NCBI RefSeq assembly: GCF_016107685.1
Contig: NZ_JABASY010000001.1
Location: 462,187-526,186, forward strand
Length of the DNA stretch: 64,000 bases
Reading direction: 5' to 3'
Source of the DNA: Brevibacterium yomogidense
GTDB taxonomy: Bacteria > Actinomycetota > Actinomycetes > Actinomycetales > Brevibacteriaceae
The notes below the pieces were generated by a model, which was not told the DNA's origin, searched no databases, and saw nothing but the letters and a program-made list of their open reading frames with translations. Shown in pieces: positions 1 through 64,000 of this stretch (position 1 is its first letter; each line of letters starts with the position of its first letter). The position numbers and the translations under genes are program-made.

Positions 1-1083
1 GCCGGTCTCTGCGGGGGAGGCGTCCGACCCGGGATTGCCCGCGACCGTCGGTGAGGCGGCTGCGGCCGCACTCGCGGTCGTCCCGGCTGCCCCGGTGTGC
101 GTGGGGATCGTGTCCGCGTCGCCCGATTCGGCGATCGGGTGCGCGTTGATCGGCTGGGTGCTGAGGTCCTCGATGGGGGCGGTCGGGACGTCGACCTCGT
201 CGAAGATGACGTCCATCTGCCCCGTGTCCGCGTTCTCCTCCTGCGCGCCGCCCAGCAGGGCGTACGACGGGTTGATGCGGACGGAGCCGACGGCCTCGCC
301 GAAGTCGTCGATGTCGACGTCCGATTCAGGGTCCAGCACGTCGCCGATCACCACGGTGACGTTGTCGCCGCCACCGCCGGCCAGGGCGAGCTCGATGAGC
401 TTCTCGCAGCAGTCGCCCGGATCCGCGATCGTCGTGAGGGCGTCGTGGATGTCCTGGATCGAGGCGAAGCCGGTGAGTCCGTCGGAGCACAGCATCCAGC
501 GGTCGCCGGGCACCGCATCGTGGAACGACAGGTCGAGTTCGGGTGGAGTGCCGACATCCCCCAGCACGCGCATGACGACGCTGCGCTGCGGGTGCGTGTC
601 CGCTTCCTCGAGGGTGATGCGGCCTTCGTCGACCAGCATCTGGACGAACGTGTGGTCCTGCGTCACCTGGGTGATCTCGCCCTTGTGCACGACATAGGCG
701 CGGGAGTCGCCGATGTGCGCGAGGGCCAGGCGGTCGCCCGACTGGAGCAGCGCTGTGACGGTGGTGCCCATCCCGGCGAGCTCGCTCTGCTCGATGACGG
801 CACGGGTGATCTGATCGTTCGCGGACAGGATCGCGGACTTCAGGTCGTCGAGCACCCGACCGTCGTGGTCCGCTTCGTCCAGTGAGGTGAGACGGCTGAC
901 GGCGATCGCGGACGCGACGTCACCACCGGCGTGGCCGCCCATGCCGTCCGCGATGAGGAGGAAGTGCGCACCCGCGTACCCGGAGTCCTGGTTGTTCTTC
1001 CGGACCTGACCGGTGTCCGAACGCGCCGCGAACCTGAAGGTCGGCACGCCGGAGTGCGGGGAAGTGGTGCTCGAAGCGTTCAC
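1..1083 (-). CDS. pstP: PP2C-family serine/threonine phosphatase (PstP-like), 3' end beyond window
   Basis: Cytoplasmic-domain metal-dependent phosphatase that would reverse Ser/Thr kinase (PknA/PknB type) phosphorylation in cell-wall and division control. The reading frame starts with GTG at 1083 and stays open to the window edge (361 codons). Visible PP2C motifs are the DGMGGHAGGD block near residues 46-55 and a GGGGDNVTVV block near residue 230. The last in-window part is an Ala/Thr/Pro-rich linker, as expected before the membrane segment and extracellular tail of PstP, which are cut off. Its start overlaps the fhaB stop (GTGA), so translation is probably coupled. The order fhaA-fhaB-pstP is the standard actinobacterial one, normally followed by rodA, pbpA, pknA and pknB. 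The family call is secure; the gene symbol rests on synteny. Confidence 0.93.
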   Translation of the reverse strand, partial: MNASSTTSPHSGVPTFRFAARSDTGQVRKNNQDSGYAGAHFLLIADGMGGHAGGDVASAIAVSRLTSLDEADHDGRVLDDLKSAILSANDQITRAVIEQSELAGMGTTVTALLQSGDRLALAHIGDSRAYVVHKGEITQVTQDHTFVQMLVDEGRITLEEADTHPQRSVVMRVLGDVGTPPELDLSFHDAVPGDRWMLCSDGLTGFASIQDIHDALTTIADPGDCCEKLIELALAGGGGDNVTVVIGDVLDPESDVDIDDFGEAVGSVRINPSYALLGGAQEENADTGQMDVIFDEVDVPTAPIEDLSTQPINAHPIAESGDADTIPTHTGAAGTTASAAAAASPTVAGNPGSDASPAETG

Positions 1084-1586
1084 GCGCGCAGCTCCATCGT
1101 CGTGTGACCGATCGTGATCGGCATGCCGGGTTCGATGCGGGTGGGCTGGCTGAGCCGCGCACTTCCCACGAACGTTCCGTTGGTCGAACCCGTGTCCTCG
1201 ACCACCCAGGCGCCCGCCTGGGGGTAGATCCGCGCGTGATGGGAGGACGCGAAGTCGTCCTCGATGACGAAGCCGCAGTCGTCCGCTCTGCCGATCGTCA
1301 ACTGGCCGGCGGACAGGAGCAGGGAGAACCCGCTCTGGCGCCCGGAGGTGACGACGAGCGTGGGGGAGGACCCGAAGGCGGACTGCTGCGGGGTCGGGGA
1401 GGCGGCGCCCATGCCTGCGGCGACCGGGGCCTCGGCGGCGGCACGGCCGCGTCTGCGGTCCCGGCGGTTGCGTGCCACGCGGGGTCCGAACAGATCCTGG
1501 CGGAGGACTCCTGCGATGAGGAAGACGAAGAGCCAGAGCAGTCCGAAGAGGGCGAACCGCAGCACGGTGACGGTGAACTCACTCAC
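1080..1586 (-). CDS. fhaB: FHA-domain membrane protein FhaB (FipA)
   Basis: A 168-residue protein with one N-terminal membrane segment (about residues 8-28, LRFALFGLLWLFVFLIAG), a basic linker, and a C-terminal FHA domain (about 95-168). The domain shows the phosphothreonine-binding signatures GR, SSHHAR and STNGT. FHA domains read phospho-Thr marks made by Ser/Thr kinases, so this is an adaptor between kinase signalling and the division/cell-wall machinery. The GTG start overlaps the end of fhaA by 8 bases, and its stop overlaps the pstP start, so the three genes form one coupled unit. The length is normal for the family. Confidence 0.93.
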   Translation of the reverse strand: MSEFTVTVLRFALFGLLWLFVFLIAGVLRQDLFGPRVARNRRDRRRGRAAAEAPVAAGMGAASPTPQQSAFGSSPTLVVTSGRQSGFSLLLSAGQLTIGRADDCGFVIEDDFASSHHARIYPQAGAWVVEDTGSTNGTFVGSARLSQPTRIEPGMPITIGHTTMELRA

Positions 1587-2565
1587 TGAAGCGGCCTGCC
1601 TCGGAGTAGGTGACGGGGGTGTCCCCCGCGGTGAGCACGGAGCCCTCCGACAGGGAGATGGAGTCGATGGGGCGGCCGCTCATGAGCGTGCCGTTCGTCG
1701 AGCCGAGGTCCGTGGCGATCGCCTGGTCTCCGGACACGGTGATCTCGAAGTGGCGGCGGGACATGCCCGGGTCGTCGATGACGACGTCCGCGCTGTTCGC
1801 GGACCGGCCGAACACGGTGCTGCCCTGCGGCAGGTGGTGGACCTGACCCTGCACGAGCACGGCGGGTGCGAACGCGGGACGGGCCGCAGGCTGGGGTGCT
1901 GACGGCTGCGACGCTGACGGCGGGGGCGCGCCGCGACGGCGGCTGCCGGGGGCGTCCGGGGACGACGCGGGAGCCGGGTGCGCCTGGGCGACATGCGGAG
2001 CGGCCGGGGCCGCCACGGGTGCGTGGGGCTGCGACGCACGGGCCGCGTGCTGCGAGGCGACATGCTGGGAGGAGTGGTGCTGGGAGGAGACCGGGCCGGA
2101 CTGTGCCTCGTAGGTCTCCGGGACGACCGGGTTGGAGCGCGACGGCGGGTCGTAGCCGCCGCGGGCCGCGGGCTGGGCGGCCGGGGAGCCGTCCGGACGG
2201 CGCGTCGTCGCGCGGACGCGGTACATGCCGGTGTCCAGGTCGTCTGCGACCTCGAACGTGACGGAGACGGGGCCGACGAAGCTGTAGCCCTGTTCGATCG
2301 CGTGGTCGCCCACGACCTGGCGCAGGTCCTGACGGAGCTCACTGGAGATCGGACCCAGCCGGTCGAGGTCCCCGCTGGACAGTTCGACGGCATAGGAGTT
2401 GGCGGTGAGGGTGCGGCCCCGGGACACGACGGCGGCGCGGTTGTCTGCTTCACGACGCAGCGCGGACGCGAGTTCCACCGGTTCCACCTGCGAACGGAAG
2501 GCACGCGCGAAGGCGCCGTTGACCACACGGTCGATCCCGCGTTCGAAGCGGTCGAGGACTCCCAT
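1579..2565 (-). CDS. fhaA: FhaA, DUF3662 and FHA domain protein
   Basis: A 328-residue protein starting MGVLDRFERGID, the typical FhaA N-terminus. Residues about 1-120 form the DUF3662 domain. A Ser/Ala/Gln/His/Pro-rich linker follows (about 135-235). The C-terminal FHA domain (about 245-320) shows GRS, MSRRHFE and STNGT. The start at 2565 is chosen because GGGAGG lies 4-5 bases upstream; a longer open frame to 2637 has no ribosome site and lacks family similarity. FhaA binds phosphorylated cell-wall regulators such as MviN in mycobacteria (family knowledge). It is the first gene of the fhaA-fhaB-pstP operon. Confidence 0.94.
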   Translation of the reverse strand: MGVLDRFERGIDRVVNGAFARAFRSQVEPVELASALRREADNRAAVVSRGRTLTANSYAVELSSGDLDRLGPISSELRQDLRQVVGDHAIEQGYSFVGPVSVTFEVADDLDTGMYRVRATTRRPDGSPAAQPAARGGYDPPSRSNPVVPETYEAQSGPVSSQHHSSQHVASQHAARASQPHAPVAAPAAPHVAQAHPAPASSPDAPGSRRRGAPPPSASQPSAPQPAARPAFAPAVLVQGQVHHLPQGSTVFGRSANSADVVIDDPGMSRRHFEITVSGDQAIATDLGSTNGTLMSGRPIDSISLSEGSVLTAGDTPVTYSEAGRFSE

Positions 2566-2901
2566 GACGCCTCCCTTCATCCTCCGTCTGCATGCCTGTC
2601 CCACGGTCGGCGGGCACAGATGAGCCCTGGGGCGCACGGCACATCAGCACTCCATGCTAACGCGCCGATCCTGAGTCCTCACCTTCTGCGCGCGGACCGG
2701 TCGCCGAACGGTTCAGGGTGCGTCGCGGGGGATCCGCATGTGCGCGCGGAAGCCCAGGGGTTCGCGGACATCGTAGGAAAGGGTGACTCGGAGGCGACGA
2801 GGAGGTGGATATCAGCCCGTGAGGAGGTCACGAAGGGGTCTGACGGGCTCAATTGGCGCTGGTGGGTTTTCTGCTGGTAGAGTCACGTGCTGTTGTGATT
2901 C
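2566..2901. other. intergenic region upstream of fhaA and tRNA-Leu
   Basis: A 336-base gap between two divergent units. It must hold the fhaA promoter (minus) and the tRNA-Leu promoter (plus). No coding frame with actinobacterial codon bias is seen and no clear hairpin was found. Confidence 0.5.
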
Positions 2902-2985
<84 letters not shown>

Positions 2986-2996
2986 CAACAGGGACA

Positions 2997-3030
2997 GGCC
3001 CCGGAACCGAAAAGGTTCCGGGGCCTTTCT
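2997..3030 (+). terminator. Rho-independent terminator of tRNA-Leu
   Basis: Perfect 12-bp stem (2997-3008 with 3014-3025), loop GAAAA, followed by TTTCT. It ends the tRNA-Leu transcript. Confidence 0.9.
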
Positions 3031-3099
3031 CGTGTCCGCGGCTTCGTGCATGCGGCTTCGTGCACCGGGCCAGGGGCCTCATCCGCTCCTCAGAGTCGG

Positions 3100-3141
3100 C
3101 CCGTCAGAGGCGATCCCTCAGTGGCGATCCCTCAGAGGCGA
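3100..3141. repeat. three 14-bp tandem units spanning the pnkp stop codon
   Basis: Units 3100-3113, 3114-3127 and 3128-3141 share the core TCAG(A/T)GGCGA. The third unit contains the pnkp stop codon (3132-3134), so the last codons of pnkp have been copied twice beyond the end of the gene. This fits replication slippage at the 3' end. Confidence 0.75.
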
Positions 3142-5852
3142 GGGTCCACCGGGTCCGACTCCAGTGCGAGCACCGCGAACACGGGCAGATGGACACGATG
3201 CAGGGGCTCGCCTGCGACCGCCCGGTCCAGCGACTCCAGCCCCAGGGCGTACTCGCGCAGCGCGAGGGACTGCTTGTGCTTGAGGTTGCGGGACCTCAGC
3301 CCGGTGAGCCTCTCCGGTCGGTCGTAGTCCGGTCCGTAGATCATGCGCAGATACTCCTTCCCGCGCACCTTCAGCCCCGGCTGGACTCTTCCGGGGTCCC
3401 TTCCGGCGCGGGAGTTCTCCAGAGGTTTGACGACCATGCCCTCACCACCCGATGAGGTGAGGTCGACCCACCAGTCGACGGCCTGCTCCACCTGCGTGGC
3501 ATCGGCCGGGTCGAGGACGACGCGTCGTGTCTTGAGGAAGAGAGGAGTGCACGGGCCTGCGGCCGTTGCGGACGCTCCCGTGGCCGGCGGGTGCGCGGCC
3601 AACCCGGAAGACACCGATCGACCGGCAGCGGCCACCAGTGAATCCGCGACCTCCAGGTGCCAGTCGTGCGGCTCCTCGTGCCACGTCCTTCCCGCGGAGG
3701 CCAGGACCTGGAAGACCGCGAACTGCGGTTCTCCCGCTTCGTCCACGTAGCGTTCCACCGCTGCACGGAAGGCGCTGAGCTCCTCCCACTGCTCGCGTGT
3801 CCACGATGCGGCGGGTGAGGCGACGTCGGTGGGGTCCGGGGTCTTCTCCCTTTCCAGCACCCGCACGCCGCGGGCCTCTGCCCGGCGCAGCGCGTCGCCC
3901 ACGGCCTGCGTCTCCGCGAGTCCCGCAGCGGCAGCGGGCCGGTACAGCTCGTCGATCAGACCCTGCGCCTTGAGGTTCCACGGCAGGATCTCGCCGTCCA
4001 GCAGCACCCAGTCCGAATCCAGACGGTCGAACAGACCCGCCACCTCAGCGATCACGGCGGCACCGTGCGCGAACCGGGCGCTCGCCTCCTCATCGGCGAA
4101 GAAGGCGCGTCCCGTGCGCGTGTACACGTACGAGGAGAGCACGCCGCCTGTGTCAGCTTCTGCCTCCGTGACCGCGCTCGTGTCCGGGTACGGTGCCGCG
4201 CCCGGCCTCGTGTCCGCCTCCGTGTGCTGCGGCGCCCAGGCTGGCGCGGTCACGTGCGCACCCGGCCTCACGAGCAGGGCGACCGCCCGCGACCCCATGT
4301 GCTTCTCCTCGCAGATGACCCGCAGACCCCGCTTCGCGTAGTAGCCGAAGGCGGTGCGGGGATGCTCGAGGTACCCCTCCTCGTGCGAAGTGGGGGCCGG
4401 GGCCATGGTGGGCGGCAGGTACGGCAGCAGCTCCGGCGGCATCGCGAACCGGCTCATCGTCGCCAGTGCGGCGGCCGCGCGCTCCGGGGCGACCCGGATT
4501 CTCCCGCCACGGCTCGTCTCCACCGCGTCGGCACCCAGCACGTCGTCGATCCGCAGCGGCCGGTTCGCCTCACCGGTCGCAGAGGAGTCCAGCGGTCTGA
4601 CCGGCGGATACCACTCCTTCTGCGCGGGAACGGCCACGATCTCCTTCTCCGGATACCGGAGGGCGCTCAGCTGCCCGCCGAATACGCAGCCGGTGTCCAG
4701 ACACAGCGTGTTGTTCACCCATTCCGCGCGGGGTGAGGGCACATGCCCGTAGACGACCATCGCGTCGCCCCGGTAGTCCGCCGCCCAGTCCAGGCGCACC
4801 GGAAGACCGAACTCGTCCGTCTCACCGGTCGTGTCGCCGTAGAGCGCGAACTCGCGGACCCGGCCCGACGCCCGGTTGTGGAACTCCTCCTTGAGCCCCG
4901 CGTGCGCGACGACGAGGCGCCCCTCATCCAGGACCAGGTGGGCGACGAGTGAGTCCGCGAAGTCCCGGACCTCGCGCCGGAACGCTTCGGTCCCCCGCTG
5001 CAGCTGCGCCATCGTCGCCTCGAGACCGTGCGACAGTGTGACGTTCCGCCCGTCGAGGGCACGCACCAGCTTCGCCTCGTGATTGCCCGGGACGCACAGG
5101 GCGTCGCCGGCTGCATGCATGCCCATGACCAGCCGCAGGACACCGGCGCTGTCCGGACCACGGTCCACCAGATCGCCCACGAACACGGCGGTGCGCCCCT
5201 CCGGGTGCCGGGCACCCGTGCCGTCCGCGCTGACGCGATAGCCCAGCTCAGTCAGCAGCTGCTCGAGCTCCGGCAGACAGCCGTGGACGTCGCCGATGAT
5301 GTCGAACGGGCCCGTACGGTCCCGCAGGTCCGATCGCAATGGCGTGCGCTCGATGCGGGCATCCGCGATCGCCTCGTCGCTGTCCAGAACCGTGACCCCG
5401 CGGAACTTCTCCCGGCCGATCCGGGAGAGCCCCTTCCGCAGCTGAGCGTGCTGCTTCCGCAGCACGGACTCGTCGAAGGGACGGTCCGTGCGCGTCCGGT
5501 GACGTTCCAGCGCGGTCTGCAGCGGCACGTCGAGGACGATCGCACACGGCAGCACATCGTTCTCGCGGGCCAGCCGGACGAGTGCGGCGCGGTCCTCCGG
5601 CCTGAGCGAGGTCGCATCGACCACGGTGAGCAGGCCCACCCGCAGCCTGCGCGACACGATGTCCGTCAGCAGGTCGAAAGCCGCCGCCGTGGCCTGCTGA
5701 TCGTTCGGATCATTGGCGACCATGCCTCGGCAGAAGTCGGAGGACACAGTCTCGAAGGGACCGAAGTGCCGGGCGGCGAACGTCGACTTGCCCGAACCGG
5801 AGATGCCCACGAGGACCACGAGCGATAGGTCGGGGACGTGGATGGCGCTCAT
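3132..5852 (-). CDS. pnkp: Pnkp, polynucleotide kinase-phosphatase-ligase (RNA repair)
   Basis: A 906-residue end-healing and sealing enzyme for cut RNA. The N-terminal kinase has the P-loop GISGSGKST (residues 16-24). The central binuclear metallophosphatase has DIIGDVHGC, FVGDLVDRGPDS and CVPGNHEAK. The C-terminal third is the adenylyltransferase (ligase) with nucleotidyl-lysine motif EEKHMGSRAV. In characterised bacterial Pnkp/Hen1 systems Pnkp phosphorylates 5'-OH ends, removes 2',3'-phosphates and seals only with Hen1 bound. The ATG at 5852 overlaps the hen1 stop (ATGA) and is preceded by GGGAG. Length and domain order are normal and all three motif sets are intact. Likely targets are tRNAs cut by ribotoxins, by family analogy. 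Confidence 0.95.
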   Translation of the reverse strand: MSAIHVPDLSLVVLVGISGSGKSTFAARHFGPFETVSSDFCRGMVANDPNDQQATAAAFDLLTDIVSRRLRVGLLTVVDATSLRPEDRAALVRLARENDVLPCAIVLDVPLQTALERHRTRTDRPFDESVLRKQHAQLRKGLSRIGREKFRGVTVLDSDEAIADARIERTPLRSDLRDRTGPFDIIGDVHGCLPELEQLLTELGYRVSADGTGARHPEGRTAVFVGDLVDRGPDSAGVLRLVMGMHAAGDALCVPGNHEAKLVRALDGRNVTLSHGLEATMAQLQRGTEAFRREVRDFADSLVAHLVLDEGRLVVAHAGLKEEFHNRASGRVREFALYGDTTGETDEFGLPVRLDWAADYRGDAMVVYGHVPSPRAEWVNNTLCLDTGCVFGGQLSALRYPEKEIVAVPAQKEWYPPVRPLDSSATGEANRPLRIDDVLGADAVETSRGGRIRVAPERAAAALATMSRFAMPPELLPYLPPTMAPAPTSHEEGYLEHPRTAFGYYAKRGLRVICEEKHMGSRAVALLVRPGAHVTAPAWAPQHTEADTRPGAAPYPDTSAVTEAEADTGGVLSSYVYTRTGRAFFADEEASARFAHGAAVIAEVAGLFDRLDSDWVLLDGEILPWNLKAQGLIDELYRPAAAAGLAETQAVGDALRRAEARGVRVLEREKTPDPTDVASPAASWTREQWEELSAFRAAVERYVDEAGEPQFAVFQVLASAGRTWHEEPHDWHLEVADSLVAAAGRSVSSGLAAHPPATGASATAAGPCTPLFLKTRRVVLDPADATQVEQAVDWWVDLTSSGGEGMVVKPLENSRAGRDPGRVQPGLKVRGKEYLRMIYGPDYDRPERLTGLRSRNLKHKQSLALREYALGLESLDRAVAGEPLHRVHLPVFAVLALESDPVDPRL

Positions 5853-7408
5853 GCGGCTCCCTCCGTCTGTGTGTCGTCCCGCAGTGCTTCGTCGAATCGT
5901 CGCGAGAAGACGGCCATCTGCGTGGGTGGGCCGACATCCGGGTGCGCGTCCCCTACGTCGTGGAAGTCGACGACGTAGCCGTGCTCCACGCAGATCCGCT
6001 CCGCCCAGGCGGCGAAGCCCGCGCGGCTCAGCTCGAACCGGTGGTCCGGGTGGCGCATGCCGTCCAGGTCCGGATAGAGGACGTTGTAGTCGGAGTTCGG
6101 AGTGGTGACGACGACGTGGTCGGGTGCGGCATGGCGGAAGACGGTCGTCTCCGCCGTCGTGAGGTCTGCGGGGTCGAGGTGCTCGATGACCTCCATGAGG
6201 ACCGCGACATCGACGCCGGCGATGCGGTCGTCGACGTAGCCGAGCGACGACTGGAACAGTTCCAGCCGGGCCGCCTTGCGTGCGGGCATGCGGTCGAGCC
6301 CCAACCGTCGGCGCGCCCGCTCGAGCTCGCTCGGGGACACATCGGTGCCGAGGACGCGTGCCATCCGGGGGTCGTCCAGCAGCGGTCCCAGCAGGGCGCC
6401 TTCTCCGCAGCCGAGGTCGACGACGGTGCGCGGCCGCAGCCGCCGGATCGCGTCGAGCACCGCCGCGAGACGCCGGGCGCGGAGCGGCGCGGGAGTCGGA
6501 GGCTCGCCGTCCGAATCCGGTGTGCCGGTTCCTTCGCTCCGCGGTGCGGCCGCCTCGGACCGCTCTGTCACCCGCGCGTCCAACCGGGTGCGGGCCGTCC
6601 GGACGTAGGAGCGCTGTTCGGCCAGGTAGCGGCGCATGATCGGCTCCCGCTGCGGGTGTGATCCCAGCCACGACCCGGCCCGATCGAGGAGCTTGTCGAT
6701 CTCCGATTCGTCCACCCAGTAGTGCTTGCCGCCGTCGAGCACCGGGATGAGCACGTAGAGCTGGTTGAGCAGTGCCTGCACGGTGCTGCGACCGCGGAGA
6801 GTGACCTGCGGGGTCACGGTGTCAGCGGTGGCGGGCTCCGAGTCGCAGTCCACCTCCCACCCCAGCGGTTCGAAGAGCGCGGCGATCTCGGGCTGCGCGG
6901 CCGGGACAGCGGCGATCGTGGCCTCGAGCGCGAACTCCTGCCGCGGCAGCGCCGGACGTGACGTGAGCGTGCCGGCCATCGCGGTGGAAAAGACACGGCG
7001 CAGAGCCACCGCGAGGAGGGACGAGGCCGCCCACTTCCGGTCGTTGATGTACCCGCTCAGGCTGAAGGAGTCCCTACGGAAGCTCGACAGCTGGGAGAGC
7101 TTGACGGGATCGACCTCGACCCACAGGGCTGCCGTGCAGCTGTCGTGGTCGGCCTCCGGGTAGAACACCCGTGCCGTGCCGAAGGCGAGCTTCTGCTCGT
7201 GCACCCGGTCGGGGTGCTTGTGGAGCAGATGGCCCAGGTCGCGGGCGTCCGGGGTGGGGACGGCCTCGGCGGCAGCGGCGTCGGCTGCGGCGGCAGCGGG
7301 GACCTCGGCGGCATCGGTCGCGACGGCATCGGTGCCGGCTGCCGCGGGGTCAGCTGCCGCGGGGTCGGCTACCGCGGGGTCGGTGCGCAGCGTGAGCGAG
7401 AAGAACAT
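5849..7408 (-). CDS. hen1: Hen1, RNA 3'-terminal 2'-O-methyltransferase and Pnkp ligase activator
   Basis: A 519-residue protein with two parts. The N-terminal Hen1_N domain (about 50-280; DLGHLLHKHPDRV, FYPEA) contacts and activates the Pnkp ligase. The C-terminal SAM methyltransferase shows VVDLGCGEG, the metal-site EVIEHLD, TTPNSDYN and HPDHRFELSR. Methylating the 2'-OH at the repair junction protects it from being cut again (established for the bacterial system). The start is placed at MFFSLTLRTD because family members begin with a similar strand; the longer frame to 7591 lacks similarity. An Ala/Asp/Pro-rich stretch of about 38 residues (about 10-48) is inserted between that strand and DLGHLL, unusual for the family. 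It is the first gene of the hen1-pnkp operon. Confidence 0.94.
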   Translation of the reverse strand: MFFSLTLRTDPAVADPAAADPAAAGTDAVATDAAEVPAAAAADAAAAEAVPTPDARDLGHLLHKHPDRVHEQKLAFGTARVFYPEADHDSCTAALWVEVDPVKLSQLSSFRRDSFSLSGYINDRKWAASSLLAVALRRVFSTAMAGTLTSRPALPRQEFALEATIAAVPAAQPEIAALFEPLGWEVDCDSEPATADTVTPQVTLRGRSTVQALLNQLYVLIPVLDGGKHYWVDESEIDKLLDRAGSWLGSHPQREPIMRRYLAEQRSYVRTARTRLDARVTERSEAAAPRSEGTGTPDSDGEPPTPAPLRARRLAAVLDAIRRLRPRTVVDLGCGEGALLGPLLDDPRMARVLGTDVSPSELERARRRLGLDRMPARKAARLELFQSSLGYVDDRIAGVDVAVLMEVIEHLDPADLTTAETTVFRHAAPDHVVVTTPNSDYNVLYPDLDGMRHPDHRFELSRAGFAAWAERICVEHGYVVDFHDVGDAHPDVGPPTQMAVFSRRFDEALRDDTQTEGAA

Positions 7409-7448
7409 CGCCTCAGTATGCCGGACCACCAGTCGTCCGGCCGGTGAT

Positions 7449-7940
7449 TCAGCGCGTCGCTTTCTCGCACTTCCAGCCGTCGGGCATCCGGCCGTCGGCG
7501 AGGAAATCGTGCAGGCGTGCGGTCGCCTCGTCCGACAGCTGCGCGTCGGCCTGGGGGTAGATGACCGGCTCCTCCTTGGAGTTGTGGGCATCCAGCCGCA
7601 ACAGCAGATCCTGACACGCGGTCTGGATCACCGAAGCGTTGGCACCGGTTGCAAGGAGGTCGTCGAGGCCGCTCATCGCATCCCACAGTTCGCCGTGCTC
7701 GCGCAGCATCACGAACACCGGCATCATCAGCCCGGACGCCTTCAGCGGTGGGAAGATGAACTCCTCTTCGAGGTAGATGTGCCGCCGCAGGCCCTCCATG
7801 GCCCGCCGCAGCGGCGCCGGGTCGGCGGCGTCGTGGTCAGGTTCCGCGCCGGCCTCCAGCCCCGCGGCGTACTCCTCGATACCGCCGTCGATCTCCCGAT
7901 GCTCCCGCTCCAAGGCGGCGGACAGAGTTTCTGTGGACAT
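7449..7940 (-). CDS. hemerythrin-like (HHE) domain protein
   Basis: A 163-residue cytosolic four-helix-bundle protein. The expected His/Glu ligands of a di-iron site appear in EREHREID, RRHIYLEEEFIFPPL, LREHGELWDAM and AHNSKEEPVIYP. It may bind oxygen or nitric oxide or sense iron/redox state; the substrate cannot be read from sequence. There is a strong ribosome site (GGAGGAAGG) upstream of ATG at 7940. It lies 40 bases upstream of hen1 on the same strand, so co-transcription with the repair operon is possible but not shown. Confidence 0.85.
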   Translation of the reverse strand: MSTETLSAALEREHREIDGGIEEYAAGLEAGAEPDHDAADPAPLRRAMEGLRRHIYLEEEFIFPPLKASGLMMPVFVMLREHGELWDAMSGLDDLLATGANASVIQTACQDLLLRLDAHNSKEEPVIYPQADAQLSDEATARLHDFLADGRMPDGWKCEKATR

Positions 7941-8017
7941 GTTCCTTCCTCCAGTCTCCGTGCTCCGCCGCTGAGTTGCCGGCGGTCACACGACGAACGT
8001 CTCCGGTCGTCCGCCGT

Positions 8018-9028
8018 TCAGCCCGCAGCCGGCGGTGCGATGCTCAGTTCCTCGGCGAGCTTCTGCGCAGCTTCCCACGCGTGCCTCTGCACGTGGGTGC
8101 CGTCCCGCTTCCGCTCGACCGTGGTCGCCGCCGAGCTCTCACCCGGGATGCGCGTCTTCGGGAAGCCGTCGGCGACCGGCGTGTCCTTGATGTACTCGAG
8201 GAACGTGTCCGTCTCCGCCGTGAACTCGTCCAGGGGCCGCAGCCCGTTGATGTCGATCGCGATGACGAGGACGCCCTGCTCCTCCTTCGCGTCCTCAGCC
8301 GAGGGGGTGCCAGCGGTCGACAGGGCTCCTCCCAGTGCTTCCGCGAGCATCGCGAGGCCGAAGCCCTTGTGCCCGCCGAACGGCTGCAGGTGACCCGACG
8401 GGGTCACCCAGTCGGAGGGGATCTCCTCACCGCGGTCGCGCCACTCCGACAGCCGCCCCATTGCCACGGCGCTCGTCGCGAAGTCCAGGACGAAGTGCGG
8501 GGACGACGACCTCGGGACGCCCGCACCGATCGGATTGGTCGAGAACCGCGTCTCTGTGCCCCCGGGGACGGAGACCACGCGGTGGGCGCCTCCGGTGTTC
8601 ACGAAGAGGAGCGTCGCGACGCCCTGGTCCGCCGCCTCCTCGGAGAAGTCCGCCAGGCGGCCGGCGAAGTCGGAGTTGTAGACGGAGACGGCCGCGATGC
8701 CGTGCTTCTTCGCCCGCTCGACGGCGAGCTGCGTGGCTTCCCGCACCACGAGGTGGCCGAACCCCCTCTTGCCGTCGATCCTGGCGAGCCCCCCGCGGTC
8801 GATGTCGACCTCGGGCCGAGCCGCCGGGTCGGTCTCCCCGCTGCGCGCCCGGCCGATGTATTCGGGGAGGCGTCGGAGGCCGTGCGATTCGTGACCGGCG
8901 AGCTCCGAGCCGACGATCTGCCCGGCCATGACGGCGGCGTCGTCTTCGCGCATGCCGACTGCCGTGAGTGCGTCCGTCGTGAAGCGCAGGAGTTCCTCCC
9001 CGCGTGCAAGGACCGTGTCGTCAGCCAT
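8018..9028 (-). CDS. malate/L-lactate dehydrogenase family (Ldh2/MDH2) oxidoreductase
   Basis: A 336-residue NAD(P)-dependent 2-hydroxyacid dehydrogenase of the Ldh_2 fold, which is unrelated to classical LDH/MDH. The family hallmark GHESHGLRRLPEYI carries the catalytic His near residues 45-58. TNPIGAGVP and GGHKGFGLAMLAEAL match the cofactor and dimer regions. Members act on malate, L-lactate, ureidoglycolate, sulfolactate or similar acids, so the substrate is open. The start at 9028 is set by GGGGAG upstream and by family N-termini. A LysR regulator lies just upstream on the same strand and may control it. Confidence 0.88.
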   Translation of the reverse strand: MADDTVLARGEELLRFTTDALTAVGMREDDAAVMAGQIVGSELAGHESHGLRRLPEYIGRARSGETDPAARPEVDIDRGGLARIDGKRGFGHLVVREATQLAVERAKKHGIAAVSVYNSDFAGRLADFSEEAADQGVATLLFVNTGGAHRVVSVPGGTETRFSTNPIGAGVPRSSSPHFVLDFATSAVAMGRLSEWRDRGEEIPSDWVTPSGHLQPFGGHKGFGLAMLAEALGGALSTAGTPSAEDAKEEQGVLVIAIDINGLRPLDEFTAETDTFLEYIKDTPVADGFPKTRIPGESSAATTVERKRDGTHVQRHAWEAAQKLAEELSIAPPAAG

Positions 9029-9184
9029 CGTGCTGCTCCCCTTCGTGCAGGCAAAGGGACTGGCGGCGTGCCGTCCCACTTGGAAGGTTGGCAGAAACCG
9101 GTCGAGAGGGCCAGTCCTCATGGGCCCTTTGTCCGGTTGTCCTCGTGGCCGGCTGTGCCTTTGTCCCCTTGTCCTGGTGGCCGG

Positions 9185-10090
9185 TCACGGATCCGGGGTG
9201 TGGTGCGCGGCGCCCAGGTCCTGGAGCAGTGCGAGCAGCCGTTCCGCCGCCGCCTGCTGACGGATGGAGTCGCGGACGTGCGCGACGATGATCCGTTCCG
9301 CGTCGGGCCGCACGATCGGCAGCGCGACGACGGAGTCCGGCAGGGCCGTCGCCGCGAGGGCGGGCATCGCACTCACGCCGACCCCGGCTGCGACGAACGC
9401 GATCGTCCCGTGATGGTCAGCGGCCTGGATGATGGAGCGCGGTGCGATCCCGGCGGCCCGCCAGATGTCCTCGACGATCCGCGCGGCCTCACCGTCACCC
9501 ACGAACTCATGGATCCACGGGTCGTTCCCCAGGTCGGCCGCCGCCACTTCGCGGAGGCCCGCGTACGGGTGGTCCCGCGGGAGGATGACGACGAACGGGT
9601 CGCGGGCGAGCACGATCCGCGTGACACCGGCCGGTGCGTGCGGCGGGGCGCCGCGTCGCTCCGTGCGGATGTCGATGTCCGGCCGCACGGACGACACGGG
9701 CGGATCGGTGAGCTCGATGACGAGCGTCGTGGTGGGGAACTCGCGCCGCAGCTGCGCGGCCACTGACGGCAGCCAGTGCTCACCGGCGGAGGCGAACGTG
9801 CCGATCGTGAGGGAACCGGTGCGCCCGATCCGCAGATCGTCGATGAACTGATCGACCCGGGTGACCGCTGCCAGCGCCTCCTCGCCCTTCTCCGCCAGAC
9901 GTCTGCCGTGGGCGGTGGGCACCACGCCGCGTCCGGACCTCTCGAAGAGGGTGAGTCCCGTCTCCCGCTGCAGGGCGCTGAGGTGCTGGCTCACCGCGCT
10001 GGGAGTGAAGCTCAGGGCGTCGGCGGTGGCCTTGAGAGAGCCCGTCGCGACGACCGAGCAGAGGATCCGCAGGCGGTGGATGTCGACCAT
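9185..10090 (-). CDS. LysR-family transcriptional regulator
   Basis: A 301-residue one-component regulator. The N-terminal winged helix-turn-helix (residues 1-60: RLRILCSVVATGSLKATADAL, then SAVSQHLSALQRETG) is followed by a periplasmic-binding-protein-like effector domain (about 90-290). It sits upstream of the Ldh2-family gene on the same strand, and divergent from the small membrane protein at 10255. Autoregulation plus control of a neighbouring gene is usual for LysR proteins, but no T-N11-A operator was assigned confidently. Confidence 0.92.
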   Translation of the reverse strand: MVDIHRLRILCSVVATGSLKATADALSFTPSAVSQHLSALQRETGLTLFERSGRGVVPTAHGRRLAEKGEEALAAVTRVDQFIDDLRIGRTGSLTIGTFASAGEHWLPSVAAQLRREFPTTTLVIELTDPPVSSVRPDIDIRTERRGAPPHAPAGVTRIVLARDPFVVILPRDHPYAGLREVAAADLGNDPWIHEFVGDGEAARIVEDIWRAAGIAPRSIIQAADHHGTIAFVAAGVGVSAMPALAATALPDSVVALPIVRPDAERIIVAHVRDSIRQQAAAERLLALLQDLGAAHHTPDP

Positions 10091-10254
10091 CCACCAAGCT
10101 TAAGCGCGACTGAACTGATCACAAGGCAACATCGCTTGTCCTCACCGGTGAAACGGCGGATGATGGGTGTATCAAATACGCGTCCGACTAGTGAGAACCC
10201 GCAGGCTGGCTGCTGTGGGGCCACCGCTGTCGGACTTCTGTGAGGGGAGGGACC

Positions 10255-10449
10255 ATGCTGGCAGGAGTTCTTGTCATGACAGGGATGATTCTGGGGCTGT
10301 ACTACTTCGCGCGAGGGCGTGCCGTCTGTCCTCCGCAGGACCGCCTGCCGTGGGATCAGCTGAACACCGACGCGGTCGTCCACACGATCAGCCGCGGCTG
10401 GTCCGCACCCGGACTCCAGCTGTACCGGAGGAACCCCGGCGACAGCTGA
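10255..10449 (+). CDS. small membrane protein, paralogue A
   Basis: A 64-residue protein of unknown function, preceded by an excellent ribosome site (GGGGAGGGACC before ATG). Residues 1-20 form one hydrophobic helix, followed by a basic RGR, a conserved VCP, DRLPW, and HTISRGW. The protein encoded 240 bases downstream is clearly paralogous: it shares LYYF.RGR.VCP..DRLP and HTISRGW, so the short frame is genuine. A single N-terminal anchor with a cytosolic tail of about 40 residues is likely. No known domain is recognised. Confidence 0.7.
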   Translation: MLAGVLVMTGMILGLYYFARGRAVCPPQDRLPWDQLNTDAVVHTISRGWSAPGLQLYRRNPGDS

Positions 10450-10687
10450 GCCCCGGCGCGCGTCCGGCCGACGGCCGCCTGTGCTCCGGGCAGGCCCCTG
10501 CAGGTCCACCCGAAAGCGCCGGTCGGGCCACCCGCAGGGCCCCCGCAAGCCCCGGGCAAGGGGCGTTGCTATTCGCCCCCTTGCCTCCGGGCGCCCGCGG
10601 GGGGATGCTTGAAGGAGAGGGTGGCCGCTCGTCGGCCCTACACCCGCGAGGTGCGAGGCCGACGGGCCCGTGAGGGTGGGAGGCGTC

Positions 10688-10879
10688 ATGCTGATGGGGA
10701 TGCTCGTCGTGACCGGATCGATCCTGGTGCTCTACTACTTCGTGCGAGGTCGGATGGTGTGCCCGCGACACGATCGCCTTCCGCTGGGCGACCTCGGGGT
10801 CAGCGGGTGGATCCACACGATCAGCCGCGGATGGGCTGCCGATTCGCCCCGCGATCGCTACATGACGGGGATGGCGTAG
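10688..10879 (+). CDS. small membrane protein, paralogue B
   Basis: A 63-residue protein of unknown function, paralogous to the preceding small gene. The N-terminal hydrophobic helix is followed by FVRGRMVCPRHDRLP and HTISRGW. The ATG at 10688 has GGGAGG at a 4-5 base distance; an upstream GTG at 10670 is in frame but lacks a site. Conservation between the copies falls in the helix, VCP, DRLP and HTISRGW, while the C-terminal tails differ. The pair is a tandem duplication, and selection has kept both frames. Confidence 0.7.
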   Translation: MLMGMLVVTGSILVLYYFVRGRMVCPRHDRLPLGDLGVSGWIHTISRGWAADSPRDRYMTGMA

Positions 10880-11103
10880 CTCCCGGTGTCGGTCCGCGGC
10901 CACCAGCTGAACAAGCCGCATTCACATCCTGTGCGCACTCTGAGCGTGACTCTCTCACCTGCATTGACACAGGCTCAGGTCCACAACGATGAGCAGCTGA
11001 TCTCGAAGTGAGAGACCGTTGTGTGGGTATGGTGTCCTCGTGAGGCAGGCGCCGCAGCCGGACCGACCCTCTGGCCGTACAGCAACCCAGCGCCTGGGAC
11101 ATC

Positions 11104-12807
11104 ATGGGAACAGAGCCGTTCCATCATTCGCCCTCTGTCATTGAGGGCGCTGGCGGCACCGTCGCACCGCACTCCGAGTCCGGCCTCCTCGCGGCGGCGG
11201 AGCCCGTCGGCGGTCTCGACGGTGCGATCGAGGCCGTGTTCGGCCCCATCGCGGACCTCCTGTCCGCGATCGTGTTCTTCGAGATCCCCGTCTTCGGCGG
11301 CATTCCGGTCATCGTCCTGTGGCTCATGGCCGCAGCGGTGTTCATCACCGTGTACCTCCGCTTCCAGCCGATCACTGGGCTCAAGCACTCCTTCCGCGTG
11401 ATCCGCGGCAAGGCCACCCGCAAGACGGATCCCGGCGAGGTGTCTTCGTTCCAGGCCCTCGCCACGGAGCTGTCCGGCACCGTCGGTCTGGGGAACATCG
11501 CCGGTGTCGCCGTGGCCATCACGGTGGGCGGACCCGGCGCGGCACTCTGGATCATCATCTTCGGCTTCTTCGCGATGACCGTGAAGATGGCGGAGGCGAC
11601 GCTGGGCGTGAAGTACCGGCAGATCGCGGAGGACGGCACGACGGCCGGCGGCCCCATGTACTACCTGCGGGACGGGCTCGCAGCGATCGGCCGCCCCAAG
11701 ACAGGGCGGTTCCTCGCGGTGTTCTACTCCATCGCGACCCTCGTGGGCGTGTTCGGCGCCGGCAATCTGTTCCAGTCCAACCAGGCCGCAGCGGTCCTCG
11801 TCAACGCGACCGGCGGCGACGAGAGCTGGCTCGCGGACAAGCTGTGGCTCATCGGCCTCGTCATGGCGGCCGTCTGCGCGCTCGTCGTGCTGGGCGGCAT
11901 CAAGAAGATCGCCGAATGGACCTCTGCGATCACGCCGCTCATGGCGATCCTCTACTTCATCGGGACGGTCGCGGTCATCGGTGTGAACTTCGCGAACATC
12001 CCCTCCGCGATCGCCCTCATGTTCCAGGGAGCGTTCACGGGTCAGGGCGTGACGGGCGGCATCATCGGCGTCGCGGTCGTCGGCATCCAGCGTGCGCTCT
12101 TCTCCAACGCTGCGGGCGTGGGCTCCGCCGGCATGGCGCACTCCGCGTCGAAGACGACCGACCCCGCGACGGAGGGCTTCACCGCCCTGTGGGAGCCGCT
12201 CGTCGACTCGATCATCATCTGTACCCTCACCTCGCTCGCGATCATCACGACCGGGCTGTACGACCGCGAGACCGACGGTTCGGACATGGCGGGCGTCGAG
12301 CTCACTGCGCAGGCGTTCGGCACCGTCACCCCGTGGTTCCCTGTCCTGCTGACGATCTGCGTCGTCCTCTTCGGCTTCTCCACGATCCTCGCGTACTCCT
12401 ACTACGGCCAGAAGGCGATCGGGTACCTCTTCAAGGAGAACCGGTCCGTCGAGAAGGGCTACCAGATCGCGTGGGTCATCGCGGTGGTCGTGGGCGCGTC
12501 GATCTCCCTGGATTCCGTCATCGCGTTCTCCGACGCGATGTTCTTCCTCATGAGCATCCCCAACCTGCTGGGCGTCTACTTCCTGTCGCGCGTGCTCCGT
12601 CTGGAGATCCTCCGGTTCCGCACGAAGTCCGTGCTGAAGGCGCATGACGAGATCCCGCTCGAGCTGCAGGTGGGCCTGCGCGACCACGAGCCGACGAGGG
12701 CGCAGGTGAGGGCTGAGAAGCAGCGGCTGGAGCTCGCGAAGGAGAAGCGTCGTGCGATCCGCCGGGAGTTCCGCGCCGCCCAGCGTGCGCGGACCACGAA
12801 GGACTGA
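11104..12807 (+). CDS. alanine/glycine:cation symporter (AGCS family)
   Basis: A 567-residue polytopic inner-membrane carrier for uptake of alanine or glycine with Na+ (or H+). The family signatures GTVGLGNIAGVAVAITVGGPGA and a long series of hydrophobic helices are present. The C-terminal tail (about 505-567) is charged and helical. The N-terminal 45 residues are longer and more polar than in most homologues, so a later start is possible. There is no convincing ribosome site before ATG 11104. It converges with mgtE on a shared hairpin terminator. Confidence 0.93.
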   Translation: MGTEPFHHSPSVIEGAGGTVAPHSESGLLAAAEPVGGLDGAIEAVFGPIADLLSAIVFFEIPVFGGIPVIVLWLMAAAVFITVYLRFQPITGLKHSFRVIRGKATRKTDPGEVSSFQALATELSGTVGLGNIAGVAVAITVGGPGAALWIIIFGFFAMTVKMAEATLGVKYRQIAEDGTTAGGPMYYLRDGLAAIGRPKTGRFLAVFYSIATLVGVFGAGNLFQSNQAAAVLVNATGGDESWLADKLWLIGLVMAAVCALVVLGGIKKIAEWTSAITPLMAILYFIGTVAVIGVNFANIPSAIALMFQGAFTGQGVTGGIIGVAVVGIQRALFSNAAGVGSAGMAHSASKTTDPATEGFTALWEPLVDSIIICTLTSLAIITTGLYDRETDGSDMAGVELTAQAFGTVTPWFPVLLTICVVLFGFSTILAYSYYGQKAIGYLFKENRSVEKGYQIAWVIAVVVGASISLDSVIAFSDAMFFLMSIPNLLGVYFLSRVLRLEILRFRTKSVLKAHDEIPLELQVGLRDHEPTRAQVRAEKQRLELAKEKRRAIRREFRAAQRARTTKD

Positions 12808-12879
12808 GTCGGCACGGAGCGCGGCGGGGCATGTTCTCAGCGTCGGGCATGCGCGTGCTGGAGCAGCCCGAAGCGAGTG

Positions 12880-12913
12880 AGCACCGCTGGGTCGGCCTCG
12901 ACCCAGCGGTGCT
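12880..12913. terminator. bidirectional terminator between AGCS symporter and mgtE
   Basis: Perfect 15-bp stem (12880-12894 with 12899-12913) with loop GCCT, between two convergent genes. No T-run on either side, as is common in actinobacteria. Confidence 0.75.
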
Positions 12914-12916
12914 GGC

Positions 12917-14290
12917 TCAGTTCAGCCCCAGCACCGTCGTCGCGATCGTGAAGTAGAGGATGAGGCCGGTGGCGTCGCAGAACGTGGAGATGAACGGGTT
13001 GGAGAACACCGCCGGGTCCGCCCCCACCTTCTTCGCGACGATCGGCATGAGTCCGCCCACCGTCGCGGCCATGATGCAGATCGACAGGAGCGTCAGGCCG
13101 ATGACGGTGCCGATCGCCCACCCGTAGACGATCCCGGCGACGCCGAGCCCGAGGACGCCCAGGACGGAACCGAGCACCGCGCCCACACGCAGCTCACGCC
13201 AGATGACGCGCCAGAGGTCTCGGATCCGCACCTCACCCACCGCCAGTGCGCGCGTGACCGTCGTCGCCGCCTGGTTGCCGGTGTTTCCGCCGGTTCCTGT
13301 GAGCAGGGGGATGAAGAGCGCGAGGACGACGACCTGATCCAGTCGGTCCTCGTACACCTCGAGCACCTGGACGGTGAGGATCGCGGACACGGCGAGCACC
13401 AGCAGCCACACGATGCGGCTGCGGACGATGCGGAGGATCGTGCTCGACAGGTAGGAGCGGTCCAGGGGTTCCGAACCGGCACCGCGGGCCACGTCCTCTG
13501 CGTCCTCCTCGTCGACGATGTCGAGGACGTCGTCCATCGTGAGGATGCCGACAAGGCGGTCCTCCTCGTCGACGACGGGCATCGCGATGAGGCGGTGGGA
13601 GAGGAACTCGCGGGACGCCTCTTCACGATCGGTGAGCGCGTGCACGCTGATGGCGTCGCGCCCGATCTCGCCGACGAGGGTGTCCGGGGCGGACGCCTCC
13701 ACCGCGAGGAGGTTGCGGAGGGAGACGACGCCGGACATGACGCGGCCGGTGCCCACGACGGGCAGCAGGTAGATGGTCTCCGGGCCGTCGATGCGGGCGC
13801 GGACGATCTCCATCGCCTCGGCGGCAGTCCAGTCGTCGTGGAGGCTCAGCACCTCCGGGGACATGTAGCGGCCGATCGCGTTCTTCGGGTATCCGAGGAC
13901 GGCGACGGTCATCTCCCGTTCCCGGGCCTCCAGACCGCTCATGAGCCGCTTGACGACCCCGGCGGGCAGTTCGCCGAACAGCTCCGCGCGGTCGTCGGGG
14001 TCGAGCCCTTCGATGATCTCCGCGACTTCCGGTTCGCGCAGGTTCTGCAGCAGCTCGGCCTGATACGCCGGGGGCAGCGCCTCGAACACCGCGAGCGCGT
14101 CGTCCTTGCTCAGTACACGGAAGAGCACAGCCGACTGCAGCGGCATCGTCGTGTGCACGAGTCGGGTGAGTTCAGTGCGGTCGACGTGCGGGGCCAGATG
14201 CGCGATCGCATCGACGTCGCCGGGCTCCATCCTGCCGGACAGTGCCCTCTCCAGCTCTTCAGCTGCGGTCTCAGCCGTCACGTCTGCCAT
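12917..14290 (-). CDS. mgtE: MgtE magnesium transporter
   Basis: A 457-residue Mg2+ channel of standard length. Domain order is an N-terminal superhelical domain (about 1-125), paired CBS domains (about 130-250; YMSPEVLSL, GILTMDDVLDIVDEEDAED), a connecting helix, and a five-helix membrane domain. The membrane domain has the pore motif TGGNTGNQAATTVTRAL, typical of MgtE. The CBS domains sense cytosolic Mg2+ and close the pore at high levels (family knowledge). The start has GGAGGGCGAT upstream. It is a single gene with no obvious partner. Confidence 0.95.
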   Translation of the reverse strand: MADVTAETAAEELERALSGRMEPGDVDAIAHLAPHVDRTELTRLVHTTMPLQSAVLFRVLSKDDALAVFEALPPAYQAELLQNLREPEVAEIIEGLDPDDRAELFGELPAGVVKRLMSGLEAREREMTVAVLGYPKNAIGRYMSPEVLSLHDDWTAAEAMEIVRARIDGPETIYLLPVVGTGRVMSGVVSLRNLLAVEASAPDTLVGEIGRDAISVHALTDREEASREFLSHRLIAMPVVDEEDRLVGILTMDDVLDIVDEEDAEDVARGAGSEPLDRSYLSSTILRIVRSRIVWLLVLAVSAILTVQVLEVYEDRLDQVVVLALFIPLLTGTGGNTGNQAATTVTRALAVGEVRIRDLWRVIWRELRVGAVLGSVLGVLGLGVAGIVYGWAIGTVIGLTLLSICIMAATVGGLMPIVAKKVGADPAVFSNPFISTFCDATGLILYFTIATTVLGLN

Positions 14291-14411
14291 ATCGCCCTCC
14301 TCAGTCGTCGCCGCCCCTCACCATACTGGGGACCGGAGCTCATTGCGGAAGGCGTCCGGCACTGCCGGTGTTCGCCTCCCTCAGTGCTCCGCTCCGCGTG
14401 CGACCGGCGGC

Positions 14412-15944
14412 TCAGGCGCGGTCGAGGCGGATGACCCGCTGGGCCAGTGCGTCGACTTCCGTGGGGTCGTGGCTCACCAGCACACACGTGCGGCCCGCGA
14501 GAAGTGCGGCGAGCAGCGCGCGGATCGCGGGTGCCGATTCCGCGTCGAGGGCTGCGCTGGGCTCATCGAGGAGCACGACCTGTGGATCCGTCGCGAGCGC
14601 CCGGGCCAGCGCCACCCGAGCCCGCTGGCCGCCGGACAGGGAGCGCGGTCTCGCCTTTGCAAGGTGCCCGATCCCCAGGTCGTCGAGCATCCGGTGCGCC
14701 CGTTCCGTCGCCTGCCCGCCCGTGGTCCCCGCGGTGCGCAGGCCGAACGCGATGTTGCCGACCGCGGTCATGTGCGGGAACAGGCGCGGGTCCTGCAGGA
14801 GGAGGGTGACGCCCCGCCGGTGCGGCGGAACGTCGCCGTTGCCGAGGCCGTGGCCGGTCTGCGTGAGCGTCCGGTCATCCACCCTCACGTGGGCTGCGGG
14901 AGGCACGAGCAGGCCCGCGGTCACGGCGAGCGCCGTTGACTTGCCCGCCCCGTTGGGGCCGGTGAGTGCGAGGGTCTCGCCCGGCTCCACCGTGAACGAC
15001 TGCGCGATGCCCCGATCCGGGGCGTCGAAGGCGACGGTGAGGCGGGGCGGCGATGGGTGGCGCGAGGCGGGAAGGGCCACGGTGGTGAGGTCGGCGAGGT
15101 CGGGGGAGGGGGCCTCGGCGGCGGGTGCGGTGGGTGCTGCGGGACGGGACCCGGAGCGGGGCAGCGAGTACACCACGAGGACGACGATCAGTGCGATGGC
15201 GACGAGCAGCATGGACACGGCGACGGCGGCGTCCGGGTCGGTCTCCCGGCGGAGGTAGATCTCCAGCGGCAGCGTGCGGGTCGTGCCCGCCAGCGACCCG
15301 GCGAACGTGAGAGTGGCGCCGAACTCGCCCAGCGACCGGGCGAACGACAGGACGGCCGACGACGCGATCGCGGGCAGCAGCAGCGGCAGCGTCACGACCG
15401 CGAAGGCGCGCCCGGGGGAGGCTCCCAGCACCGCTGCCGCGGTCTCGAAATCGGTGCCGTGGGTGCGCATCGCCGCTTCGACGCCCATGACGACGAACGG
15501 GAGGGACACGAACACCTGCGCGCAGATGACCGCGGTCGTCGTGAACGCGACGTCGATGCCGGTCGCCTCCAGCGGCGCCGCGAGGATCCCCCGCCTGCCG
15601 AACGTCGCCAGCAGCGCCAGGCCGCCCACCACCGGCGGCAGCACCACCGGCAGGAGGACGAACGCGCGGACCGTGCGCAGGAGCGGCGAGTCACTGCGGG
15701 CCAGCACCATGCCCAACGGGACCCCCAGCAGGACGCACACGGACGCGGACACCAGCGCCGTCACGAGCGACAGCTGCAGCGCCGTGAGCGAATCATCGGC
15801 CGTGACGAGCCGCCAGAAGTCCGACCACGGGACCCGCAGCGCGAGCCCCGCGACCGGGAGGACGACGACGGCCGCGCCCACCAGCGCCAACGGCAGGAGC
15901 GCTGCCGGGACCCCTGGCGTGTGCTCGCGGGAGGGCCGTGTCAT
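14412..15944 (-). CDS. modBC: ModB-ModC fusion: molybdate ABC permease and ATPase in one chain
   Basis: A 510-residue fusion. Residues about 15-265 are a ModB permease with six membrane helices and the EAA-type motif. After a Pro/Ala linker, residues about 295-510 are a ModC ATPase with Walker A GPNGAGKST, signature LSGGQRARVALARAL, Walker B VVLLDEPSAALD and switch His VSHD. The ATPase stops right after the catalytic core, so the usual C-terminal molybdate-sensing mop domain is missing. Its start overlaps the modA stop (ATGA). It imports molybdate for the Moco pathway encoded next door. Confidence 0.94.
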   Translation of the reverse strand: MTRPSREHTPGVPAALLPLALVGAAVVVLPVAGLALRVPWSDFWRLVTADDSLTALQLSLVTALVSASVCVLLGVPLGMVLARSDSPLLRTVRAFVLLPVVLPPVVGGLALLATFGRRGILAAPLEATGIDVAFTTTAVICAQVFVSLPFVVMGVEAAMRTHGTDFETAAAVLGASPGRAFAVVTLPLLLPAIASSAVLSFARSLGEFGATLTFAGSLAGTTRTLPLEIYLRRETDPDAAVAVSMLLVAIALIVVLVVYSLPRSGSRPAAPTAPAAEAPSPDLADLTTVALPASRHPSPPRLTVAFDAPDRGIAQSFTVEPGETLALTGPNGAGKSTALAVTAGLLVPPAAHVRVDDRTLTQTGHGLGNGDVPPHRRGVTLLLQDPRLFPHMTAVGNIAFGLRTAGTTGGQATERAHRMLDDLGIGHLAKARPRSLSGGQRARVALARALATDPQVVLLDEPSAALDAESAPAIRALLAALLAGRTCVLVSHDPTEVDALAQRVIRLDRA

Positions 15945-16717
15945 GGTGCGGCGAATCCGGCGTCTGCGAAGACGTCCTGTGCGTCGTCCGACAGGACGAA
16001 CTCGATGAACTGCTGGGAGAGTTCGGGGTGGCCCGCGCCTGCGACCGGGGCGATCGGGTAGAGGTTCACCGCGTCCGTCGATGCGGGGAACTCGACCGCG
16101 TCGACGGCGTCCGATCCGGCGGCGTCCGTGCGGTAGACCAGACCCGCGTCCGCCTGGCCGTTTGCGATCTTGCCGAGGACGTCCGTGACGGCGGGCTCCT
16201 CACTCACCGGCTGGAGATCGACCCCAGCGGACTGCTCGACGGTCGTGGTCGCTGCCCCGCAGGGCACCTGGGGTGCGCAGACGACGACGTCCAGATCCGG
16301 CTGCGCGAGGTCGTCGAGCTCGTCGATCCCCTGCGGGTTGCCTGCGGGCACGGCGACGACGAGGGTGTTCGACACGAAGGTCAGCGGCTCCGTCGCGACG
16401 TCGCCCGCATCGACCAGCTGCTGCATCGTCTGTTCGTCCGCGGTGGCGATGACGTCTGCGGGCGCACCTTCCTGGACCTGTGTGACGAGGTCGGAGGAAC
16501 CGGCGAAGCTCAGCTGCACGTCCACCTCGTCGTGGTCATCCGAGAACCGGTCCGCCAGCTGCTCGAACGTGTCCGTGAGCGATGCGGCGGCGAAGACCGT
16601 GAGCGTCGACGACTCTGCATCGCCCTCGGCTGGAGAATCCGTGGACGAGGATCCGCACGCGGATAACGCGAGGGCGACAGCGGACGCCCCGGCAGCAGTA
16701 GCGAGAAACCTCTTCAC
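15941..16717 (-). CDS. modA: ModA, molybdate-binding lipoprotein
   Basis: A 258-residue extracytoplasmic substrate-binding protein of the molybdate ABC importer. It has a lipoprotein signal (MKRFLA then LALSAC, lipidated Cys near residue 21), a Ser/Asp-rich spacer, and the mature domain beginning LTVFAAASLTDTFEQLA, the typical ModA start with its conserved Ser/Ala ligands. The stop overlaps the start of the ModBC fusion, so both are co-translated. The 281-base upstream region should hold the promoter; no ModE-type box was recognised. Confidence 0.95.
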   Translation of the reverse strand: MKRFLATAAGASAVALALSACGSSSTDSPAEGDAESSTLTVFAAASLTDTFEQLADRFSDDHDEVDVQLSFAGSSDLVTQVQEGAPADVIATADEQTMQQLVDAGDVATEPLTFVSNTLVVAVPAGNPQGIDELDDLAQPDLDVVVCAPQVPCGAATTTVEQSAGVDLQPVSEEPAVTDVLGKIANGQADAGLVYRTDAAGSDAVDAVEFPASTDAVNLYPIAPVAGAGHPELSQQFIEFVLSDDAQDVFADAGFAAP

Positions 16718-16973
16718 GGTCGATCCCTTTCAGCGGCCCGTCTGGCACGTCGAATCGGCTGCTGGGGCACGCGCCGATTGTCATCGTCCACTGTACGCGG
16801 CAGACCGCAGATGCGGATATGAAAGTGTAGTTCGCCCGCACATGCGTCTCCAGCGTGCGTGAAGGGCGGTATGTACGGTCGCCCGCGATGGTTCAAGTCT
16901 GGGGCCACCCTTCCACCGGAATGCGGGTCACCCATCCATCAGTCGAGTGGTCAGCTATCCACCAGTGGAGCTG

Positions 16974-17019
16974 TCACCAGTCCAGGGGGAGGAAGCGGTC
17001 ACCAATCCAGGGGGAGGAA
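16974..17019. repeat. 25-bp-period direct repeat at the moeA stop codon
   Basis: Two 21-base copies (16974-16994 and 16999-17019) differ at one base. The second contains the last codons and stop of moeA (…FLPLDW, stop); the first repeats them, including the stop, beyond the gene. This is a tandem duplication of a gene end. Confidence 0.8.
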
Positions 17020-18366
17020 CGAGATGCGCTCGCCTCCAGCGACTGGGCGGGTGGGCAGCACGAGCCACCCCTGTGCCGCCGTGAGCCCCCGCATCATGCT
17101 GGAGCCGACGTGGGGGCGGGGCAGCCAGCGCGCCTCCGGGCTGTCAGGGGCAGCGCCGTGACCCGCAGCCGTGCCGCCGCCCTGCACGGCGTCCGCGCCT
17201 GTTCGGTCGTGCGCGTCATCCGCGACCGGCTCGTCTGCCACGTGTGCCGGGGCGGCGGGCGTGAGGCGGTCGACCTTCTCCGCCGGAAGGCTCTGGGCCA
17301 CCGGGACGGTGAGGGGGACCTCGGGATCGTCACCGCGCAGGCCGCGCAGCAGAGCGCTGCCGACGACCCTCATCGCCGCCATCGCCGCCAGCGGGTTCCC
17401 GGGCAGCGCGAGCACCGGAATGTGCCGCTCCGGCCGCTCGAGCACGGACAGCATGGTGGGGTGGCCGGGCCGCATCGCCAGTTCCGAGATGACCATTCGC
17501 CCGGAGGTCTCCAGCTGCGCACGCACGTGGTCGGCCGCGGACCGCGCGGTGCCACCCGTCGTCATGACGACATCCGCGGTGTCCGCGAGCTCCGCCAGGG
17601 CCTCCGCCGTTGTCTGCGGATCGTCACCGATGCGGCGCACCCGGACTACCTGCACTCCCGCCGCGCGCAGCACGTGCGGAAGCTGCACCTCGAACGCGTC
17701 GCGCACCTCGCCGGGACCGGGGATGCCGGAGGTGCGGACCTCGTCACCGGTGAGCAGCAGCGCCGCGGTGACGGCGGGGCGGACCTGCACGTCGTCGTGC
17801 CCGCAGATCGCCGCCATCGCGAGGAGGGGCGGGGTGAGCGGCCGGCCGGCCGTGGCGATGAGGTCGCCGGCGACCGCCTCCCGCCCGGCGAGCCTGACGT
17901 GCCGCCCCGGCTCGAGTTCCGACGCGGGTGCCCCGGCGGCCAGGTGGACGACGGATCTCTGGTCGTCGCGGGTCGTGTACTCGACCCGCACCACGCCCGA
18001 GGCGCCGTCCGGCATCGGACCACCCGTCACGATCGTGCGCGCCCGGCCGGGCAGGAGGGGGGTCGGGGAGCCTGTGGGGGCGGGGCCATCCAGGTGCCAC
18101 GGGGGATCCCCCGCGACCGCGTAGCCGTCCATCGCGGACGAATCATAGTGGGGCACATCGACAACGGCGCGCAGGTCTGCGGCGAGCGTGCGTCCGGCGG
18201 CATCCGCCAGGGGGAGCCACGCCGCGCCAGACTCGACCGTATCCGGCGCCGTCGTGCGCGCTGAGGCCTCCGCACCCGTCGTGTACGCGAGGTGCATCGC
18301 CTCGGACCACTGTGGGACCCGACCGTGGTGACGCTCCTCGGCTTCCGGTTTCCGCGACACGGTCAC
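16999..18366 (-). CDS. moeA: MoeA, molybdopterin molybdenumtransferase (copy 1)
   Basis: A 455-residue enzyme that inserts molybdate into adenylylated molybdopterin. It shows PHYDSSAMDGYAV (substrate-domain Asp), TGGPMPDGA, LLTGDEV, MTTGGTA and ALPGNPLAAM. The C-terminal domain carries an unusual Ala/His/Asp-rich insertion (about 370-425). The TTGG turn normally followed by SVG reads TTGGTARSA, so this copy departs from the classic GGxS signature. The GTG start overlaps the moaD stop. A second MoeA lies at 21.4 kb; which one is the main ligase cannot be settled from sequence. Confidence 0.9.
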   Translation of the reverse strand: MTVSRKPEAEERHHGRVPQWSEAMHLAYTTGAEASARTTAPDTVESGAAWLPLADAAGRTLAADLRAVVDVPHYDSSAMDGYAVAGDPPWHLDGPAPTGSPTPLLPGRARTIVTGGPMPDGASGVVRVEYTTRDDQRSVVHLAAGAPASELEPGRHVRLAGREAVAGDLIATAGRPLTPPLLAMAAICGHDDVQVRPAVTAALLLTGDEVRTSGIPGPGEVRDAFEVQLPHVLRAAGVQVVRVRRIGDDPQTTAEALAELADTADVVMTTGGTARSAADHVRAQLETSGRMVISELAMRPGHPTMLSVLERPERHIPVLALPGNPLAAMAAMRVVGSALLRGLRGDDPEVPLTVPVAQSLPAEKVDRLTPAAPAHVADEPVADDAHDRTGADAVQGGGTAAGHGAAPDSPEARWLPRPHVGSSMMRGLTAAQGWLVLPTRPVAGGERISFLPLDW

Positions 18367-18665
18367 CCTCCCGCGAAAGGGGGCAGCACGTCGACGCGCA
18401 TGCCGGGCGCCGCCGTGTCCTCATCCCGCATCACGACCCCGTTGACCAGGATGCTCGACTGGCCCAGCACCTGCTCCAGCGACGGCTCGCCTGCCGGTGG
18501 CTCCGGGTGGAGGGAGACGAGCAGCACCACGAGCTGCTCCCGCGTGAGCGCATCGATGCGCTCCGGGACGACGACGGCTTCTTCTGCCAGATGCCCGGCA
18601 GCCGCCCGCGCAGCAGCGAAGTAGCGGACCTGCAGGGTGCGCTCCGGCGTCGGATCAGGACTCAT
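18363..18665 (-). CDS. moaD: MoaD, molybdopterin synthase small (sulfur carrier) subunit
   Basis: A 100-residue ubiquitin-fold protein that carries the thiocarboxylate sulfur for the dithiolene of molybdopterin. It begins with a beta strand (LQVRYFAAARAAAG), has SSILVNGVV, and ends in the required C-terminal Gly-Gly (PPFAGG). Partners are MoaE (in the fusion at 23.4 kb) and the MoeB-like activator at 24.7 kb. It is coupled to moeA through a GTGA overlap. Confidence 0.93.
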   Translation of the reverse strand: MSPDPTPERTLQVRYFAAARAAAGHLAEEAVVVPERIDALTREQLVVLLVSLHPEPPAGEPSLEQVLGQSSILVNGVVMRDEDTAAPGMRVDVLPPFAGG

Positions 18666-18758
18666 CGTCGTCTCCCTTCACATGGGCGACCACGTCACGT
18701 GGGCAACCACTCCCACTCAACCACTCATCACGGGTCCGCGGCGAGCAGGCTCACCTGC

Positions 18759-18821
18759 TGAACCGGACTCACCTGACGGATGAGACCCCTCGGCTGAACC
18801 AGACTCATCCGGCGGACGAGA
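18759..18821. repeat. imperfect 27-base direct repeat downstream of moaA
   Basis: Copies 18759-18785 and 18795-18821 both start TGAACC, with a period of 36 bases. A 6-bp hairpin (GGCGGA/TCCGCC, 18811-18827) lies next to the moaA stop and could act in its termination. Confidence 0.45.
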
Positions 18822-18839
18822 TCCGCCCCGGGACGGGGT

Positions 18840-20024
18840 TCAGCCGCCGATGGCGCTCATCGTGCGGTCGGGCTGCACGTAGTCGTCGCTGTCGAGTCCG
18901 GGCGCGTCCATGCCGTGCGCGGCGGGCTTGAGCCACATCGCCTGCTGCCACATGCGGGCGATCACGTCATCGGACTCTCCGGAGCGCAGCGCGGCCGCGA
19001 GGTCGAACTCCTCGTGCGAGAACAGGCAGGACCGCACCTTGCCGTCGGCAGTGACGCGGGTCCGGGTGCATGCGGAGCAGAACGGTTCCGTCACCGAGGC
19101 GATGACACCCACCCGGCCCAGCACCTGCGGGGGATCATCGGGATCCTCTGCACAAGCGTCGAGTGGCAGCACCTTCCAGAGCTCTGCCGGAGCCCCGTTG
19201 CGCGGGGCATCGTCCGGTACGAGCCGCCAGTGCTGACCGAGGAGACCGCGGACTTCCGCAGCAGTGACCATCCCTTCGCGGGTCCACCCGTGGTCGCCGT
19301 CCAACGGCATCTGCTCGATGAACCGCAGGAAGACGCCGCGCTCCAGCGCGTAGGCGAGCAGTTCCGGAGCCTGTTCGTCGTTGGCGCCCCGCATGAGCAC
19401 CGCGTTGAGCTTCACCGGATGCAGACCCGCATCCAGCGCCGCGTCGATCCCCGCGAGCACATCGGCAAGCCGGTCGCGCCGGGCAAGGGTGCGGAACGTC
19501 TCCGCGTCGATCGTGTCGAGGGAGACGTTCAGCCGGGTGAGGCCGGCCTCCGCCAGCGACGCAGCCCGCCGCACGAGCCCGATCCCGTTCGTCGTGAGCG
19601 CGATCGGCAGATCCGGATGGTGGGCGCGGACGCCCGCGATGATCTCCTCCAGGTCCGGCCGGATGAGCGGCTCCCCACCCGTGAGGCGGAGATCCCGCAC
19701 CCCGTGGACGGAGACGGCGATGTCGACGAGGCGGACGACCTCGGCGGGGGTGAGCAGTGACGGCTTCGGCATCCAGTCCATGCCCTCAGCAGGCATGCAG
19801 TACGTGCATCGGAGGTTGCACTTGTCCGTGAGCGAGACCCGCAGGTCCGTGCCCCTGCGACCGAACCGGTCGAGCAGACCGGGTTCCGTCGGGGCGTCGT
19901 GGGCGCGGCGGTCCAGCTCTTCCTTCGTGGAATCGAGCGCACGAGCCCGCAGCACCGCAGCTGTGTCCGGAGAGTCCCCGTCCGTGGCCGTGCGCACGAC
20001 GGGAATGCCGAGGCTCACGTTCAT
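18840..20024 (-). CDS. moaA: MoaA, GTP 3',8-cyclase (radical SAM)
   Basis: A 394-residue enzyme for the first Moco step (GTP to 3',8-cyclo-GTP). The radical-SAM cluster motif CNLRCTYCMPAEG lies near residue 75. RLTGGEPLIRPDL binds SAM. The second C-terminal 4Fe-4S site is CSACTRTRVTADGKVRSCL. The C-terminus ends in Gly-Gly, required for activity. The first about 55 residues are a family-atypical N-terminal extension. The start at 20024 has GTGAGGGT directly upstream; the longer frame to 21137 is not coding-like. MoaC, the next enzyme, is encoded at 22.7 kb on the other strand. Confidence 0.95.
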   Translation of the reverse strand: MNVSLGIPVVRTATDGDSPDTAAVLRARALDSTKEELDRRAHDAPTEPGLLDRFGRRGTDLRVSLTDKCNLRCTYCMPAEGMDWMPKPSLLTPAEVVRLVDIAVSVHGVRDLRLTGGEPLIRPDLEEIIAGVRAHHPDLPIALTTNGIGLVRRAASLAEAGLTRLNVSLDTIDAETFRTLARRDRLADVLAGIDAALDAGLHPVKLNAVLMRGANDEQAPELLAYALERGVFLRFIEQMPLDGDHGWTREGMVTAAEVRGLLGQHWRLVPDDAPRNGAPAELWKVLPLDACAEDPDDPPQVLGRVGVIASVTEPFCSACTRTRVTADGKVRSCLFSHEEFDLAAALRSGESDDVIARMWQQAMWLKPAAHGMDAPGLDSDDYVQPDRTMSAIGG

Positions 20025-20118
20025 ACCCTCACAGTGTACGGGCCCCGGCTCCGCGTTCCCATCCCCTCGGGCTGACCGTTGCCTCCCCGCGGGCTGACCG
20101 GCGCGATAGCCTGCGGAC

Positions 20119-20172
20119 ATGCCTCTTCTCCCCGATCGCACACCCACGCCTGCGGACCGGCCTGATTCCTGA
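20119..20172 (+). CDS. possible 17-codon leader frame overlapping the MFS start
   Basis: ATG at 20119 opens a 17-residue frame (MPLLPDRTPTPADRPDS). Its stop TGA (20170-20172) shares its last base with the MFS start codon. That arrangement favours translational coupling, because no clear ribosome site precedes the MFS gene. The ribosome site of the leader itself is weak. It may equally be chance. Confidence 0.25.
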   Translation: MPLLPDRTPTPADRPDS

Positions 20173-21314
20173 TGAGGGGATCGGTCCTGCGCGAACCGGG
20201 CATGCCGCTGCTGGTGCTCATGACGGTGCTCGGCTTCTCCGGTTTTGCGGCCCTGCTGCCGGTCGCCCCGCTGTGGGCGGTCCACGGGGGCGCCGGCTCC
20301 GTGGGCGCCGGGCTGGTCAACGGCGTGCTCATGCTCTTCACCGTCCTCACCCAGCTGGTGGTGCCGGCGTCCCTGCGCCGGTTCGGCTGGGCGCCGGTGC
20401 TCACCGCGGGGATGCTGCTGCTGGGCCTGCCGGCGGCGGTCTTCGCCGTCAGCGACGACCTCGGGGTCGTGCTCGCGCTGTCCGCGGTGCGCGGGCTGGG
20501 CTTCGGGGTGCTCACCGTGACGGGCAGCGCCCTGGTCGCGGAGCTGGTCGAACCGGCCCGCCGCGGTCAGGCGATCGGCGTGTACGGGCTGGCGATCGCC
20601 GGGCCGCAGGTGCTGTTCGTGTCCGCCGGGCCGTGGATCGTCGAGAACGTGGGCTTCGGGATCATCTTCGCGCTGGGCGTGCTGCCGGCCGTGGGAGTGA
20701 TCCCGGCGGTCATCCTGGGACGTCGGGTCGACCACGTCCCCGACTCGCAGGAGCGGCCCCCGTACGTGCGGCTGCTGCGGCCCATGGCCCTCCTGCTGGC
20801 GGTCACGCTGGCAGGCGGCGCCCTCATCACCTTCATGGCACCGATGAGCGACAGTGCCGCCCTCAGCACGCTCGCCCTGCTGTGCCTCACGGTCGCCGCA
20901 GCGCTCGCCCGATGGCAGGCGGGCGCCTTCTCCGACCGGTACGGGCCGCAGGCGTTCATCTGGCCGCTGGTCCTGCTCACCACCGTCGGCATGTCCGTGC
21001 TGGCGTGGGGCGTGCGAGACCCCCTGGACACCGGTGTGGTGGCCCTGCTGCTGGGCGCGACGCTCGTGGGCATCAGCTACGGGGCCCTGCAGAACCTCAC
21101 GCTCGTCGTCGCGTTCCAGGCCGTCAGTCGGCCCCACTACGGATCAGCCAGCGCGGTGTGGAACGTCGGCTTCGACGCGGGCACCGGCCTGGGATCGGTC
21201 ATCATCGGCATGATCGCGGGCGGCTCGTCGTTCAGCACCGCCCTGCTGGTGGGCGGCGCCTTCTCCCTCCTGACGCTGCCGCTCGCGCTCCGACGACCCC
21301 AGCCCCTCAGGTGA
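20172..21314 (+). CDS. MFS transporter
   Basis: A 380-residue major-facilitator carrier with about 12 hydrophobic helices. It is Gly/Ala/Leu rich with short loops and a FSDRYGPQAF loop resembling the MFS A-motif between the halves. It sits between the two halves of the Moco cluster (moaA divergent, moeA2 85 bases downstream), but nothing in its sequence points to molybdate, and drug or metabolite efflux is as likely. Start choice is uncertain: the coding signal begins near 20172 and a Met at 20202 is an alternative. Confidence 0.85.
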   Translation: MRGSVLREPGMPLLVLMTVLGFSGFAALLPVAPLWAVHGGAGSVGAGLVNGVLMLFTVLTQLVVPASLRRFGWAPVLTAGMLLLGLPAAVFAVSDDLGVVLALSAVRGLGFGVLTVTGSALVAELVEPARRGQAIGVYGLAIAGPQVLFVSAGPWIVENVGFGIIFALGVLPAVGVIPAVILGRRVDHVPDSQERPPYVRLLRPMALLLAVTLAGGALITFMAPMSDSAALSTLALLCLTVAAALARWQAGAFSDRYGPQAFIWPLVLLTTVGMSVLAWGVRDPLDTGVVALLLGATLVGISYGALQNLTLVVAFQAVSRPHYGSASAVWNVGFDAGTGLGSVIIGMIAGGSSFSTALLVGGAFSLLTLPLALRRPQPLR

Positions 21315-21399
21315 CCGGGTAGGAGACCACCCGAAGCTCCGCGTCCCCGCACCAAAAAGCGACTGACCGGTAATACTTCGCCCCGGTAGAGTCGCGGGC

Positions 21400-22719
21400 A
21401 TGACCGAAACCGGCGCGCAGGCGTCCACCTCCACCTTCCGGGGCCCCTTCCACGACTGGTCGGAACCACGCAGCCTCGAGGCGCACGTGAGTGCTCTCGT
21501 CGCGGCGCTGAGCGTCCGCACGATCGGCGCGGAGACCGTCCGCGCGTCCGACGCCCTGGACCGCGCACTCGTGGACGACCTGCACGCCCCTTTCGACCTG
21601 CCCCGGTTCGACAACTCCCAGATGGACGGGTTCGCCCTCGACGCGACGTCCACTCCCGGATCGTTCGACGTGGGCGCGATGATCCCGGCGGGGCACACCG
21701 GTGAACCGGTGCCGCAGGGGATGGCCGTACCGATCATGACGGGCGCCCCGATCCCGCCCGGCGCCAACGCCGTCGTCCCCGTCGAGGCGACCGAGGGGTA
21801 CGACTCGCCGTTCATCCGCGTCGACGAGACGCGTGCGGGGGAGTTCGTCCGCCCCCGCGGCAGCGACATCACGGCGGGGGACACCGCCTTCCCGGCGGGG
21901 ACCGCGCTGCGGTCGGCGGGGCTGGGGGTGCTCGCGGCGTTCGGCCTCACGGAGATCGCGGTGCGCGCCCGCCCCCGCGTGCTCATCGTCACCGGTGGGG
22001 ACGAAGTGGCGGCACCGGGCGAGCGGCTGCGCTCCGACCAGGTGTTCGACACGAACTCCGCGCTGCTGAGCGCCGTCCTGCGCCGCTGCGGGGCCGTGGT
22101 CGTCGAGGCGATCGTCGTCGACGACTCCGTGGATGACTTCCGTGCCGCACTGGGGGAGCGCGTGCGGGCGGTCGACCCGGACCTCGTCGTCACGAGCGGC
22201 GGCATCAGCGCCGGCCGGTTCGAGGTGGTCCAGCAGGGGCTCGCGCCCGGCGGCGATCTCGACGGCTTCACTCCCGTCGTGGGCTTCGGGCCGGTCGCGA
22301 TGCAGCCGGGCGGTCCGCAGGGCATGGGCGTTCTGCGCGACGAGGACGGCGACTCCATCCCGATCGTCTGCTTCCCCGGCAACCCCGTGAGCACGTGGGT
22401 GAGCGCCCACGTGCTGCTGCGGGACGCGCTGGCGCGGGCGTGGCACACGGGACGGCCGTCGCGGAAGGTGACCGCCGCACTCGTCGACCCGGTCACGTCG
22501 CTGCCCACCCGCACGCAGCTGCGCCGGGCCGACCTGGACGTGGGCCTCCTGTCCGACGGTTCGATCGACTCGGAATCGACCCAGCTGCGGGTGCGCGCGT
22601 TCGCCGGCACCGGCTCCCACCTGCTCGCGACCGCTGCTCGCGCGGACTCCCTCATCGTCGTCCCGCCCGGCAGCGGAGAACTGCCCGCCGGCACCCCCGT
22701 CGAGGTGGTGCTCCTGTGA
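21400..22719 (+). CDS. moeA: MoeA, molybdopterin molybdenumtransferase (copy 2)
   Basis: A 439-residue MoeA paralogue with a more canonical signature set than copy 1: FDLPRFDNSQMDGFALD, IMTGAPIPPGANAVVP, RGSDI, VTGGDEV, FDTNSALL, VVTSGGISAGRFE and CFPGNPVSTW. It begins a tight plus-strand operon moeA-moaC-mogA/moaE, each joined by a GTGA or ATGA overlap. Role: molybdate insertion into MPT-AMP made by the MogA domain encoded two genes on. Two MoeA proteins in actinobacteria are common; one may serve a different metal or substrate form. Confidence 0.93.
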   Translation: MTETGAQASTSTFRGPFHDWSEPRSLEAHVSALVAALSVRTIGAETVRASDALDRALVDDLHAPFDLPRFDNSQMDGFALDATSTPGSFDVGAMIPAGHTGEPVPQGMAVPIMTGAPIPPGANAVVPVEATEGYDSPFIRVDETRAGEFVRPRGSDITAGDTAFPAGTALRSAGLGVLAAFGLTEIAVRARPRVLIVTGGDEVAAPGERLRSDQVFDTNSALLSAVLRRCGAVVVEAIVVDDSVDDFRAALGERVRAVDPDLVVTSGGISAGRFEVVQQGLAPGGDLDGFTPVVGFGPVAMQPGGPQGMGVLRDEDGDSIPIVCFPGNPVSTWVSAHVLLRDALARAWHTGRPSRKVTAALVDPVTSLPTRTQLRRADLDVGLLSDGSIDSESTQLRVRAFAGTGSHLLATAARADSLIVVPPGSGELPAGTPVEVVLL

Positions 22720-23369
22720 CCGGCCACGACGACGCCCGCACCGCCGGCAGGCTCACCCACGTCCGCGCGGACGGCAGCGCGCACATGGTCGACGTGTCCG
22801 CGAAGGCCGTGACCACACGGATCGCCGTCGCCTCCTCCCGGCTCACGACCGCCGCCGAGGTCGTCGACCAGATGCTCGACGGCACCCTCCCGAAGGGCGA
22901 CGCCCTGGCGGTGGCACGTGTCGCAGGCATCATGGCGGCGAAGCGCACCCCCGAACTGGTGCCCCTGTGCCACCCGCTGCCGCTCACCGGGGTCTCCGTC
23001 GACCTGGAGCGTGCGGCGGACGATCCGGGTGCGATCGACATCCGTGCGCGGGTGAAGACGACCGGGGTGACCGGGGTGGAGATGGAGGCGCTCACCGCGG
23101 CCTCCGTCGCAGCCCTCACCCTCTACGACATGGTGAAGGCGCTCGATCGCGATGCCATCATCGGCCCCACGCGTGTCGAGCAGAAGTCGGGAGGGGCCTC
23201 GGGCGACTGGGGCAGGGGACCCGGCGGCGGCCTCGGTGCCGGGGACAATGACGGGGACATCGAAGGGGAAGACGGCCTCGGTGACGGGGGCGGCGCAGGG
23301 AATGGCGGCCTCGGTGACGCGGGTGGGGAACAGGATGACGACCTCGTCGAGGGGAAGGGTCAGGCATGA
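22716..23369 (+). CDS. moaC: MoaC, cyclic pyranopterin monophosphate synthase
   Basis: A 217-residue enzyme converting the MoaA product to cPMP. It has MVDVSAKAVTTRIA, KGDALAVARVAGIMAAKRT, LVPLCHPLPLTGV (active-site His), VEMEALTAASVAALTLYDMVKA and the C-terminal catalytic Lys region RVEQKSGG. The family usually ends there, near residue 165. This protein adds about 50 residues of Gly/Asp/Glu-rich low-complexity sequence. The GTG start overlaps the moeA stop, and its own stop overlaps the next start. Confidence 0.95.
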   Translation: MTGHDDARTAGRLTHVRADGSAHMVDVSAKAVTTRIAVASSRLTTAAEVVDQMLDGTLPKGDALAVARVAGIMAAKRTPELVPLCHPLPLTGVSVDLERAADDPGAIDIRARVKTTGVTGVEMEALTAASVAALTLYDMVKALDRDAIIGPTRVEQKSGGASGDWGRGPGGGLGAGDNDGDIEGEDGLGDGGGAGNGGLGDAGGEQDDDLVEGKGQA

Positions 23370-24637
23370 CGCGGGTGACGCGACCGGACGCGGACCGGCG
23401 GCCGCGACGGGCGACGCGCGGCGGTGACCGGTCGGCGACGTTCGGTGAGGGGCGGCGGGCCGTCGTGCTCGTCGTGTCGTCGTCTGCCGCGGCGGGGACG
23501 GCGGAGGACTACGCCGGGCCGCTGCTGGTGGGCTGGCTGGCCGAACGCGGCTACCTGGTCGACGGCACGCACGTCGTCGCCGACGGGCCCGCAGTGGGCG
23601 CCGCGCTGCGCCACCACCTGCACGAACGGCCGGAAGCCGAGCGTCCCCGCGTCCTCGTGACGACCGGAGGGACGGGGCTCGCACCCGACGACTGGACGCC
23701 CGAGGAGACCCGGAAGATCCTCGACAAGGAGGCGAGCGGGCTCGTGCAGGCGCTCATCGACCACGGGATGGCGAAGCTGCCGGAAGCCGCCATGAGCCGC
23801 GGCACCGCCGGATCCAGCGGCCGCACGTTCGTCGTCAACCTGCCCGGATCCGTAGGCGGTGTGAAGGACGGGATCACCGTCCTCGACCCGATCCTCCACC
23901 ACATCCAGGCGCAGCTCGAAGGTGGCGCCGACAACGGCGTCCACCCGCCCCGCGACGCCGCAGCGGCGGAGGTGGCGGAGCTGGTCGGTGCGGCTGGAGT
24001 GGGCGGTGTGCATGCGAGCGGTGCGCACGGGACGGGGACCGGCGGTGCGCATGTGAGTGGCGACGGCAACCGCGGTGACGACGTGGGCGCGGGCCACGAG
24101 GACGTGGTGGGCGCGGGGCCGGACGTCGGAGCGCAGTCACGGGGCAGTGCGGAGTCTCAGTCCGGTGCGGTGAGCGGGGACGGGGAGTCGGGTGGGGACT
24201 CGGGGTCGGTGCTCCGCCCTTTCGCGTCGGGACTCATCACGGACAAGACGCTGTGCCTGGCGGCCGCCGAAGCGCGGGTGAAGACCCCGCACACCGGCGC
24301 CGTCGCCGTGTTCCGCGGGGTCGTGCGCGACCATGACAGCGGCCGCGGGGACGTCGTGGGGCTCGAGTACACGGCGCACCCGGCGGCGCAGAGCGTGCTC
24401 GACGAGGTGCTCGCGGATGCGTTGGTCGACTTCCCGCGGGTGAGGCTGTGGGCTGAGCACCGGATCGGCGAACTGGTGATCGGTGACGACGCCCTGCTGG
24501 TCGTCGCGGCATCCGCGCACCGGAAGGAGGCCTTCACGGCGTGCGCGGAACTCGTCGACCGCATCAAGGACCGCGTGCCGATCTGGAAGCGGCAGGACTA
24601 CGCGAACGGCGACCACGACTGGGTGGGCATCGAGTGA
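23366..24637 (+). CDS. MogA-MoaE fusion: MPT adenylyltransferase plus MPT synthase large subunit
   Basis: A 423-residue fusion. Residues about 30-185 are a MogA/MoaB domain (VLVTTGGTGLAPDDWTPEET, AMSRGTAGSSGRTFVVNLPGS), which adenylylates molybdopterin. A Gly/Ala/Ser/His-rich linker of about 100 residues follows. Residues about 285-423 are MoaE (GAVAVFRGVVRD, GLEYTAHPAA, HRIGELVIGDDALLVVAASAHRKEAF, PIWKRQ with catalytic Lys), which with MoaD adds sulfur to cPMP. The fusion joins two consecutive Moco steps. No frameshift is seen; both domains are complete. Confidence 0.93.
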   Translation: MTRVTRPDADRRPRRATRGGDRSATFGEGRRAVVLVVSSSAAAGTAEDYAGPLLVGWLAERGYLVDGTHVVADGPAVGAALRHHLHERPEAERPRVLVTTGGTGLAPDDWTPEETRKILDKEASGLVQALIDHGMAKLPEAAMSRGTAGSSGRTFVVNLPGSVGGVKDGITVLDPILHHIQAQLEGGADNGVHPPRDAAAAEVAELVGAAGVGGVHASGAHGTGTGGAHVSGDGNRGDDVGAGHEDVVGAGPDVGAQSRGSAESQSGAVSGDGESGGDSGSVLRPFASGLITDKTLCLAAAEARVKTPHTGAVAVFRGVVRDHDSGRGDVVGLEYTAHPAAQSVLDEVLADALVDFPRVRLWAEHRIGELVIGDDALLVVAASAHRKEAFTACAELVDRIKDRVPIWKRQDYANGDHDWVGIE

Positions 24638-24697
24638 GCTGGGTTGGCGTGAGATGAGCCGACGTGTGGCGGGCATGCTGAGCCGGACAGGAGTGCG

Positions 24698-26029
24698 GTG
24701 AGCGCAGACGGTCGGTACGCGCGGCAGCTGCAGGTCCCCGGAGTGGGCGCGGAGGGCCAGGCGCGACTGGGGGCCGCGCGTGTGCTGCTGGTGGGCGCCG
24801 GCGGCCTGGGCAGCCCGGCGGGTCTGTACCTCGCGGCAGCGGGGATCGGGACGATCGGGATCGTCGACGACGACCGTGTCGAGCGCAGCAACCTCCACCG
24901 GCAGATCGTCCACAGGACGGACGACGAGGGCAGGCTCAAGGTCGAGTCCGCCGCCGATGCCCTGCGCGCGCTCAACCCCGAGGTGACGGTCGTGACCCAC
25001 ACCGTGCGGCTCACCGCGGACACGGTCATGGACGTGGTCGACGGGTACGACGTGGTGGTCGACGGTGCGGATTCGTTCGCCACCCGCTACGTGGTGTCCG
25101 ACGCGTGCACCCTCCTGGACATCCCCCACGTGTGGGCCGCCGTCCTCACCGACGGCGGGCAGCTGAGCGTCTTCCACGGGTCGAAGGGCCCCGTGTACCG
25201 CGACCTCCTGCCGGTCATGCCACCAGCGGGTTCGGTGCCCAGCTGCGCGGTGGCCGGAGTGCTGGGCACAGTGCCGGGCGTGCTGGGGACAGCGATGGCC
25301 GGGGAGGTGCTCAAGCTGGTGCTGGGCATCGGGCGGCCAGCGATCGGACGAGTGCTCGTCTACGACATGCTCACCGCCGAATGGGAGACCGTGCCGCTCG
25401 CGCGCTCGCCCCACGTGGAGCGGCCGCGCGTCGCTGCCGATGTGGGGCGCGGCGTGCCGCAGCAGGTGAACGTGGCGGAACTGGCGCGCGTGGTGGGCGT
25501 GGAGGGGGGCACGGCCGGTGGCGATCGCGCGGCCGGTGTCAGCAGCGCCGATGCCGCTGCGGGTGCCGATGCCGATGCGGGTGCCGCTGCGGGTGCCGAT
25601 CGACGAGACACCGCACTCCGGTCCGAAACACCGGCGCAGACCGCGGTGTCTCGAACCAGTGGACGGTCTCTCGCGGAACGGTCTGCCGTGCGCTCACTCG
25701 TCGTGGACGTCCGCACCCCCGCCGAGGCCGCCGCGGGGATGATTCCCGGCGCTCGCCTCCTGCCGATCGACCGGATCGAGGAGGAGCCCGAGGCCGCACT
25801 TTCGGTGTTGCGGGAGTGGTCACAGGAATCGACGGAGCCGGTCGATGTGTACCTGCATTGCCAGGCAGGATCGCGGTCGGCGAGGGCGCAGGAAGTGCTC
25901 GGTCGATTCGTCGATCATGACGCTGGGCTGCGGCTGCATGATCTTGCCGGTGGCTACGAAGCGTGGATCCGAGAGTTCCCGAACGACGTCACCCACGAGG
26001 GGGAGGACGGCAGCACCTCCGGACGCTGA
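24698..26029 (+). CDS. moeB: ThiF/MoeB-type adenylyltransferase with C-terminal rhodanese domain
   Basis: A 443-residue protein. The N-terminal E1-like domain (about 5-245) has the nucleotide motif GAGGLGSPAGLYLAAAGIG, DDDRVERSNLHRQ and SCAVAGVLG (candidate catalytic Cys). The C-terminal rhodanese domain (about 330-430) has active loop CQAGSRSAR. Together they would adenylylate and sulfurate the MoaD C-terminus. Odd points: the paired CxxC zinc ligands of E. coli MoeB are absent (GPVYRDLLP where MoeB has CYRCLFP). The linker is Ala/Asp-rich and contains a palindromic repeat element (25602-25676). GTG start with ACAGGAG upstream. ThiS or another sulfur carrier could also be a partner. Confidence 0.9.
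   Translation: MSADGRYARQLQVPGVGAEGQARLGAARVLLVGAGGLGSPAGLYLAAAGIGTIGIVDDDRVERSNLHRQIVHRTDDEGRLKVESAADALRALNPEVTVVTHTVRLTADTVMDVVDGYDVVVDGADSFATRYVVSDACTLLDIPHVWAAVLTDGGQLSVFHGSKGPVYRDLLPVMPPAGSVPSCAVAGVLGTVPGVLGTAMAGEVLKLVLGIGRPAIGRVLVYDMLTAEWETVPLARSPHVERPRVAADVGRGVPQQVNVAELARVVGVEGGTAGGDRAAGVSSADAAAGADADAGAAAGADRRDTALRSETPAQTAVSRTSGRSLAERSAVRSLVVDVRTPAEAAAGMIPGARLLPIDRIEEEPEAALSVLREWSQESTEPVDVYLHCQAGSRSARAQEVLGRFVDHDAGLRLHDLAGGYEAWIREFPNDVTHEGEDGSTSGR
25602..25676. repeat. palindromic repeat element, copy B, inside the MoeB-rhodanese coding sequence
   Basis: The left arm starts ACGAGACACCGCACTCCGGT (from 25603) and is imperfectly complementary to the right arm ending near 25676. It aligns base for base over most of its length with the intergenic element at 54359-54432, sharing ACGAGACACCGC, CTCCGGT and the GAACC segment. 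Here it is translated in frame as part of the interdomain linker (about 25 residues beginning RRDTALRSE). Confidence 0.8.
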
Positions 26030-26169
26030 TGCAGCGCCATCCCGGAACGGGGGGTCGTACTGCTTACTTGCAGACGGGGTGGCCCGCGCCGGGGGTGATG
26101 CTGCTGCCCTCGTCGCGAGGAGTGCGAGACACTGGAGGGACAGCAGGAACCGGAGAGTAGGGGGCGGCG

Positions 26170-27072
26170 ATGCGCAGGACGGTGCGGACCCGGGTGCGTC
26201 GGTTCGACGAGAACGGGCTCGTGGACGCTCGTGCGGACTCGTTGGCGGGTGAGGAACCCTTGGAGGTGCGGCTCGACGGGGAGCAGTTCACCGTGACGAT
26301 GCGGACGCCGGGTGATGACGTCGAACTCATCGCCGGTTTCCTTCTGAGCGAAGGCATCGTGACGGACTGGGAACAGATCTTGCGCGTTGATTTCTCGGCG
26401 GGGATCGACCCGGACGGGACCCGGAACCTCAATGTGGCGCGCGTGAACCTGGAACCGGGGACGTGGGATCGGGACCTGTACCAGGCGCGGCAGATCTACA
26501 CGTCGTCTGCGTGCGGCATCTGTGGAACGGCGTCGATCGAGGCGGTGCAGCGGACGACGACCCACCCGATCGTGCTGGACGCGATGAGTGACGACGGGCC
26601 GGTCGCGGGACCCGTCATCACCGCGAAGGCGCTGTTGCAGCTGCCGGATCTGCTGCGCGAGGAGCAGAAGCTCTTCGGATCGACTGGGGGAGTGCACGCA
26701 GCCGGGCTGTTCCGGATGGTGCGCGACACCGAGGACAGAGCGGACGAGACTGGACCTGTGGGGGTCGCTGATCGTGTGGAGATGCTTGCGGTGCGTGAGG
26801 ACGTGGGCCGTCACAATGCGGTCGACAAGGTGATCGGATGGGCTATGCAGGAGGGACTGCTTCCGCTGTCCGACACGGTCCTGCAGGTGTCTGGGCGCGC
26901 GAGTTTCGAGCTCGTCCAGAAGGCGGCGATGGCGGGTATCCCGGTCCTGTCAGCGGTGAGTGCGCCCTCGGGTCTGGCGGTCGACCTGGGCAGGGAGCAG
27001 GGCATCACCGTCGTGGGCTTCAACCGCGGGAAGGGTCTCAACGCGTACTCCCACCACGAACGGGTCGTGTAA
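26170..27072 (+). CDS. fdhD: FdhD, formate dehydrogenase sulfurtransferase / accessory protein
   Basis: A 300-residue cytosolic protein that transfers sulfur to the Mo-bis-MGD cofactor of formate dehydrogenase, which is needed for activity. It shows ELIAGFLLSEGIV, NVARVNL, SSACGICG with the sulfur-carrying CxxC near residues 115-118, STGGVHAAGLF, REDVGRHNAVDKVIG, SGRASFELVQKAAMAGIP and a final YSHHERV. A ribosome site-like GGGGGCG lies before ATG 26170. The dedicated client is encoded 6 kb downstream (fdhA). A strong hairpin follows the stop. Confidence 0.96.
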   Translation: MRRTVRTRVRRFDENGLVDARADSLAGEEPLEVRLDGEQFTVTMRTPGDDVELIAGFLLSEGIVTDWEQILRVDFSAGIDPDGTRNLNVARVNLEPGTWDRDLYQARQIYTSSACGICGTASIEAVQRTTTHPIVLDAMSDDGPVAGPVITAKALLQLPDLLREEQKLFGSTGGVHAAGLFRMVRDTEDRADETGPVGVADRVEMLAVREDVGRHNAVDKVIGWAMQEGLLPLSDTVLQVSGRASFELVQKAAMAGIPVLSAVSAPSGLAVDLGREQGITVVGFNRGKGLNAYSHHERVV

Positions 27073-27084
27073 CGATGACAGGTC

Positions 27085-27124
27085 GAACAGGTCGGGACAT
27101 CTGAGCAGATGTCCCGACCTGTTC
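27085..27124. terminator. 18-bp perfect hairpin terminator after fdhD
   Basis: The arm 27085-27102 pairs perfectly with 27107-27124; loop GAGC. It lies between convergent fdhD (+) and the anchor-G protein (-), so it can serve both strands. Confidence 0.85.
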
Positions 27125-27178
27125 GCGGCGTTGGAGATGTCCTCCGGTAGGGAAGTATGTGGAGGTGCCAGTTGAGTA

Positions 27179-28753
27179 CTAGTTCGGAAGAGTGTTTTCG
27201 CCGACGGATCCGCGCCCAAGTGAGAGGTTGAGTAGGTCGGCTCCTTCGAGGACCGCGAGGTGCAGCGCGGCGACGTCGAAACGGCCCGGGGGGAGCCCCT
27301 GGTAGAAAGCCGGGGCAGTTCCAGTCGAATTGTTCTGGGCATTCACAGTGAGGCTGAGAATCCCAGGGTCGGACAGGACCGTGAACAGAGATTCCACGAG
27401 CCCATTGACCCCCTGAAGCGCAACGGCAATGAGGCCGTCTCCGTCAAGCAATGTTGACAGTGCATCCCTAACGAGTTCACCGATTGCCTCAAGGGTGGAT
27501 CCAGGGACGTTTCCGGTTAGTCCGCCCATGAGCTGAACGTTACCTTCTCCCGAAAGGAGCTCGTTGAGTGTTCCAGTGATTTTCAGTGCCCGAACTCGCA
27601 GTCCGAGCACTACCATCGATACGTCAATTTGCACCGAGACGAACTCGCCGAGCCGTTCAATGAGCGTGTCTTTCAGACCCTCGGTCAGAGCGCGTACTCC
27701 GCCAGCGGGAAGTCCGACGTCAACGAACAAGCGTGAGTTTGGCGCAAGACCATTCAGCGATCCGTCGATGCCACCAAAGGCGTGTCCGAGTAGAGGTGCT
27801 ACGTCGATATCGATCGTGCCCTCTTCGAGATTCAGGATGAGCGCCTGGTCGTCCCCTTCGGGAATCTGGCCAGTCACCTGGCTGCTATCGAGGGTTGCTT
27901 CGACTTGGATATTGGCGCTCACCAGCTTGCCTAGTGCGCCCTCAAGGAGGTCAAGAATCGGGCCAGCATCCACGCCGATAGTCACGGGTGAAGTAGTGCT
28001 CAAAGCTGTTCCGAGCGCGCTCACGAGCTCCGATTCCACGAGAAGGTGCAAGTACGCGAGTAGGTACTCGCGTGTCACTTCACTCGGATCGGGCACTTCA
28101 ACGATCGAGTCCATCTGTGCGCGCCCAGCAACCACTCCGATATCGAGTGTGAGATCAGTAATGTTCGAGACAAGCGCGGCAGCGGCGGGTACACCGGTCA
28201 GTTGCGCAAGCACGTGGCGCAGATGAAGCTGGCCTAATGAGGGGGCTGAACTCCCGTTGTGCTGTAGGTCGAGGGTGCCGTTGTCTGTAATGGCGCCTGC
28301 GCCCCCAATCTCTGCGACGCCCGCGGCGTTCGTAGCCTGATCGGCGAATGCATACTGGTTGATTGCGCCCACAGGCGTATCCGTGGCTGCAGAAAGCAGA
28401 GTGGAGAGAGTCCCCGTCAGCCCAGTGAGGTTGAGGTTGATGGCTTCCAGGACCGAGAGGTCAAGGGAATTGGAATCTTCGTCGGTATCCACCGTGCCAG
28501 CGGCAATTGCATGGGCCCCGTTGAGCGCAAGCAGTTCTGGACTGGTCTGTCCGCCGAGACCGATGCCCCCCAAGGCGCCACTGAGCAGCCAAGCGCGAGC
28601 TTGTGAGTCAAACGAGAACGACGCCGCCACTGCTGGTGCTGTCGTCGCGACCAGGAGGGTGGGTGCCGCCCACGCTGCGCCCTTCACCAGGGTGCGCCGG
28701 TTGGGGAGGGTCCGGAGCGGGCCGTCGAGGCCATGAGGTGTTACCGAGTCCAT
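27179..28753 (-). CDS. secreted choice-of-anchor G type protein
   Basis: A 524-residue protein with a Tat-like signal (NRRTLVKGAAWAAP near residue 25, then a hydrophobic stretch and AVAA). The mature part is rich in beta-strand and Leu/Gly/Asn/Asp patterns (SFDSQARAWLLSGALGG, ILSLTVNAQNNSTGTA), resembling the choice-of-anchor G family of actinobacterial surface proteins. Function is unknown; a cell-surface role is inferred. It ends in ENTLPN with stop: no transmembrane tail and no full LPxTG signal, although family members usually carry one. Codon use is visibly less GC-rich than its neighbours, suggesting transfer or a relaxed surface gene. ATG 28753 has GAAGGAAG upstream. Confidence 0.75.
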   Translation of the reverse strand: MDSVTPHGLDGPLRTLPNRRTLVKGAAWAAPTLLVATTAPAVAASFSFDSQARAWLLSGALGGIGLGGQTSPELLALNGAHAIAAGTVDTDEDSNSLDLSVLEAINLNLTGLTGTLSTLLSAATDTPVGAINQYAFADQATNAAGVAEIGGAGAITDNGTLDLQHNGSSAPSLGQLHLRHVLAQLTGVPAAAALVSNITDLTLDIGVVAGRAQMDSIVEVPDPSEVTREYLLAYLHLLVESELVSALGTALSTTSPVTIGVDAGPILDLLEGALGKLVSANIQVEATLDSSQVTGQIPEGDDQALILNLEEGTIDIDVAPLLGHAFGGIDGSLNGLAPNSRLFVDVGLPAGGVRALTEGLKDTLIERLGEFVSVQIDVSMVVLGLRVRALKITGTLNELLSGEGNVQLMGGLTGNVPGSTLEAIGELVRDALSTLLDGDGLIAVALQGVNGLVESLFTVLSDPGILSLTVNAQNNSTGTAPAFYQGLPPGRFDVAALHLAVLEGADLLNLSLGRGSVGENTLPN

Positions 28754-29035
28754 GGAGGCTTCCTTCATTGCAAGCGCGAGGTAGGTTCGCGACCTAATAA
28801 GGGCAGAAGTGGCGGTGCGGCGCCGAGTGGAGCGGTCGGGAGGGTCGCTCCGTGTCGCGGGCCTCAGATTCGGTGATACTGAGAATCACTCTGCATTGCC
28901 GTAAGTATTCCATACAGATGTGGAAGCGAGTACGCGGCGTCGATTTCCACCCGCAGGTTTACGCAGCTGTTCCCGCGGGCACCACCAGGTGAGATGCTGA
29001 GAACGCCACCCACACCGCGACGAAGGAGTGCCACC

Positions 29036-29818
29036 ATGGATCTCGGGATTGCAGGGAAGCGCGCGGTCGTCTGCGCCTCGAGCGCGGGACTGGGCCGTGC
29101 CTGCGCGGAGGAGCTCGCCCGTGCCGGCGCCATCGTCGTCCTGAACGGCCGTCGCGCCGACGCCCTCGAGGCCACCGCGCAGAGCATCCGCGACGAGACC
29201 GGCGCAGACGTCCGCACCGTCACCGGCAGCGTTGCCGACGTCGACGTGCAGGAAGCACTCATCGCCGCAGCGGACGGTGCCGTCGACATCCTCGTCAACA
29301 ACAACGGCGGCCCACCCTTCCGCGATTTCGCGGCCGTGGACGACGACGCCATCCGCGAGGGCGTGGAGAACAACATGGTCACCCCCATCGCGCTGGTCCG
29401 CCGCGTCCTCGACGGGATGGTCGAACGGAGGTTCGGCCGCATCGTCAACATCACCTCCGCCTCGGTGAAGACCCCGCTGGCCGGGCTGGACGTGTCCTCC
29501 GGGGCCCGCGCCGGCCTCACCGGGTTCCTCGCCGGCATCGCCCGGGAGGTCGCTCACGCGAACGTGACCATCAACTTCCTGCTCCCCGGGTCGTTCGACA
29601 CGGACCGCCTGCAGTCCGGCCAGACTCTGTCTGCCGAAGCCTCCGGCAGAACCGTCGCCGAGGTGCGGGAGACCGCCGCTGCCACCATCCCCGCCCAGCG
29701 CTTCGGGTTCCCCGAGGAGTTCGGCGCCGCCTGCGCCTTCCTCGCCTCCGATCGCGCCGGCTACATCACCGGCCAGAGCCTTCTCATCGACGGGGGCGCC
29801 TACCGCGGCATCCTCTGA
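29036..29818 (+). CDS. short-chain dehydrogenase-like protein lacking the catalytic Tyr-Lys
   Basis: A 260-residue Rossmann-fold SDR. The cofactor loop is ASSAGLGRA instead of TGxxxGIG, followed by LVNNNGGPP, VNITSASVKT, FLLPGSFDTDR and SLLIDGGAYRG. Where classical SDRs carry YxxxK, this protein reads SSGAR after SAS, so the usual Tyr and Lys are absent. A known SDR branch annotated as 3-oxoacyl-ACP-reductase-like shows the same loss. Its activity is unclear. AAGGAG precedes ATG 29036. It stands alone, ahead of the enoyl-CoA hydratase gene. Confidence 0.88.
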   Translation: MDLGIAGKRAVVCASSAGLGRACAEELARAGAIVVLNGRRADALEATAQSIRDETGADVRTVTGSVADVDVQEALIAAADGAVDILVNNNGGPPFRDFAAVDDDAIREGVENNMVTPIALVRRVLDGMVERRFGRIVNITSASVKTPLAGLDVSSGARAGLTGFLAGIAREVAHANVTINFLLPGSFDTDRLQSGQTLSAEASGRTVAEVRETAAATIPAQRFGFPEEFGAACAFLASDRAGYITGQSLLIDGGAYRGIL

Positions 29819-29852
29819 ACCGCACTCGAGGATCGAGGCTGAACCGCGCGGG

Positions 29853-29871
29853 CGAGCCTCAGCCTGGCTCG
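29853..29871 (+). terminator. small hairpin downstream of the SDR gene
   Basis: A 6-bp stem CGAGCC/GGCTCG with a 7-base loop, 35 bases after the stop. Weak, no T-run. Confidence 0.3.
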
Positions 29872-30041
29872 TGCGAGTGAGTCGGCGCTGACTCGCGTGC
29901 GGAGAGCCAAGGGGCAGCCGTGGTTCTCACGGTGCGAACCCTCTCGCGCACTCGTCGAACGATCGTTAGATTAGAGGGTGATGGTCCGGCGTCGCACTGT
30001 CGTCGGACGAGGCAAACCGACTTTCAACGAGGAGAGTGGAC

Positions 30042-30998
30042 ATGACGGCAGACAATGCCGCAACAGCAGACGACTCTGCAGCCGCAGGCGCCACGGAGCG
30101 CGCATCCCGTGACTACGCGACGCTCGACTACGAGGTCGCCGACAGGATCGCGACCATCACGATCGACAACCCGCCCAGCCGGAACGGCTTCAACGGCACG
30201 ATGCGGGACGAGCTCATCGCCGCGGCGAAGCGCGCGGACGGCGACGACGGCGTGCGCGCAGTCATCCTCACCGGCCGCGGGCGGTTCTTCTGCCCCGGCG
30301 CGGACCTGAGCGGCGGGGAGTCCACATTCGACTTCACCTCGAAGAGGCACGCAGAGGCCGACGAGGGGGACTCACGACCCACCGTCGACGGGGTCCGCCG
30401 CGACGGGGGCGGCCAGGTCGCACTCGCCTTCGCCTCCCTGCGCAAGCCCATCATCAGTGCGATCAACGGCGCGGCGGTGGGCATCGGCGCCACGATGACA
30501 CTGCCCACAGACATCCGGATCGCCTCCACCGACGCCCGCTTCGGGTTCGTCTTCGCGCACCGCGGACTGGTTCCCGAAGCCGCCTCGAGCTGGTTCCTGC
30601 CCCGCATCGTCGGCATCACCCAAGCCCTCGACTGGGTCTACACGGGCCGCGTGTTCGACGCGGAGGAGGCGCGCACTGCCGGCCTTGTCTCCCGCGTCGT
30701 CGCACCCGACGAACTGCTCGACACCGCACGGGACATGGCCCGCGCCATCGTCGACCGTGCCTCCGCCGTGTCCCTGGGCGCCAGCCGTCAGCTGCTGTGG
30801 AGCATGCTCGGCGCGTCGTCCCCCTGGGACGCCCACAAGGAGGACTCGCGGCTGATCTTCGAACTTGGGCAGGCCGCGGACGCACGCGAAGGAGTCCAGT
30901 CCTTCCTCGAGAAGCGCGCGCCGGACTTCCAGGCGACGGTCCCGCAGGACTACCCCCACTTCCTGCCGCACTTCCCCGACAAGGACCGCATCGACTGA
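30042..30998 (+). CDS. enoyl-CoA hydratase/isomerase family protein
   Basis: A 318-residue crotonase-fold enzyme. An N-terminal Ala/Asp-rich tail is followed by the fold: ATITIDNPPSRNGFNG, VILTGRGRFFCPGADLS (first oxyanion-hole segment), NGAAVGIGATMTLPTDIRIAS (second oxyanion segment) and FGFVFAHRGLVPEAASSWFLPRIVG. An insertion of about 35 residues (STFDFTSKRHAEADEGD…) lies between the two oxyanion segments. PEAASSW has Glu at the usual catalytic region, so hydratase or isomerase activity is plausible. Substrate is not readable. GAGGAG precedes ATG 30042. Confidence 0.88.
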   Translation: MTADNAATADDSAAAGATERASRDYATLDYEVADRIATITIDNPPSRNGFNGTMRDELIAAAKRADGDDGVRAVILTGRGRFFCPGADLSGGESTFDFTSKRHAEADEGDSRPTVDGVRRDGGGQVALAFASLRKPIISAINGAAVGIGATMTLPTDIRIASTDARFGFVFAHRGLVPEAASSWFLPRIVGITQALDWVYTGRVFDAEEARTAGLVSRVVAPDELLDTARDMARAIVDRASAVSLGASRQLLWSMLGASSPWDAHKEDSRLIFELGQAADAREGVQSFLEKRAPDFQATVPQDYPHFLPHFPDKDRID

Positions 30999-31033
30999 CC
31001 GGGCGGACGCCGTGGTTGCACGCCCGACAGCGT

Positions 31034-31052
31034 GAAGGGTAGCCTCGCCTTA
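31034..31052 (+). promoter_or_regulatory. DtxR/IdeR-like iron box (candidate)
   Basis: The 19-base site GAAGGGTAGCCTCGCCTTA matches the DtxR/IdeR consensus at about 15 of 19 positions. No protein gene starts downstream on the plus strand for 1.9 kb, but a strong plus-strand terminator lies 180 bases on, suggesting an iron-responsive non-coding transcript. Confidence 0.4.
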
Positions 31053-31054
31053 CC

Positions 31055-31275
31055 TGATGGCGAGTGCGCTCGATCCGAGGACAGTGAGACGAAGTCGGAG
31101 AGGGCCGATCAGGGCCGGACCCCGGTGAGCGTTCGGTCGACGTGTCGACAGCCTCAGGGCTGATGGCCGATCGCCGGGGGAGCGACGGGGACGCGCCTGG
31201 GATGCAGCAGGCGCTCCCGTCAGAGCGAAGGGGCGGCGGAGACTGATGAGGGAGTCTCCGCCGCCTCGTTCTGTG
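31055..31275 (+). ncRNA. candidate small RNA between iron box and terminator
   Basis: The region has no long frame with coding bias; the only short frame (ATG 31057, 23 codons) lacks a ribosome site. It begins right after an iron-box-like site. It ends in a 13-bp hairpin followed by the T-rich run CTCGTTCTGT on the plus strand, the orientation expected for a plus-strand transcript rather than for the minus-strand carrier gene. The sequence has many internal complementarities (GGGCCGATCAGGGCC, CCGATCGCCGGGGG). No known RNA family was recognised. Confidence 0.35.
31232..31275 (+). terminator. Rho-independent terminator, plus strand
   Basis: Perfect 13-bp stem (31232-31244 with 31253-31265), loop of 8 bases, followed by a T-rich stretch to 31275. 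It abuts the end of the minus-strand carrier gene and may terminate both strands. Confidence 0.75.
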
Positions 31276-31276
31276 C

Positions 31277-32800
31277 TCAGCCGACGAACAGTGCCGCCGC
31301 GCGCACGGCCGTCTCGCCCAGGCCGTAGAGGAGGCTTGCGACCACGACGACCGTGAGCACGATCGCCACGGCCCTGTGGACCGCACCGGCACCCCCGGCA
31401 GCGGTCTGCTGGTGGGTGTCTGCGGCCTCGGTCGCGGCCCGCCGGTCGGATTCGTGCCGCTGGGAGACCATGTCGCGGTCAGCGAAGTGCTTCTGGGACA
31501 CCAGGCGGATGAGGATGTTCGACACGAGACCCACGCCGAGGATGCCCGCCATGATGAACAGCGACACGCGGTACAGCTCGAAGCCCTCCCCGCCTCCCGC
31601 ACGGGAGCTCTCGACGATCGAGTTGACGAGCAGCGGACCCGCGACGCCGGCCGCGGACCACGCGGTGAGCAGACGGCCGTGGATCGCCCCCACCTGATAC
31701 ACGCCGAACAGGTCCTTGAGGTAGGCGGGCACCGTCGAGAACCCGCCGCCGTAGAACGACAGGATGATGAGCGTCGACACGACGAACAGGGCCAGAGACT
31801 GGGAACCCAGGCTCGCGATGAGGATGTAGAGCCCCGCACCCACACCCAGGTACACGAGGTAGATGTTCTTGCGGCCGATGTAGTCCGACACCGTCGACCA
31901 GATGAACCGGCCGCCCATGTTCGTGAGCGACAGCAGACCCACATAGCCGCCGGCTGCCACCGCGGTGATCCCGAACGACGACTGCACCATGGGCGACGCG
32001 CTCTCGAGGATCCCGATCCCCGCGGTCACGTTCGTGAAGAGCACGACCCAGAGGAACCAGAACTGCGGCGTCTTGAGCGCCTGATTCGCGGACACGGACC
32101 CGGTCGTCTGCATGGGCTTGTCGGTCTCCCGGTCCGGATCGAAGCCCTTCGGCCTCCAATCCGGGTGCGGCAGCCGGATCACGAAAGCGCCCATCGCGAT
32201 GACGACGAGGTAGAGGACCGCAAGCGTGAGGAACGTGAGCATGAGCCCGCCCGCCATCGAATCGGGCCCGCCGCCGTAGAAGACCATGAGGGCGTTCGAC
32301 GCGGGGCTCGCGATGAGCGCACCACCGCCGAACCCCATGATCGCGAGCCCCGTCGCCAGCCCCGGCCGGTCCGGGAACCACTTCATGAGAGTCGACACGG
32401 GCGAGATGTACCCGATCCCCAGGCCGATCCCGCCGATCACCCCGTAGCCCAGGTACACGAGCCACAGCTGACCGGTCGCGATCCCGATCGTCGACACGAA
32501 GAAGCCCGCCACCCAGAAGGCGCCCGCGACGACCATGGACTTCCGGGGGCCCGCGCGCTCCACCCACGTGCCGCCGATCGCGGAGGAGATGCCGAGCATC
32601 GCGATCGCGAGCGAGAAGATCCAGCCGATCGCGACGTCGCCGCCCTCGCCCATGCCGAAGTGCTCGGCCAACGGGTTCTTGAAGACGGAGAACGCGTACG
32701 CCTGGCCGATGCTCAGGTGGATCGCGAGCGCCGCCGGAGGGATGAGCCACCGGTTGAACGTCACGGGGGCGATGATCGCTTCCCGGTCGAGGATGGACAT
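31277..32800 (-). CDS. OFA-type MFS transporter (oxalate/formate antiporter family)
   Basis: A 507-residue carrier with 12 predicted helices and OFA-family features: NRWLIPPAALAIHLSIGQAYAFSVF, GIGLGIGYISPVSTLMKWFPDRPGLATG, MGGRFIWSTVSDYIGRKN and FGVYQVGAIHGRLLTAWS. After the 12-helix core comes a charged linker (about 425-470) and one more hydrophobic helix (VAIVLTVVVVASLLYGLGE). That tail resembles the separate small partner subunit seen beside OFA carriers in some actinobacteria, here apparently fused (inference). Divergent from the formate dehydrogenase operon, so formate or another small carboxylate is the likely substrate. AAGGAG lies upstream of ATG 32800. Confidence 0.88.
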   Translation of the reverse strand: MSILDREAIIAPVTFNRWLIPPAALAIHLSIGQAYAFSVFKNPLAEHFGMGEGGDVAIGWIFSLAIAMLGISSAIGGTWVERAGPRKSMVVAGAFWVAGFFVSTIGIATGQLWLVYLGYGVIGGIGLGIGYISPVSTLMKWFPDRPGLATGLAIMGFGGGALIASPASNALMVFYGGGPDSMAGGLMLTFLTLAVLYLVVIAMGAFVIRLPHPDWRPKGFDPDRETDKPMQTTGSVSANQALKTPQFWFLWVVLFTNVTAGIGILESASPMVQSSFGITAVAAGGYVGLLSLTNMGGRFIWSTVSDYIGRKNIYLVYLGVGAGLYILIASLGSQSLALFVVSTLIILSFYGGGFSTVPAYLKDLFGVYQVGAIHGRLLTAWSAAGVAGPLLVNSIVESSRAGGGEGFELYRVSLFIMAGILGVGLVSNILIRLVSQKHFADRDMVSQRHESDRRAATEAADTHQQTAAGGAGAVHRAVAIVLTVVVVASLLYGLGETAVRAAALFVG

Positions 32801-32885
32801 GTGAGCTCCTTCGCTCTCGGATGACCGAATCACCAGCGCATTCCGAGGACATCCTTCCCTGTCACACGGGTATCTGTCGATGCCT

Positions 32886-32899
32886 GGACGCGCGCGTCC
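32886..32899. promoter_or_regulatory. perfect 14-bp palindrome in the divergent fdhA/OFA control region
   Basis: GGACGCGCGCGTCC is its own complement and lies between the divergent carrier and fdhA starts, just upstream of the putative fdhA promoter. It is a candidate operator shared by both units. The binding protein is unknown. Confidence 0.4.
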
Positions 32900-32906
32900 G
32901 GACCAG

Positions 32907-32940
32907 TGCTGACCTGTGCGTTCGCTGGTATCGTGGCCGT
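32907..32940 (+). promoter_or_regulatory. putative leaderless promoter of fdhA
   Basis: A TANNNT-type -10 hexamer TATCGT (32929-32934) lies six bases before ATG 32941, with a weak -35 (TGCTGA, 32907-32912). No Shine-Dalgarno sequence precedes the ATG, which fits a leaderless transcript starting at the A of ATG. Inference only. Confidence 0.35.
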
Positions 32941-35900
32941 ATGGCGAGGTTCAGTCCACTCGAGTGGCCGGTCTTCCGGCAGTTTCGGTCCGGTGACACG
33001 ACCGGCCGCGGCCCCTCTGTGACGTCCGCCAAGACCCGTGCGACGAAGCCGCGCACCGTCACCTCCGACGCCGTCGTGAAATCCGTCTGCCCCTACTGCG
33101 CTGTGGGCTGCGGTCAGAATGTCTTCGTCCGCGACAACAAGGTCGTCCAGATCGAGGGCGACCCGGACTCCCCGATCTCACGCGGACGCCTCTGCCCCAA
33201 GGGCGCCGCCAGTGAGCAGCTGGTGAACTCGTCCACCCGCATCACGGAGGTCCTCTACCGCGCGCCGCGCGCCAAGGACTGGCAGACCCTCGACCTCGAG
33301 ACCGCGACGGACATGATCGCCGACCGGTTCCTCGAAGCGCGCCGGAAGCACTGGCAGGACACGGACGAGTTCGGCAGCCCGCTGCGCCGCACGATGGGTA
33401 TCGCCAGCCTGGGCGGTGCGACCATCGACAATGAGGAGAACTACCTCATCAAGAAGCTGTTCACGGCGGCCGGCGCCATCCAGATCGAGAACCAGGCGCG
33501 CATATGACACTCCGCCACGGTTCCCAGTCTGGGATCCTCGTTCGGTAGGGGCGGCGCCACCCAGCCCATCCAGGACATGGCGAATGCCGACTGCATCGTC
33601 ATCCAGGGCTCCAACATGGCCGAATGCCACCCCGTGGGCTACCAGTGGGTCGTCGAAGCGCGCCTGCGCGGCGCCAAGGTCATCCACGTCGACCCCCGGT
33701 TCACCCGGACGACCGCGAACGCGGACAAGCACGTCCCCATCCGGGCGGGCTCCGACATCGTGCTCCTGGGCGCGCTCATCCACAGCGTCCTGGAGCAGGA
33801 CCTGTTCTTCGACGAGTACGTCCGCCACTACACGAACGCCGCGAACCTCATCAGCCCGGACTACCAGGGCCCGGAGGACCTCGAAGGCCTGTTCTCCGGC
33901 TACGACCCGACGACGCACACGTACGACAACGCGACGTGGCAGTACGAGCTGGGCGACGACGGGGAGCCGATCGTCGACCCGACGCTCGAGCACCCGCGCA
34001 CGGTCTTCCAGATCCTCAAGCGCCACTACGCCCGCTACACGCCCGAGGCGGTGGAGACGACCTGCGGCATCAAGCCGGAGGACTTCGACTACCTCCTGCG
34101 CTCCGTGACGGAGAACTCCGGCCGTGACCGCACCACCTGCTTCGCGTACGCGGTGGGCTGGACCCAGCACTCGCTGGGCGCCCAGTTCATCCGCACCGCG
34201 TCGATCCTCCAGCTGCTGCTGGGGAACATGGGCAGACCCGGCGGCGGCATCATGGCGCTGCGCGGTCACGCGACGATCCAGGGGTCCACGGACATCCCGA
34301 CGCTCTTCAACCTGCTGCCCGGCTACCTGCCGATGCCGTCGGCCGTCGTGCACGACGACTTCCAGGACTACGTGCGGGGCGTGGGCAGCCCGGACACGCA
34401 GAAGGGCTTCTGGTCGAACGGCAACGCCTACACGGTGAGCCTGCTCAAGGCGTGGTGGGGCGACGCGGCCACGGAGGACAACGACTTCGCCTACCACTAC
34501 CTGCCCCGCATCAACGGGGCGCACGGCACCTACCAGTCGGCGGTGCGGATGCTCGAGGGCGGCGTCGACGGCTTCTTCATCCTGGGCCAGAACCCCGCCG
34601 TGGGATCCGCGAACGGCAGGATGCAGAGGATGGCGATGAGCCACCTCAAGTGGCTGGTGGTGCGCGACTTCTCCCTCATCGAATCCGCGACGTGGTGGAA
34701 GGACGGACCGGAGATCGAGTCCGGTGAGCTCAGCCCGGAGGAGATCGACACGGAGGTCTTCTTCCTGCCCGCCGCCAACCACACGGAGAAGGCCGGCAGC
34801 TTCACCCAGACGCAGCGGCTGGTCCAGTGGCGGTTCAAGGCGGTCGACTCGCCGGGGCAGGCGCAGAGCGAGCTCGACTTCTTCCACGCGCTGGGCGTGA
34901 AGCTCCGCGAGCGGCTCAAGGACTCCGACGACCCGCGGGACCGTCCGCTGCTGGACCTCACCTGGGACTACCCGATCGACGAGCACGGGGAGGTCGACGT
35001 CAGCGCGGTGGTCCGTGAGATCAACGGCTTCCACATAGGCGGCGACCGTGACGGCGAGGCCGTGGACGGCTTCAACGAACTGCGTGCCGACGGGACGACG
35101 GCCAGCGGCTGCTGGATCTATGCCGGCGTGTACGCGGGTGGGGAGAACCAGGCCGCGCGCAAGAAGCCGCGTGACCAGCAGGACGAGACAGCGCTGGACT
35201 GGGGCTGGGCCTGGCCGGCGAACCGTCGGATCCTCTACAACCGCGCTTCCGCGGATCCGGCGGGCGTGCCGTGGTCGGAGCGCAAGCGCCACGTGTGGTG
35301 GGACGCTGACGCCGGCCGATGGACGGGCCGCGACGTGCCGGACTTCCCGGCGGACCGCGCCCCGGACTCCACGAGTGAATCCGCGTACGGCGGTACGGGG
35401 TCACTGCGCGGCGACGACCCGTTCGTCATGCAGGCCGACGGCAAGGGTTGGCTGTTCGCGCCCACCGGGATGATCGACGGGCCGCTGCCCACGCACTTCG
35501 AACCGCAGGAATCGACCGTCCGCAACCCGCTGTACAGCCAGCAGAACAACCCCACACGCGTGACGATGCCGCGTGAGGACAACCTGTCCGCACCCGGCGC
35601 GGGCCTGCCCGGGTCCGAGGTCTACCCGTACGTCTTCACGACCTACCGCCTCACGGAGCACCACACGGCCGGCGGCATGTCGCGCTGGCTGCCGTACCTG
35701 TCGGAGCTGCAGCCGGAGATGTTCTGCGAGGTGTCGCCGGAGCTGGCGGAAGAGGTGGGTCTTGAGCCGTACGGCTGGGCGACGATCGTCTCCCCGCGCG
35801 CCGCGATCGAAACCCGCGTGCTCGTGACGAAGCGCATGAAGCCGCTCACGATCGCGGGACGGACGATCCACCAGATCGGCCTGCCCTACCACTGGGGTGC

Positions 35901-36561
35901 CGGTGGTGACGGCGCCGTGGTGCAGGGTGACTCCGCGAACGACCTGCTGGGCATCACGATGGACCCGAACGTCTTCATCCAGGCGTCGAAGTCCGTCGCC
36001 GGCGCGATCGTCCCGGGTCGCCGTCCGCGCGGTCCCGAACGGCAGGACCTCGTCGACAAGTTCCGTGCGGAAGCAGGTCTCACGGAGGAGTCCGGCAACC
36101 AGCACGCGACTGTGCCGGTCGAGGCGATCGTCGCTTCGGTGGGCGCGGGAAAGCTCGCGGAGCCGCTGGCGGCCGACGACCTCGCGGTCGCCTACGGCCC
36201 GCACGGGCCGGACTGCTCGTGCGACACGCCGATGGTCGACGGCGCGGACTTCCGCCGGGCGGAGCAGAAGGCGTACACGACGGTCACGACGACCGATGAC
36301 CGCACGGGCCGGGTCGACATCCTGCCCGGAGCGGAAGCCGTCGCGGAAGGACCTGCGGGACAGTCCGAGGACGGCCCGGCGGGTGAGACCACGTCCGGCG
36401 GGACGGAAGAGGCCGCAGGCACGGAAGGCTCCGACGACGGGTCATCCGACCCGAGCAAGGCTGGGCACGTCCGGGACGGCGCCGGGGACGGCACCCGTGA
36501 CGAGGCCCCGGAAGATGCCGGGAACGATTCCAGGAACGACGAGAGGGAGGACGATCGATGA
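32941..36561 (+). CDS. fdhA: formate dehydrogenase alpha subunit, selenocysteine-containing
   Basis: A 1206-residue molybdopterin oxidoreductase oxidising formate to CO2. An N-terminal 4Fe-4S site is CPYCAVGC (Cys 50, 53, 57) plus GRLCPKG (Cys 84). The frame contains TGA at 33505-33507 (codon 189) within QARI-Sec-HSATV, the active-site position that binds Mo in selenium-type enzymes. The same frame continues without interruption and matches the family (MANADCIVIQGSNMAECHPVG). It is not a broken gene: tRNA-Sec, selA, selB and selD are nearby and a SECIS-like hairpin follows. No Tat signal is visible. The last about 75 residues are an acidic Gly/Ser/Asp-rich tail not typical of the family. The ATG at 32941 is favoured over an in-frame ATG at 32821, whose 40 extra residues lack similarity. 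It is coupled to fdhB (ATGA). Confidence 0.95.
33505..33545 (+). promoter_or_regulatory. selenocysteine codon and bacterial SECIS element of fdhA
   Basis: TGA at 33505 is followed by a stem-loop: GGTTCCC (33519-33525) with GGGATCC (33531-33537), loop AGTCT (33526-33530), containing one U-U mismatch in the stem. The distance from TGA to the apical loop is 18 bases and the loop carries the G-U pair of bases read by SelB. The layout closely parallels the known E. coli fdhF element. Confidence 0.85.
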
Positions 36562-37805
36562 CGACGATGGACGAGCCCCTCGTCACGGACCGCCTGGGGG
36601 AGTCGACCGAATACGCGAGCTGGGGTGCGCAGGCGCACAGCCGCAAGGGCTTCTTCACCGACACGTCGATCTGCATCGGCTGCAAGGCGTGCGAGGTCGC
36701 CTGCAAGGAGTGGAACCGCAACCCGCAGGACGGGACGTACGAACTCCTCGAGTCGTCCTACGACAACACGGGAGGGCTGGGCGCGAACACATGGCGTCAC
36801 GTCGCGTTCATCGAGCAGGACGGCGACCGCATCGCGAAGGCGCGGGAATCGGGCAGGAAGCTGGTGGGCCTCGGCATGCCCACGGTGGGCCCTCCGACGG
36901 GGGCGGCGACGACCTCGGGCGCGGCGGCATCGAACGTGGACGGCGGGCGCTCCGGCGGCTGCTCCCGCTGCGGGCCGTCCGGGTGCGGCCCGTCGGGATG
37001 CGGACCGTCCCACGGCGGCTCCGGTGCGGCCGGCCAGCCTGTGGGGGCCGGTCAGCCGGCCGGCGCCTCGGTGACGACGGACGTGCTGGGCGGGCTGCTG
37101 GACGGTGAGGGCGGCCCGGGCCTCAACGAACCCGCCGACCTCACGGGCGTCGACACGACCCCGCCGGACACCGCGGACTTCCGGTGGCTCATGTCATCGG
37201 ACGTCTGCAAGCACTGCACGCACGCCGGCTGCCTGGACGTGTGCCCCACCGGCGCGCTGTTCCGCACCGAGTTCGGCACCGTCGTCGTCCAGAACGACGT
37301 GTGCAACGGGTGCGGCACGTGCGTCGCCGGATGCCCGTTCGGTGTCATCGAGCGCCGTGACGACGGCACGATCAACACGCCCACGGACCGCGAGGACCGC
37401 AAGGCGACGCCGATGGACGTCCACGACGAGGGCACCGCGAACAAGTGCACCCTCTGCTATGACCGGCTGCTCGAAGGACAGGAGCCGGCCTGCTCGCAGA
37501 CGTGCCCCACGCAGTCCATCCGGTTCGGCGACCGCGAGGACATGGTCGCCCGCGCGGAGGACCGCGTCCGCGACCTGCACGCGAAGGGCCTCACGGAGGC
37601 CCGCCTGTACGGTGCCAACCCCCACGACGGGGTGGGCGGCACCGGCTCCGTCTTCCTGCTGCTGGACGAGCCGGAGGTCTACGGGCTGCCGCCGGACCCC
37701 CGCGTCCCGACGAAGGACCTGCCGGGGATGTGGGCGACCGCGGGAGCCGCTGCGCTCGGGATGATCGGCGTCGCCGCCCTGTCGTTCCTGGGAGGCCGCC
37801 GATGA
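36558..37805 (+). CDS. fdhB: formate dehydrogenase beta subunit (4 x 4Fe-4S)
   Basis: A 415-residue electron-transfer subunit with four ferredoxin-type cluster motifs: CIGCKACEVAC (residues 39-49), CKHCTHAGCLDVC, CNGCGTCVAGC, and CTLCYDRL…CSQTC. A C-terminal hydrophobic helix (WATAGAAALGMIGVAALSFLGG) would anchor it. Between the first cluster and the second is an insertion of about 100 residues containing the Cys-rich repeat CSRCGPSGCGPSGC (135-148), followed by a Gly/Pro/Ala linker; this is not part of the usual fold. Start and stop overlap both neighbours (ATGA each side), so the three subunits are translationally coupled. It passes electrons from FdhA to the NrfD-like subunit. Confidence 0.94.
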   Translation: MTTMDEPLVTDRLGESTEYASWGAQAHSRKGFFTDTSICIGCKACEVACKEWNRNPQDGTYELLESSYDNTGGLGANTWRHVAFIEQDGDRIAKARESGRKLVGLGMPTVGPPTGAATTSGAAASNVDGGRSGGCSRCGPSGCGPSGCGPSHGGSGAAGQPVGAGQPAGASVTTDVLGGLLDGEGGPGLNEPADLTGVDTTPPDTADFRWLMSSDVCKHCTHAGCLDVCPTGALFRTEFGTVVVQNDVCNGCGTCVAGCPFGVIERRDDGTINTPTDREDRKATPMDVHDEGTANKCTLCYDRLLEGQEPACSQTCPTQSIRFGDREDMVARAEDRVRDLHAKGLTEARLYGANPHDGVGGTGSVFLLLDEPEVYGLPPDPRVPTKDLPGMWATAGAAALGMIGVAALSFLGGRR

Positions 37806-38989
37806 CGACCTCCCCCTACGACGCGTATCGCCCGCCGGACGGCGACCGGAGACGCAAGCGCCGCCGAGGCGGTGGTCGCCGGGGTGGCCGTGGTGGTCGC
37901 GGGTGGATGAACCGGGGTGCCGACGGTGGGCGTGAGATGCCCATGGTCGAGGACGTCGAATTCACCTCCTACTACGGTCGGCCGATCGTCAAGGCCCCGC
38001 CGTGGGGCGACGAGATCGGCGCCTACCTCTTCCTGGGCGGTCTAGCCGGCGGCTCCGCGCTGCTGGGGCTGGGCGGGCAGCTGACGGACCGGCCGGCGCT
38101 GCGCCGGAACACCCGGCTCACGTCTCTGGTGGCGCTGGGTGCGGGGACGCTGGCGCTCGTCGAGGACCTCGGCAGGCCCGAACGGTTCCTCAACATGATG
38201 CGCACCGTGAAGATCACCTCGCCGATGAGCCTGGGGTCGTGGATCCTGGGCGGGTTCGGCTCCGGAGCCGGTGTCGTCGCCGTGCTGGAGGTCGACCGGC
38301 TCACGGGGGAGCGGATCCCCCTGGGCCCGCTGGAGCCGCTGCGGCGGGTCCTCGAAGCGGTGGAGACGCCCCTGGCGCTCACCTCCGTCCTCTTCGCGAC
38401 CCCGCTCGCCTCGTACACCGGCGTGCTGCTGGGTGCCACGGCCGTGCCCACCTGGAACGCAGCGGGACGGAACGGTCTGCCGGTCGTCTTCGCGGCCTCG
38501 GCGTGCGTGGCGGCAGGCGGGACCGCGATGGTGACGACCCCCGTCGCGCAGGCGGGACCGGCACGACTGTTCGCGCTGGCCGGCACAGCGGCAGAGCTCG
38601 TCGCGATGAAGGCGATGAAGGACCGGATGCACCCCGTCGAGGTCGAACCGATGGAGACCGGCGAGCCCGGCCGCAAACTGCACCGCGCGGAGGTGCTGAC
38701 GATCGCCGGCGGTGTCGCGACGGCGGCGCTCGAAGTGGGCGTGCGCCTGCTGGACCGGAAGGGTCGCGGCGGTGCGGGGAGGACAGCCCTGCGGGTGGGC
38801 CTGCAGGTCGCGTCCGCGGCGGCGGGAGCGGCGCTGGCGGCGGCCTCGGCGTACACGCGGTTCGGCATGCTGGAAGCCGGCATCGAATCGACGAAGGACC
38901 CCAGGCACGTCGTCGAACCCCAGCGGGATCGACTCGCCGCCCGGCAGGCGGCCGGCATCACGCACGACTCGATCACGACGATCGGGTAG
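37802..38989 (+). CDS. NrfD/PsrC-like membrane subunit of formate dehydrogenase
   Basis: A 395-residue integral membrane subunit, probably the quinone-reactive anchor of the Fdh complex. After a very basic Arg/Gly-rich N-terminus (residues 14-37) and the conserved YYGRPIVKAPPWGDEIGAYLFLGGLAGGSALL come about eight hydrophobic helices. NrfD motifs include LVEDLGRPERFLNMMRTVK and SPMSLGSWIL. There is no haem-b ligand pattern of FdnI type, so electrons likely pass directly to menaquinone. The ATG at 37802 overlaps the fdhB stop; the longer frame to 37502 lies inside fdhB and is rejected. Confidence 0.9.
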   Translation: MTTSPYDAYRPPDGDRRRKRRRGGGRRGGRGGRGWMNRGADGGREMPMVEDVEFTSYYGRPIVKAPPWGDEIGAYLFLGGLAGGSALLGLGGQLTDRPALRRNTRLTSLVALGAGTLALVEDLGRPERFLNMMRTVKITSPMSLGSWILGGFGSGAGVVAVLEVDRLTGERIPLGPLEPLRRVLEAVETPLALTSVLFATPLASYTGVLLGATAVPTWNAAGRNGLPVVFAASACVAAGGTAMVTTPVAQAGPARLFALAGTAAELVAMKAMKDRMHPVEVEPMETGEPGRKLHRAEVLTIAGGVATAALEVGVRLLDRKGRGGAGRTALRVGLQVASAAAGAALAAASAYTRFGMLEAGIESTKDPRHVVEPQRDRLAARQAAGITHDSITTIG

Positions 38990-39202
38990 GTGGGAGGCCG
39001 CGGGGACGATGCCGCGGGTCCGGTGGGTGTCGCCGACCGTGTCATCGATGCCTCGACAGAGTCTCCCGCTGTGTCGCTCACTGGCCACTTCCCGTGTTCT
39101 CGAGGGACGGACGGGCGGCGGCGGGACTGTTGGCGGCGCACGTAGTCTGGCGGCGAATCCGCTCGACGAATGACCGAATCCGCTCGACGAAGGAGACGCA
39201 CG

Positions 39203-40033
39203 ATGGCGACATGGCTGATCACCGGATGCTCCAGTGGACTGGGGCGGGCAATCGCGATCGCAGTGCTCGAAGCGGGCCACAACGCCGTGGTCACGGCCCG
39301 CGATCCGGAGACACTCGCGGAGCTGGGCGATTCGTTCCCCACAACAGCAGCGGTCGTGCCGTTGGACGTGCGGGATCACGCGCAGGTCGTCGCAGCGGTC
39401 GCAGTGGCCGATGAACGTTTCGGAGGCGTCGACGTACTCGTCAACAACGCGGGCTACGGCTACCGATCCGCGCTGGAAGAGGGCGATCCGGAGGAGGTCG
39501 AGCAGCTCTTCGCGACGAACTTCTTCGGGGCCGTCGACGTCATGAAGCAGGCGCTGCCAGGGATGCGGAAGCGTGGCGCGGGCACGATCGTCAACGTCTC
39601 CTCGATCGCGGGACGGACCTCGCAGCCGGGCTCCGGGTACTACTCCGCGACCAAGTTCGCGCTCGAGGGTGCATCAGTCGCACTCGCGAAGGAAGTGGGG
39701 CCACTGGGAGTGCGAGTCGTCATCGTGGAACCCGGTGGCTTCCGGACGGACTTCGCCGGCCGATCGCTCACGCAGTCGGCGCACCCGATCAGGGACTACG
39801 CGGACACCGCAGGTCTGCGCCGCAAGGAGAACGACACGATCGACGGCCGCCAGCCCGGCGACCCGAAGCGCGCCGCGGAAGCCATCCTGCAGGTGGCCGC
39901 GTCCGACGACCCGCCGCTGCGCCTGCTCCTGGGAAGCGACGCACTGCGAAGGGCCGAAGGCGAGCTGGTCGCTCAGCGCGCAGAGATCGACACATGGATC
40001 GACCTCACCCAGAGCACCGACTACCCGGAGTGA
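39203..40033 (+). CDS. classical short-chain dehydrogenase/reductase
   Basis: A 276-residue SDR with intact signatures: cofactor loop TGCSSGLGRA (residues 8-17), LVNNAGYGY, IVNVSSIAG and catalytic YYSATK. C-terminal features (RTDFAGRSL, DPKRAAEAIL) match the clade often annotated as oxidoreductase or retinol-dehydrogenase-like. Substrate unknown. AAGGAG lies before ATG 39203. It sits between the fdh operon and selD without an obvious link to selenium. A long imperfect hairpin follows. Confidence 0.9.
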   Translation: MATWLITGCSSGLGRAIAIAVLEAGHNAVVTARDPETLAELGDSFPTTAAVVPLDVRDHAQVVAAVAVADERFGGVDVLVNNAGYGYRSALEEGDPEEVEQLFATNFFGAVDVMKQALPGMRKRGAGTIVNVSSIAGRTSQPGSGYYSATKFALEGASVALAKEVGPLGVRVVIVEPGGFRTDFAGRSLTQSAHPIRDYADTAGLRRKENDTIDGRQPGDPKRAAEAILQVAASDDPPLRLLLGSDALRRAEGELVAQRAEIDTWIDLTQSTDYPE

Positions 40034-40110
40034 CGCGTGAGCCGGGCGCGTGGAATGGCGTGGGTGCCCCGGCGCGGACGGTGTGGTGCGCGGCTGTCGG
40101 TCGGAAGAAC

Positions 40111-40171
40111 ATCGAGTGAGTGGGATTCGGCCTCCCCAGCACAGTTCGGGGACGAATGGCACTCACTCGAT
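40111..40171. repeat. extended inverted repeat between SDR and selD
   Basis: Outer arms ATCGAGTGAGTG (40111-40122) and CACTCACTCGAT (40160-40171) pair perfectly; inside are ATTCG/CGAAT and TCCCC/GGGGA, separated by small internal loops. The whole folds into one long stem about 25 bp high. It lies between convergent genes and may terminate both. Confidence 0.7.
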
Positions 40172-40200
40172 CGAGGGAGGATCGCTACGAGGCGCTGGGT

Positions 40201-40346
40201 CACTGCACCCGGGCGTCCGCACCCACGTCTCTGCACCCGGATCTCCGCCAGTGACTGCACCGGGGTCACTGCACCCGGGCCTCTGCACCGGAGCTGCTGC
40301 ACCCACGCCTCCGCACCGACGTCTCCGCCAGTCACCGCAAGTCGAT
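40201..40346. repeat. degenerate CTGCACCCG-type repeats
   Basis: A low-complexity stretch with recurring CTGCACC(C/G)GG and TCTCCGCCAGT(G/C)AC words at irregular spacing, e.g. TCTCCGCCAGT twice. No coding frame is supported. It occupies most of the 324-base gap before selD together with the hairpin upstream. Confidence 0.5.
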
Positions 40347-40357
40347 GCCGCAGCCCG

Positions 40358-41380
40358 TCACCGCACGGTGATGCCGTCGCCTGCGACCGTCTCGCCGATC
40401 ACCGGGTAGCCGGGGACCTCGCCGACGACCAGCAGACCACCTGACGTCTGCGCGTCCGCGAGCACCAGCAGGTCGTCCTCGCTGATCCCGGCGCCGGCAC
40501 TGACGTGCGGACGCACCCAGTCGAGGTTCCTTCGCGTCCCCCCGGACACGTACCCGTCCTGCAGTGCTTCCGCCGCCCCGTCGATGAGGGGCACGGCCGA
40601 CCGGTCGATCACCGCGCCCACACCGGACGCCCGCGCCATCTTGTGCAGGTGACCCAGCAGGCCGAACCCGGTGACGTCGGTGGCGGCCTTGGCCCCCGCC
40701 TCGAGCGCGGCGACGGAAGCGTCGTGGTTGAGGGCCGTCATCGACGCGATCGCGGCGTCGAAGACCTCGCCCGTCGTCTTGTGGCGGTTGTTGAGCAGGC
40801 CCACGCCGATCGGCTTCGTGAGTGTGAGGGGCAGGCCCGCGACCGCGGCGTCGTTCCGCAGGAGGCGGTCCGGGTGGGCGGTGCCGGTGACCGCCATGCC
40901 GTACTTGGGCTCCGGGTCGTCGACGGAGTGGCCGCCGATCACCGGTGTGCCCGCCGCGTTCGCCACCGCCATGCCGCCGCGCAGCACCTCACTCATGAGC
41001 TCCATCGGCAGGACGTCGCGCGGCCACCCCACGAGGTTGATCGCGACGACGGGAGTGCCGCCCATCGCGTAGATGTCCGACAGCGCATTCGCGGCGGCGA
41101 TCCGTCCCCAGTCGTAGGCATCGTCGACGACGGGGGTGAAGAAGTCGGCGGTCGACAGGACCGCGAGGCCGTCCTGCACGCGCACCGCCGCGGCGTCGTC
41201 ACCGTCGTCCAGCCCCACGATCACGTGGTCGAAGTGCTGGCCGCTCAGGGAGGAGAGCGCCGTCTCGAGCTCGCCGGGCGGGATCTTGCACGCACAGCCC
41301 CCGCCGTGCGCCATGGACGTGAGTCGGATCTCTGGTGTCTGGATCTGCGGAAGCTGCTGGCCAACGGCATCGGTACCCAT
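40358..41380 (-). CDS. selD: SelD, selenide water dikinase (selenophosphate synthase)
   Basis: A 340-residue enzyme making selenophosphate, the Se donor for SelA. The N-terminal glycine-rich loop GGGCACKI has the catalytic Cys (residue 29) and Lys (32); this is the Cys form, not a selenoprotein. STADFFTPVVDDAYDWGRIAAANALSDIYAMGG is the conserved Mg-ATP and dimer block. Then come GGHSVDDPEPKYG, ATDVTGFGLLGHL and DAQTSGGLL. It is divergent from tRNA-Sec-selA-selB. No good ribosome site lies before ATG 41380, so the start could differ by a few codons. Confidence 0.96.
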   Translation of the reverse strand: MGTDAVGQQLPQIQTPEIRLTSMAHGGGCACKIPPGELETALSSLSGQHFDHVIVGLDDGDDAAAVRVQDGLAVLSTADFFTPVVDDAYDWGRIAAANALSDIYAMGGTPVVAINLVGWPRDVLPMELMSEVLRGGMAVANAAGTPVIGGHSVDDPEPKYGMAVTGTAHPDRLLRNDAAVAGLPLTLTKPIGVGLLNNRHKTTGEVFDAAIASMTALNHDASVAALEAGAKAATDVTGFGLLGHLHKMARASGVGAVIDRSAVPLIDGAAEALQDGYVSGGTRRNLDWVRPHVSAGAGISEDDLLVLADAQTSGGLLVVGEVPGYPVIGETVAGDGITVR

Positions 41381-41442
41381 GGACGTGAGTCTACGGATGG
41401 GCGCGGGTGCACGGAGTCGTGAGTCCGTGGAGAGTCGGTGGA

Positions 41443-41534
41443 TTGACTGCGCGATTTCGCTGCTGAGTGCATCGTTTTCAGCAGTGAAACACTGCTGAAA
41501 ACGATGCAGTCAAAAACGAAAACGATGCAGTCAA
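41443..41534. repeat. 19-bp perfect hairpin plus repeated 17-mer between selD and tRNA-Sec
   Basis: TGCATCGTTTTCAGCAGTG (41468-41486) and its exact complement (41490-41508) flank AAA. The 17-mer GAAAACGATGCAGTCAA occurs twice in tandem (41497-41513, 41518-41534), and an inverted TTGACTGC lies at 41443-41450. The cluster sits in the divergent control region of the selenium genes. It could be a multi-site operator, a terminator, or a mobile palindrome. Confidence 0.8.
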
Positions 41535-41648
41535 CCGGATCGCACGGGGCAGTGGCTGAGCTCTGGCACGCGCGCCATCATGGGGCGCCATGACGAGTTG
41601 CCGCCACGGCCCGGACCGCCCGTGTCCGCCCCTGATAGATTCGCGATC

Positions 41649-41743
41649 GGAGGCGTCCGCGTCCTGGTGGTCGCCCCGGTCTTCAAAACCGGTGAAGCTC
41701 AGTATCTGGGCTTGGCGGGTTCGATTCCCGTCCGCCTCCGCCA
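41649..41743 (+). tRNA. selC: tRNA-Sec (selenocysteine, anticodon TCA)
   Basis: A 95-base gene including an encoded CCA. The acceptor GGAGGCG pairs with CGCCTCC. The anticodon arm CCGGT-CTTCAAA-ACCGG carries TCA at 41683-41685. The long variable arm and T-arm GCGGG-TTCGATT-CCCGT follow. The extended acceptor/T geometry and TCA anticodon identify selenocysteine tRNA. The eighth acceptor position appears as T opposite C, a small deviation. selA begins 36 bases downstream and may share the transcript. Confidence 0.95.
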
Positions 41744-41779
41744 CACTTCCCGCGGCCGCAACAGTGTGAAGGAGTGCCA

Positions 41780-43387
41780 GTGGTCGACGACAACGACGAC
41801 GCGTCGGGTCATGCTGCGCCTGAACCGGAGGGTGTGTCGGATCCGCGTGGCTCGTCCGAACCTGCGGGGGAGCCCGGCCCTCCACGTCCACACGAAACGA
41901 CCGAGGGCTCCGACCCCCGCCGCCGCATCCCGCGCACGGACGCCCTCCTCGCCCTCCCGCAGGTCGCAGACGCCATCGCCTCCCTGGGGGAGGCCGTCGT
42001 CAAGGGGCTCATCCGAGCCACCCAGGACCGTGCCCGGACCGGCGCGATCACGCCCGAGGCCGTCGAGGCGGAGCTGCTCACCGCTCTGGGCACCGAGCGG
42101 GCCTCGTCCCTCACCCCGGTCCTCAACGCGACCGGCGTCCTCGTCCACACGAACCTGGGACGCGCGCCCCTGTCGGACGCGGCCCGGGACGCCGTCGTCG
42201 ATGCCGCGGGGTACACGGACCTCGAGTTCGACCTGGTCACCGGAACCCGCGCCCGCCGAGGTGCCGGTGCCCGCGCCGCCCTCCTCACCGCCTGCCCCGC
42301 GGCCGAGGACGCCCTGGTCGTCAACAACGGCGCCGCCGCGCTCATGCTCGCGACGACCGCGTTCGCGAAGGACTCCACTGTCCTCATCAGCCGGGGTGAG
42401 TTCGTGGAGATCGGCGCGGGCTTCCGCCTGTCCGACCTCATCGAATCCACCGGCGTGAGCCTCACGGAGGTGGGCACGACGAACCGGACCCACCTGGCCG
42501 ACTACGCCCGCGAGTTCGAGGCGGGCCCCGCTGCTGTCCTCAAGGTCCACCGGTCGAACTTCCGGATCGACGGCTTCACCGCGGAGGCGGACCTCACCGA
42601 ACTCGCGGATCTCTGCCACTCCCGCGGCGTCCCTCTCATCGTCGACCTGGGCAGCGGGCTCCTCGAACCGGAACCCCTCCTCCCCGAGGAGCCCGACGCG
42701 GCGACCGCGCTCGCCGCCGGCGCGGACGTCGTCATCGCGTCCGGCGACAAGCTGCTGGGCGGTCCTCAGGCGGGGATCCTGCTGGGCCGCGGGGACGTCA
42801 TCGCGATGCTGTCCCGCCACCCGATGGCCCGCGCCGTCCGTGCGGACAAGCTCACCCTCGCCGCACTCGAAGCCACCCTCACCACCGGCAACCCGCCCGT
42901 CCACCAGGCACTCCACGCGGATCCCGACGACCTGCGCGTGCGCACGGAGGAACTGGCCTACGCCGTCCGCAAGGGCGCGATGGACCGCCTCGACGTGGTC
43001 GCGCCGGTCGCCGCACTCGTCGTCCCGCACGTCGGCAGGGTGGGGGGCGGGGGCGGCACGGGTGTCGACCTCCCCGGCTGGGCGCTTGCCGTCCCCGACG
43101 AGGCCGCCCCGCTGCTGCGCGCCCGCACCCCCGCGGTCGTCGGCCGCATCCACGACGGCCGCTGCCTGGTCGACCTCCGTTGCATCCCACCCACCCAGGA
43201 CGAAGCCGTCGCCACCGCCGTCGTCGACGTCCTCACGGACCTCACCCGCCGCCGAGGCCCCCGCCCCACCGCAGGGCCCCACTCTGCCGCAGGCCCCCGC
43301 CCGTCCCCGGAGCCTCCACCTCAGACGTCGGGCGTCGACGAGGAGGGCACCGGGACCTCGACGACGGATCCGTCGGAGGAGCCGTGA
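41780..43387 (+). CDS. selA: SelA, L-seryl-tRNA(Sec) selenium transferase
   Basis: A 535-residue PLP enzyme converting Ser-tRNA(Sec) to Sec-tRNA(Sec) with selenophosphate. After an acidic N-terminal tail come RRIPRTDALLALP, LNATGVLVHTNLGRAPLS, NNGAAALMLATTAFA, FVEIGAGFRLSDL, EVGTTNRTHLADY, VHRSNFRI, VDLGSGLLEPEPLLPEEP and the PLP-Lys motif SGDKLLGGPQAG. The C-terminus has a Pro-rich tail. The start is set at GTG 41780 because AAGGAG lies five bases before it; GTG 41774 would overlap that site. The stop overlaps the selB start (GTGA). Confidence 0.96.
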   Translation: MVDDNDDASGHAAPEPEGVSDPRGSSEPAGEPGPPRPHETTEGSDPRRRIPRTDALLALPQVADAIASLGEAVVKGLIRATQDRARTGAITPEAVEAELLTALGTERASSLTPVLNATGVLVHTNLGRAPLSDAARDAVVDAAGYTDLEFDLVTGTRARRGAGARAALLTACPAAEDALVVNNGAAALMLATTAFAKDSTVLISRGEFVEIGAGFRLSDLIESTGVSLTEVGTTNRTHLADYAREFEAGPAAVLKVHRSNFRIDGFTAEADLTELADLCHSRGVPLIVDLGSGLLEPEPLLPEEPDAATALAAGADVVIASGDKLLGGPQAGILLGRGDVIAMLSRHPMARAVRADKLTLAALEATLTTGNPPVHQALHADPDDLRVRTEELAYAVRKGAMDRLDVVAPVAALVVPHVGRVGGGGGTGVDLPGWALAVPDEAAPLLRARTPAVVGRIHDGRCLVDLRCIPPTQDEAVATAVVDVLTDLTRRRGPRPTAGPHSAAGPRPSPEPPPQTSGVDEEGTGTSTTDPSEEP

Positions 43388-45405
43388 CCGGAGCGTTCGT
43401 CGTCGCGACGGCCGGACATGTCGACCATGGCAAATCGACGCTGGTGAGAGCGCTGACGGGGACGGAACCGGACCGGTGGGACGAGGAGCGGCGGCGCGGC
43501 CTCACGATCGATCTGGGTTTCGCGTGGACGACGCTGCCGAGCGGCCGCGAGGTGTCCTTCGTCGACGTGCCGGGGCACGAACGGTTCCTCGGCAACATGC
43601 TCGCCGGTGTGGGCCCCGCCCCGATCGTCCTCTTCGTCGTCGCCGCGGACGAAGGGTGGATGCCGCAGTCGGACGACCACCGCGACGCGATCGCGGCACT
43701 GGGGATCCGGCGCGGCCTGCTGGTCGTCACGCGCGCGGACCTGGCGCCGGAAGCCGTGCCGCAGGTGATCGCCCGCGCTCGCACGGAACTCGCGGTGACC
43801 GGCCTGGCCGACGCACCCGCGGTCGCGGTCTCCGGCGTGACGGGGGAGGGCCTGGATGCGCTGAGGTCCGGTCTCGACGACGTCCTCGCCGCCGCGCCAC
43901 CCCCGGAGCCCCATGCGCGCATCCGTCTGTGGATCGACCGCGGTTTCACGATCTCCGGGGCCGGTGCGGTGGTGACCGGGACGCTGGGCGCGGGCACGCT
44001 GCGGACGGATGACACGCTGGTCGTGGTGGGCGAGCGGGGCGCGCAGGACGTGACGGTGCGTGGTCTGCAGAGCCACGACGCTGCCGCAGACGTCCTCACA
44101 CCGGTGACGCGGGCCGCGGTGAATCTGCGCGGGATCGCCGCGGATTCCCTGAGCCGCGGCGACGTCCTCCTCACCCCGGGAGCCTGGACGCTCACCGACA
44201 CCGTCGACGTCCGCGGGCTCACCGGCGAGCCCCTCGATGCGGCGCCGCAGGAGCTCACGGTGCACGTGGGGACCGCGGCGATTCCCGCGCGGGTGCGGCC
44301 GCTGGGCGTCCGCCACGCCCGCCTCACGCTGACCCGCGCGCTGCCACTCACGCTGGGCGACCGGATGCTGCTGCGCTCGCCCGGCAGCCGCGCGGTCTTC
44401 GCGGGCGTGCAGGTGCTCGACGTGGACCCGCCCGCGCTCACCCGCCGGGGCGACGGCCGACGCCGCGGCGAGGCGCTCGCCCACATGAGTCCGGGCGGCG
44501 ACGTGCTCACGGAAGTCCGCCGCCGAGGTGCCGTGCCGGTTCCCGTCCTCACCTCCCTGGGCCTGCCGGTGCCGGAGGGAAGCGGGACCCCGAACGGCGG
44601 GACGCCTGCAGGTGCGGGCACGGACGGAGTTGCCCGGGCGAGTGCTGGTTCGACTGGGGCAGCGCCGGCTGGTGATAGCGCGGACGCTGCGGCTCCGGAC
44701 GACGGTCTCCCCGCTGGTGTCGTCCGCGTGCGCGACCTGCTCGTCGACGACGAGCGCCTCACCGCCTGGGCGAAGGCACTCACGGAGATGGTCGCCGCAG
44801 AGCTCGCCGCGGACCCGCTCTCGCCCGGACTCACGGGCAAGGCAGCAGTCGACCGCCTGGGCCTGCCGGAGCTGACCGGCCCGGGAGGGGACGGGCAGCA
44901 GGCGGCGCGGGCGACCTCGGCGCTCTTGAGCGCGATCGTGCGAGAAGCGGGTCTCGTCGTTGAGGACGGGCGGATCCGGTCGGCGGTCGCGGTGCGGAGT
45001 ATGGGCGCGGCCGAACCAGCGGTCCGCGCACTGGAGGAGGAGTGGGGCCGGACGCCGTTCCGCGCGCCGGAAGCCCGCGAGCTGGAACGGCTGAAGCTTG
45101 GGGCGCGGGAGATCGCAGCGGCGGAGAAGCAGGGAAGGCTCATCCGGTTGGGTGGACTGGACGCCCGCGGCGGGGCAGGTGTGCACGGCGGCACAGCGGG
45201 TCAGGGTGGCAGTGTCGTGCTGGGCCCGGGTGCTCCCGCGCAGGCGATGCGTGTGCTGTCCGGGCTGACGCAGCCGTTCACGACGAGCGAGGCGAGGAGG
45301 GCGCTCGACACGACACGGCGGACCGTCATCCCGCTGCTCGAGCATCTCGATGCGCGCGGCTGGACCAGGCGACTGGACGCGGGCCACCGTGAGATCGTGC
45401 GATAG
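43384..45405 (+). CDS. selB: SelB, selenocysteine-specific elongation factor
   Basis: A 673-residue GTPase delivering Sec-tRNA(Sec) to the ribosome at the SECIS. G1 is GHVDHGKST (residues about 10-18), G3 is DVPGHERF, and the G4 region is VTRADLA. EF-Tu-like beta-barrel domains follow (SGAGAVVTGTLGAGTL). C-terminal winged helices (about 400-673) bind the SECIS hairpin. Between about 405 and 450 is a Gly/Ala/Thr-rich insertion that lengthens the linker. GTG start, coupled to selA. The only client seen is fdhA. Confidence 0.95.
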   Translation: MTGAFVVATAGHVDHGKSTLVRALTGTEPDRWDEERRRGLTIDLGFAWTTLPSGREVSFVDVPGHERFLGNMLAGVGPAPIVLFVVAADEGWMPQSDDHRDAIAALGIRRGLLVVTRADLAPEAVPQVIARARTELAVTGLADAPAVAVSGVTGEGLDALRSGLDDVLAAAPPPEPHARIRLWIDRGFTISGAGAVVTGTLGAGTLRTDDTLVVVGERGAQDVTVRGLQSHDAAADVLTPVTRAAVNLRGIAADSLSRGDVLLTPGAWTLTDTVDVRGLTGEPLDAAPQELTVHVGTAAIPARVRPLGVRHARLTLTRALPLTLGDRMLLRSPGSRAVFAGVQVLDVDPPALTRRGDGRRRGEALAHMSPGGDVLTEVRRRGAVPVPVLTSLGLPVPEGSGTPNGGTPAGAGTDGVARASAGSTGAAPAGDSADAAAPDDGLPAGVVRVRDLLVDDERLTAWAKALTEMVAAELAADPLSPGLTGKAAVDRLGLPELTGPGGDGQQAARATSALLSAIVREAGLVVEDGRIRSAVAVRSMGAAEPAVRALEEEWGRTPFRAPEARELERLKLGAREIAAAEKQGRLIRLGGLDARGGAGVHGGTAGQGGSVVLGPGAPAQAMRVLSGLTQPFTTSEARRALDTTRRTVIPLLEHLDARGWTRRLDAGHREIVR

Positions 45406-45591
45406 GCCCGTCGTAGCTGGTGGATCCATGTGAGGGGTGTGTCGCGCCGCTCACACGCCGCGGGACAGTCGCTGGTCAGGAGGCTGCGACCCGCGGCCGC
45501 TATCAGTGTGTCGCCAGCTTGGAGCCCGCACCTTCAGTCTCCACCGATCTGGACCCGCGAAGATGTGAGGACCAGGAACACGGGAGGCGCA

Positions 45592-46878
45592 GTGGCTGAA
45601 GACGAGCACGAGTCCCAGGATTCGAGGACACACATCCACCCTCGAGGAGGACAGACGGTTCGACCGCGCACGACGGACGGCTTCTCCGCCAGCGGGTCGA
45701 GTGCTCACAGCGACCCCACGCCGTCGACCGTGCAGACGCTTCCACTGATCACGGAGGAGCTTGCGGGTGCCTCCGTCTATGACAGCGGCCCGCAACCGGC
45801 CACGACCTCAGGCTCTGGCCGCATCACCTCGACGCCACCGGGTGACGAGTCGCGCTATGTCGCGCAGACCGCGGTACATCACGACGCGGGGGCTCATGCG
45901 CGCTATGTCGCGCACACCGCTGTGCGCGACGAGGCGGACAACCAGGCGGGCGCCAGTGGGCGTGGTGAGACGCGCGACGACGCGGATGCGGAGAAGGACA
46001 AGAAGTCCGGCGGGATCTCGGCCACCCAACTCATGGCGGGTGCGGGGGCGGCAGCGACGTCCTCCGTCATCGGTGGGCAGCTGGGCGTCGCCGGAACGGT
46101 CGTGGGCGCGGGTGTCGCCAGTATCGTCACCGCGCTGGCCGTGACCCTCTACAGCCGGAGCCTCGACAAGGGCAAGGAGAAGATCAAGCAGGTCGGCGCG
46201 AAGCTCGCGACCGCGGACGGCGCAAAAGCCGCCGCCGGGAGAGCTGTGCCTCAGAGTGGCGAACGGCAGGACCGGAAGCAGCTGGATCGAAAGCAGCAGG
46301 GGAGCCAGCCGCAGGATCGAAAGCAGCAGGACGACGAGGAACCGAAGACGTGGCTGCAGAAGCTGCGTCGCAAGCGTGTCCTCTACCCCGTGGCCATCGG
46401 CGGGGCGACGTTCGTGATCGGGATCGGGGCAGTCGTCGTCGCCGAATCGTTCACGGACGTCGACATCTCTCCCGGTACGTCGCAGATCTCCCGGTCGGTC
46501 TCCGGGGGCTCTGACGGGAGCGAGGACTCGTCGGGCTCGGGCGACACCGGCAGAGGATCGGGATCACCGGCGGGTGGCACCGGGCAGCAGGGCACAGACG
46601 GAGGGCAGGGCACCTCGGGCGACGGCTCATCGGCAGACGACGGCTCCGGTGACGGCACAGACAGCGAGGTCCCCGGGCAGGGTTCCGAGCAGGACGGCTC
46701 GTCGGACAGCGGTGGTGCTGACGGATCGGGCAGCGGCTCCGACTCGCAGAGCGGGACAGGCTCCCAGGACGGAACCGGCTCGCAGGGCGGCTCCGGCTCC
46801 CAGAGCGGCTCGGGCTCTCAGGGAGGATCAGGCTCCCAGGGTGGCGCAGGCTCGGAGGGTGCCGGCAGCGACGGCTGA
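45592..46878 (+). CDS. hypothetical membrane protein with Gly/Ser-rich C-terminal tail
   Basis: A 428-residue protein not assigned to a known family. The order is a hydrophilic N-terminal region (1-150) with a short repeat (ESRYVAQTAVHHDAGA then HARYVAHTAVRDEADN), a Gly/Ala-rich hydrophobic stretch (GISATQLMAGAG to IVTALAVTLYS), and a basic Gln/Arg/Lys segment with repeated DRKQ. Next is a second membrane helix (VLYPVAIGGATFVIGIGAVVV), then about 115 residues almost purely Gly, Ser, Asp, Gln and Thr. The low-complexity tail may be extracytoplasmic. GGGAGGCGCA precedes GTG 45592. It follows selB by 186 bases; a selenium link is not indicated. Confidence 0.7.
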   Translation: MAEDEHESQDSRTHIHPRGGQTVRPRTTDGFSASGSSAHSDPTPSTVQTLPLITEELAGASVYDSGPQPATTSGSGRITSTPPGDESRYVAQTAVHHDAGAHARYVAHTAVRDEADNQAGASGRGETRDDADAEKDKKSGGISATQLMAGAGAAATSSVIGGQLGVAGTVVGAGVASIVTALAVTLYSRSLDKGKEKIKQVGAKLATADGAKAAAGRAVPQSGERQDRKQLDRKQQGSQPQDRKQQDDEEPKTWLQKLRRKRVLYPVAIGGATFVIGIGAVVVAESFTDVDISPGTSQISRSVSGGSDGSEDSSGSGDTGRGSGSPAGGTGQQGTDGGQGTSGDGSSADDGSGDGTDSEVPGQGSEQDGSSDSGGADGSGSGSDSQSGTGSQDGTGSQGGSGSQSGSGSQGGSGSQGGAGSEGAGSDG

Positions 46879-46947
46879 ATCGGTCGTCGCCGGCACACCC
46901 TCGCTTCTTCGCTTGACGGAACACTTCCCAGTGCTACCGTTCATGAC

Positions 46948-47193
46948 ATGGTGGCTTGTCGGATCTTGGGGCATCGTCTTCGCTTCCGCTCGCAGGGGCG
47001 CACGATGACGTGGGACTGCACGCGGGGCTGCGGGGCGGGTGGCAGCAAGACCTACCCCACGGCCGAGGCCGCAGCTCGGTACGCCCACGCCCTCAGCGAC
47101 GAGGGTCGGGAGTCCCTGGGTCGTCGAGCCCCTCTCATCGGTCTGCTGCCGTTGCGCCTGTGGCGGATGGCGAAGGACCGTCGGCGCCCTTAG
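46948..47193 (+). CDS. small conserved actinobacterial protein, function unknown
   Basis: An 81-residue basic protein. The N-terminal ILGHRLRFRSQGRTMTWDCTRGCGAGGSKTYPTAEAAARYA contains a two-Cys motif CTRGC that could bind metal. The C-terminus is hydrophobic-basic (LIGLLPLRLWRMAKDRRRP). I recall similar short proteins in many actinobacteria but know of no function. It lies 19 bases upstream of the MFS gene and is likely co-transcribed with it. Confidence 0.7.
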   Translation: MVACRILGHRLRFRSQGRTMTWDCTRGCGAGGSKTYPTAEAAARYAHALSDEGRESLGRRAPLIGLLPLRLWRMAKDRRRP

Positions 47194-47211
47194 GGCTGTA
47201 CGGGAGGTCGG

Positions 47212-48714
47212 ATGATGACGAAACGCGAACTCGGCACGATCACGACGCAGGTGCCGGCACGGCTCGACAGACTGCCCTGGTCCCGCTTCCACTGGCGCGT
47301 CGTCATCGGCCTGGGGGCGGTGTGGATCCTCGACGGCCTCGAAGTCACGATCGTCGGCAGTGTCGCGGCCCGGCTGACGGAGGACGGCAGCGGCATCGAC
47401 ATCGGTGCGGCTCAGATCGGCATCGCCGCGGCGGTCTACATCCTGGGCGCCTGTCTGGGGGCGCTGGTGTTCGGTCAGCTGACCGACCGCTTCGGCCGCA
47501 AGAAGCTCTTCATCCTCACCCTGGGCGTGTACGTGCTCGCGACGGTCGCGACCGCGTTCTCCTTCTCCCCGTGGTACTTCTATCTGGCCCGCTTCGTCAC
47601 GGGCGCAGGAGTGGGCGGTGAGTACGCGGCGATCAACTCCGCGATCGACGAACTCATCCCCGCTCGTGTGCGCGGCCGCGTCGACCTCATCATCAACGGC
47701 TCCTACTGGCTGGGTGCCGCCCTGGGGTCGGCGCTCGCGATCGTCCTGGGGTCGGCGCTCGCGATCGTCCTGCTGAACGAGAACATCTTCGCGAAGGACA
47801 TCGGCTGGCGGTGGGCGTTCGGGATCGGCGCCGTGCTCGGCCTGCTGATCTTCGTCGTCCGCCGGCATGTGCCGGAGAGCCCGCGGTGGCTGTTCATCCA
47901 CGGTCGGGAGGACGAGGCGGAATCCATCATCGATTCGATCGAGCGCGAGGTCGAGGAGGCATTCGGGGCGGAAGCGCTCGAGGCGGTCGACGAATCGGAC
48001 GAGCTGACGATCCACCAGCGGCACACGATCCCCTTCTCGGAGATCGCGAAGGTCGCCTTCACCCAGTATCCGAAGAGGGCTGTCCTGTGCCTGGCGCTGT
48101 TCGTGGGTCAGGCCTTCCTCTACAACGGCATCACGTTCAACCTGGGCACGCTCATGAGCACCTACTTCGACGTGGCATCGAACATCGTGCCCGTCTTCCT
48201 GGTGTTCTGGGCCATCTCGAACTTCCTGGGGCCGGTGACCCTGGGCCGCCTGTTCGACACGGTCGGACGCAAGCCGATGATCAGCTTGAGCTACATCGGT
48301 TCGGCCGCCGTCGCCGTCGCGCTCGCGTTCATCCTGCTGGGCAGCGACAACGAGTGGCTCTTCCTCATCGTGCTCATGGTCTGCTTCTTCCTCGCCTCTT
48401 CCGGCGCGAGTGCGGCGTACCTGACCGTGAGCGAGATCTTCCCGATGGAGACCCGCGCGCTCGCGATCGCGTTCTTCTACGCGATCGGCACCGGACTGGG
48501 CGGGATCATCGGCCCGCTCATGTTCGGCCGGTTCATCGAGTCCGGCGACACAGGGCTGGTCGCGACCGGCTTCTTCATCAGCGCGGCGGTGATGGCGCTC
48601 GCCGGTGTGGCGGAGATCTTCCTGGGGGTGAAGGCCGAGCAGGAGAATCTCGAGGACATCGCCGAACCGCTCACGGCCGGCGACGACGACAGTGACCCGG
48701 ACGAATCCCGATGA
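47212..48714 (+). CDS. MFS transporter (metabolite:H+ symporter / sugar-porter type)
   Basis: A 500-residue carrier with about 12 helices and classic MFS loops: QLTDRFGRKKLF (A motif, loop 2-3), RFVTGAGVGGEYAAINSAIDELIP, VPESPRWLF (end of helix 6) and FDTVGRKPMI. These place it with sugar-porter or aromatic/dicarboxylate:H+ symporters; substrate unknown. A 24-base tandem duplication adds eight residues (GSALAIVL twice) inside helix 5. Start: ATG 47212 or the adjacent ATG 47215, with GGGAGG… style site GGAGGTCGG upstream. Confidence 0.9.
   Translation: MMTKRELGTITTQVPARLDRLPWSRFHWRVVIGLGAVWILDGLEVTIVGSVAARLTEDGSGIDIGAAQIGIAAAVYILGACLGALVFGQLTDRFGRKKLFILTLGVYVLATVATAFSFSPWYFYLARFVTGAGVGGEYAAINSAIDELIPARVRGRVDLIINGSYWLGAALGSALAIVLGSALAIVLLNENIFAKDIGWRWAFGIGAVLGLLIFVVRRHVPESPRWLFIHGREDEAESIIDSIEREVEEAFGAEALEAVDESDELTIHQRHTIPFSEIAKVAFTQYPKRAVLCLALFVGQAFLYNGITFNLGTLMSTYFDVASNIVPVFLVFWAISNFLGPVTLGRLFDTVGRKPMISLSYIGSAAVAVALAFILLGSDNEWLFLIVLMVCFFLASSGASAAYLTVSEIFPMETRALAIAFFYAIGTGLGGIIGPLMFGRFIESGDTGLVATGFFISAAVMALAGVAEIFLGVKAEQENLEDIAEPLTAGDDDSDPDESR
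47722..47769 (+). repeat. 24-bp tandem duplication inside the MFS gene
   Basis: Identical units 47722-47745 and 47746-47769, in frame, doubling the octapeptide GSALAIVL in a transmembrane helix. Confidence 0.9.
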
Positions 48715-48752
48715 GCAGTCGTCTTCGTGCCCGGTGCCGCAGCTGAGGACCC

Positions 48753-48770
48753 CCGCCGAGGCGTCGGCGG
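48753..48770. terminator. hairpin between convergent MFS and ABC ATPase genes
   Basis: A 7-bp stem CCGCCGA/TCGGCGG with loop GGCG, in the 78-base gap between convergent genes. Confidence 0.5.
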
Positions 48771-48792
48771 AGCAGTCCGGCCGCTGTGCCGG

Positions 48793-49635
48793 TCAGTGCG
48801 TGAGGAGGTCACTCCCGACCGCCGTGCGGCGCCGGTCGGTCCGCGCGCTCCAGCGTCCGTCCTCGTGGCGGACCGCGATCGGGTGGTCGAAGACGGCGGT
48901 GACGTTCTTCGTTGTCAGCACGTCGTGGGCAGGGCCATGGGCAAGAGGCGCGCCGTCGCGCAGGAGGAGTGCGTGCGTGACGGAGGTGGGGATCTCCTCG
49001 AGGTGATGCGTGACGAGCACGGTCGTGAGCTCGGGGTGCTCCGCGGGGAGGATCTCCAGTGTCTCCATGAGCTGCTCGCGCGCGGCGACGTCCAGCCCTG
49101 TCGCCGGTTCGTCGAGCAGGAGCAGTTCCGGATCGGCCAGCAGCGCCCGCGCGATGAGGGTGCGGCCGCGCTCGCCCTGCGACAGGGTGGGCCACGGGGC
49201 GTCGATCCGGTCGGCCAGGCCGAAGCGTGCGAGGAGGCCCAGCGCCCGGTCCCGCTGTTCTGCGGTGGGCTCCCACCGCAGCATGGTCTCGACGGTGCCG
49301 GTGAGACCGGTGAGTGCGACGTGGAGGGCGGTGAGCTTCGATCGCAGGGGGTGGCGCGGGTTCACGTGTCCGATCCGCTCGCGCAGTGCGCGCAGCTCCA
49401 CGCGGCCCACCCGGTGCCCCAGAACGTCGACGGTCCCGCTCGTGGGGTGCCCCATCCCGCCGGCCAGGCTGAGGATCGTGCTCTTCCCCGCGCCGTTGGG
49501 GCCCAGCATGACCCAGTGCTCGCCGCGCCCCACGGTGAAGGACACGTCGGGCAGGATCATGGTGGATCCTCGGCGGAACGTCACCTCGGTGAAGTCCAGG
49601 GCGGGTGAGGCGAATGCGGTGCGGGTCGTGGTCAT
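48793..49635 (-). CDS. ABC transporter ATP-binding protein
   Basis: A 280-residue ATPase with Walker A GPNGAGKST, Q-loop region RIGHVNPRH (no clear Gln), signature LSQGERGRT, Walker B LLLLDEPATGLD and switch His VTHH. The signature LSQGERGR resembles the ModF/iron-siderophore-like branch of soluble ABC proteins. No permease or binding protein is adjacent, so it may partner with a distant permease or act as a soluble ABC protein. The start at 49635 has AAGGGA upstream; a longer frame to 49878 is low in similarity. Confidence 0.87.
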   Translation of the reverse strand: MTTTRTAFASPALDFTEVTFRRGSTMILPDVSFTVGRGEHWVMLGPNGAGKSTILSLAGGMGHPTSGTVDVLGHRVGRVELRALRERIGHVNPRHPLRSKLTALHVALTGLTGTVETMLRWEPTAEQRDRALGLLARFGLADRIDAPWPTLSQGERGRTLIARALLADPELLLLDEPATGLDVAAREQLMETLEILPAEHPELTTVLVTHHLEEIPTSVTHALLLRDGAPLAHGPAHDVLTTKNVTAVFDHPIAVRHEDGRWSARTDRRRTAVGSDLLTH

Positions 49636-49762
49636 GGGGTCCCTTGGTCGTGGGTCTGCGGAGGTCGTGCGGTTCAGAGCGGTCTGACTCATTCTGTCCG
49701 TCCCGCCCCGCTCATGCGGCCCGGTCCGGCTCATGGCGTCCCGCCCCTCCATCCAGTCCGGC

Positions 49763-51076
49763 TCATGCGGTTGCGGACGGGGGTTCCCGAAGCCCGGCGA
49801 GTGCCACCCATGCGATCGCCGGGAGGGCGATGAGGGGCAGGAGTGCGTACTCGAGGCCCACCCGGTCGCCCAGTGCACCGATCACAGGTGCCGCGAGCCC
49901 ACCGACGGAGACCGCAAGGCCCAGTGTGACACCGCTGGCGGTGCCCATGTGTCTGGGGAGGTAGTCCTGGCCCAGGCTCACGTGTAGCGAGAACGGGACG
50001 TAGAGCACGATCGAGGCGAGGGCGACGAAGAGGTAGGCGACGGGCCCGGGGATGAGGAGCATCCCCGCGATGACGGGCACTGCGAGGACATATGCCCAGC
50101 GGAGGATGGTGGTGCGCGGCCACCGGCGGGCCAGGTGGCCTCCGATCGCGGTGCCGAACGCCCCGCCGATGTAGAAGACGAACAGGGAGGCGCTGGCAAG
50201 CGCGTCGCCCACGCCCCGGTACTGGCTCATGAAGAGCACGATGAACGAGCCGATGCTCACGAACACGATCGACCGGCAGATGATCGCCACGGACATGCGG
50301 GAGAAGGCGCCCCAGTCGTCGCGTCCCCGACTGCTTCCGCGTGACGTTCCCGCGGTGAGGGGTGCGGGAGTGTGGACGCGGCGGATGAGAGCGACCGCTG
50401 CGAGGCCGGTGACGGCGGGGATCGCCAGGAGCGGAGCGACGCGCAGTCCGAACAGGGCGACCGTCGCGCCGACGACCAGTGGAGCGCACGCGAAGCCGAT
50501 GTTGCCGCCCAGGGAGAACCACGCCATGAGGACGTGGTCGTCGCGCCCGATCTCGCGGGCGCGGCTGGCGGCCGCCGGGTGGAACGCGGCGACACCGGCC
50601 CCGGAGACGGCGGCGACGGCCGCGGTGACCCAGAACGAGGTGACGAGGCCGATCGAGGCGATCCCCGCCCCCGCGATGATGATGCTCACCGGGATGAGCC
50701 ATCGCATCCGCCACCGGTCTCCGAGCGCACCGAAGAGGGGCTGGATGATCGACGAGGAGAGGGAGAATGCGAGCACGATGCCGGCGGCCGCGGCGTACGT
50801 GTACCCGCGCTCGAGGACGAGGAACGGCACGAGTGCGGCGATCGCACCCTGGTAGAAGTCCACCGTCGCGTGGGAGTACGCGAGCAGACGCGCGGCATGG
50901 CGGGCACCGCGCGGAGCGACTGACGTGCTTGGCGCCGAAGAGCGAGCGGGCGCCGCCGCAGAAGCCTCAGGCGGCGCGGACTTCCCAGCCTGCGCGGAGG
51001 CGCCAGCGTGCACGCGGGCCCCGGACGGATCGGACGGATCGGACGGGTCGGACGGGTCGGACGGGTCGGACGACAT
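49763..51076 (-). CDS. MFS efflux transporter, fosmidomycin-resistance-like
   Basis: A 437-residue 12-helix MFS protein. Motifs HATVDFYQGAIAALVPFLVLERGYTYAAAAG and GALGDRWRMRWL resemble the Fsr branch of efflux carriers. The cytosolic N-terminus (about 1-55) opens with tandem Ser-Asp-Pro triplets encoded by a 9-bp DNA repeat, then an Ala/Ser-rich stretch. An AraC-type regulator is divergent 53 bases away and is the natural candidate controller. ATG 51076 has CTGGAG close upstream. The substrate is unknown. Confidence 0.88.
   Translation of the reverse strand: MSSDPSDPSDPSDPSDPSGARVHAGASAQAGKSAPPEASAAAPARSSAPSTSVAPRGARHAARLLAYSHATVDFYQGAIAALVPFLVLERGYTYAAAAGIVLAFSLSSSIIQPLFGALGDRWRMRWLIPVSIIIAGAGIASIGLVTSFWVTAAVAAVSGAGVAAFHPAAASRAREIGRDDHVLMAWFSLGGNIGFACAPLVVGATVALFGLRVAPLLAIPAVTGLAAVALIRRVHTPAPLTAGTSRGSSRGRDDWGAFSRMSVAIICRSIVFVSIGSFIVLFMSQYRGVGDALASASLFVFYIGGAFGTAIGGHLARRWPRTTILRWAYVLAVPVIAGMLLIPGPVAYLFVALASIVLYVPFSLHVSLGQDYLPRHMGTASGVTLGLAVSVGGLAAPVIGALGDRVGLEYALLPLIALPAIAWVALAGLREPPSATA
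51022..51072. repeat. 9-bp tandem repeat coding Ser-Asp-Pro at the MFS N-terminus
   Basis: About 5.7 units of CGGACGG(A/G)T at 51022-51072, starting one codon after the ATG on the minus strand. Unit length is a multiple of three, so copy changes alter protein length without frameshift. Confidence 0.9.
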
Positions 51077-51129
51077 GTCTCCAGCCTGTCGGAGTTCTGC
51101 GCGGCGGACTCCCACTAGACTGCCACGTG

Positions 51130-51867
51130 ATGTCAGGAATCCGCCATCTTGCCGAGGCCCCCACGGAGACGCGCGCACTGTCACCCGGTGGGGAGGTCGA
51201 TCTGCACCGGCACGACGACGCGCAGCTCATCTATGCGAGCACGGGGGTCCTGGAGCTCATCGTCGAGGACGGCACGTGGTTCACCCCGCCCACGCGCGCG
51301 GTCTGGGTGTCGGCGGGCACCGCGCATCGCTGGCAGGTGCACGGTGCGACGACCGTCCACCTCGTGGGGGTGCCTCGCCGCGGCCGTATGTGGCGGGGCG
51401 ATCCAACGCTGGTGCTGGTGCCGCCGCTCGTGCGGGAGCTCGTCATCGCGTGTGCACAGCAGGGGCCGGCGCGGTCGCCTGCCGCCCGGCGGATGCTCGA
51501 GGTGCTCGTCGACCAGCTGCGGTTGGCGCCGGAACCCGCCACGATGGTCCCGCTCCTGCACGACGGTCGTCTGCGCGACGTGCAGGCCGCCCTGGAAGCG
51601 GACATGACGGTGAACCCGACGCTGGCGGAGCTGGGCCGTGCCGTGGGCGCGAGCGAGCGGACCCTGTCGCGTCTCTTCCGGCAGGAGGTGGGGATGGGCT
51701 TCACGGTCTGGCGGGCGCAGCTGCGGCTGCACCGGGCGAACCTCATGCTGGCGGAGGGCGAGTCGGTGACGCGGACCGCAGCCGCCTGCGGCTATTCGTC
51801 GGCCAGTGCCTTCATCCAGGCATTCCGCACCGTGTTCGGTCGCACCCCGGGCTCCGTCTACCGCTAG
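51130..51867 (+). CDS. AraC-family transcriptional regulator
   Basis: A 245-residue regulator. An N-terminal cupin (about 10-95; HRHDDAQLIYASTGVLELIVEDG, FTPPTRAVWVSAGTAHRW) would bind a small ligand. A C-terminal AraC double helix-turn-helix (about 155-245; TLAELGRAVGASERTLSRLFRQEVG, TRTAAACGYSSASAFIQAFRTVFGRTP) binds DNA. Divergent from the efflux-type MFS gene with only 53 bases between starts, a common regulator-target pair. GTG 51127 immediately upstream is an equally possible start. Confidence 0.9.
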   Translation: MSGIRHLAEAPTETRALSPGGEVDLHRHDDAQLIYASTGVLELIVEDGTWFTPPTRAVWVSAGTAHRWQVHGATTVHLVGVPRRGRMWRGDPTLVLVPPLVRELVIACAQQGPARSPAARRMLEVLVDQLRLAPEPATMVPLLHDGRLRDVQAALEADMTVNPTLAELGRAVGASERTLSRLFRQEVGMGFTVWRAQLRLHRANLMLAEGESVTRTAAACGYSSASAFIQAFRTVFGRTPGSVYR

Positions 51868-51869
51868 GG

Positions 51870-51914
51870 CCCGTCTTGCCCGTCCTGCCCGTCCTGCCCG
51901 TCCTGCCCGTCCTG
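51870..51914. repeat. five-copy 9-bp tandem repeat after the AraC gene
   Basis: Five units of CCCGTC(T/C)TG, starting 3 bases after the stop. The complementary unit (CAGGACGGG) shares GGACGGG with the repeat at 51022-51072 on the other side of the gene. Confidence 0.9.
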
Positions 51915-52052
51915 CACGGACCGCCCCCTCGTCCGTCGTGACCTCCCGTTCCGGAGGGGATCAGCTTCCGGTACGAGGTCCTTCCCGGTTTCGACCAGGG
52001 TCGACTTCCGCCACGGTCTCCGGTATCCCCGCGGACCGGCTTCCGTCGCCGG

Positions 52053-53729
52053 TCAGGGACCCAGCTCCTCCACGAGGCAGTCGCCGAGGCCGGGGTGGGC
52101 GAAGTCGAAGCCCGCACTTTCCAGCGCGGACGGCACTGCGTGCTGGCCTGCCAGCGCGAGCTCGTCCGCGCCCTCGCCGCCCAGCAGCAGGGCGGGGCCG
52201 ATGCGCGGGACCGGGAGGAAGGCGGGCCGGTGCACGTGCTTCCCCACCGTCTTCGCGAACTCCTTCTGCCGGACGATCCCGGGTGCCACGGCGTTGACGG
52301 GCCCGGAGATCGACGCGTCGACGATCGCCCGGGCGTAGACGCGCACGAGGTCGTCGTGGCTGATCCACGGGAACCACTGGTCGCCGGAGCCCAGCGGGCC
52401 GCCCGCACCGGCGAGGTAGAGCGGGACCTGCAGGGCGAGCAGCCCGCCCAACCCGCTCATGACGAGGCCCGTGCGCACGGACACCCTGCGGACACCGGCG
52501 GATTCGACAGCGGCGGCCTCAGCCTCCCAGGCGCGGCACACCTCGGCGAGGAAGCCGTCTCCCGGTGATGCGGATTCGTCCGCGGGGGTGCGGCGGTCCG
52601 TGCCGTAGATGCCGACGGCGGAGGCGCAGAGGAAGGCCTCGGGCCGGTCCTCGGGCGGCAGGGCGGCGATCGTCGTCGCGAGCAGCCGGGTCGAATCGAT
52701 CCGGGAGGAGAGGATCTCCTGCTTCGCGGCGGCGGTGAGGCGACCGCCGATGCTGCGGCCGGACAGGCAGACGACGACGTCCGCCCACACGAGGTCGTCG
52801 CGCAGCAGATAACCGGCTTTCGGATCCCAGCGGGACTCCTGGTCGGGGTCCTCGCCGGTGCCGGAGAGTGGGCGGGCGGGTGCGGCCTCGGCGTCCGTGG
52901 GGGACTCGCCCCCGTCCGCGGCCCGGGCGTCGGGTTCGTGGCGGACGAGGCGGCGCACGGTGTGGCCCGCCGTCGTGAGCAGCGCGCACAGCTGGGTGCC
53001 CACGAGCCCTGACGCCCCGGAGATGAGGACGCGCAGCGGCCGGTCGCCGCCCGTTGTCGGCGCGTCGATGCTGCGGAGGAACGCGAGGTCGCGGGTGAGG
53101 CGGGTGGTGCGCGCGGCGAAGGTGGTGCGCAGCGTGCTGAGGAGGGCGGACTCCGGCAGCCGCGCGCCGGGCAGCCGGGAGAGCCGCGAGGTGACGCGGG
53201 ATCCCAGGTCGGAGTCCGTGAGAAACGCAGCGCGGGGAAGTTCGACGGACACTGCGTCCTCGACCGAGGTCGCGCTCGCCTCCGCGAGGGTCTCCCCGGA
53301 GAGGGGGCGGGGCCGGAAGACGTGCCGGTGCTCCCACGACCGCAGAGGTGCCAGCGGTGAGTCGACCATGCGGTCGCCGAACCCGAACGCCTGGCCGGGT
53401 GCGGTGAGCGGGGCGGGGTGCTGGTCGGAGGGGTCTCCTGACGGGCCGCTGGACCGGTGGTTGGACTGCGGAGCGTCGGAGAGTGGGGCGATGCCCGGAT
53501 CCTCGAGCGCGAAGTGCTCCGACTGCCAGGGCACGCGCACCGACCCGCGCGTGCCGGGAGCCGCGACCTTCATCCGCGTGCGCGTGCCGGGAACGTTCGG
53601 GTCGCCCTCCTCCACGACGGTCTGCGCCCAGTGCGGGGACAGGCGGGTGACCGCGCCGGGCAGCGCGTGCCAGCGGACCACCTGGTCGACGGGTGCGGGG
53701 ATCGTCTCCTGCGTGTGGAACCGTGTCAT
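52053..53729 (-). CDS. TIGR01777-type NAD-binding epimerase with N-terminal SRPBCC domain
   Basis: A 558-residue two-domain protein. Residues about 1-215 form an SRPBCC/START-like ligand-binding domain (MTRFHTQETIPAPVDQVVRWHALPGAVTRLSPHW). Residues about 230-558 form an extended-SDR domain (LISGASGLVGTQLCALLTTAGHTVRRLVR, LSGRSIGGRLTAAAKQEILSSRIDSTRLL, FLCASAVGIYGTDR, WFPWISHDDLVR). This is the TIGR01777 family, which includes actinobacterial cell-division-associated proteins of the YfcH/SulA-like type; enzymatic role unproven. AAGGGACGCACC precedes ATG 53729. Confidence 0.9.
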   Translation of the reverse strand: MTRFHTQETIPAPVDQVVRWHALPGAVTRLSPHWAQTVVEEGDPNVPGTRTRMKVAAPGTRGSVRVPWQSEHFALEDPGIAPLSDAPQSNHRSSGPSGDPSDQHPAPLTAPGQAFGFGDRMVDSPLAPLRSWEHRHVFRPRPLSGETLAEASATSVEDAVSVELPRAAFLTDSDLGSRVTSRLSRLPGARLPESALLSTLRTTFAARTTRLTRDLAFLRSIDAPTTGGDRPLRVLISGASGLVGTQLCALLTTAGHTVRRLVRHEPDARAADGGESPTDAEAAPARPLSGTGEDPDQESRWDPKAGYLLRDDLVWADVVVCLSGRSIGGRLTAAAKQEILSSRIDSTRLLATTIAALPPEDRPEAFLCASAVGIYGTDRRTPADESASPGDGFLAEVCRAWEAEAAAVESAGVRRVSVRTGLVMSGLGGLLALQVPLYLAGAGGPLGSGDQWFPWISHDDLVRVYARAIVDASISGPVNAVAPGIVRQKEFAKTVGKHVHRPAFLPVPRIGPALLLGGEGADELALAGQHAVPSALESAGFDFAHPGLGDCLVEELGP

Positions 53730-54074
53730 GGTGCGTCCCTTCCGAGTGGGGTGGACGGTCTGGTGGTTCTCTGGTCGTGGCGGCGCGGTTCGTATCGGTG
53801 GCTCGGTTCGGGTTGGTGTGTGGCCGGGGCCGTGGTTCGAGACTACGGGCGGGTGGGCGCGGCGGCCAGGGACACGGACGTATCGGCTGGGAATACAGGG
53901 TCACCTGTCAGCGTCCCGGTCGCTTCAGGCGGGTCGCAGACTCTGACAACCCACAGTGGAACGATGCTCTCACTTCTAAAGTCTGCAAGTGTGGATCAGA
54001 GTTTCAGAGTGTGACTCCGACATCAGCCGCTTCGGGTTCCGGCCCCACGAAGTGGACGAAGTGGATGCCCTGCC
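53730..54074. other. intergenic region without recognised gene
   Basis: A 345-base gap. The part 53935-54030 is clearly lower in GC than its surroundings. Short frames exist but have no actinobacterial codon bias. No strong hairpin seen. It must contain the promoter of the TIGR01777 gene. Confidence 0.4.
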
Positions 54075-54317
54075 GTGTCCTCAGCGGATGCGGAGACGCG
54101 GGGCGTATCCGTCGAGGTGCTGTCCGACGCGACCGGCGCCATCAATTTCACGAACGCACAGGGGGATGTTCCGGCCCAGCAGGTGCACGAGACGATCATG
54201 ACCCTGCTGAACTCCAACTTCGCGTCAGTCGCCGACACCGCCACCTGGCTGGCGGCCGTGACGGCCGGCGAAGCACTGGAGGGCAGCAACCTCGTCGCTT
54301 CCGCGTTGGGCGCCTGA
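54075..54317 (+). CDS. hypothetical 80-residue protein, possibly a gene remnant
   Basis: The frame from GTG 54075 to TGA 54315-54317 has strong GC-rich third positions, so it looks genuinely coding. The product contains VEVLSDATGAINFTNAQGDVPAQ and a predicted helical C-terminus (AVTAGEALEGSNLVASALGA). No family is recognised. There is no clear ribosome site, and codon bias fades upstream, so it may be the preserved 3' part of a longer gene. The palindromic repeat element lies 42 bases downstream. Confidence 0.45.
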   Translation: MSSADAETRGVSVEVLSDATGAINFTNAQGDVPAQQVHETIMTLLNSNFASVADTATWLAAVTAGEALEGSNLVASALGA

Positions 54318-54358
54318 GCACCTCCGGCAGTCGATCGTTCCGCCCGCCGAGGGGCGAT

Positions 54359-54432
54359 CACGAGACACCGCGCTCCGGTTCGAGACCACCCCGCAGGCAG
54401 CGTGGTGTCGAACCTGAGAGCGGTGTCTCGTG
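54359..54432. repeat. palindromic repeat element, copy A (intergenic)
   Basis: A 74-base inverted repeat: the left arm CACGAGACACCGCGCTCCGG… is complementary to the right arm ending GAGCGGTGTCTCGTG, 29 bases per arm with about three mismatches and a loop of about 15 bases. It is homologous to the copy inside the MoeB-rhodanese gene (25602-25676). It could fold into a long hairpin and act as a terminator, but its recurrence inside a coding sequence argues for a dispersed repeat. Confidence 0.85.
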
Positions 54433-54557
54433 GCGGTGGGGCGTGACAGGATCGGGGAGGTCGGTCGGGCGCCACCCGGGCGACGTGGGGGTCGGCACTG
54501 GATGTAGGTGCTGGCCCTGAAATGTGAGGAATCGGCCTCCGGGGTGAGGGAGGAACC

Positions 54558-55310
54558 ATGAGCACACGCATCATCGTCATCGAGCACGAGGACGGGACGG
54601 ACGTCCGCCGGCTGGGGCGCTGGCTGGAGGCCGCCGGGGCGCAGCTCGACGTCCGTCGTCCCTACCGCGAGGCGAAAGCCTGTGGCGCTGTCGATGCAGA
54701 CGCGGCGCTCGCCCACATCCCCACACTGGACGAGCTGCGCGAGCCGGGTGTGGGGCTCATCGTGCTGGGTGGTCAGGACGGGCCCGTCGACGATGAGCGG
54801 AACCCCTGGTTCCCGGCAGTGCGCGAACTGCTGGCCGCATCCGCCGCCGGTGAGTTCACGAGCCTCAACGTGTGCCTGGGTGGCGAGATGCTCGCCGAGG
54901 CCCTGGGGCGCCCCGTCGTCCACCGCGACGTCCCGCAGGTGGGCCTCATGACCGGGCATCGGCGAGCCGAGGCGGCGGACGACCCGCTCTTCTCGCGTGC
55001 CCCCGCGGAGTTCCCCGTGGTCCTGTGGCACGGCCTGCAGATGGAGCTGCCGGAGGGCGCGGTGCACCTGGTCGACGGGACGGATGCCCCTGTGCAGGCG
55101 TTCCGGGTGGGCCGTGCGTGGGGCACGCAGTTCCACCTCGAGGCCGACGGAGCGCTGGTGCGCGGGTGGGCGAAGAAGGGCGAATCGCTGCCGGACGGCC
55201 TCACCGTGGACGAGGTCGTGGCCCCGGTCGTGGAGGCGGAGCCGGAACTCGAGACCGCGATGACACCCGTCGCCCACGCGTTCGCGGAACTGCTGGCCGC
55301 GGAGCACTGA
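54558..55310 (+). CDS. class I glutamine amidotransferase-like protein
   Basis: A 250-residue GATase1-fold protein. The oxyanion/nucleophile strand reads NVCLGGEMLAEALG with Cys near residue 112. The catalytic His-Glu pair sits in WGTQFHLEAD. The nucleophile elbow is CLGGE rather than the common C.G.Q. It is free-standing with no synthase next to it. This resembles the GMP-synthase-like or gamma-glutamyl hydrolase type proteins used in amide transfer or thiol/amine catabolism. GGGAGGAACC precedes ATG 54558. Confidence 0.87.
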   Translation: MSTRIIVIEHEDGTDVRRLGRWLEAAGAQLDVRRPYREAKACGAVDADAALAHIPTLDELREPGVGLIVLGGQDGPVDDERNPWFPAVRELLAASAAGEFTSLNVCLGGEMLAEALGRPVVHRDVPQVGLMTGHRRAEAADDPLFSRAPAEFPVVLWHGLQMELPEGAVHLVDGTDAPVQAFRVGRAWGTQFHLEADGALVRGWAKKGESLPDGLTVDEVVAPVVEAEPELETAMTPVAHAFAELLAAEH

Positions 55311-55354
55311 CGGACGCGCTGGCGGATCGCGCTCCGCCATGAAGTAAGGTTCCC

Positions 55355-55373
55355 CTTGGTATGGCAAACCTGA
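55355..55373 (+). promoter_or_regulatory. DtxR/IdeR-like iron box upstream of the siderophore-interacting protein
   Basis: CTTGGTATGGCAAACCTGA matches the DtxR/IdeR 19-base consensus at about 13 positions and ends 31 bases before the start codon. Iron-dependent repression of the downstream siderophore-interacting protein would be expected. Confidence 0.45.
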
Positions 55374-55404
55374 CTGCAGTCGGGTGCGAGTCTCAAGGAG
55401 AGCA

Positions 55405-56145
55405 ATGGCGAACATCGAACGCGGTCTCATGCGCCTCATGCGCATCACCAATCACCCCCTCGAGGTGGTGTCGGTGCGCGACTTCACTCCGCTCTACAGG
55501 CGGATCCGCTTCCACAGCCCGGAGCTCGTGGACGCCCTTGAAGTGTCGCCCACCCTGTGGATGCGCCTCTGGGTGCCGAACGAGCGCACGGGTGACGTGA
55601 GCCAGCGCGGCTACACGTTCGTCGAGGCCGACGCGAACGCGGGCACGTTCGACGTCGACTTCGTCCTCCACGACGAGCCGGGGCCCGCGGGCGACTGGGC
55701 GAAGCAGGCCGAGCCCGGGCAGCAGCTCGAACTCGCGCTCACCCCGGCGAACCTGTCCATCCCTGAAGATGCCACTCACTGGGTGGTCGTCGGAGACCTC
55801 ACGGCGCTCCCGGCGATCAACTCGCTCATCGAGGTCGCCCCCGCCCACGTGCGTGTGAGTGCCGCCATCGAGGATGCGCACGTCGACCACCATGCGCGGC
55901 TGCCGGTGTCGTCGCACCCGCAGCTCGAAGCCGCGTGGGTCGTTCCGGCAGTACGCGATCACGGGGGTGAGCTCGCGGCGTGGATGCGGCGCCTGGATGT
56001 CGACCCTGCGGACCTGTGGGTGTGGGGTGCTGGGGAGCGCGGCCTCGTCAAAGCTGTCCGCAGCGTCTGCAAGGACGTCTGGCGTCTGGACCGCACTCGC
56101 CACTTCACGCAGGCTTACTGGATCAAGGGGAAGGCCGGCAGGTGA
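55405..56145 (+). CDS. siderophore-interacting protein (ferric-siderophore reductase, SIP family)
   Basis: A 246-residue flavin-dependent reductase that releases iron from imported ferric siderophores. The FAD-binding barrel begins VVSVRDFTPLYRRIRFHSPEL, with GYTFVEADANAGTFDVDFVLH near residues 70-95 (RGYT as in the FAD motif RxYT). The NAD(P)-binding half contains WVVVGDLTALPAINSLIE, DLWVWGAGERGLVKAVR and ends RTRHFTQAYWIKGKAGR, the SIP signature. ATG 55405 has AAGGAG four bases upstream. An iron-box-like site precedes it. No siderophore importer genes are adjacent. Confidence 0.93.
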   Translation: MANIERGLMRLMRITNHPLEVVSVRDFTPLYRRIRFHSPELVDALEVSPTLWMRLWVPNERTGDVSQRGYTFVEADANAGTFDVDFVLHDEPGPAGDWAKQAEPGQQLELALTPANLSIPEDATHWVVVGDLTALPAINSLIEVAPAHVRVSAAIEDAHVDHHARLPVSSHPQLEAAWVVPAVRDHGGELAAWMRRLDVDPADLWVWGAGERGLVKAVRSVCKDVWRLDRTRHFTQAYWIKGKAGR

Positions 56146-56190
56146 CACTCGCCGATGTGGGCGTCATCCCGCCGACACTCCACGGAGACG

Positions 56191-56826
56191 TCAGCCCAGA
56201 GAGAGCCAGTTCTCCCGGGTGAGCGCGGCCGCGCGGTCCGCGTCGCCCGCGAGGAGTGCGTCGATGATCGCATCGTGCTGGCGGGCAGAGGATGCGACCG
56301 TCTCCGCGTCGAAGTGGAGGTATTCGGCGCGCAGCAGCACGGGGACCAGCGTGTCGAGCTGGCCGGGCAGCAGCGGGTTGCCCGACAGGCGGACCACCAC
56401 GTCGTGGACGTCCGTGTCAGCGGTGATCGCGGCCTCGGGGTCGGTCGCTCCGCGGAGCCGTTTGTTCGCGGATCTGAGACGCGCGATCGCGGCCTCATCC
56501 GCTGACGCGTGCGGTGCCGCCAGGCGTGCCGCCAGCGCGTGCAGCTCTGCAGCGATGGTGCGGGCGTGGTCGAGGACGACAGGGTCCTCCGGCGCGACGA
56601 TCGTCTCCCTGCCCGGCTTCGCCGTCACGAGCCCCGCCTCCGAGAGCTTCAGGAGGGCCTCCCGCACAGGGGTGCGGGACACTCCCAGCCACTCGCCCAG
56701 CTCCCCGTCGCGCAGCTTCTCACCCGGCTGCAGCTCCCCGCGGACGATCGCATCGCGGATCCTGCGATGCACGTCGTCGCGCAGCAGGGTGCGCGGGGTG
56801 AGGCCCGGGGTGGCGGGGATGGGCAC
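56191..56826 (-). CDS. GntR-family (FCD) regulator, divergent from acdS
   Basis: A 211-residue regulator. The N-terminal winged helix (about 15-75: LLRDDVHRRIRDAIVRGELQPGEKLRDGELGEWLGVSRTPVREALLKL) is followed by an FCD all-helical sensor domain (about 90-205) with metal/acid-binding residues (D.HDVV, HDAI). GTG 56826 has AAGGAG five bases upstream; longer frames to 57204 lack similarity. It faces the ACC deaminase gene across a region with a palindrome (57045-57060), so it probably controls that operon in response to an organic acid. Confidence 0.9.
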   Translation of the reverse strand: MPIPATPGLTPRTLLRDDVHRRIRDAIVRGELQPGEKLRDGELGEWLGVSRTPVREALLKLSEAGLVTAKPGRETIVAPEDPVVLDHARTIAAELHALAARLAAPHASADEAAIARLRSANKRLRGATDPEAAITADTDVHDVVVRLSGNPLLPGQLDTLVPVLLRAEYLHFDAETVASSARQHDAIIDALLAGDADRAAALTRENWLSLG

Positions 56827-57196
56827 GGCAGCTCCTTCGTAGTGGGCGAGGCGGTGAAGTCCTCGGGGCAGCTGGCGTTCGGGCAGAAGGCCGGAAATCC
56901 AGATCCCGGCCTGTCGGGATCTCTCTGGCCTGCCGAACTCTGGACCGCTGAGGCCGAGGCCGCTGAACTCCCGAGGCCGCCGCACTCTGGGGCCGCCGGC
57001 CTCTGGACACCACCCTGAACGTGTGCCAGTGTATGACATGCAGGATGCAATATATCGCATATCGCGACTATCGAATGGATAGCCGGGCAATTCCCGGCCG
57101 CCGATTCCGTGCACACGCTGCACCTTCCCGGCGCAGCACTTCCCCGACACCGCACTTGACCGACGATGTACTCCCCCGATGACGAGAGAGGCACTC
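56827..57196. other. divergent control region GntR/acdS
   Basis: A 370-base gap. It contains GC-rich imperfect repeats of GAGGCCGC/CTCTGG words at 56925-57010 and an AT-richer zone 57025-57075 holding a palindromic operator candidate. No gene is seen. Confidence 0.45.
57045..57060. promoter_or_regulatory. operator-like palindrome ATGCAATATATCGCAT
   Basis: A 16-base near-perfect palindrome (one mismatched pair), in the only AT-rich part of the divergent region. It is the natural candidate binding site for the adjacent GntR-family regulator. Confidence 0.5.
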
Positions 57197-58228
57197 ATGG
57201 CCACCGCAGACCTGCCCCGCTACCCGCTCACCTTCGGCCCCAGCCCCGTGCACGAACTGCCACGGCTCGCACGCCATCTGGGCGGCGAGAACGCCCCGCG
57301 GATCTTCGCGAAGCGCGAGGATGTGAACTCCGGCCTGGCCTTCGGCGGCAACAAGACCCGCAAGATGGAGTACATCGTCCCGGACATCCTGGAGTCCGGT
57401 GCGGACACGCTCGTGTCGATCGGCGGCTACCAGTCGAACCACACCCGTCAGGTCGCGGCCGTCGCCTCCCACCTGGGGCTCAAGGCGCGCCTGGTGCAGG
57501 AGCGCTGGGTCGACTGGGACGACCCGGTCAACGACAAGGTCGGCAACATCGAGCTGTCCCGCATCATGGGCGCGGACGTCCAGCTGGACGACGCCGGGTT
57601 CGACATCGGCATCCGCGACTCCTGGAAGCAGGCGCTCGCAGAGATCGAGGAATCCGGCGGCAAGCCCTACCCCATCCCCGCCGGCGCGTCCGAGCATCCG
57701 CTGGGCGGTGTGGGCTTCGCGAACTGGGCGCACGAGGTCGTCACCCAGGAGCAGGAGCTGGGCGTCTTCTTCGACACGATCATCGTCTGCGTCGTCACCG
57801 GCTCCACGCACGCCGGCATGATCGCGGGCTTCGCGGAGATCGAGGATGCGGGAGGCCGGCCGCGCCGCGTCATCGGCATCGACGCCTCGGCGACACTCGA
57901 CAAGACGATCGACCAGGTCACCCGCATCGCGAACACGACAGCGGAGAAGATCGGCCTGGGCCGCGCGATCCGCGACGACGAGGTCGTCATCCGGTCGGGT
58001 TGGGAGGGCCCCGCCTACGGCATCCCCGACGACTCCACGGTCGAAGCGATCCGCACGACCGGTGAGCAGGAGGGCGTCATCCTCGACCCCGTGTACGAGG
58101 GGAAGTCGATGGCGGGTCTCTTCGGCCTCATCCGGGCGGGCGAGCTCACGGCGGACAACACCGTCCTCTACGCTCACCTGGGAGGGCAGCTGGCGCTCAA
58201 CGCGTACAGCAGCATCTTCGAGGACTGA
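57197..58228 (+). CDS. acdS: 1-aminocyclopropane-1-carboxylate (ACC) deaminase
   Basis: A 343-residue PLP enzyme splitting ACC into 2-oxobutyrate and ammonia. It has [44 protein letters not shown] (PLP Lys), [31 protein letters not shown] and [22 protein letters not shown] and YAHLGG keep the Glu and Leu that separate true ACC deaminases from D-cysteine desulfhydrases. Length is normal. ATG 57197 is chosen by family N-termini and a GAGAGG site; ATG 57179 is possible. Next gene is a 2-oxoacid dehydrogenase E1-like protein that could use the product. Confidence 0.92.
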
Positions 58229-58326
58229 GCACCGACACGGGCGGTGGCCGCTCCCCTCGTGCGGCCGCCGCCCAGGTTCACCACCCAGCTCCGCACCGCC
58301 CACCACCTGACCTCCCGGAGGGGACG

Positions 58327-60765
58327 ATGACCGACCACCCCGCGCACGATGCCCACCCCGTCCACGACGACGAGCGCGTCCAGTTCGAGACGTCCATGCA
58401 GGTCGACCCGCCCACGGCGAACGATCGGCCGCTGCGGGCCTCGGCCAGCACTGAGGTGCTCGACGAGATCGCGCAGCGGGTGCTGTGGCTCGCGACGTCG
58501 ATCATCGACGCTGCGAACCGGGGCCGGGAGAACACGGACGGGGTGAAGGTGGGCGGCCATCAGTCGTCGTCCGCGTCGATGGTGGGCATCATGACGGCGC
58601 TCTACCTCACGCAGCTGACCGCCCACGACCGCGTGTCGGTGAAGCCCCACGCCTCTCCGGTCCTCCACGCGCTCAACTACCTCCTGGGCGACCTCGACGA
58701 GACATGGCTCACGACCCTGCGCGCGAAGGGCGGGCTGCAGCCCTACCCGTCGCGCACGAAGGACCCGGACACCGTCGACTTCTCGACCGGGTCCGTGGGC
58801 ATCGGGGCGACCGCACCGCTGTGGGCGGCGCTGTCCCACCGCTACCTCCAGGACCGCTTCCCCGATTCCACGCCTCCTGCCGGCCGCTTCTATTCGCTGC
58901 TGGGAGACGCGGAGCTGGACGAGGGCGCCGTCTGGGAGGCGATCATCGACCCGGAGGTCCGCAGTCTGGGCGAGGCCGTCTGGGTCGTCGACCTCAACCG
59001 GCAGTCGTTGGACCGCGTCATCCCCGACGTGCAGATCCAGCGCCTGCAGGGCATGTTCGCCGCCGCGGACTGGCAGGTCATCACTCTCACGTGGGGCCAG
59101 CGCATCAGCGCCCTCTTCGCCCAGACCGGCGGCGACGTCTTCGAGCAGCGCATGCGCGACATGCCGAACGAGGAGTACCAGCGGCTGCTGCGCTCCCACC
59201 CGGACGAGGTGCGCGACCGCCTGCTCGCCGGCCTCGACGGCAAGGATCGCGACACCCTCGCGGAGCTGCTGCGGCCCCACACCGGCGCGGACCTCGCGGA
59301 GATCGTCCGCGACCTCGCCGGCCACGACCTCGCGCAACTGGTCGACGCGTTCGGCCGCATCGACGACACCCGGCCCACCGTGATCTTCGCGTACACGATC
59401 AAGGGCCGCGGCCTCGCGACGGAGGGGCACCCCGGCAACCACGCAGCCCAGCTGACAGGTGAGCAGATGGCGGAACTGGCGGAGGCCTCGGGCGCGGATC
59501 CTTCCGACCCCTGGCGCCGGTTCGAGGACGGGACCCCCGCCGCCGAGGCCCTGGCCACCGCTGCGGCCCGCCTCCGCCGCGATGCTGTGGAGACGCAGGC
59601 GGCTCCCGCGTTCCCGGTGGAGCTGGGCTACTCGCCGAAGGCGACGACCTCGACCCAGGCGGCGCTGGGCCGGTTCCTGTCCGACCTGCACCGCGCACAG
59701 CCGGAGGTCGCGGACCACGTGGTGACGCTCAGCCCGGACGTCGCGACCTCGACGAACCTGGGCGGATGGATCAACAAGACCGGCGTCTGGTCGATCGCGG
59801 GGCGGGCGGACTGGTTCGCCGACGACCGCGAGCGCGTCATGCGGTGGCGGGAGACCGCGGCCGGCCAGCACATCGAGCTGGGCATCGCGGAGGTCAACCT
59901 CGTCTCACTCGCGGGTGAGCTCGGGTCGACCGGCCAGCGGTGGGGGAGGAACCTGCTGCCGATCGCGACGATCTACGACCCCTTCATCAACCGGGCGCTG
60001 GAGCCGTGGACGTTCAGCCTGTACGCGGGTGGCCGGTCGATCGTCGTCGGAACGCCGTCGGGCGTGACGCTCGCACCGGAGGGCGGTGCACACCAGTCGT
60101 TCAACACCCCGTCGGTCACCCTCGAGGTGCCGGGGCTCACCAGCTGGGAGCCCGCGTTCGCGCAGGACCTCGAGTGGACGCTGCTCGAGGCGATGCGCCG
60201 GCTGGGTCTGCCGGAGTCCGACGGGGGCGAGGCCGCGTACTTCCGGCTGAGCACGCGACCCGTCGACCAGTCGCTCGCCCGAGTGCCCGACGACCCGGTC
60301 CTGCGGGAGCGCCGCCGCCGCGGCGTCCTGGCGGGCGGCTACCGGCTGAGCGAGCATCCGGCGTCGGAGGACGCGGTGACGCTCGTGGGTGCGGGCGCGA
60401 TCATGACCGAGGTGCTCGCAGCGGCCGCACGGCTGGAAGGGCTGGGCGTGCGCGCGGGGGTCGTCTGCGTGACGAGCCCGTCCCTCCTGTTCCGCTCGAT
60501 GCAGGACCGCACCGACGTGGCGGTGTCCCGCCGGAGCGCGATCGTCGACGAACTGTTCCCCTCCGACGCGCCGGCACCGCTGGTGACGGTCATGGACGGA
60601 CACCCGCACACACTCGCCTTCCTCGCGGGGGTCCGCGGCGACCGCACGCGTAACCTGGGGGTGACCCGGTTCGGCGAGGCCTCGTCCGTGGCGGAGGCTC
60701 ATCGGCTGCACGGCATCGATGCGGACTCCGTCACAGGGGCGGCGCTGGACCTCACCGGGCGGTGA
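58327..60765 (+). CDS. thiamine-diphosphate 2-oxoacid dehydrogenase E1-like (homodimeric AceE/transketolase type)
   Basis: An 812-residue protein related to the single-chain pyruvate dehydrogenase E1 and transketolases. The TPP/Mg motif is GDAELDEGAVWEAI…LNRQSLD (about residues 198-235). The pyrimidine-domain Glu lies in HIELGIAEVNLVSLAG, with TLAPEGGAHQSFNTPS after it. It is about 75-100 residues shorter than AceE. It sits 98 bases downstream of acdS and is probably co-transcribed. 2-oxobutyrate from ACC could be its substrate (inference). No E2/E3 genes are next to it, so it would rely on subunits elsewhere or act as a transketolase-like or decarboxylating enzyme. GGAGGGGACG precedes ATG 58327. 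Confidence 0.85.
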   Translation: MTDHPAHDAHPVHDDERVQFETSMQVDPPTANDRPLRASASTEVLDEIAQRVLWLATSIIDAANRGRENTDGVKVGGHQSSSASMVGIMTALYLTQLTAHDRVSVKPHASPVLHALNYLLGDLDETWLTTLRAKGGLQPYPSRTKDPDTVDFSTGSVGIGATAPLWAALSHRYLQDRFPDSTPPAGRFYSLLGDAELDEGAVWEAIIDPEVRSLGEAVWVVDLNRQSLDRVIPDVQIQRLQGMFAAADWQVITLTWGQRISALFAQTGGDVFEQRMRDMPNEEYQRLLRSHPDEVRDRLLAGLDGKDRDTLAELLRPHTGADLAEIVRDLAGHDLAQLVDAFGRIDDTRPTVIFAYTIKGRGLATEGHPGNHAAQLTGEQMAELAEASGADPSDPWRRFEDGTPAAEALATAAARLRRDAVETQAAPAFPVELGYSPKATTSTQAALGRFLSDLHRAQPEVADHVVTLSPDVATSTNLGGWINKTGVWSIAGRADWFADDRERVMRWRETAAGQHIELGIAEVNLVSLAGELGSTGQRWGRNLLPIATIYDPFINRALEPWTFSLYAGGRSIVVGTPSGVTLAPEGGAHQSFNTPSVTLEVPGLTSWEPAFAQDLEWTLLEAMRRLGLPESDGGEAAYFRLSTRPVDQSLARVPDDPVLRERRRRGVLAGGYRLSEHPASEDAVTLVGAGAIMTEVLAAAARLEGLGVRAGVVCVTSPSLLFRSMQDRTDVAVSRRSAIVDELFPSDAPAPLVTVMDGHPHTLAFLAGVRGDRTRNLGVTRFGEASSVAEAHRLHGIDADSVTGAALDLTGR

Positions 60766-60769
60766 CGTG

Positions 60770-60791
60770 CGGCGCACCGAGGGGTGCGCCG
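60770..60791 (+). terminator. hairpin between E1-like gene and GntR gene
   Basis: A perfect 9-bp stem CGGCGCACC/GGTGCGCCG with loop GAGG, five bases after the stop. No T-run. It may limit read-through into the regulator gene. Confidence 0.5.
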
Positions 60792-60831
60792 GGCGACCGC
60801 TGACTGTGGACGGAAGAGTGACGGCAGAAGA

Positions 60832-61605
60832 ATGACGACGGAGGACGCGAGCGTCTACGACCTCATCCGCGCGAAGATCGTGCGGAACGAGATTCCACCG
60901 GGCGAGAAGATCACGATCGACTCGCTCGTGCAGGAACTGGGGGTCTCGCAGACCCCCGTGCGGGAGGCGCTCCACCATCTCGAGGGGGACGGGCTCGTCG
61001 AACGCGCGAAAGGGCGCGGGTACTCGACGACCGCGCTGCTGGACGAGACGGAGTTCCGGCACATGTTCGAAGTGCGGATGCTCCTGGAGCCGTGGTCCGC
61101 ACGCGTCCTGTCCGTCGACCGGATGACGAACCCGGGGGACCGGCTGGGTCGCCTGGTCGGCGACTTCCGCGGCGCGGGCGCGACCACCCGCACGGACCTC
61201 GCCGCCCACGACGAGGAGTTCCACGCGCTCGTCCAGCGGTCCACGGGCAACGCGTTCCTCGCCTCCGCATTCGGGAGCCTCCACGCGCAGCTGCACCTGT
61301 TCCGCCTCTACGGGGACGACATCGAGGGCACGCAGATGCTCACGGACCACGCGGACGCGACACTCGAGGAGCACGCTGCGATCGCCGCGGCGATCGCAGC
61401 GTGCCGCCCGGAGGAGGCGGAGCAGGCGATGCGCCTGCACCTGGCGAACTCGCTGGAGCGGTTCGTCCCCCAGATCGAAGGGCGCACATCCGGCCGCCCG
61501 GGCCTGGACCGTGTGCCCACGGGCCGGATCCTGCCGGCAGATCGCACGGGGGCGGCAGATCGCACGGGGGCGGCACGACGGACCCTCCCGCTAGCGGAGA
61601 GATGA
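60832..61605 (+). CDS. GntR-family (FCD) regulator
   Basis: A 257-residue regulator. The winged helix (about 1-75: VYDLIRAKIVRNEIPPGEKITIDSLVQELGVSQTPVREALHHLEGDG) is followed by an FCD sensor domain (about 85-220; DEEFHALV, EEHAAIAAAI). The C-terminal tail contains an exact 18-bp tandem repeat (61535-61552, 61553-61570) giving ADRTGA twice. It lies between the E1-like gene and the fucose-type genes, preceding the latter by 162 bases with repeated CTATACA sites between. It could govern either set; the repeats favour the downstream one. ATG 60832, AGAAG upstream. Confidence 0.88.
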   Translation: MTTEDASVYDLIRAKIVRNEIPPGEKITIDSLVQELGVSQTPVREALHHLEGDGLVERAKGRGYSTTALLDETEFRHMFEVRMLLEPWSARVLSVDRMTNPGDRLGRLVGDFRGAGATTRTDLAAHDEEFHALVQRSTGNAFLASAFGSLHAQLHLFRLYGDDIEGTQMLTDHADATLEEHAAIAAAIAACRPEEAEQAMRLHLANSLERFVPQIEGRTSGRPGLDRVPTGRILPADRTGAADRTGAARRTLPLAER

Positions 61606-61626
61606 GCGCCCGCGCCACCAGGCGAT

Positions 61627-61653
61627 CTATACAAAATCTCGCTTTCCTATACA
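61627..61653 (+). promoter_or_regulatory. direct CTATACA repeats, candidate operator/promoter
   Basis: CTATACA occurs at 61627-61633 and 61647-61653, exactly 20 bases (two helical turns) apart, in an AT-rich patch upstream of the hydrolase gene. This fits side-by-side binding of a regulator dimer pair; the downstream TATACA could also be a -10 element. Confidence 0.45.
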
Positions 61654-61767
61654 GTTGTGGGGAAGGCTCGCGTGCCGTGGCGTGGTCGCGGATCCTCCTG
61701 GGCCTGCACCTCATCAGCCTGCATCCCATCCGGCCTGCATCTCGTACCCGGTGAAAGGAAACATCTC

Positions 61768-62616
61768 ATGAAGCTGTGGACATCAGGACCCAAGGGCGCG
61801 GAGACGCCCGTCGTCACGATCGACGGCAAGGACTTCGACGCCTCGCCTGTCACCGGTGCGTTCGATCCGGCGTTCTTCGCCGGCGGCGGGCCGGACAAGC
61901 TCCGCGCAGCGGTGGAAGCGGGCGACCTCACGGCATTCTCGGCGGAGGACGGCGCGCGGATCGGATCCCCGCTGGCGCGGCCACAGGCGGTCATCTGCAT
62001 CGGTCAGAACTACGCGGCCCACGCTGCGGAGTCCGGCTCGGAGCCGCCGGAGAACCCCATCGTCTTCTTCAAGCACCCCAACACCCTCGCGGGCCCCTAC
62101 GACGAGGCGTTCATCCCGAAGAACGCGCAGAAGACCGACTGGGAGGTGGAGCTGGGCGTCGTCATCGGCAAGCAGGTCTCCTACCTCGAGTCGAAGGACC
62201 AGGCGGCAGAGGCGATCGCCGGCTACGTCGTGGCGAACGACCTGTCGGAGCGCGCCTTCCAGGCCGAGGTGTCAGGCGGCCAGTGGTCCAAGGGCAAGAG
62301 TGCTCCGGGCTTCTCCCCGCTGGGACCCTGGATCGTCACGGCGGACGACATCGATCCGCACGCGCTGGGGATCCGCAGCTGGGTCAACGGCGAGGTCCGC
62401 CAGGACTCCAACACGCGCGACATGATCTTCGACGTCGAGGCGATCGTCCTCGACCTCAGCCAGTACATGCAGCTGGAGCCCGGAGACGTCATCCTCACCG
62501 GCACCCCGGAGGGCGTCGCGCTCTCCGGTCGCTTCCCGTACCTGAAGGCGGGCGACGTCGTCGAGGTCGAGATCGAGGGGCTGGGCCGCCAGCGCCAGGT
62601 CTTCTCCCAGGCCTGA
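61768..62616 (+). CDS. fumarylacetoacetate hydrolase family enzyme, probable 2,4-diketo-3-deoxy-L-fuconate hydrolase
   Basis: A 282-residue FAH-fold enzyme. The C-terminal catalytic domain has CIGQNYAAHAAE, IVFFKHPNTLAGPYDEAF, DWEVELGVVIGK (metal-binding acidic residues), GYVVANDLSERAFQ, SPLGPWIV and GTPEGVALSG. Next to an SDR and an L-fuconate dehydratase, this matches the hydrolase of the non-phosphorylating L-fucose route, which splits the 2,4-diketo acid to pyruvate and L-lactate. The FAH fold alone also fits ureidoglycolate or acylpyruvate hydrolases, so the substrate is inferred from context. GAAAGGAAA lies before ATG 61768. Confidence 0.85.
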   Translation: MKLWTSGPKGAETPVVTIDGKDFDASPVTGAFDPAFFAGGGPDKLRAAVEAGDLTAFSAEDGARIGSPLARPQAVICIGQNYAAHAAESGSEPPENPIVFFKHPNTLAGPYDEAFIPKNAQKTDWEVELGVVIGKQVSYLESKDQAAEAIAGYVVANDLSERAFQAEVSGGQWSKGKSAPGFSPLGPWIVTADDIDPHALGIRSWVNGEVRQDSNTRDMIFDVEAIVLDLSQYMQLEPGDVILTGTPEGVALSGRFPYLKAGDVVEVEIEGLGRQRQVFSQA

Positions 62617-62661
62617 GCCGTCTCCGACACCCCACCACTCCACACTCCCGAGGAGAACTCC

Positions 62662-63411
62662 ATGGCATTCGACATGACCGGCCTGACCGCCGTCGTCACC
62701 GGCGGCGCGTCCGGGATCGGCGCGGCCACTGCGGCGGAACTCGCGCAGCTGGGCGCGAACGTCGCCGTCTTCGACCTCAACACGGCGGGCGTGACCGAAC
62801 ACTTCGCGCAGACGGTCGACATCACCGACGACGCGTCCGTGCGGGCGGGCGTCGACGCGGTCGTCGCCCAGTTCGGCGGCATCGACGTGGTCGTCAACAA
62901 CGCCGGGATCGGCGCGCAGGGATCCGTCGAGGACAACGCCGACGAGGAGTGGCACCGCGTCCTCGACGTGAACGTGCTGGGCATCGTCCGCGTCACACGC
63001 GCCGCGCTGCCGCACCTGCGGAAGTCCGCGCACGCCGCGGTCGTCAACACCTGCTCGGTCGCCGCCACCGCAGGGCTCCCGCAGCGCGCGCTGTACTCGG
63101 CGTCGAAGGGCGCCGTCTACTCGCTCACGCTCGCGATGGCGGCGGACCACCTGCGTGAGGGCATCCGCGTCAACTGCGTGAACCCCGGCACCGCGGACAC
63201 CCCGTGGGTGGGGCGCCTGCTCGATTCCGCGCCGGATCCCGCCGCGGAGCGGGCTGCGCTGAGCGCACGCCAGCCCAGCGGTCGCCTGGTGACCGCGGAC
63301 GAGGTCGCGGCGGCCATCGCGTACCTGGCGTCGCCTGCCGCTTCTGCCGTGTCCGGCACGTCGATCGCGGTCGACGGCGGGATGCAGGGGCTGCGCCTCC
63401 GGGCCGAATGA
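62662..63411 (+). CDS. SDR, probable L-fucose or 2-keto-3-deoxy-L-fuconate dehydrogenase
   Basis: A 249-residue classical SDR with intact motifs: TGGASGIGAAT (residues 12-22), DITDD, VVNNAGIGA, NTCSVAAT (catalytic Ser), YSASK, CVNPGTADTPWVGRLL and SGTSIAVDGG. The PGTADTPWVGRLL segment is typical of the 2-keto-3-deoxy-L-fuconate or L-fucose dehydrogenase clade (recall, not verified). It is 45 bases downstream of the hydrolase and preceded by GAGGAG, so the two form an operon. A strong terminator follows. Confidence 0.85.
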   Translation: MAFDMTGLTAVVTGGASGIGAATAAELAQLGANVAVFDLNTAGVTEHFAQTVDITDDASVRAGVDAVVAQFGGIDVVVNNAGIGAQGSVEDNADEEWHRVLDVNVLGIVRVTRAALPHLRKSAHAAVVNTCSVAATAGLPQRALYSASKGAVYSLTLAMAADHLREGIRVNCVNPGTADTPWVGRLLDSAPDPAAERAALSARQPSGRLVTADEVAAAIAYLASPAASAVSGTSIAVDGGMQGLRLRAE

Positions 63412-63452
63412 GGCACCACCGCCCCGTGCGGTGAGCTTGCGGCCCGATGGGG

Positions 63453-63515
63453 CCGTGCAGCGGCGGCGATCTGGCCGTCCGGTGAGCTGTGCAACGGCGG
63501 TGATCTGACGGTCCG
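63453..63515. repeat. imperfect 29-bp direct repeat downstream of the SDR
   Basis: 63453-63481 and 63487-63515 differ at about six positions (GTGCA(G/A)CGGCGG(C/T)GATCTG core). They occupy the gap before the terminator, together with related degenerate words. Non-coding. Confidence 0.6.
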
Positions 63516-63526
63516 CTGGGCCGTGC

Positions 63527-63570
63527 GACGGGCGGCTCCCGACATCGGGAGGCGCCCGTCGTCGTTCTCT
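63527..63570 (+). terminator. strong terminator after the hydrolase-SDR operon
   Basis: 16-base arms (63527-63542, 63545-63560) pair with one mismatch around a minimal loop, followed by GTCGTTCTCT. It separates the hydrolase-SDR unit from the dehydratase gene. Confidence 0.8.
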
Positions 63571-63590
63571 GACAGGTGAAGCGGGTCACT

Positions 63591-63676
63591 TTGACGGCGT
63601 AGACATCCTATGTTTAACTGCGAACTGAGTCACTCCGGTGCGTTTCGACACTGAAAGCGCCGTAGACATGGGATGT
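63591..63676 (+). promoter_or_regulatory. L-fuconate dehydratase promoter with paired palindromic operators
   Basis: TTGACG (63591-63596) and TTAACT (63614-63619) are spaced 17 bases as -35/-10. The spacer is filled by CGTAGACATcctATGT (63598-63613). The same sequence with ggg in the middle recurs at 63661-63676, 63 bases (six helical turns) on. Each carries the palindrome ACAT-N3-ATGT. A repressor bound at both sites would block RNA polymerase and could loop the DNA. Confidence 0.55.
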
Positions 63677-63712
63677 GTGCGGAAATCGCACGAACGCTGA
63701 AAGCAGAGGCGC

Positions 63713-64000
63713 ATGAGCTACATCGTCGACATCGACGTCCACGACGTCCGATTCCCCACTTCGCGCGAACTCGACGGTTCCGACGCGATGAACCCGGACC
63801 CGGACTACTCCGCCGCGTACCTGGTCGTCCGCACGGACGCGGGTGACGGCCATGACGGCCACGGGTTCGTCTTCACGATCGGCCGCGGCAACGACGTGGA
63901 GTGCGCGGCGATCTCCGCGCTCGCGACCACGCTCGTGGGGCGTGAGGTCGAACCGATCCTCGACGACATGGGCGCCTTCTGGCGCGAACTCGTCCACGAC
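63713..64000 (+). CDS. fucD: L-fuconate dehydratase, 5' part only
   Basis: The frame from ATG 63713 is open to the window edge (96 codons). The N-terminal capping domain of an enolase-superfamily acid-sugar dehydratase is visible: [47 protein letters not shown] and a [13 protein letters not shown] segment, closely resembling L-fuconate dehydratases. The catalytic barrel lies outside. It would convert L-fuconate to 2-keto-3-deoxy-L-fuconate, the substrate for the SDR upstream. AGAGGCGC precedes the ATG. It has its own promoter with paired operators. Confidence 0.88.

Follow-up and report, generated by a model that had tools for sequence, protein, structure and literature searches.

A translated stretch inside a MoeB-type gene of Brevibacterium belongs to a family of dispersed palindromes of about 73 bp. 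We think it probable that these palindromes form a partnership of the REP/RAYT kind with an unrelated partner gene, AbiEi-like in one part and nuclease-like in another, which is the candidate mobiliser. Among palindromes known to have a partner enzyme, those of REP/RAYT pairs are the most familiar. The evidence starts from two copies of one element in the window, that is, in the whole stretch of 64,000 nucleotides analysed here (Table 1).

Table 1. Coordinates of the palindromes and genes discussed; positions without a contig name are those of the window
Feature	Position	Strand	Located in	Details
ThiF/MoeB-rhodanese fusion gene, 443 aa	24698..26029	+	window	ORF and Pfam; ThiF residues 7-236, rhodanese residues 332-425
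Genic palindrome copy	25602..25674	+	window	covariance model span; 25 residues, translated as RRDTALRSETPAQTAVSRTSGRSLA
Intergenic copy of the same element	54359..54432		window	arms 36 nt, 86% complementary
Third long palindrome, different sequence	41452..41524		window	partial second copy at C12:283017, 89% over 62 of 73 bases
Intact family gene, 369 aa	C17:209-1315		own genome	GAGACACCGC-type palindrome upstream, C17:1540-1612
Second family gene	C10:532366-533331		own genome	open frame of 353 codons; both sides framed by a different palindrome type

The palindrome within the MoeB-rhodanese gene

The initial annotation had claimed that the intergenic palindrome has a homologue within the coding sequence of the ThiF/MoeB-rhodanese fusion, and this held. 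The two copies matched at 55 of 73 ungapped positions (75% identical), and a BLAST search of the own genome with the 74-base intergenic query found the genic copy with E = 3.8e-8. When the intergenic palindrome was slid ungapped over both strands of the window, the four best places gave 73, 61, 55 and 51 matches of 73. By their BLAST identities, two of these four were the intergenic palindrome in its two orientations and two were the genic copy, likewise in both; all other places, on either strand, gave at most 37 of 73. The span of the genic copy was fixed by a covariance model built from six copies, both window copies included.

The genic copy is read in frame as part of the interdomain linker, as had been annotated. 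The reading frame stays open across the element, which lies between the ThiF and rhodanese matches, and a low-complexity Ala/Gly/Asp stretch just before it makes up much of the long linker. The hairpin of the genic copy (-33.2 kcal/mol, z -2.65) was equalled by 2 of 200 shuffles, while the intergenic copy folded far better (-54.9 kcal/mol, z -9.1) and was equalled by 0 of 200. Because the genic hairpin is weaker than the intergenic one but better than most shuffles, its arms have drifted yet still pair, in line with the third point of the annotation. We class the genic stretch as a translated REP-like palindrome.

Among named genomes, the MoeB nearest to that of the window is the one of B. yomogidense (72%), and the host was assigned to Brevibacterium by this match. 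A ThiF homologue was found at E up to 1e-60 in all 57 genomes of the genus, some of these homologues being paralogues. The MoeB linker, counted by hand from a conserved Gln to the VDVR motif, was 78 residues long in the own genome, 62 in G055 and 79 in G015, and 17 in both G037 and G038; the G055 linker was the same protein stretch as in B. yomogidense, and that of G037 the same as in B. senegalense. With a covariance model that includes the own-genome MoeB copy, the element scored 27.8 bits in the G055 linker and 27.6 bits in that of G015 (E about 5e-6 over 26 kb), and the model found nothing comparable in the short linkers of G037 and G038. The long linker went with the element in the five species compared, which is the outcome that the annotation had anticipated for relatives.

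The three MoeB copies share one reading frame (by eye) and are mutually only 40-55% identical. Each was closer to dispersed copies of its own genome, the best of which were 76% identical to it here, 70% in G055 and 83% in G015. Dispersed copies of other genomes reached up to 68% with the MoeB copy here and up to 76% with that of G015 (in G055, G038 and G013). In view of the higher identity to own-genome dispersed copies than between MoeB copies, we rejected plain vertical inheritance of the insertion, and likewise one old insertion that simply drifted. Because the MoeB copies resemble the dispersed copies of their own genomes more, it would appear either that different palindromes entered one permissive linker independently or that the current type replaced an old one; the data fit both. 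A parallel is described for Xanthomonas (PMC3733652), where different REPs occupy about the same recB site in two species.

Translated copies were also found in unrelated genes, so that the list comprises MoeB in three species, an amidohydrolase in two, an ABC permease-ATPase linker in one and the C-terminus of an EamA transporter in one. The amidohydrolase gene of G055 carries 25 residues of the element, and its G015 counterpart has a related stretch; by eye, the counterpart of the own genome has a loop of similar look, and those of G003 and G042 have a short loop. The ABC permease-ATPase fusion of G015 holds an element in its interdomain linker. The same fusion has a shorter linker without the element in the own genome, and a shorter linker with about 20 bases resembling one arm in G055 (both by eye). 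The EamA transporter gene of the own genome terminates within an element.

Dispersed copies and the structure of their arms

A genome search for further copies, which had been set beforehand as a test of the annotation, gave 12 near-full copies in the own genome (covariance model, E below 0.001). Across the genus, 30 of the 57 genomes, the own genome included, had matches at E up to 0.01 under strict filters. Eight of the 12 near-full copies lay on C10 (1.07 Mb) and none on C11, C12 and C14 (about 1.74 of 3.7 Mb); the own-genome copies thus appear to be concentrated in one region of the chromosome. Copies at the end of C2 (L128), at the end of C13 (L131), on C15 (L130) and at the start of C17 (L004) were disrupted by a sequence whose ends resemble GATGTCTCAGTACATAATTGACAACTAGGTCTCAAGACATAGTTGAC and which is situated near contig ends. 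This interrupter is probably an insertion sequence that targets the palindromes.

We compared 83 copies from six genomes: 12 from the own genome, 17 from G055, 13 from G015, 12 from G037, 14 from G038 and 15 from G013. The set includes the MoeB copies of G055 and G015 and leaves out a stretch of 33 nt at G038:C30:255-287. Arm covariation scored 0.461, where shuffles gave 0.175 and slid partners did not exceed 0.146, and 91.4% of cells paired; this was for 90 distinct rows from 47 loci, rows that are dependent because most elements appear on both strands, in an alignment fitted to the model. Changes on both sides were seen in 16 of 22 pairs against a shuffle mean of 14.0, a weak measure that 28 of 500 shuffles reached.

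By eye, a motif occurs twice per arm, and the version favoured depends on the genome: GAGACACCGC in the own genome, GAGGGACGGG in G015 and CGACACGCC in G037 and G013. G055 has GAAACACCGG plus two other types, and G038 has two types (also by eye). Among 76 unique palindromes flanking AbiEi/DUF559-like genes, which are described below, the self-match of the arms peaked at an offset of 19 nt (0.467, shuffled 0.265; z 12.8) and was raised less strongly at 20 nt (z 3.2). Each arm tends to hold the motif twice, 19-20 bp apart, which gives four similar sites per element. In the window, CGAGACACCGC had four exact occurrences, all within the two elements, and scattered single motifs of the kind seen in DNA-uptake signals were rejected on this ground. 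A known RNA family was also rejected, as an Rfam search of 54200-54600 gave three matches, all under their gathering scores.

The third long palindrome of the window is possibly one of another type. Palindromes from beside other AbiEi/DUF559-like genes also recur within their genomes, in numbers that are lower bounds, since 40 candidates were scored per genome. The palindrome type at L312 accounts for most of the rows listed in G041, G003 and G029 and is nearly identical among the three. It consists of ACCCGACGGCGGCCCAGCAACC and its mirror, and occurs in many places in each of these genomes.

A gene family framed by palindromes

Comparing the neighbours of the copies brought out one protein family whose gene stands between palindromes in G055 and G015 and lies beside one here. 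The family, which is AbiEi/DUF559-like, was found in 51 of the 57 genus genomes at E up to 1e-25, and relatives were picked up by a ten-member profile in 210 of the 296 class genomes searched. Two family genes of the own genome passed the E threshold, and four did so with the wider ten-member profile. The gene on C17 has a 37-bp remnant on its downstream side (C17:61-97), and so counts as framed on one side only when at least 50 bp are demanded; the gene on C10 is located about 6 kb past the window. The intergenic element of the window adjoins a glutamine amidotransferase gene (54558-55310), whose G055 counterpart (L220) adjoins, at its other end, a complete palindrome-nuclease-palindrome unit.

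The family protein appears, from profile matches that are weak for the second part, to have two parts: an AbiEi-like part followed by a DUF559/Vsr-type, PD-(D/E)XK-like part. PADLOC models of AbiEi matched the middle region in four of four proteins, with best E of 2e-14 to 8e-9. The C-terminal part matched the Pfam models DUF559 and MTES_1575 weakly, in some members and mostly under the cut-off; DUF559 matched in 3 of 10 proteins, with a best E of 2e-6. Against the PDB, the ten-member profile retrieved an 'endonuclease-like protein' (3hrl, E 0.017) and a 'mobile intron protein' (3r3p, E 0.46), the latter a Vsr-type homing enzyme. Ribosomal S20 chains appeared in the same list at 0.43-0.62, so the 3r3p match is near noise; a single-protein search of the PDB gave one match, at E 1, and an NCBIfam search of the family gave none. 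E198, D234, E245 and K251 were invariant in the 10 rows of alignment A3, alongside weak profile support for a nuclease. Near the protein start, C26, C27 and C42 were invariant and H47 nearly so in an alignment of 50 Brevibacterium proteins (A2), which is suggestive of a metal site in the Brevibacterium branch; the four outside relatives in A3 were without the CC pair.

We counted a gene as framed if a palindrome of at least 50 bp, above a fixed score, lay within 400 bp of it. Palindromes were found on any side at 46 of 70 family loci and on both sides at 21, and 24 loci had none by this definition. Among 30 MoeB control loci, one had a palindrome on any side and none on both, and shuffled flanks gave palindromes in 0 of 140. 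Five of the loci L296-L301 were chosen because a palindrome match beside them was already known; without L296-L301, 40 of 64 loci had a palindrome on any side and 17 on both. Between species many of the framed loci are related, and they do not count as independent cases.

The palindromes are of gene-specific types. An upstream palindrome ranked the downstream one of its own gene first in 29 of 32 doubly framed genes (21 in the genus set, 11 added by later searches), with a mean score of 0.71 compared with 0.15 between genes. The exceptions were L318 and L319, which tie mutually, and L325, which prefers the palindrome of its near copy L330. When ranked from downstream to upstream, the own partner came first in 21 of 21 genus genes, with ties allowed.

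Framing is not an oddity of the genus, as it recurs outside Brevibacterium in the order and in the class. A search of 248 genomes of the order gave relatives in seven further genomes outside the genus; on a looser reading (up to 900 bp away, at least 40 bp long), four of these had palindromes on both sides and one on a single side, and two had none. For the best loci of the class that had full flanks (26, after 4 of 30 were dropped for short flanks), palindromes within 500 bp were found on the left in 10, on the right in 14 and on both sides in 8. The 59 control loci, all of at least 6600 bases, gave 1, 3 and 0, respectively. L367 and L368 of the class set had already been met in the order search.

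One reading of these arrangements is that the protein acts on its own, as an AbiEi-type regulator or defence protein, with the adjacent palindromes as its operators and the dispersed copies as regulon sites or decoys. The AbiEi profile matches of the family suit it, as do upstream palindromes whose ends lie about 20-200 bp ahead of the protein match, and AbiEi proteins autoregulate through inverted repeats (PMC7319586). However, palindromes were about equally common on the two sides (34 of 70 loci downstream and 33 upstream), and the dispersed copies sat between convergent genes far more than between divergent ones (44 and 4, respectively, of 64 copies placed between two predicted genes). No AbiEii (DUF1814) toxin was found in the 10 neighbours scanned with Pfam, nine of them downstream and one, at L382, upstream. 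Copies within coding sequence are also hard to reconcile with operators. Because downstream palindromes are as frequent as upstream ones, copies occur at 3' ends and in genes, and no AbiEii was found in those neighbours, a pure operator role is less likely, and we regard this reading as unlikely.

Placement, movement and comparison with known systems

The remaining 16 of the 64 placed copies lay between genes on the same strand, and 19 of the 83 copies were left unplaced, 10 of them in or overlapping a gene and 9 at an edge. Other gaps of at least 60 bp were convergent in 7 of 39 cases in the same loci and in 5 of 29 in the window. Many sites are common to G013 and G038; without G013, the counts were 35 convergent, 14 same strand and 3 divergent. 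This bias towards convergent gaps fits a terminator role as well as a mobile one, and together with the strong folding of the palindromes it speaks for a second reading, in which they are bidirectional transcription terminators only, nearby ones would be alike through local duplication, and the gene family would play no part. Yet in several families of the class, genes of this one family stand between matching palindromes, which control genes hardly ever do, some copies lie within genes, and distant copies of one genome share sequence. We consider the terminator-only reading quite improbable.

Elements were present in one species and absent from another at aligned sites. At L212 the element is in G055 and absent in G015, and at L228 it is in G055 and absent in both G015 and the own genome, with aligned flanks in each case; the linker at L229 is a third such case, with a possible remnant in G055. 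Because the stretch missing in relatives often exceeds the element, exact ends of insertion could not be assigned; the presence/absence sites compared between species showed no target duplication. At some sites the palindrome is kept in two species (L225/L233 and L217/L204). No mobilisation was seen in the genomes compared. A Y1 transposase was rejected as the mover, as PF01797 was found in none of the 57 genomes by a search that was positive in 5 of 14 control genomes. That the elements are MITE-like and moved by another transposase of the genome is highly improbable: MITEs do look like palindromes with paired ends, and several elements are interrupted by sequences resembling insertion-sequence ends, but PF01797, the transposase family searched, was lacking throughout, and the interrupting sequence has other ends and seems, by eye, to target the elements.

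In the REP/RAYT-like partnership that we favour, palindromes would spread in Brevibacterium genomes and be kept where they do little harm, mainly in convergent gaps and sometimes in flexible linkers. By analogy, an AbiEi-type part joined to a nuclease part would make a plausible machine for finding and cutting palindromes. The motif repeats would be recognised by the AbiEi-like part, the nuclease would cut at or beside a palindrome, and repair would copy the palindrome into the break or into a new site. As a result, solo palindromes would spread, the current type would take the place of older ones, and a gene would diverge together with its palindromes as a pair. Association with the gene family, matching palindrome types, dispersal and differences between species are established by the data. 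Binding, cutting and copying of DNA by the partner protein, and hence its mobilisation of the palindromes, are steps that we infer. We are evenly divided on a broader claim, namely that this is an undescribed and widespread actinobacterial selfish DNA, in which an AbiEi-Vsr-like nuclease copies the four-site palindromes that frame it, in gene-specific 'dialects', with an origin separate from REP/RAYT and with repeated extension of proteins. No report of palindromes with DUF559 or AbiEi-type genes was found in open-licence PMC full text, a body that most subscription papers lie outside and that was judged by title and the start of the abstract.

If an unrelated nuclease has the same gene-and-palindrome anatomy, then this arrangement arose more than once. 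The partnership, if true, would offer a large new set of gene-palindrome pairs in which to test specificity change, and a possible role for the AbiEi/DUF559-like genes of those 210 class genomes. Translated palindromes would also be a concrete source for the long, variable linkers of actinobacterial fusion proteins.

The family shares weak C-terminal profile similarity (DUF559, MTES_1575) with Vsr-type and homing endonucleases, but here this part is joined to an AbiEi-like one and the gene is often framed by palindromes. The AbiEi-like region recalls the AbiEi antitoxins of type IV toxin-antitoxin systems, such as Rv2827c, which bind sets of inverted repeats (PMC7319586). Unlike these antitoxins, the family has an extra C-terminal nuclease-like part and palindromes both on its two sides and dispersed, and the 10 scanned neighbours were free of AbiEii.

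The initial annotation had also suggested an actinobacterial counterpart of the Rickettsia palindromic elements. The likeness stood, in that a dispersed palindrome has entered a gene and stays translated, and palindromes are translated inside several unrelated genes as in Rickettsia. Membership of that group was not supported in this comparison of described features, as the palindromes here have a candidate gene partner, unlike the RPE-type CGTC repeats, which are reported to be without a dedicated enzyme gene (PMC3733652). By eye, a CGTC end is present in some own-genome copies and not in the other sequence types.

REP/RAYT systems are the closest match. As described for them (PMC2817692, PMC3733652), the RAYT gene has a palindrome on either side, the palindromes vary along with the gene, and solo copies are dispersed; REPs also prefer unidirectional and convergent gene gaps, and copies occur inside genes. 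The elements described here resemble these REPtrons, as so described, in their dispersed palindromes, framed gene, co-varying types, preferred gaps and copies inside genes. They differ in having no Y1 (HUH) transposase (PF01797) in any genome of the genus set, and in being about 73 bp long with a motif twice per arm, whereas REPs are 20-40 bp long with a GTAG end; no common GTAG end was seen by eye in the palindromes listed by a search that required at least 50 bp. An enzyme gene framed by two cognate palindromes, the feature of REP/RAYT, occurs here with a different enzyme, at 21 of the 70 loci rather than at all genes. We class the system overall as REP-like, its partner gene being of a new kind, with an enzymatic action that is predicted.
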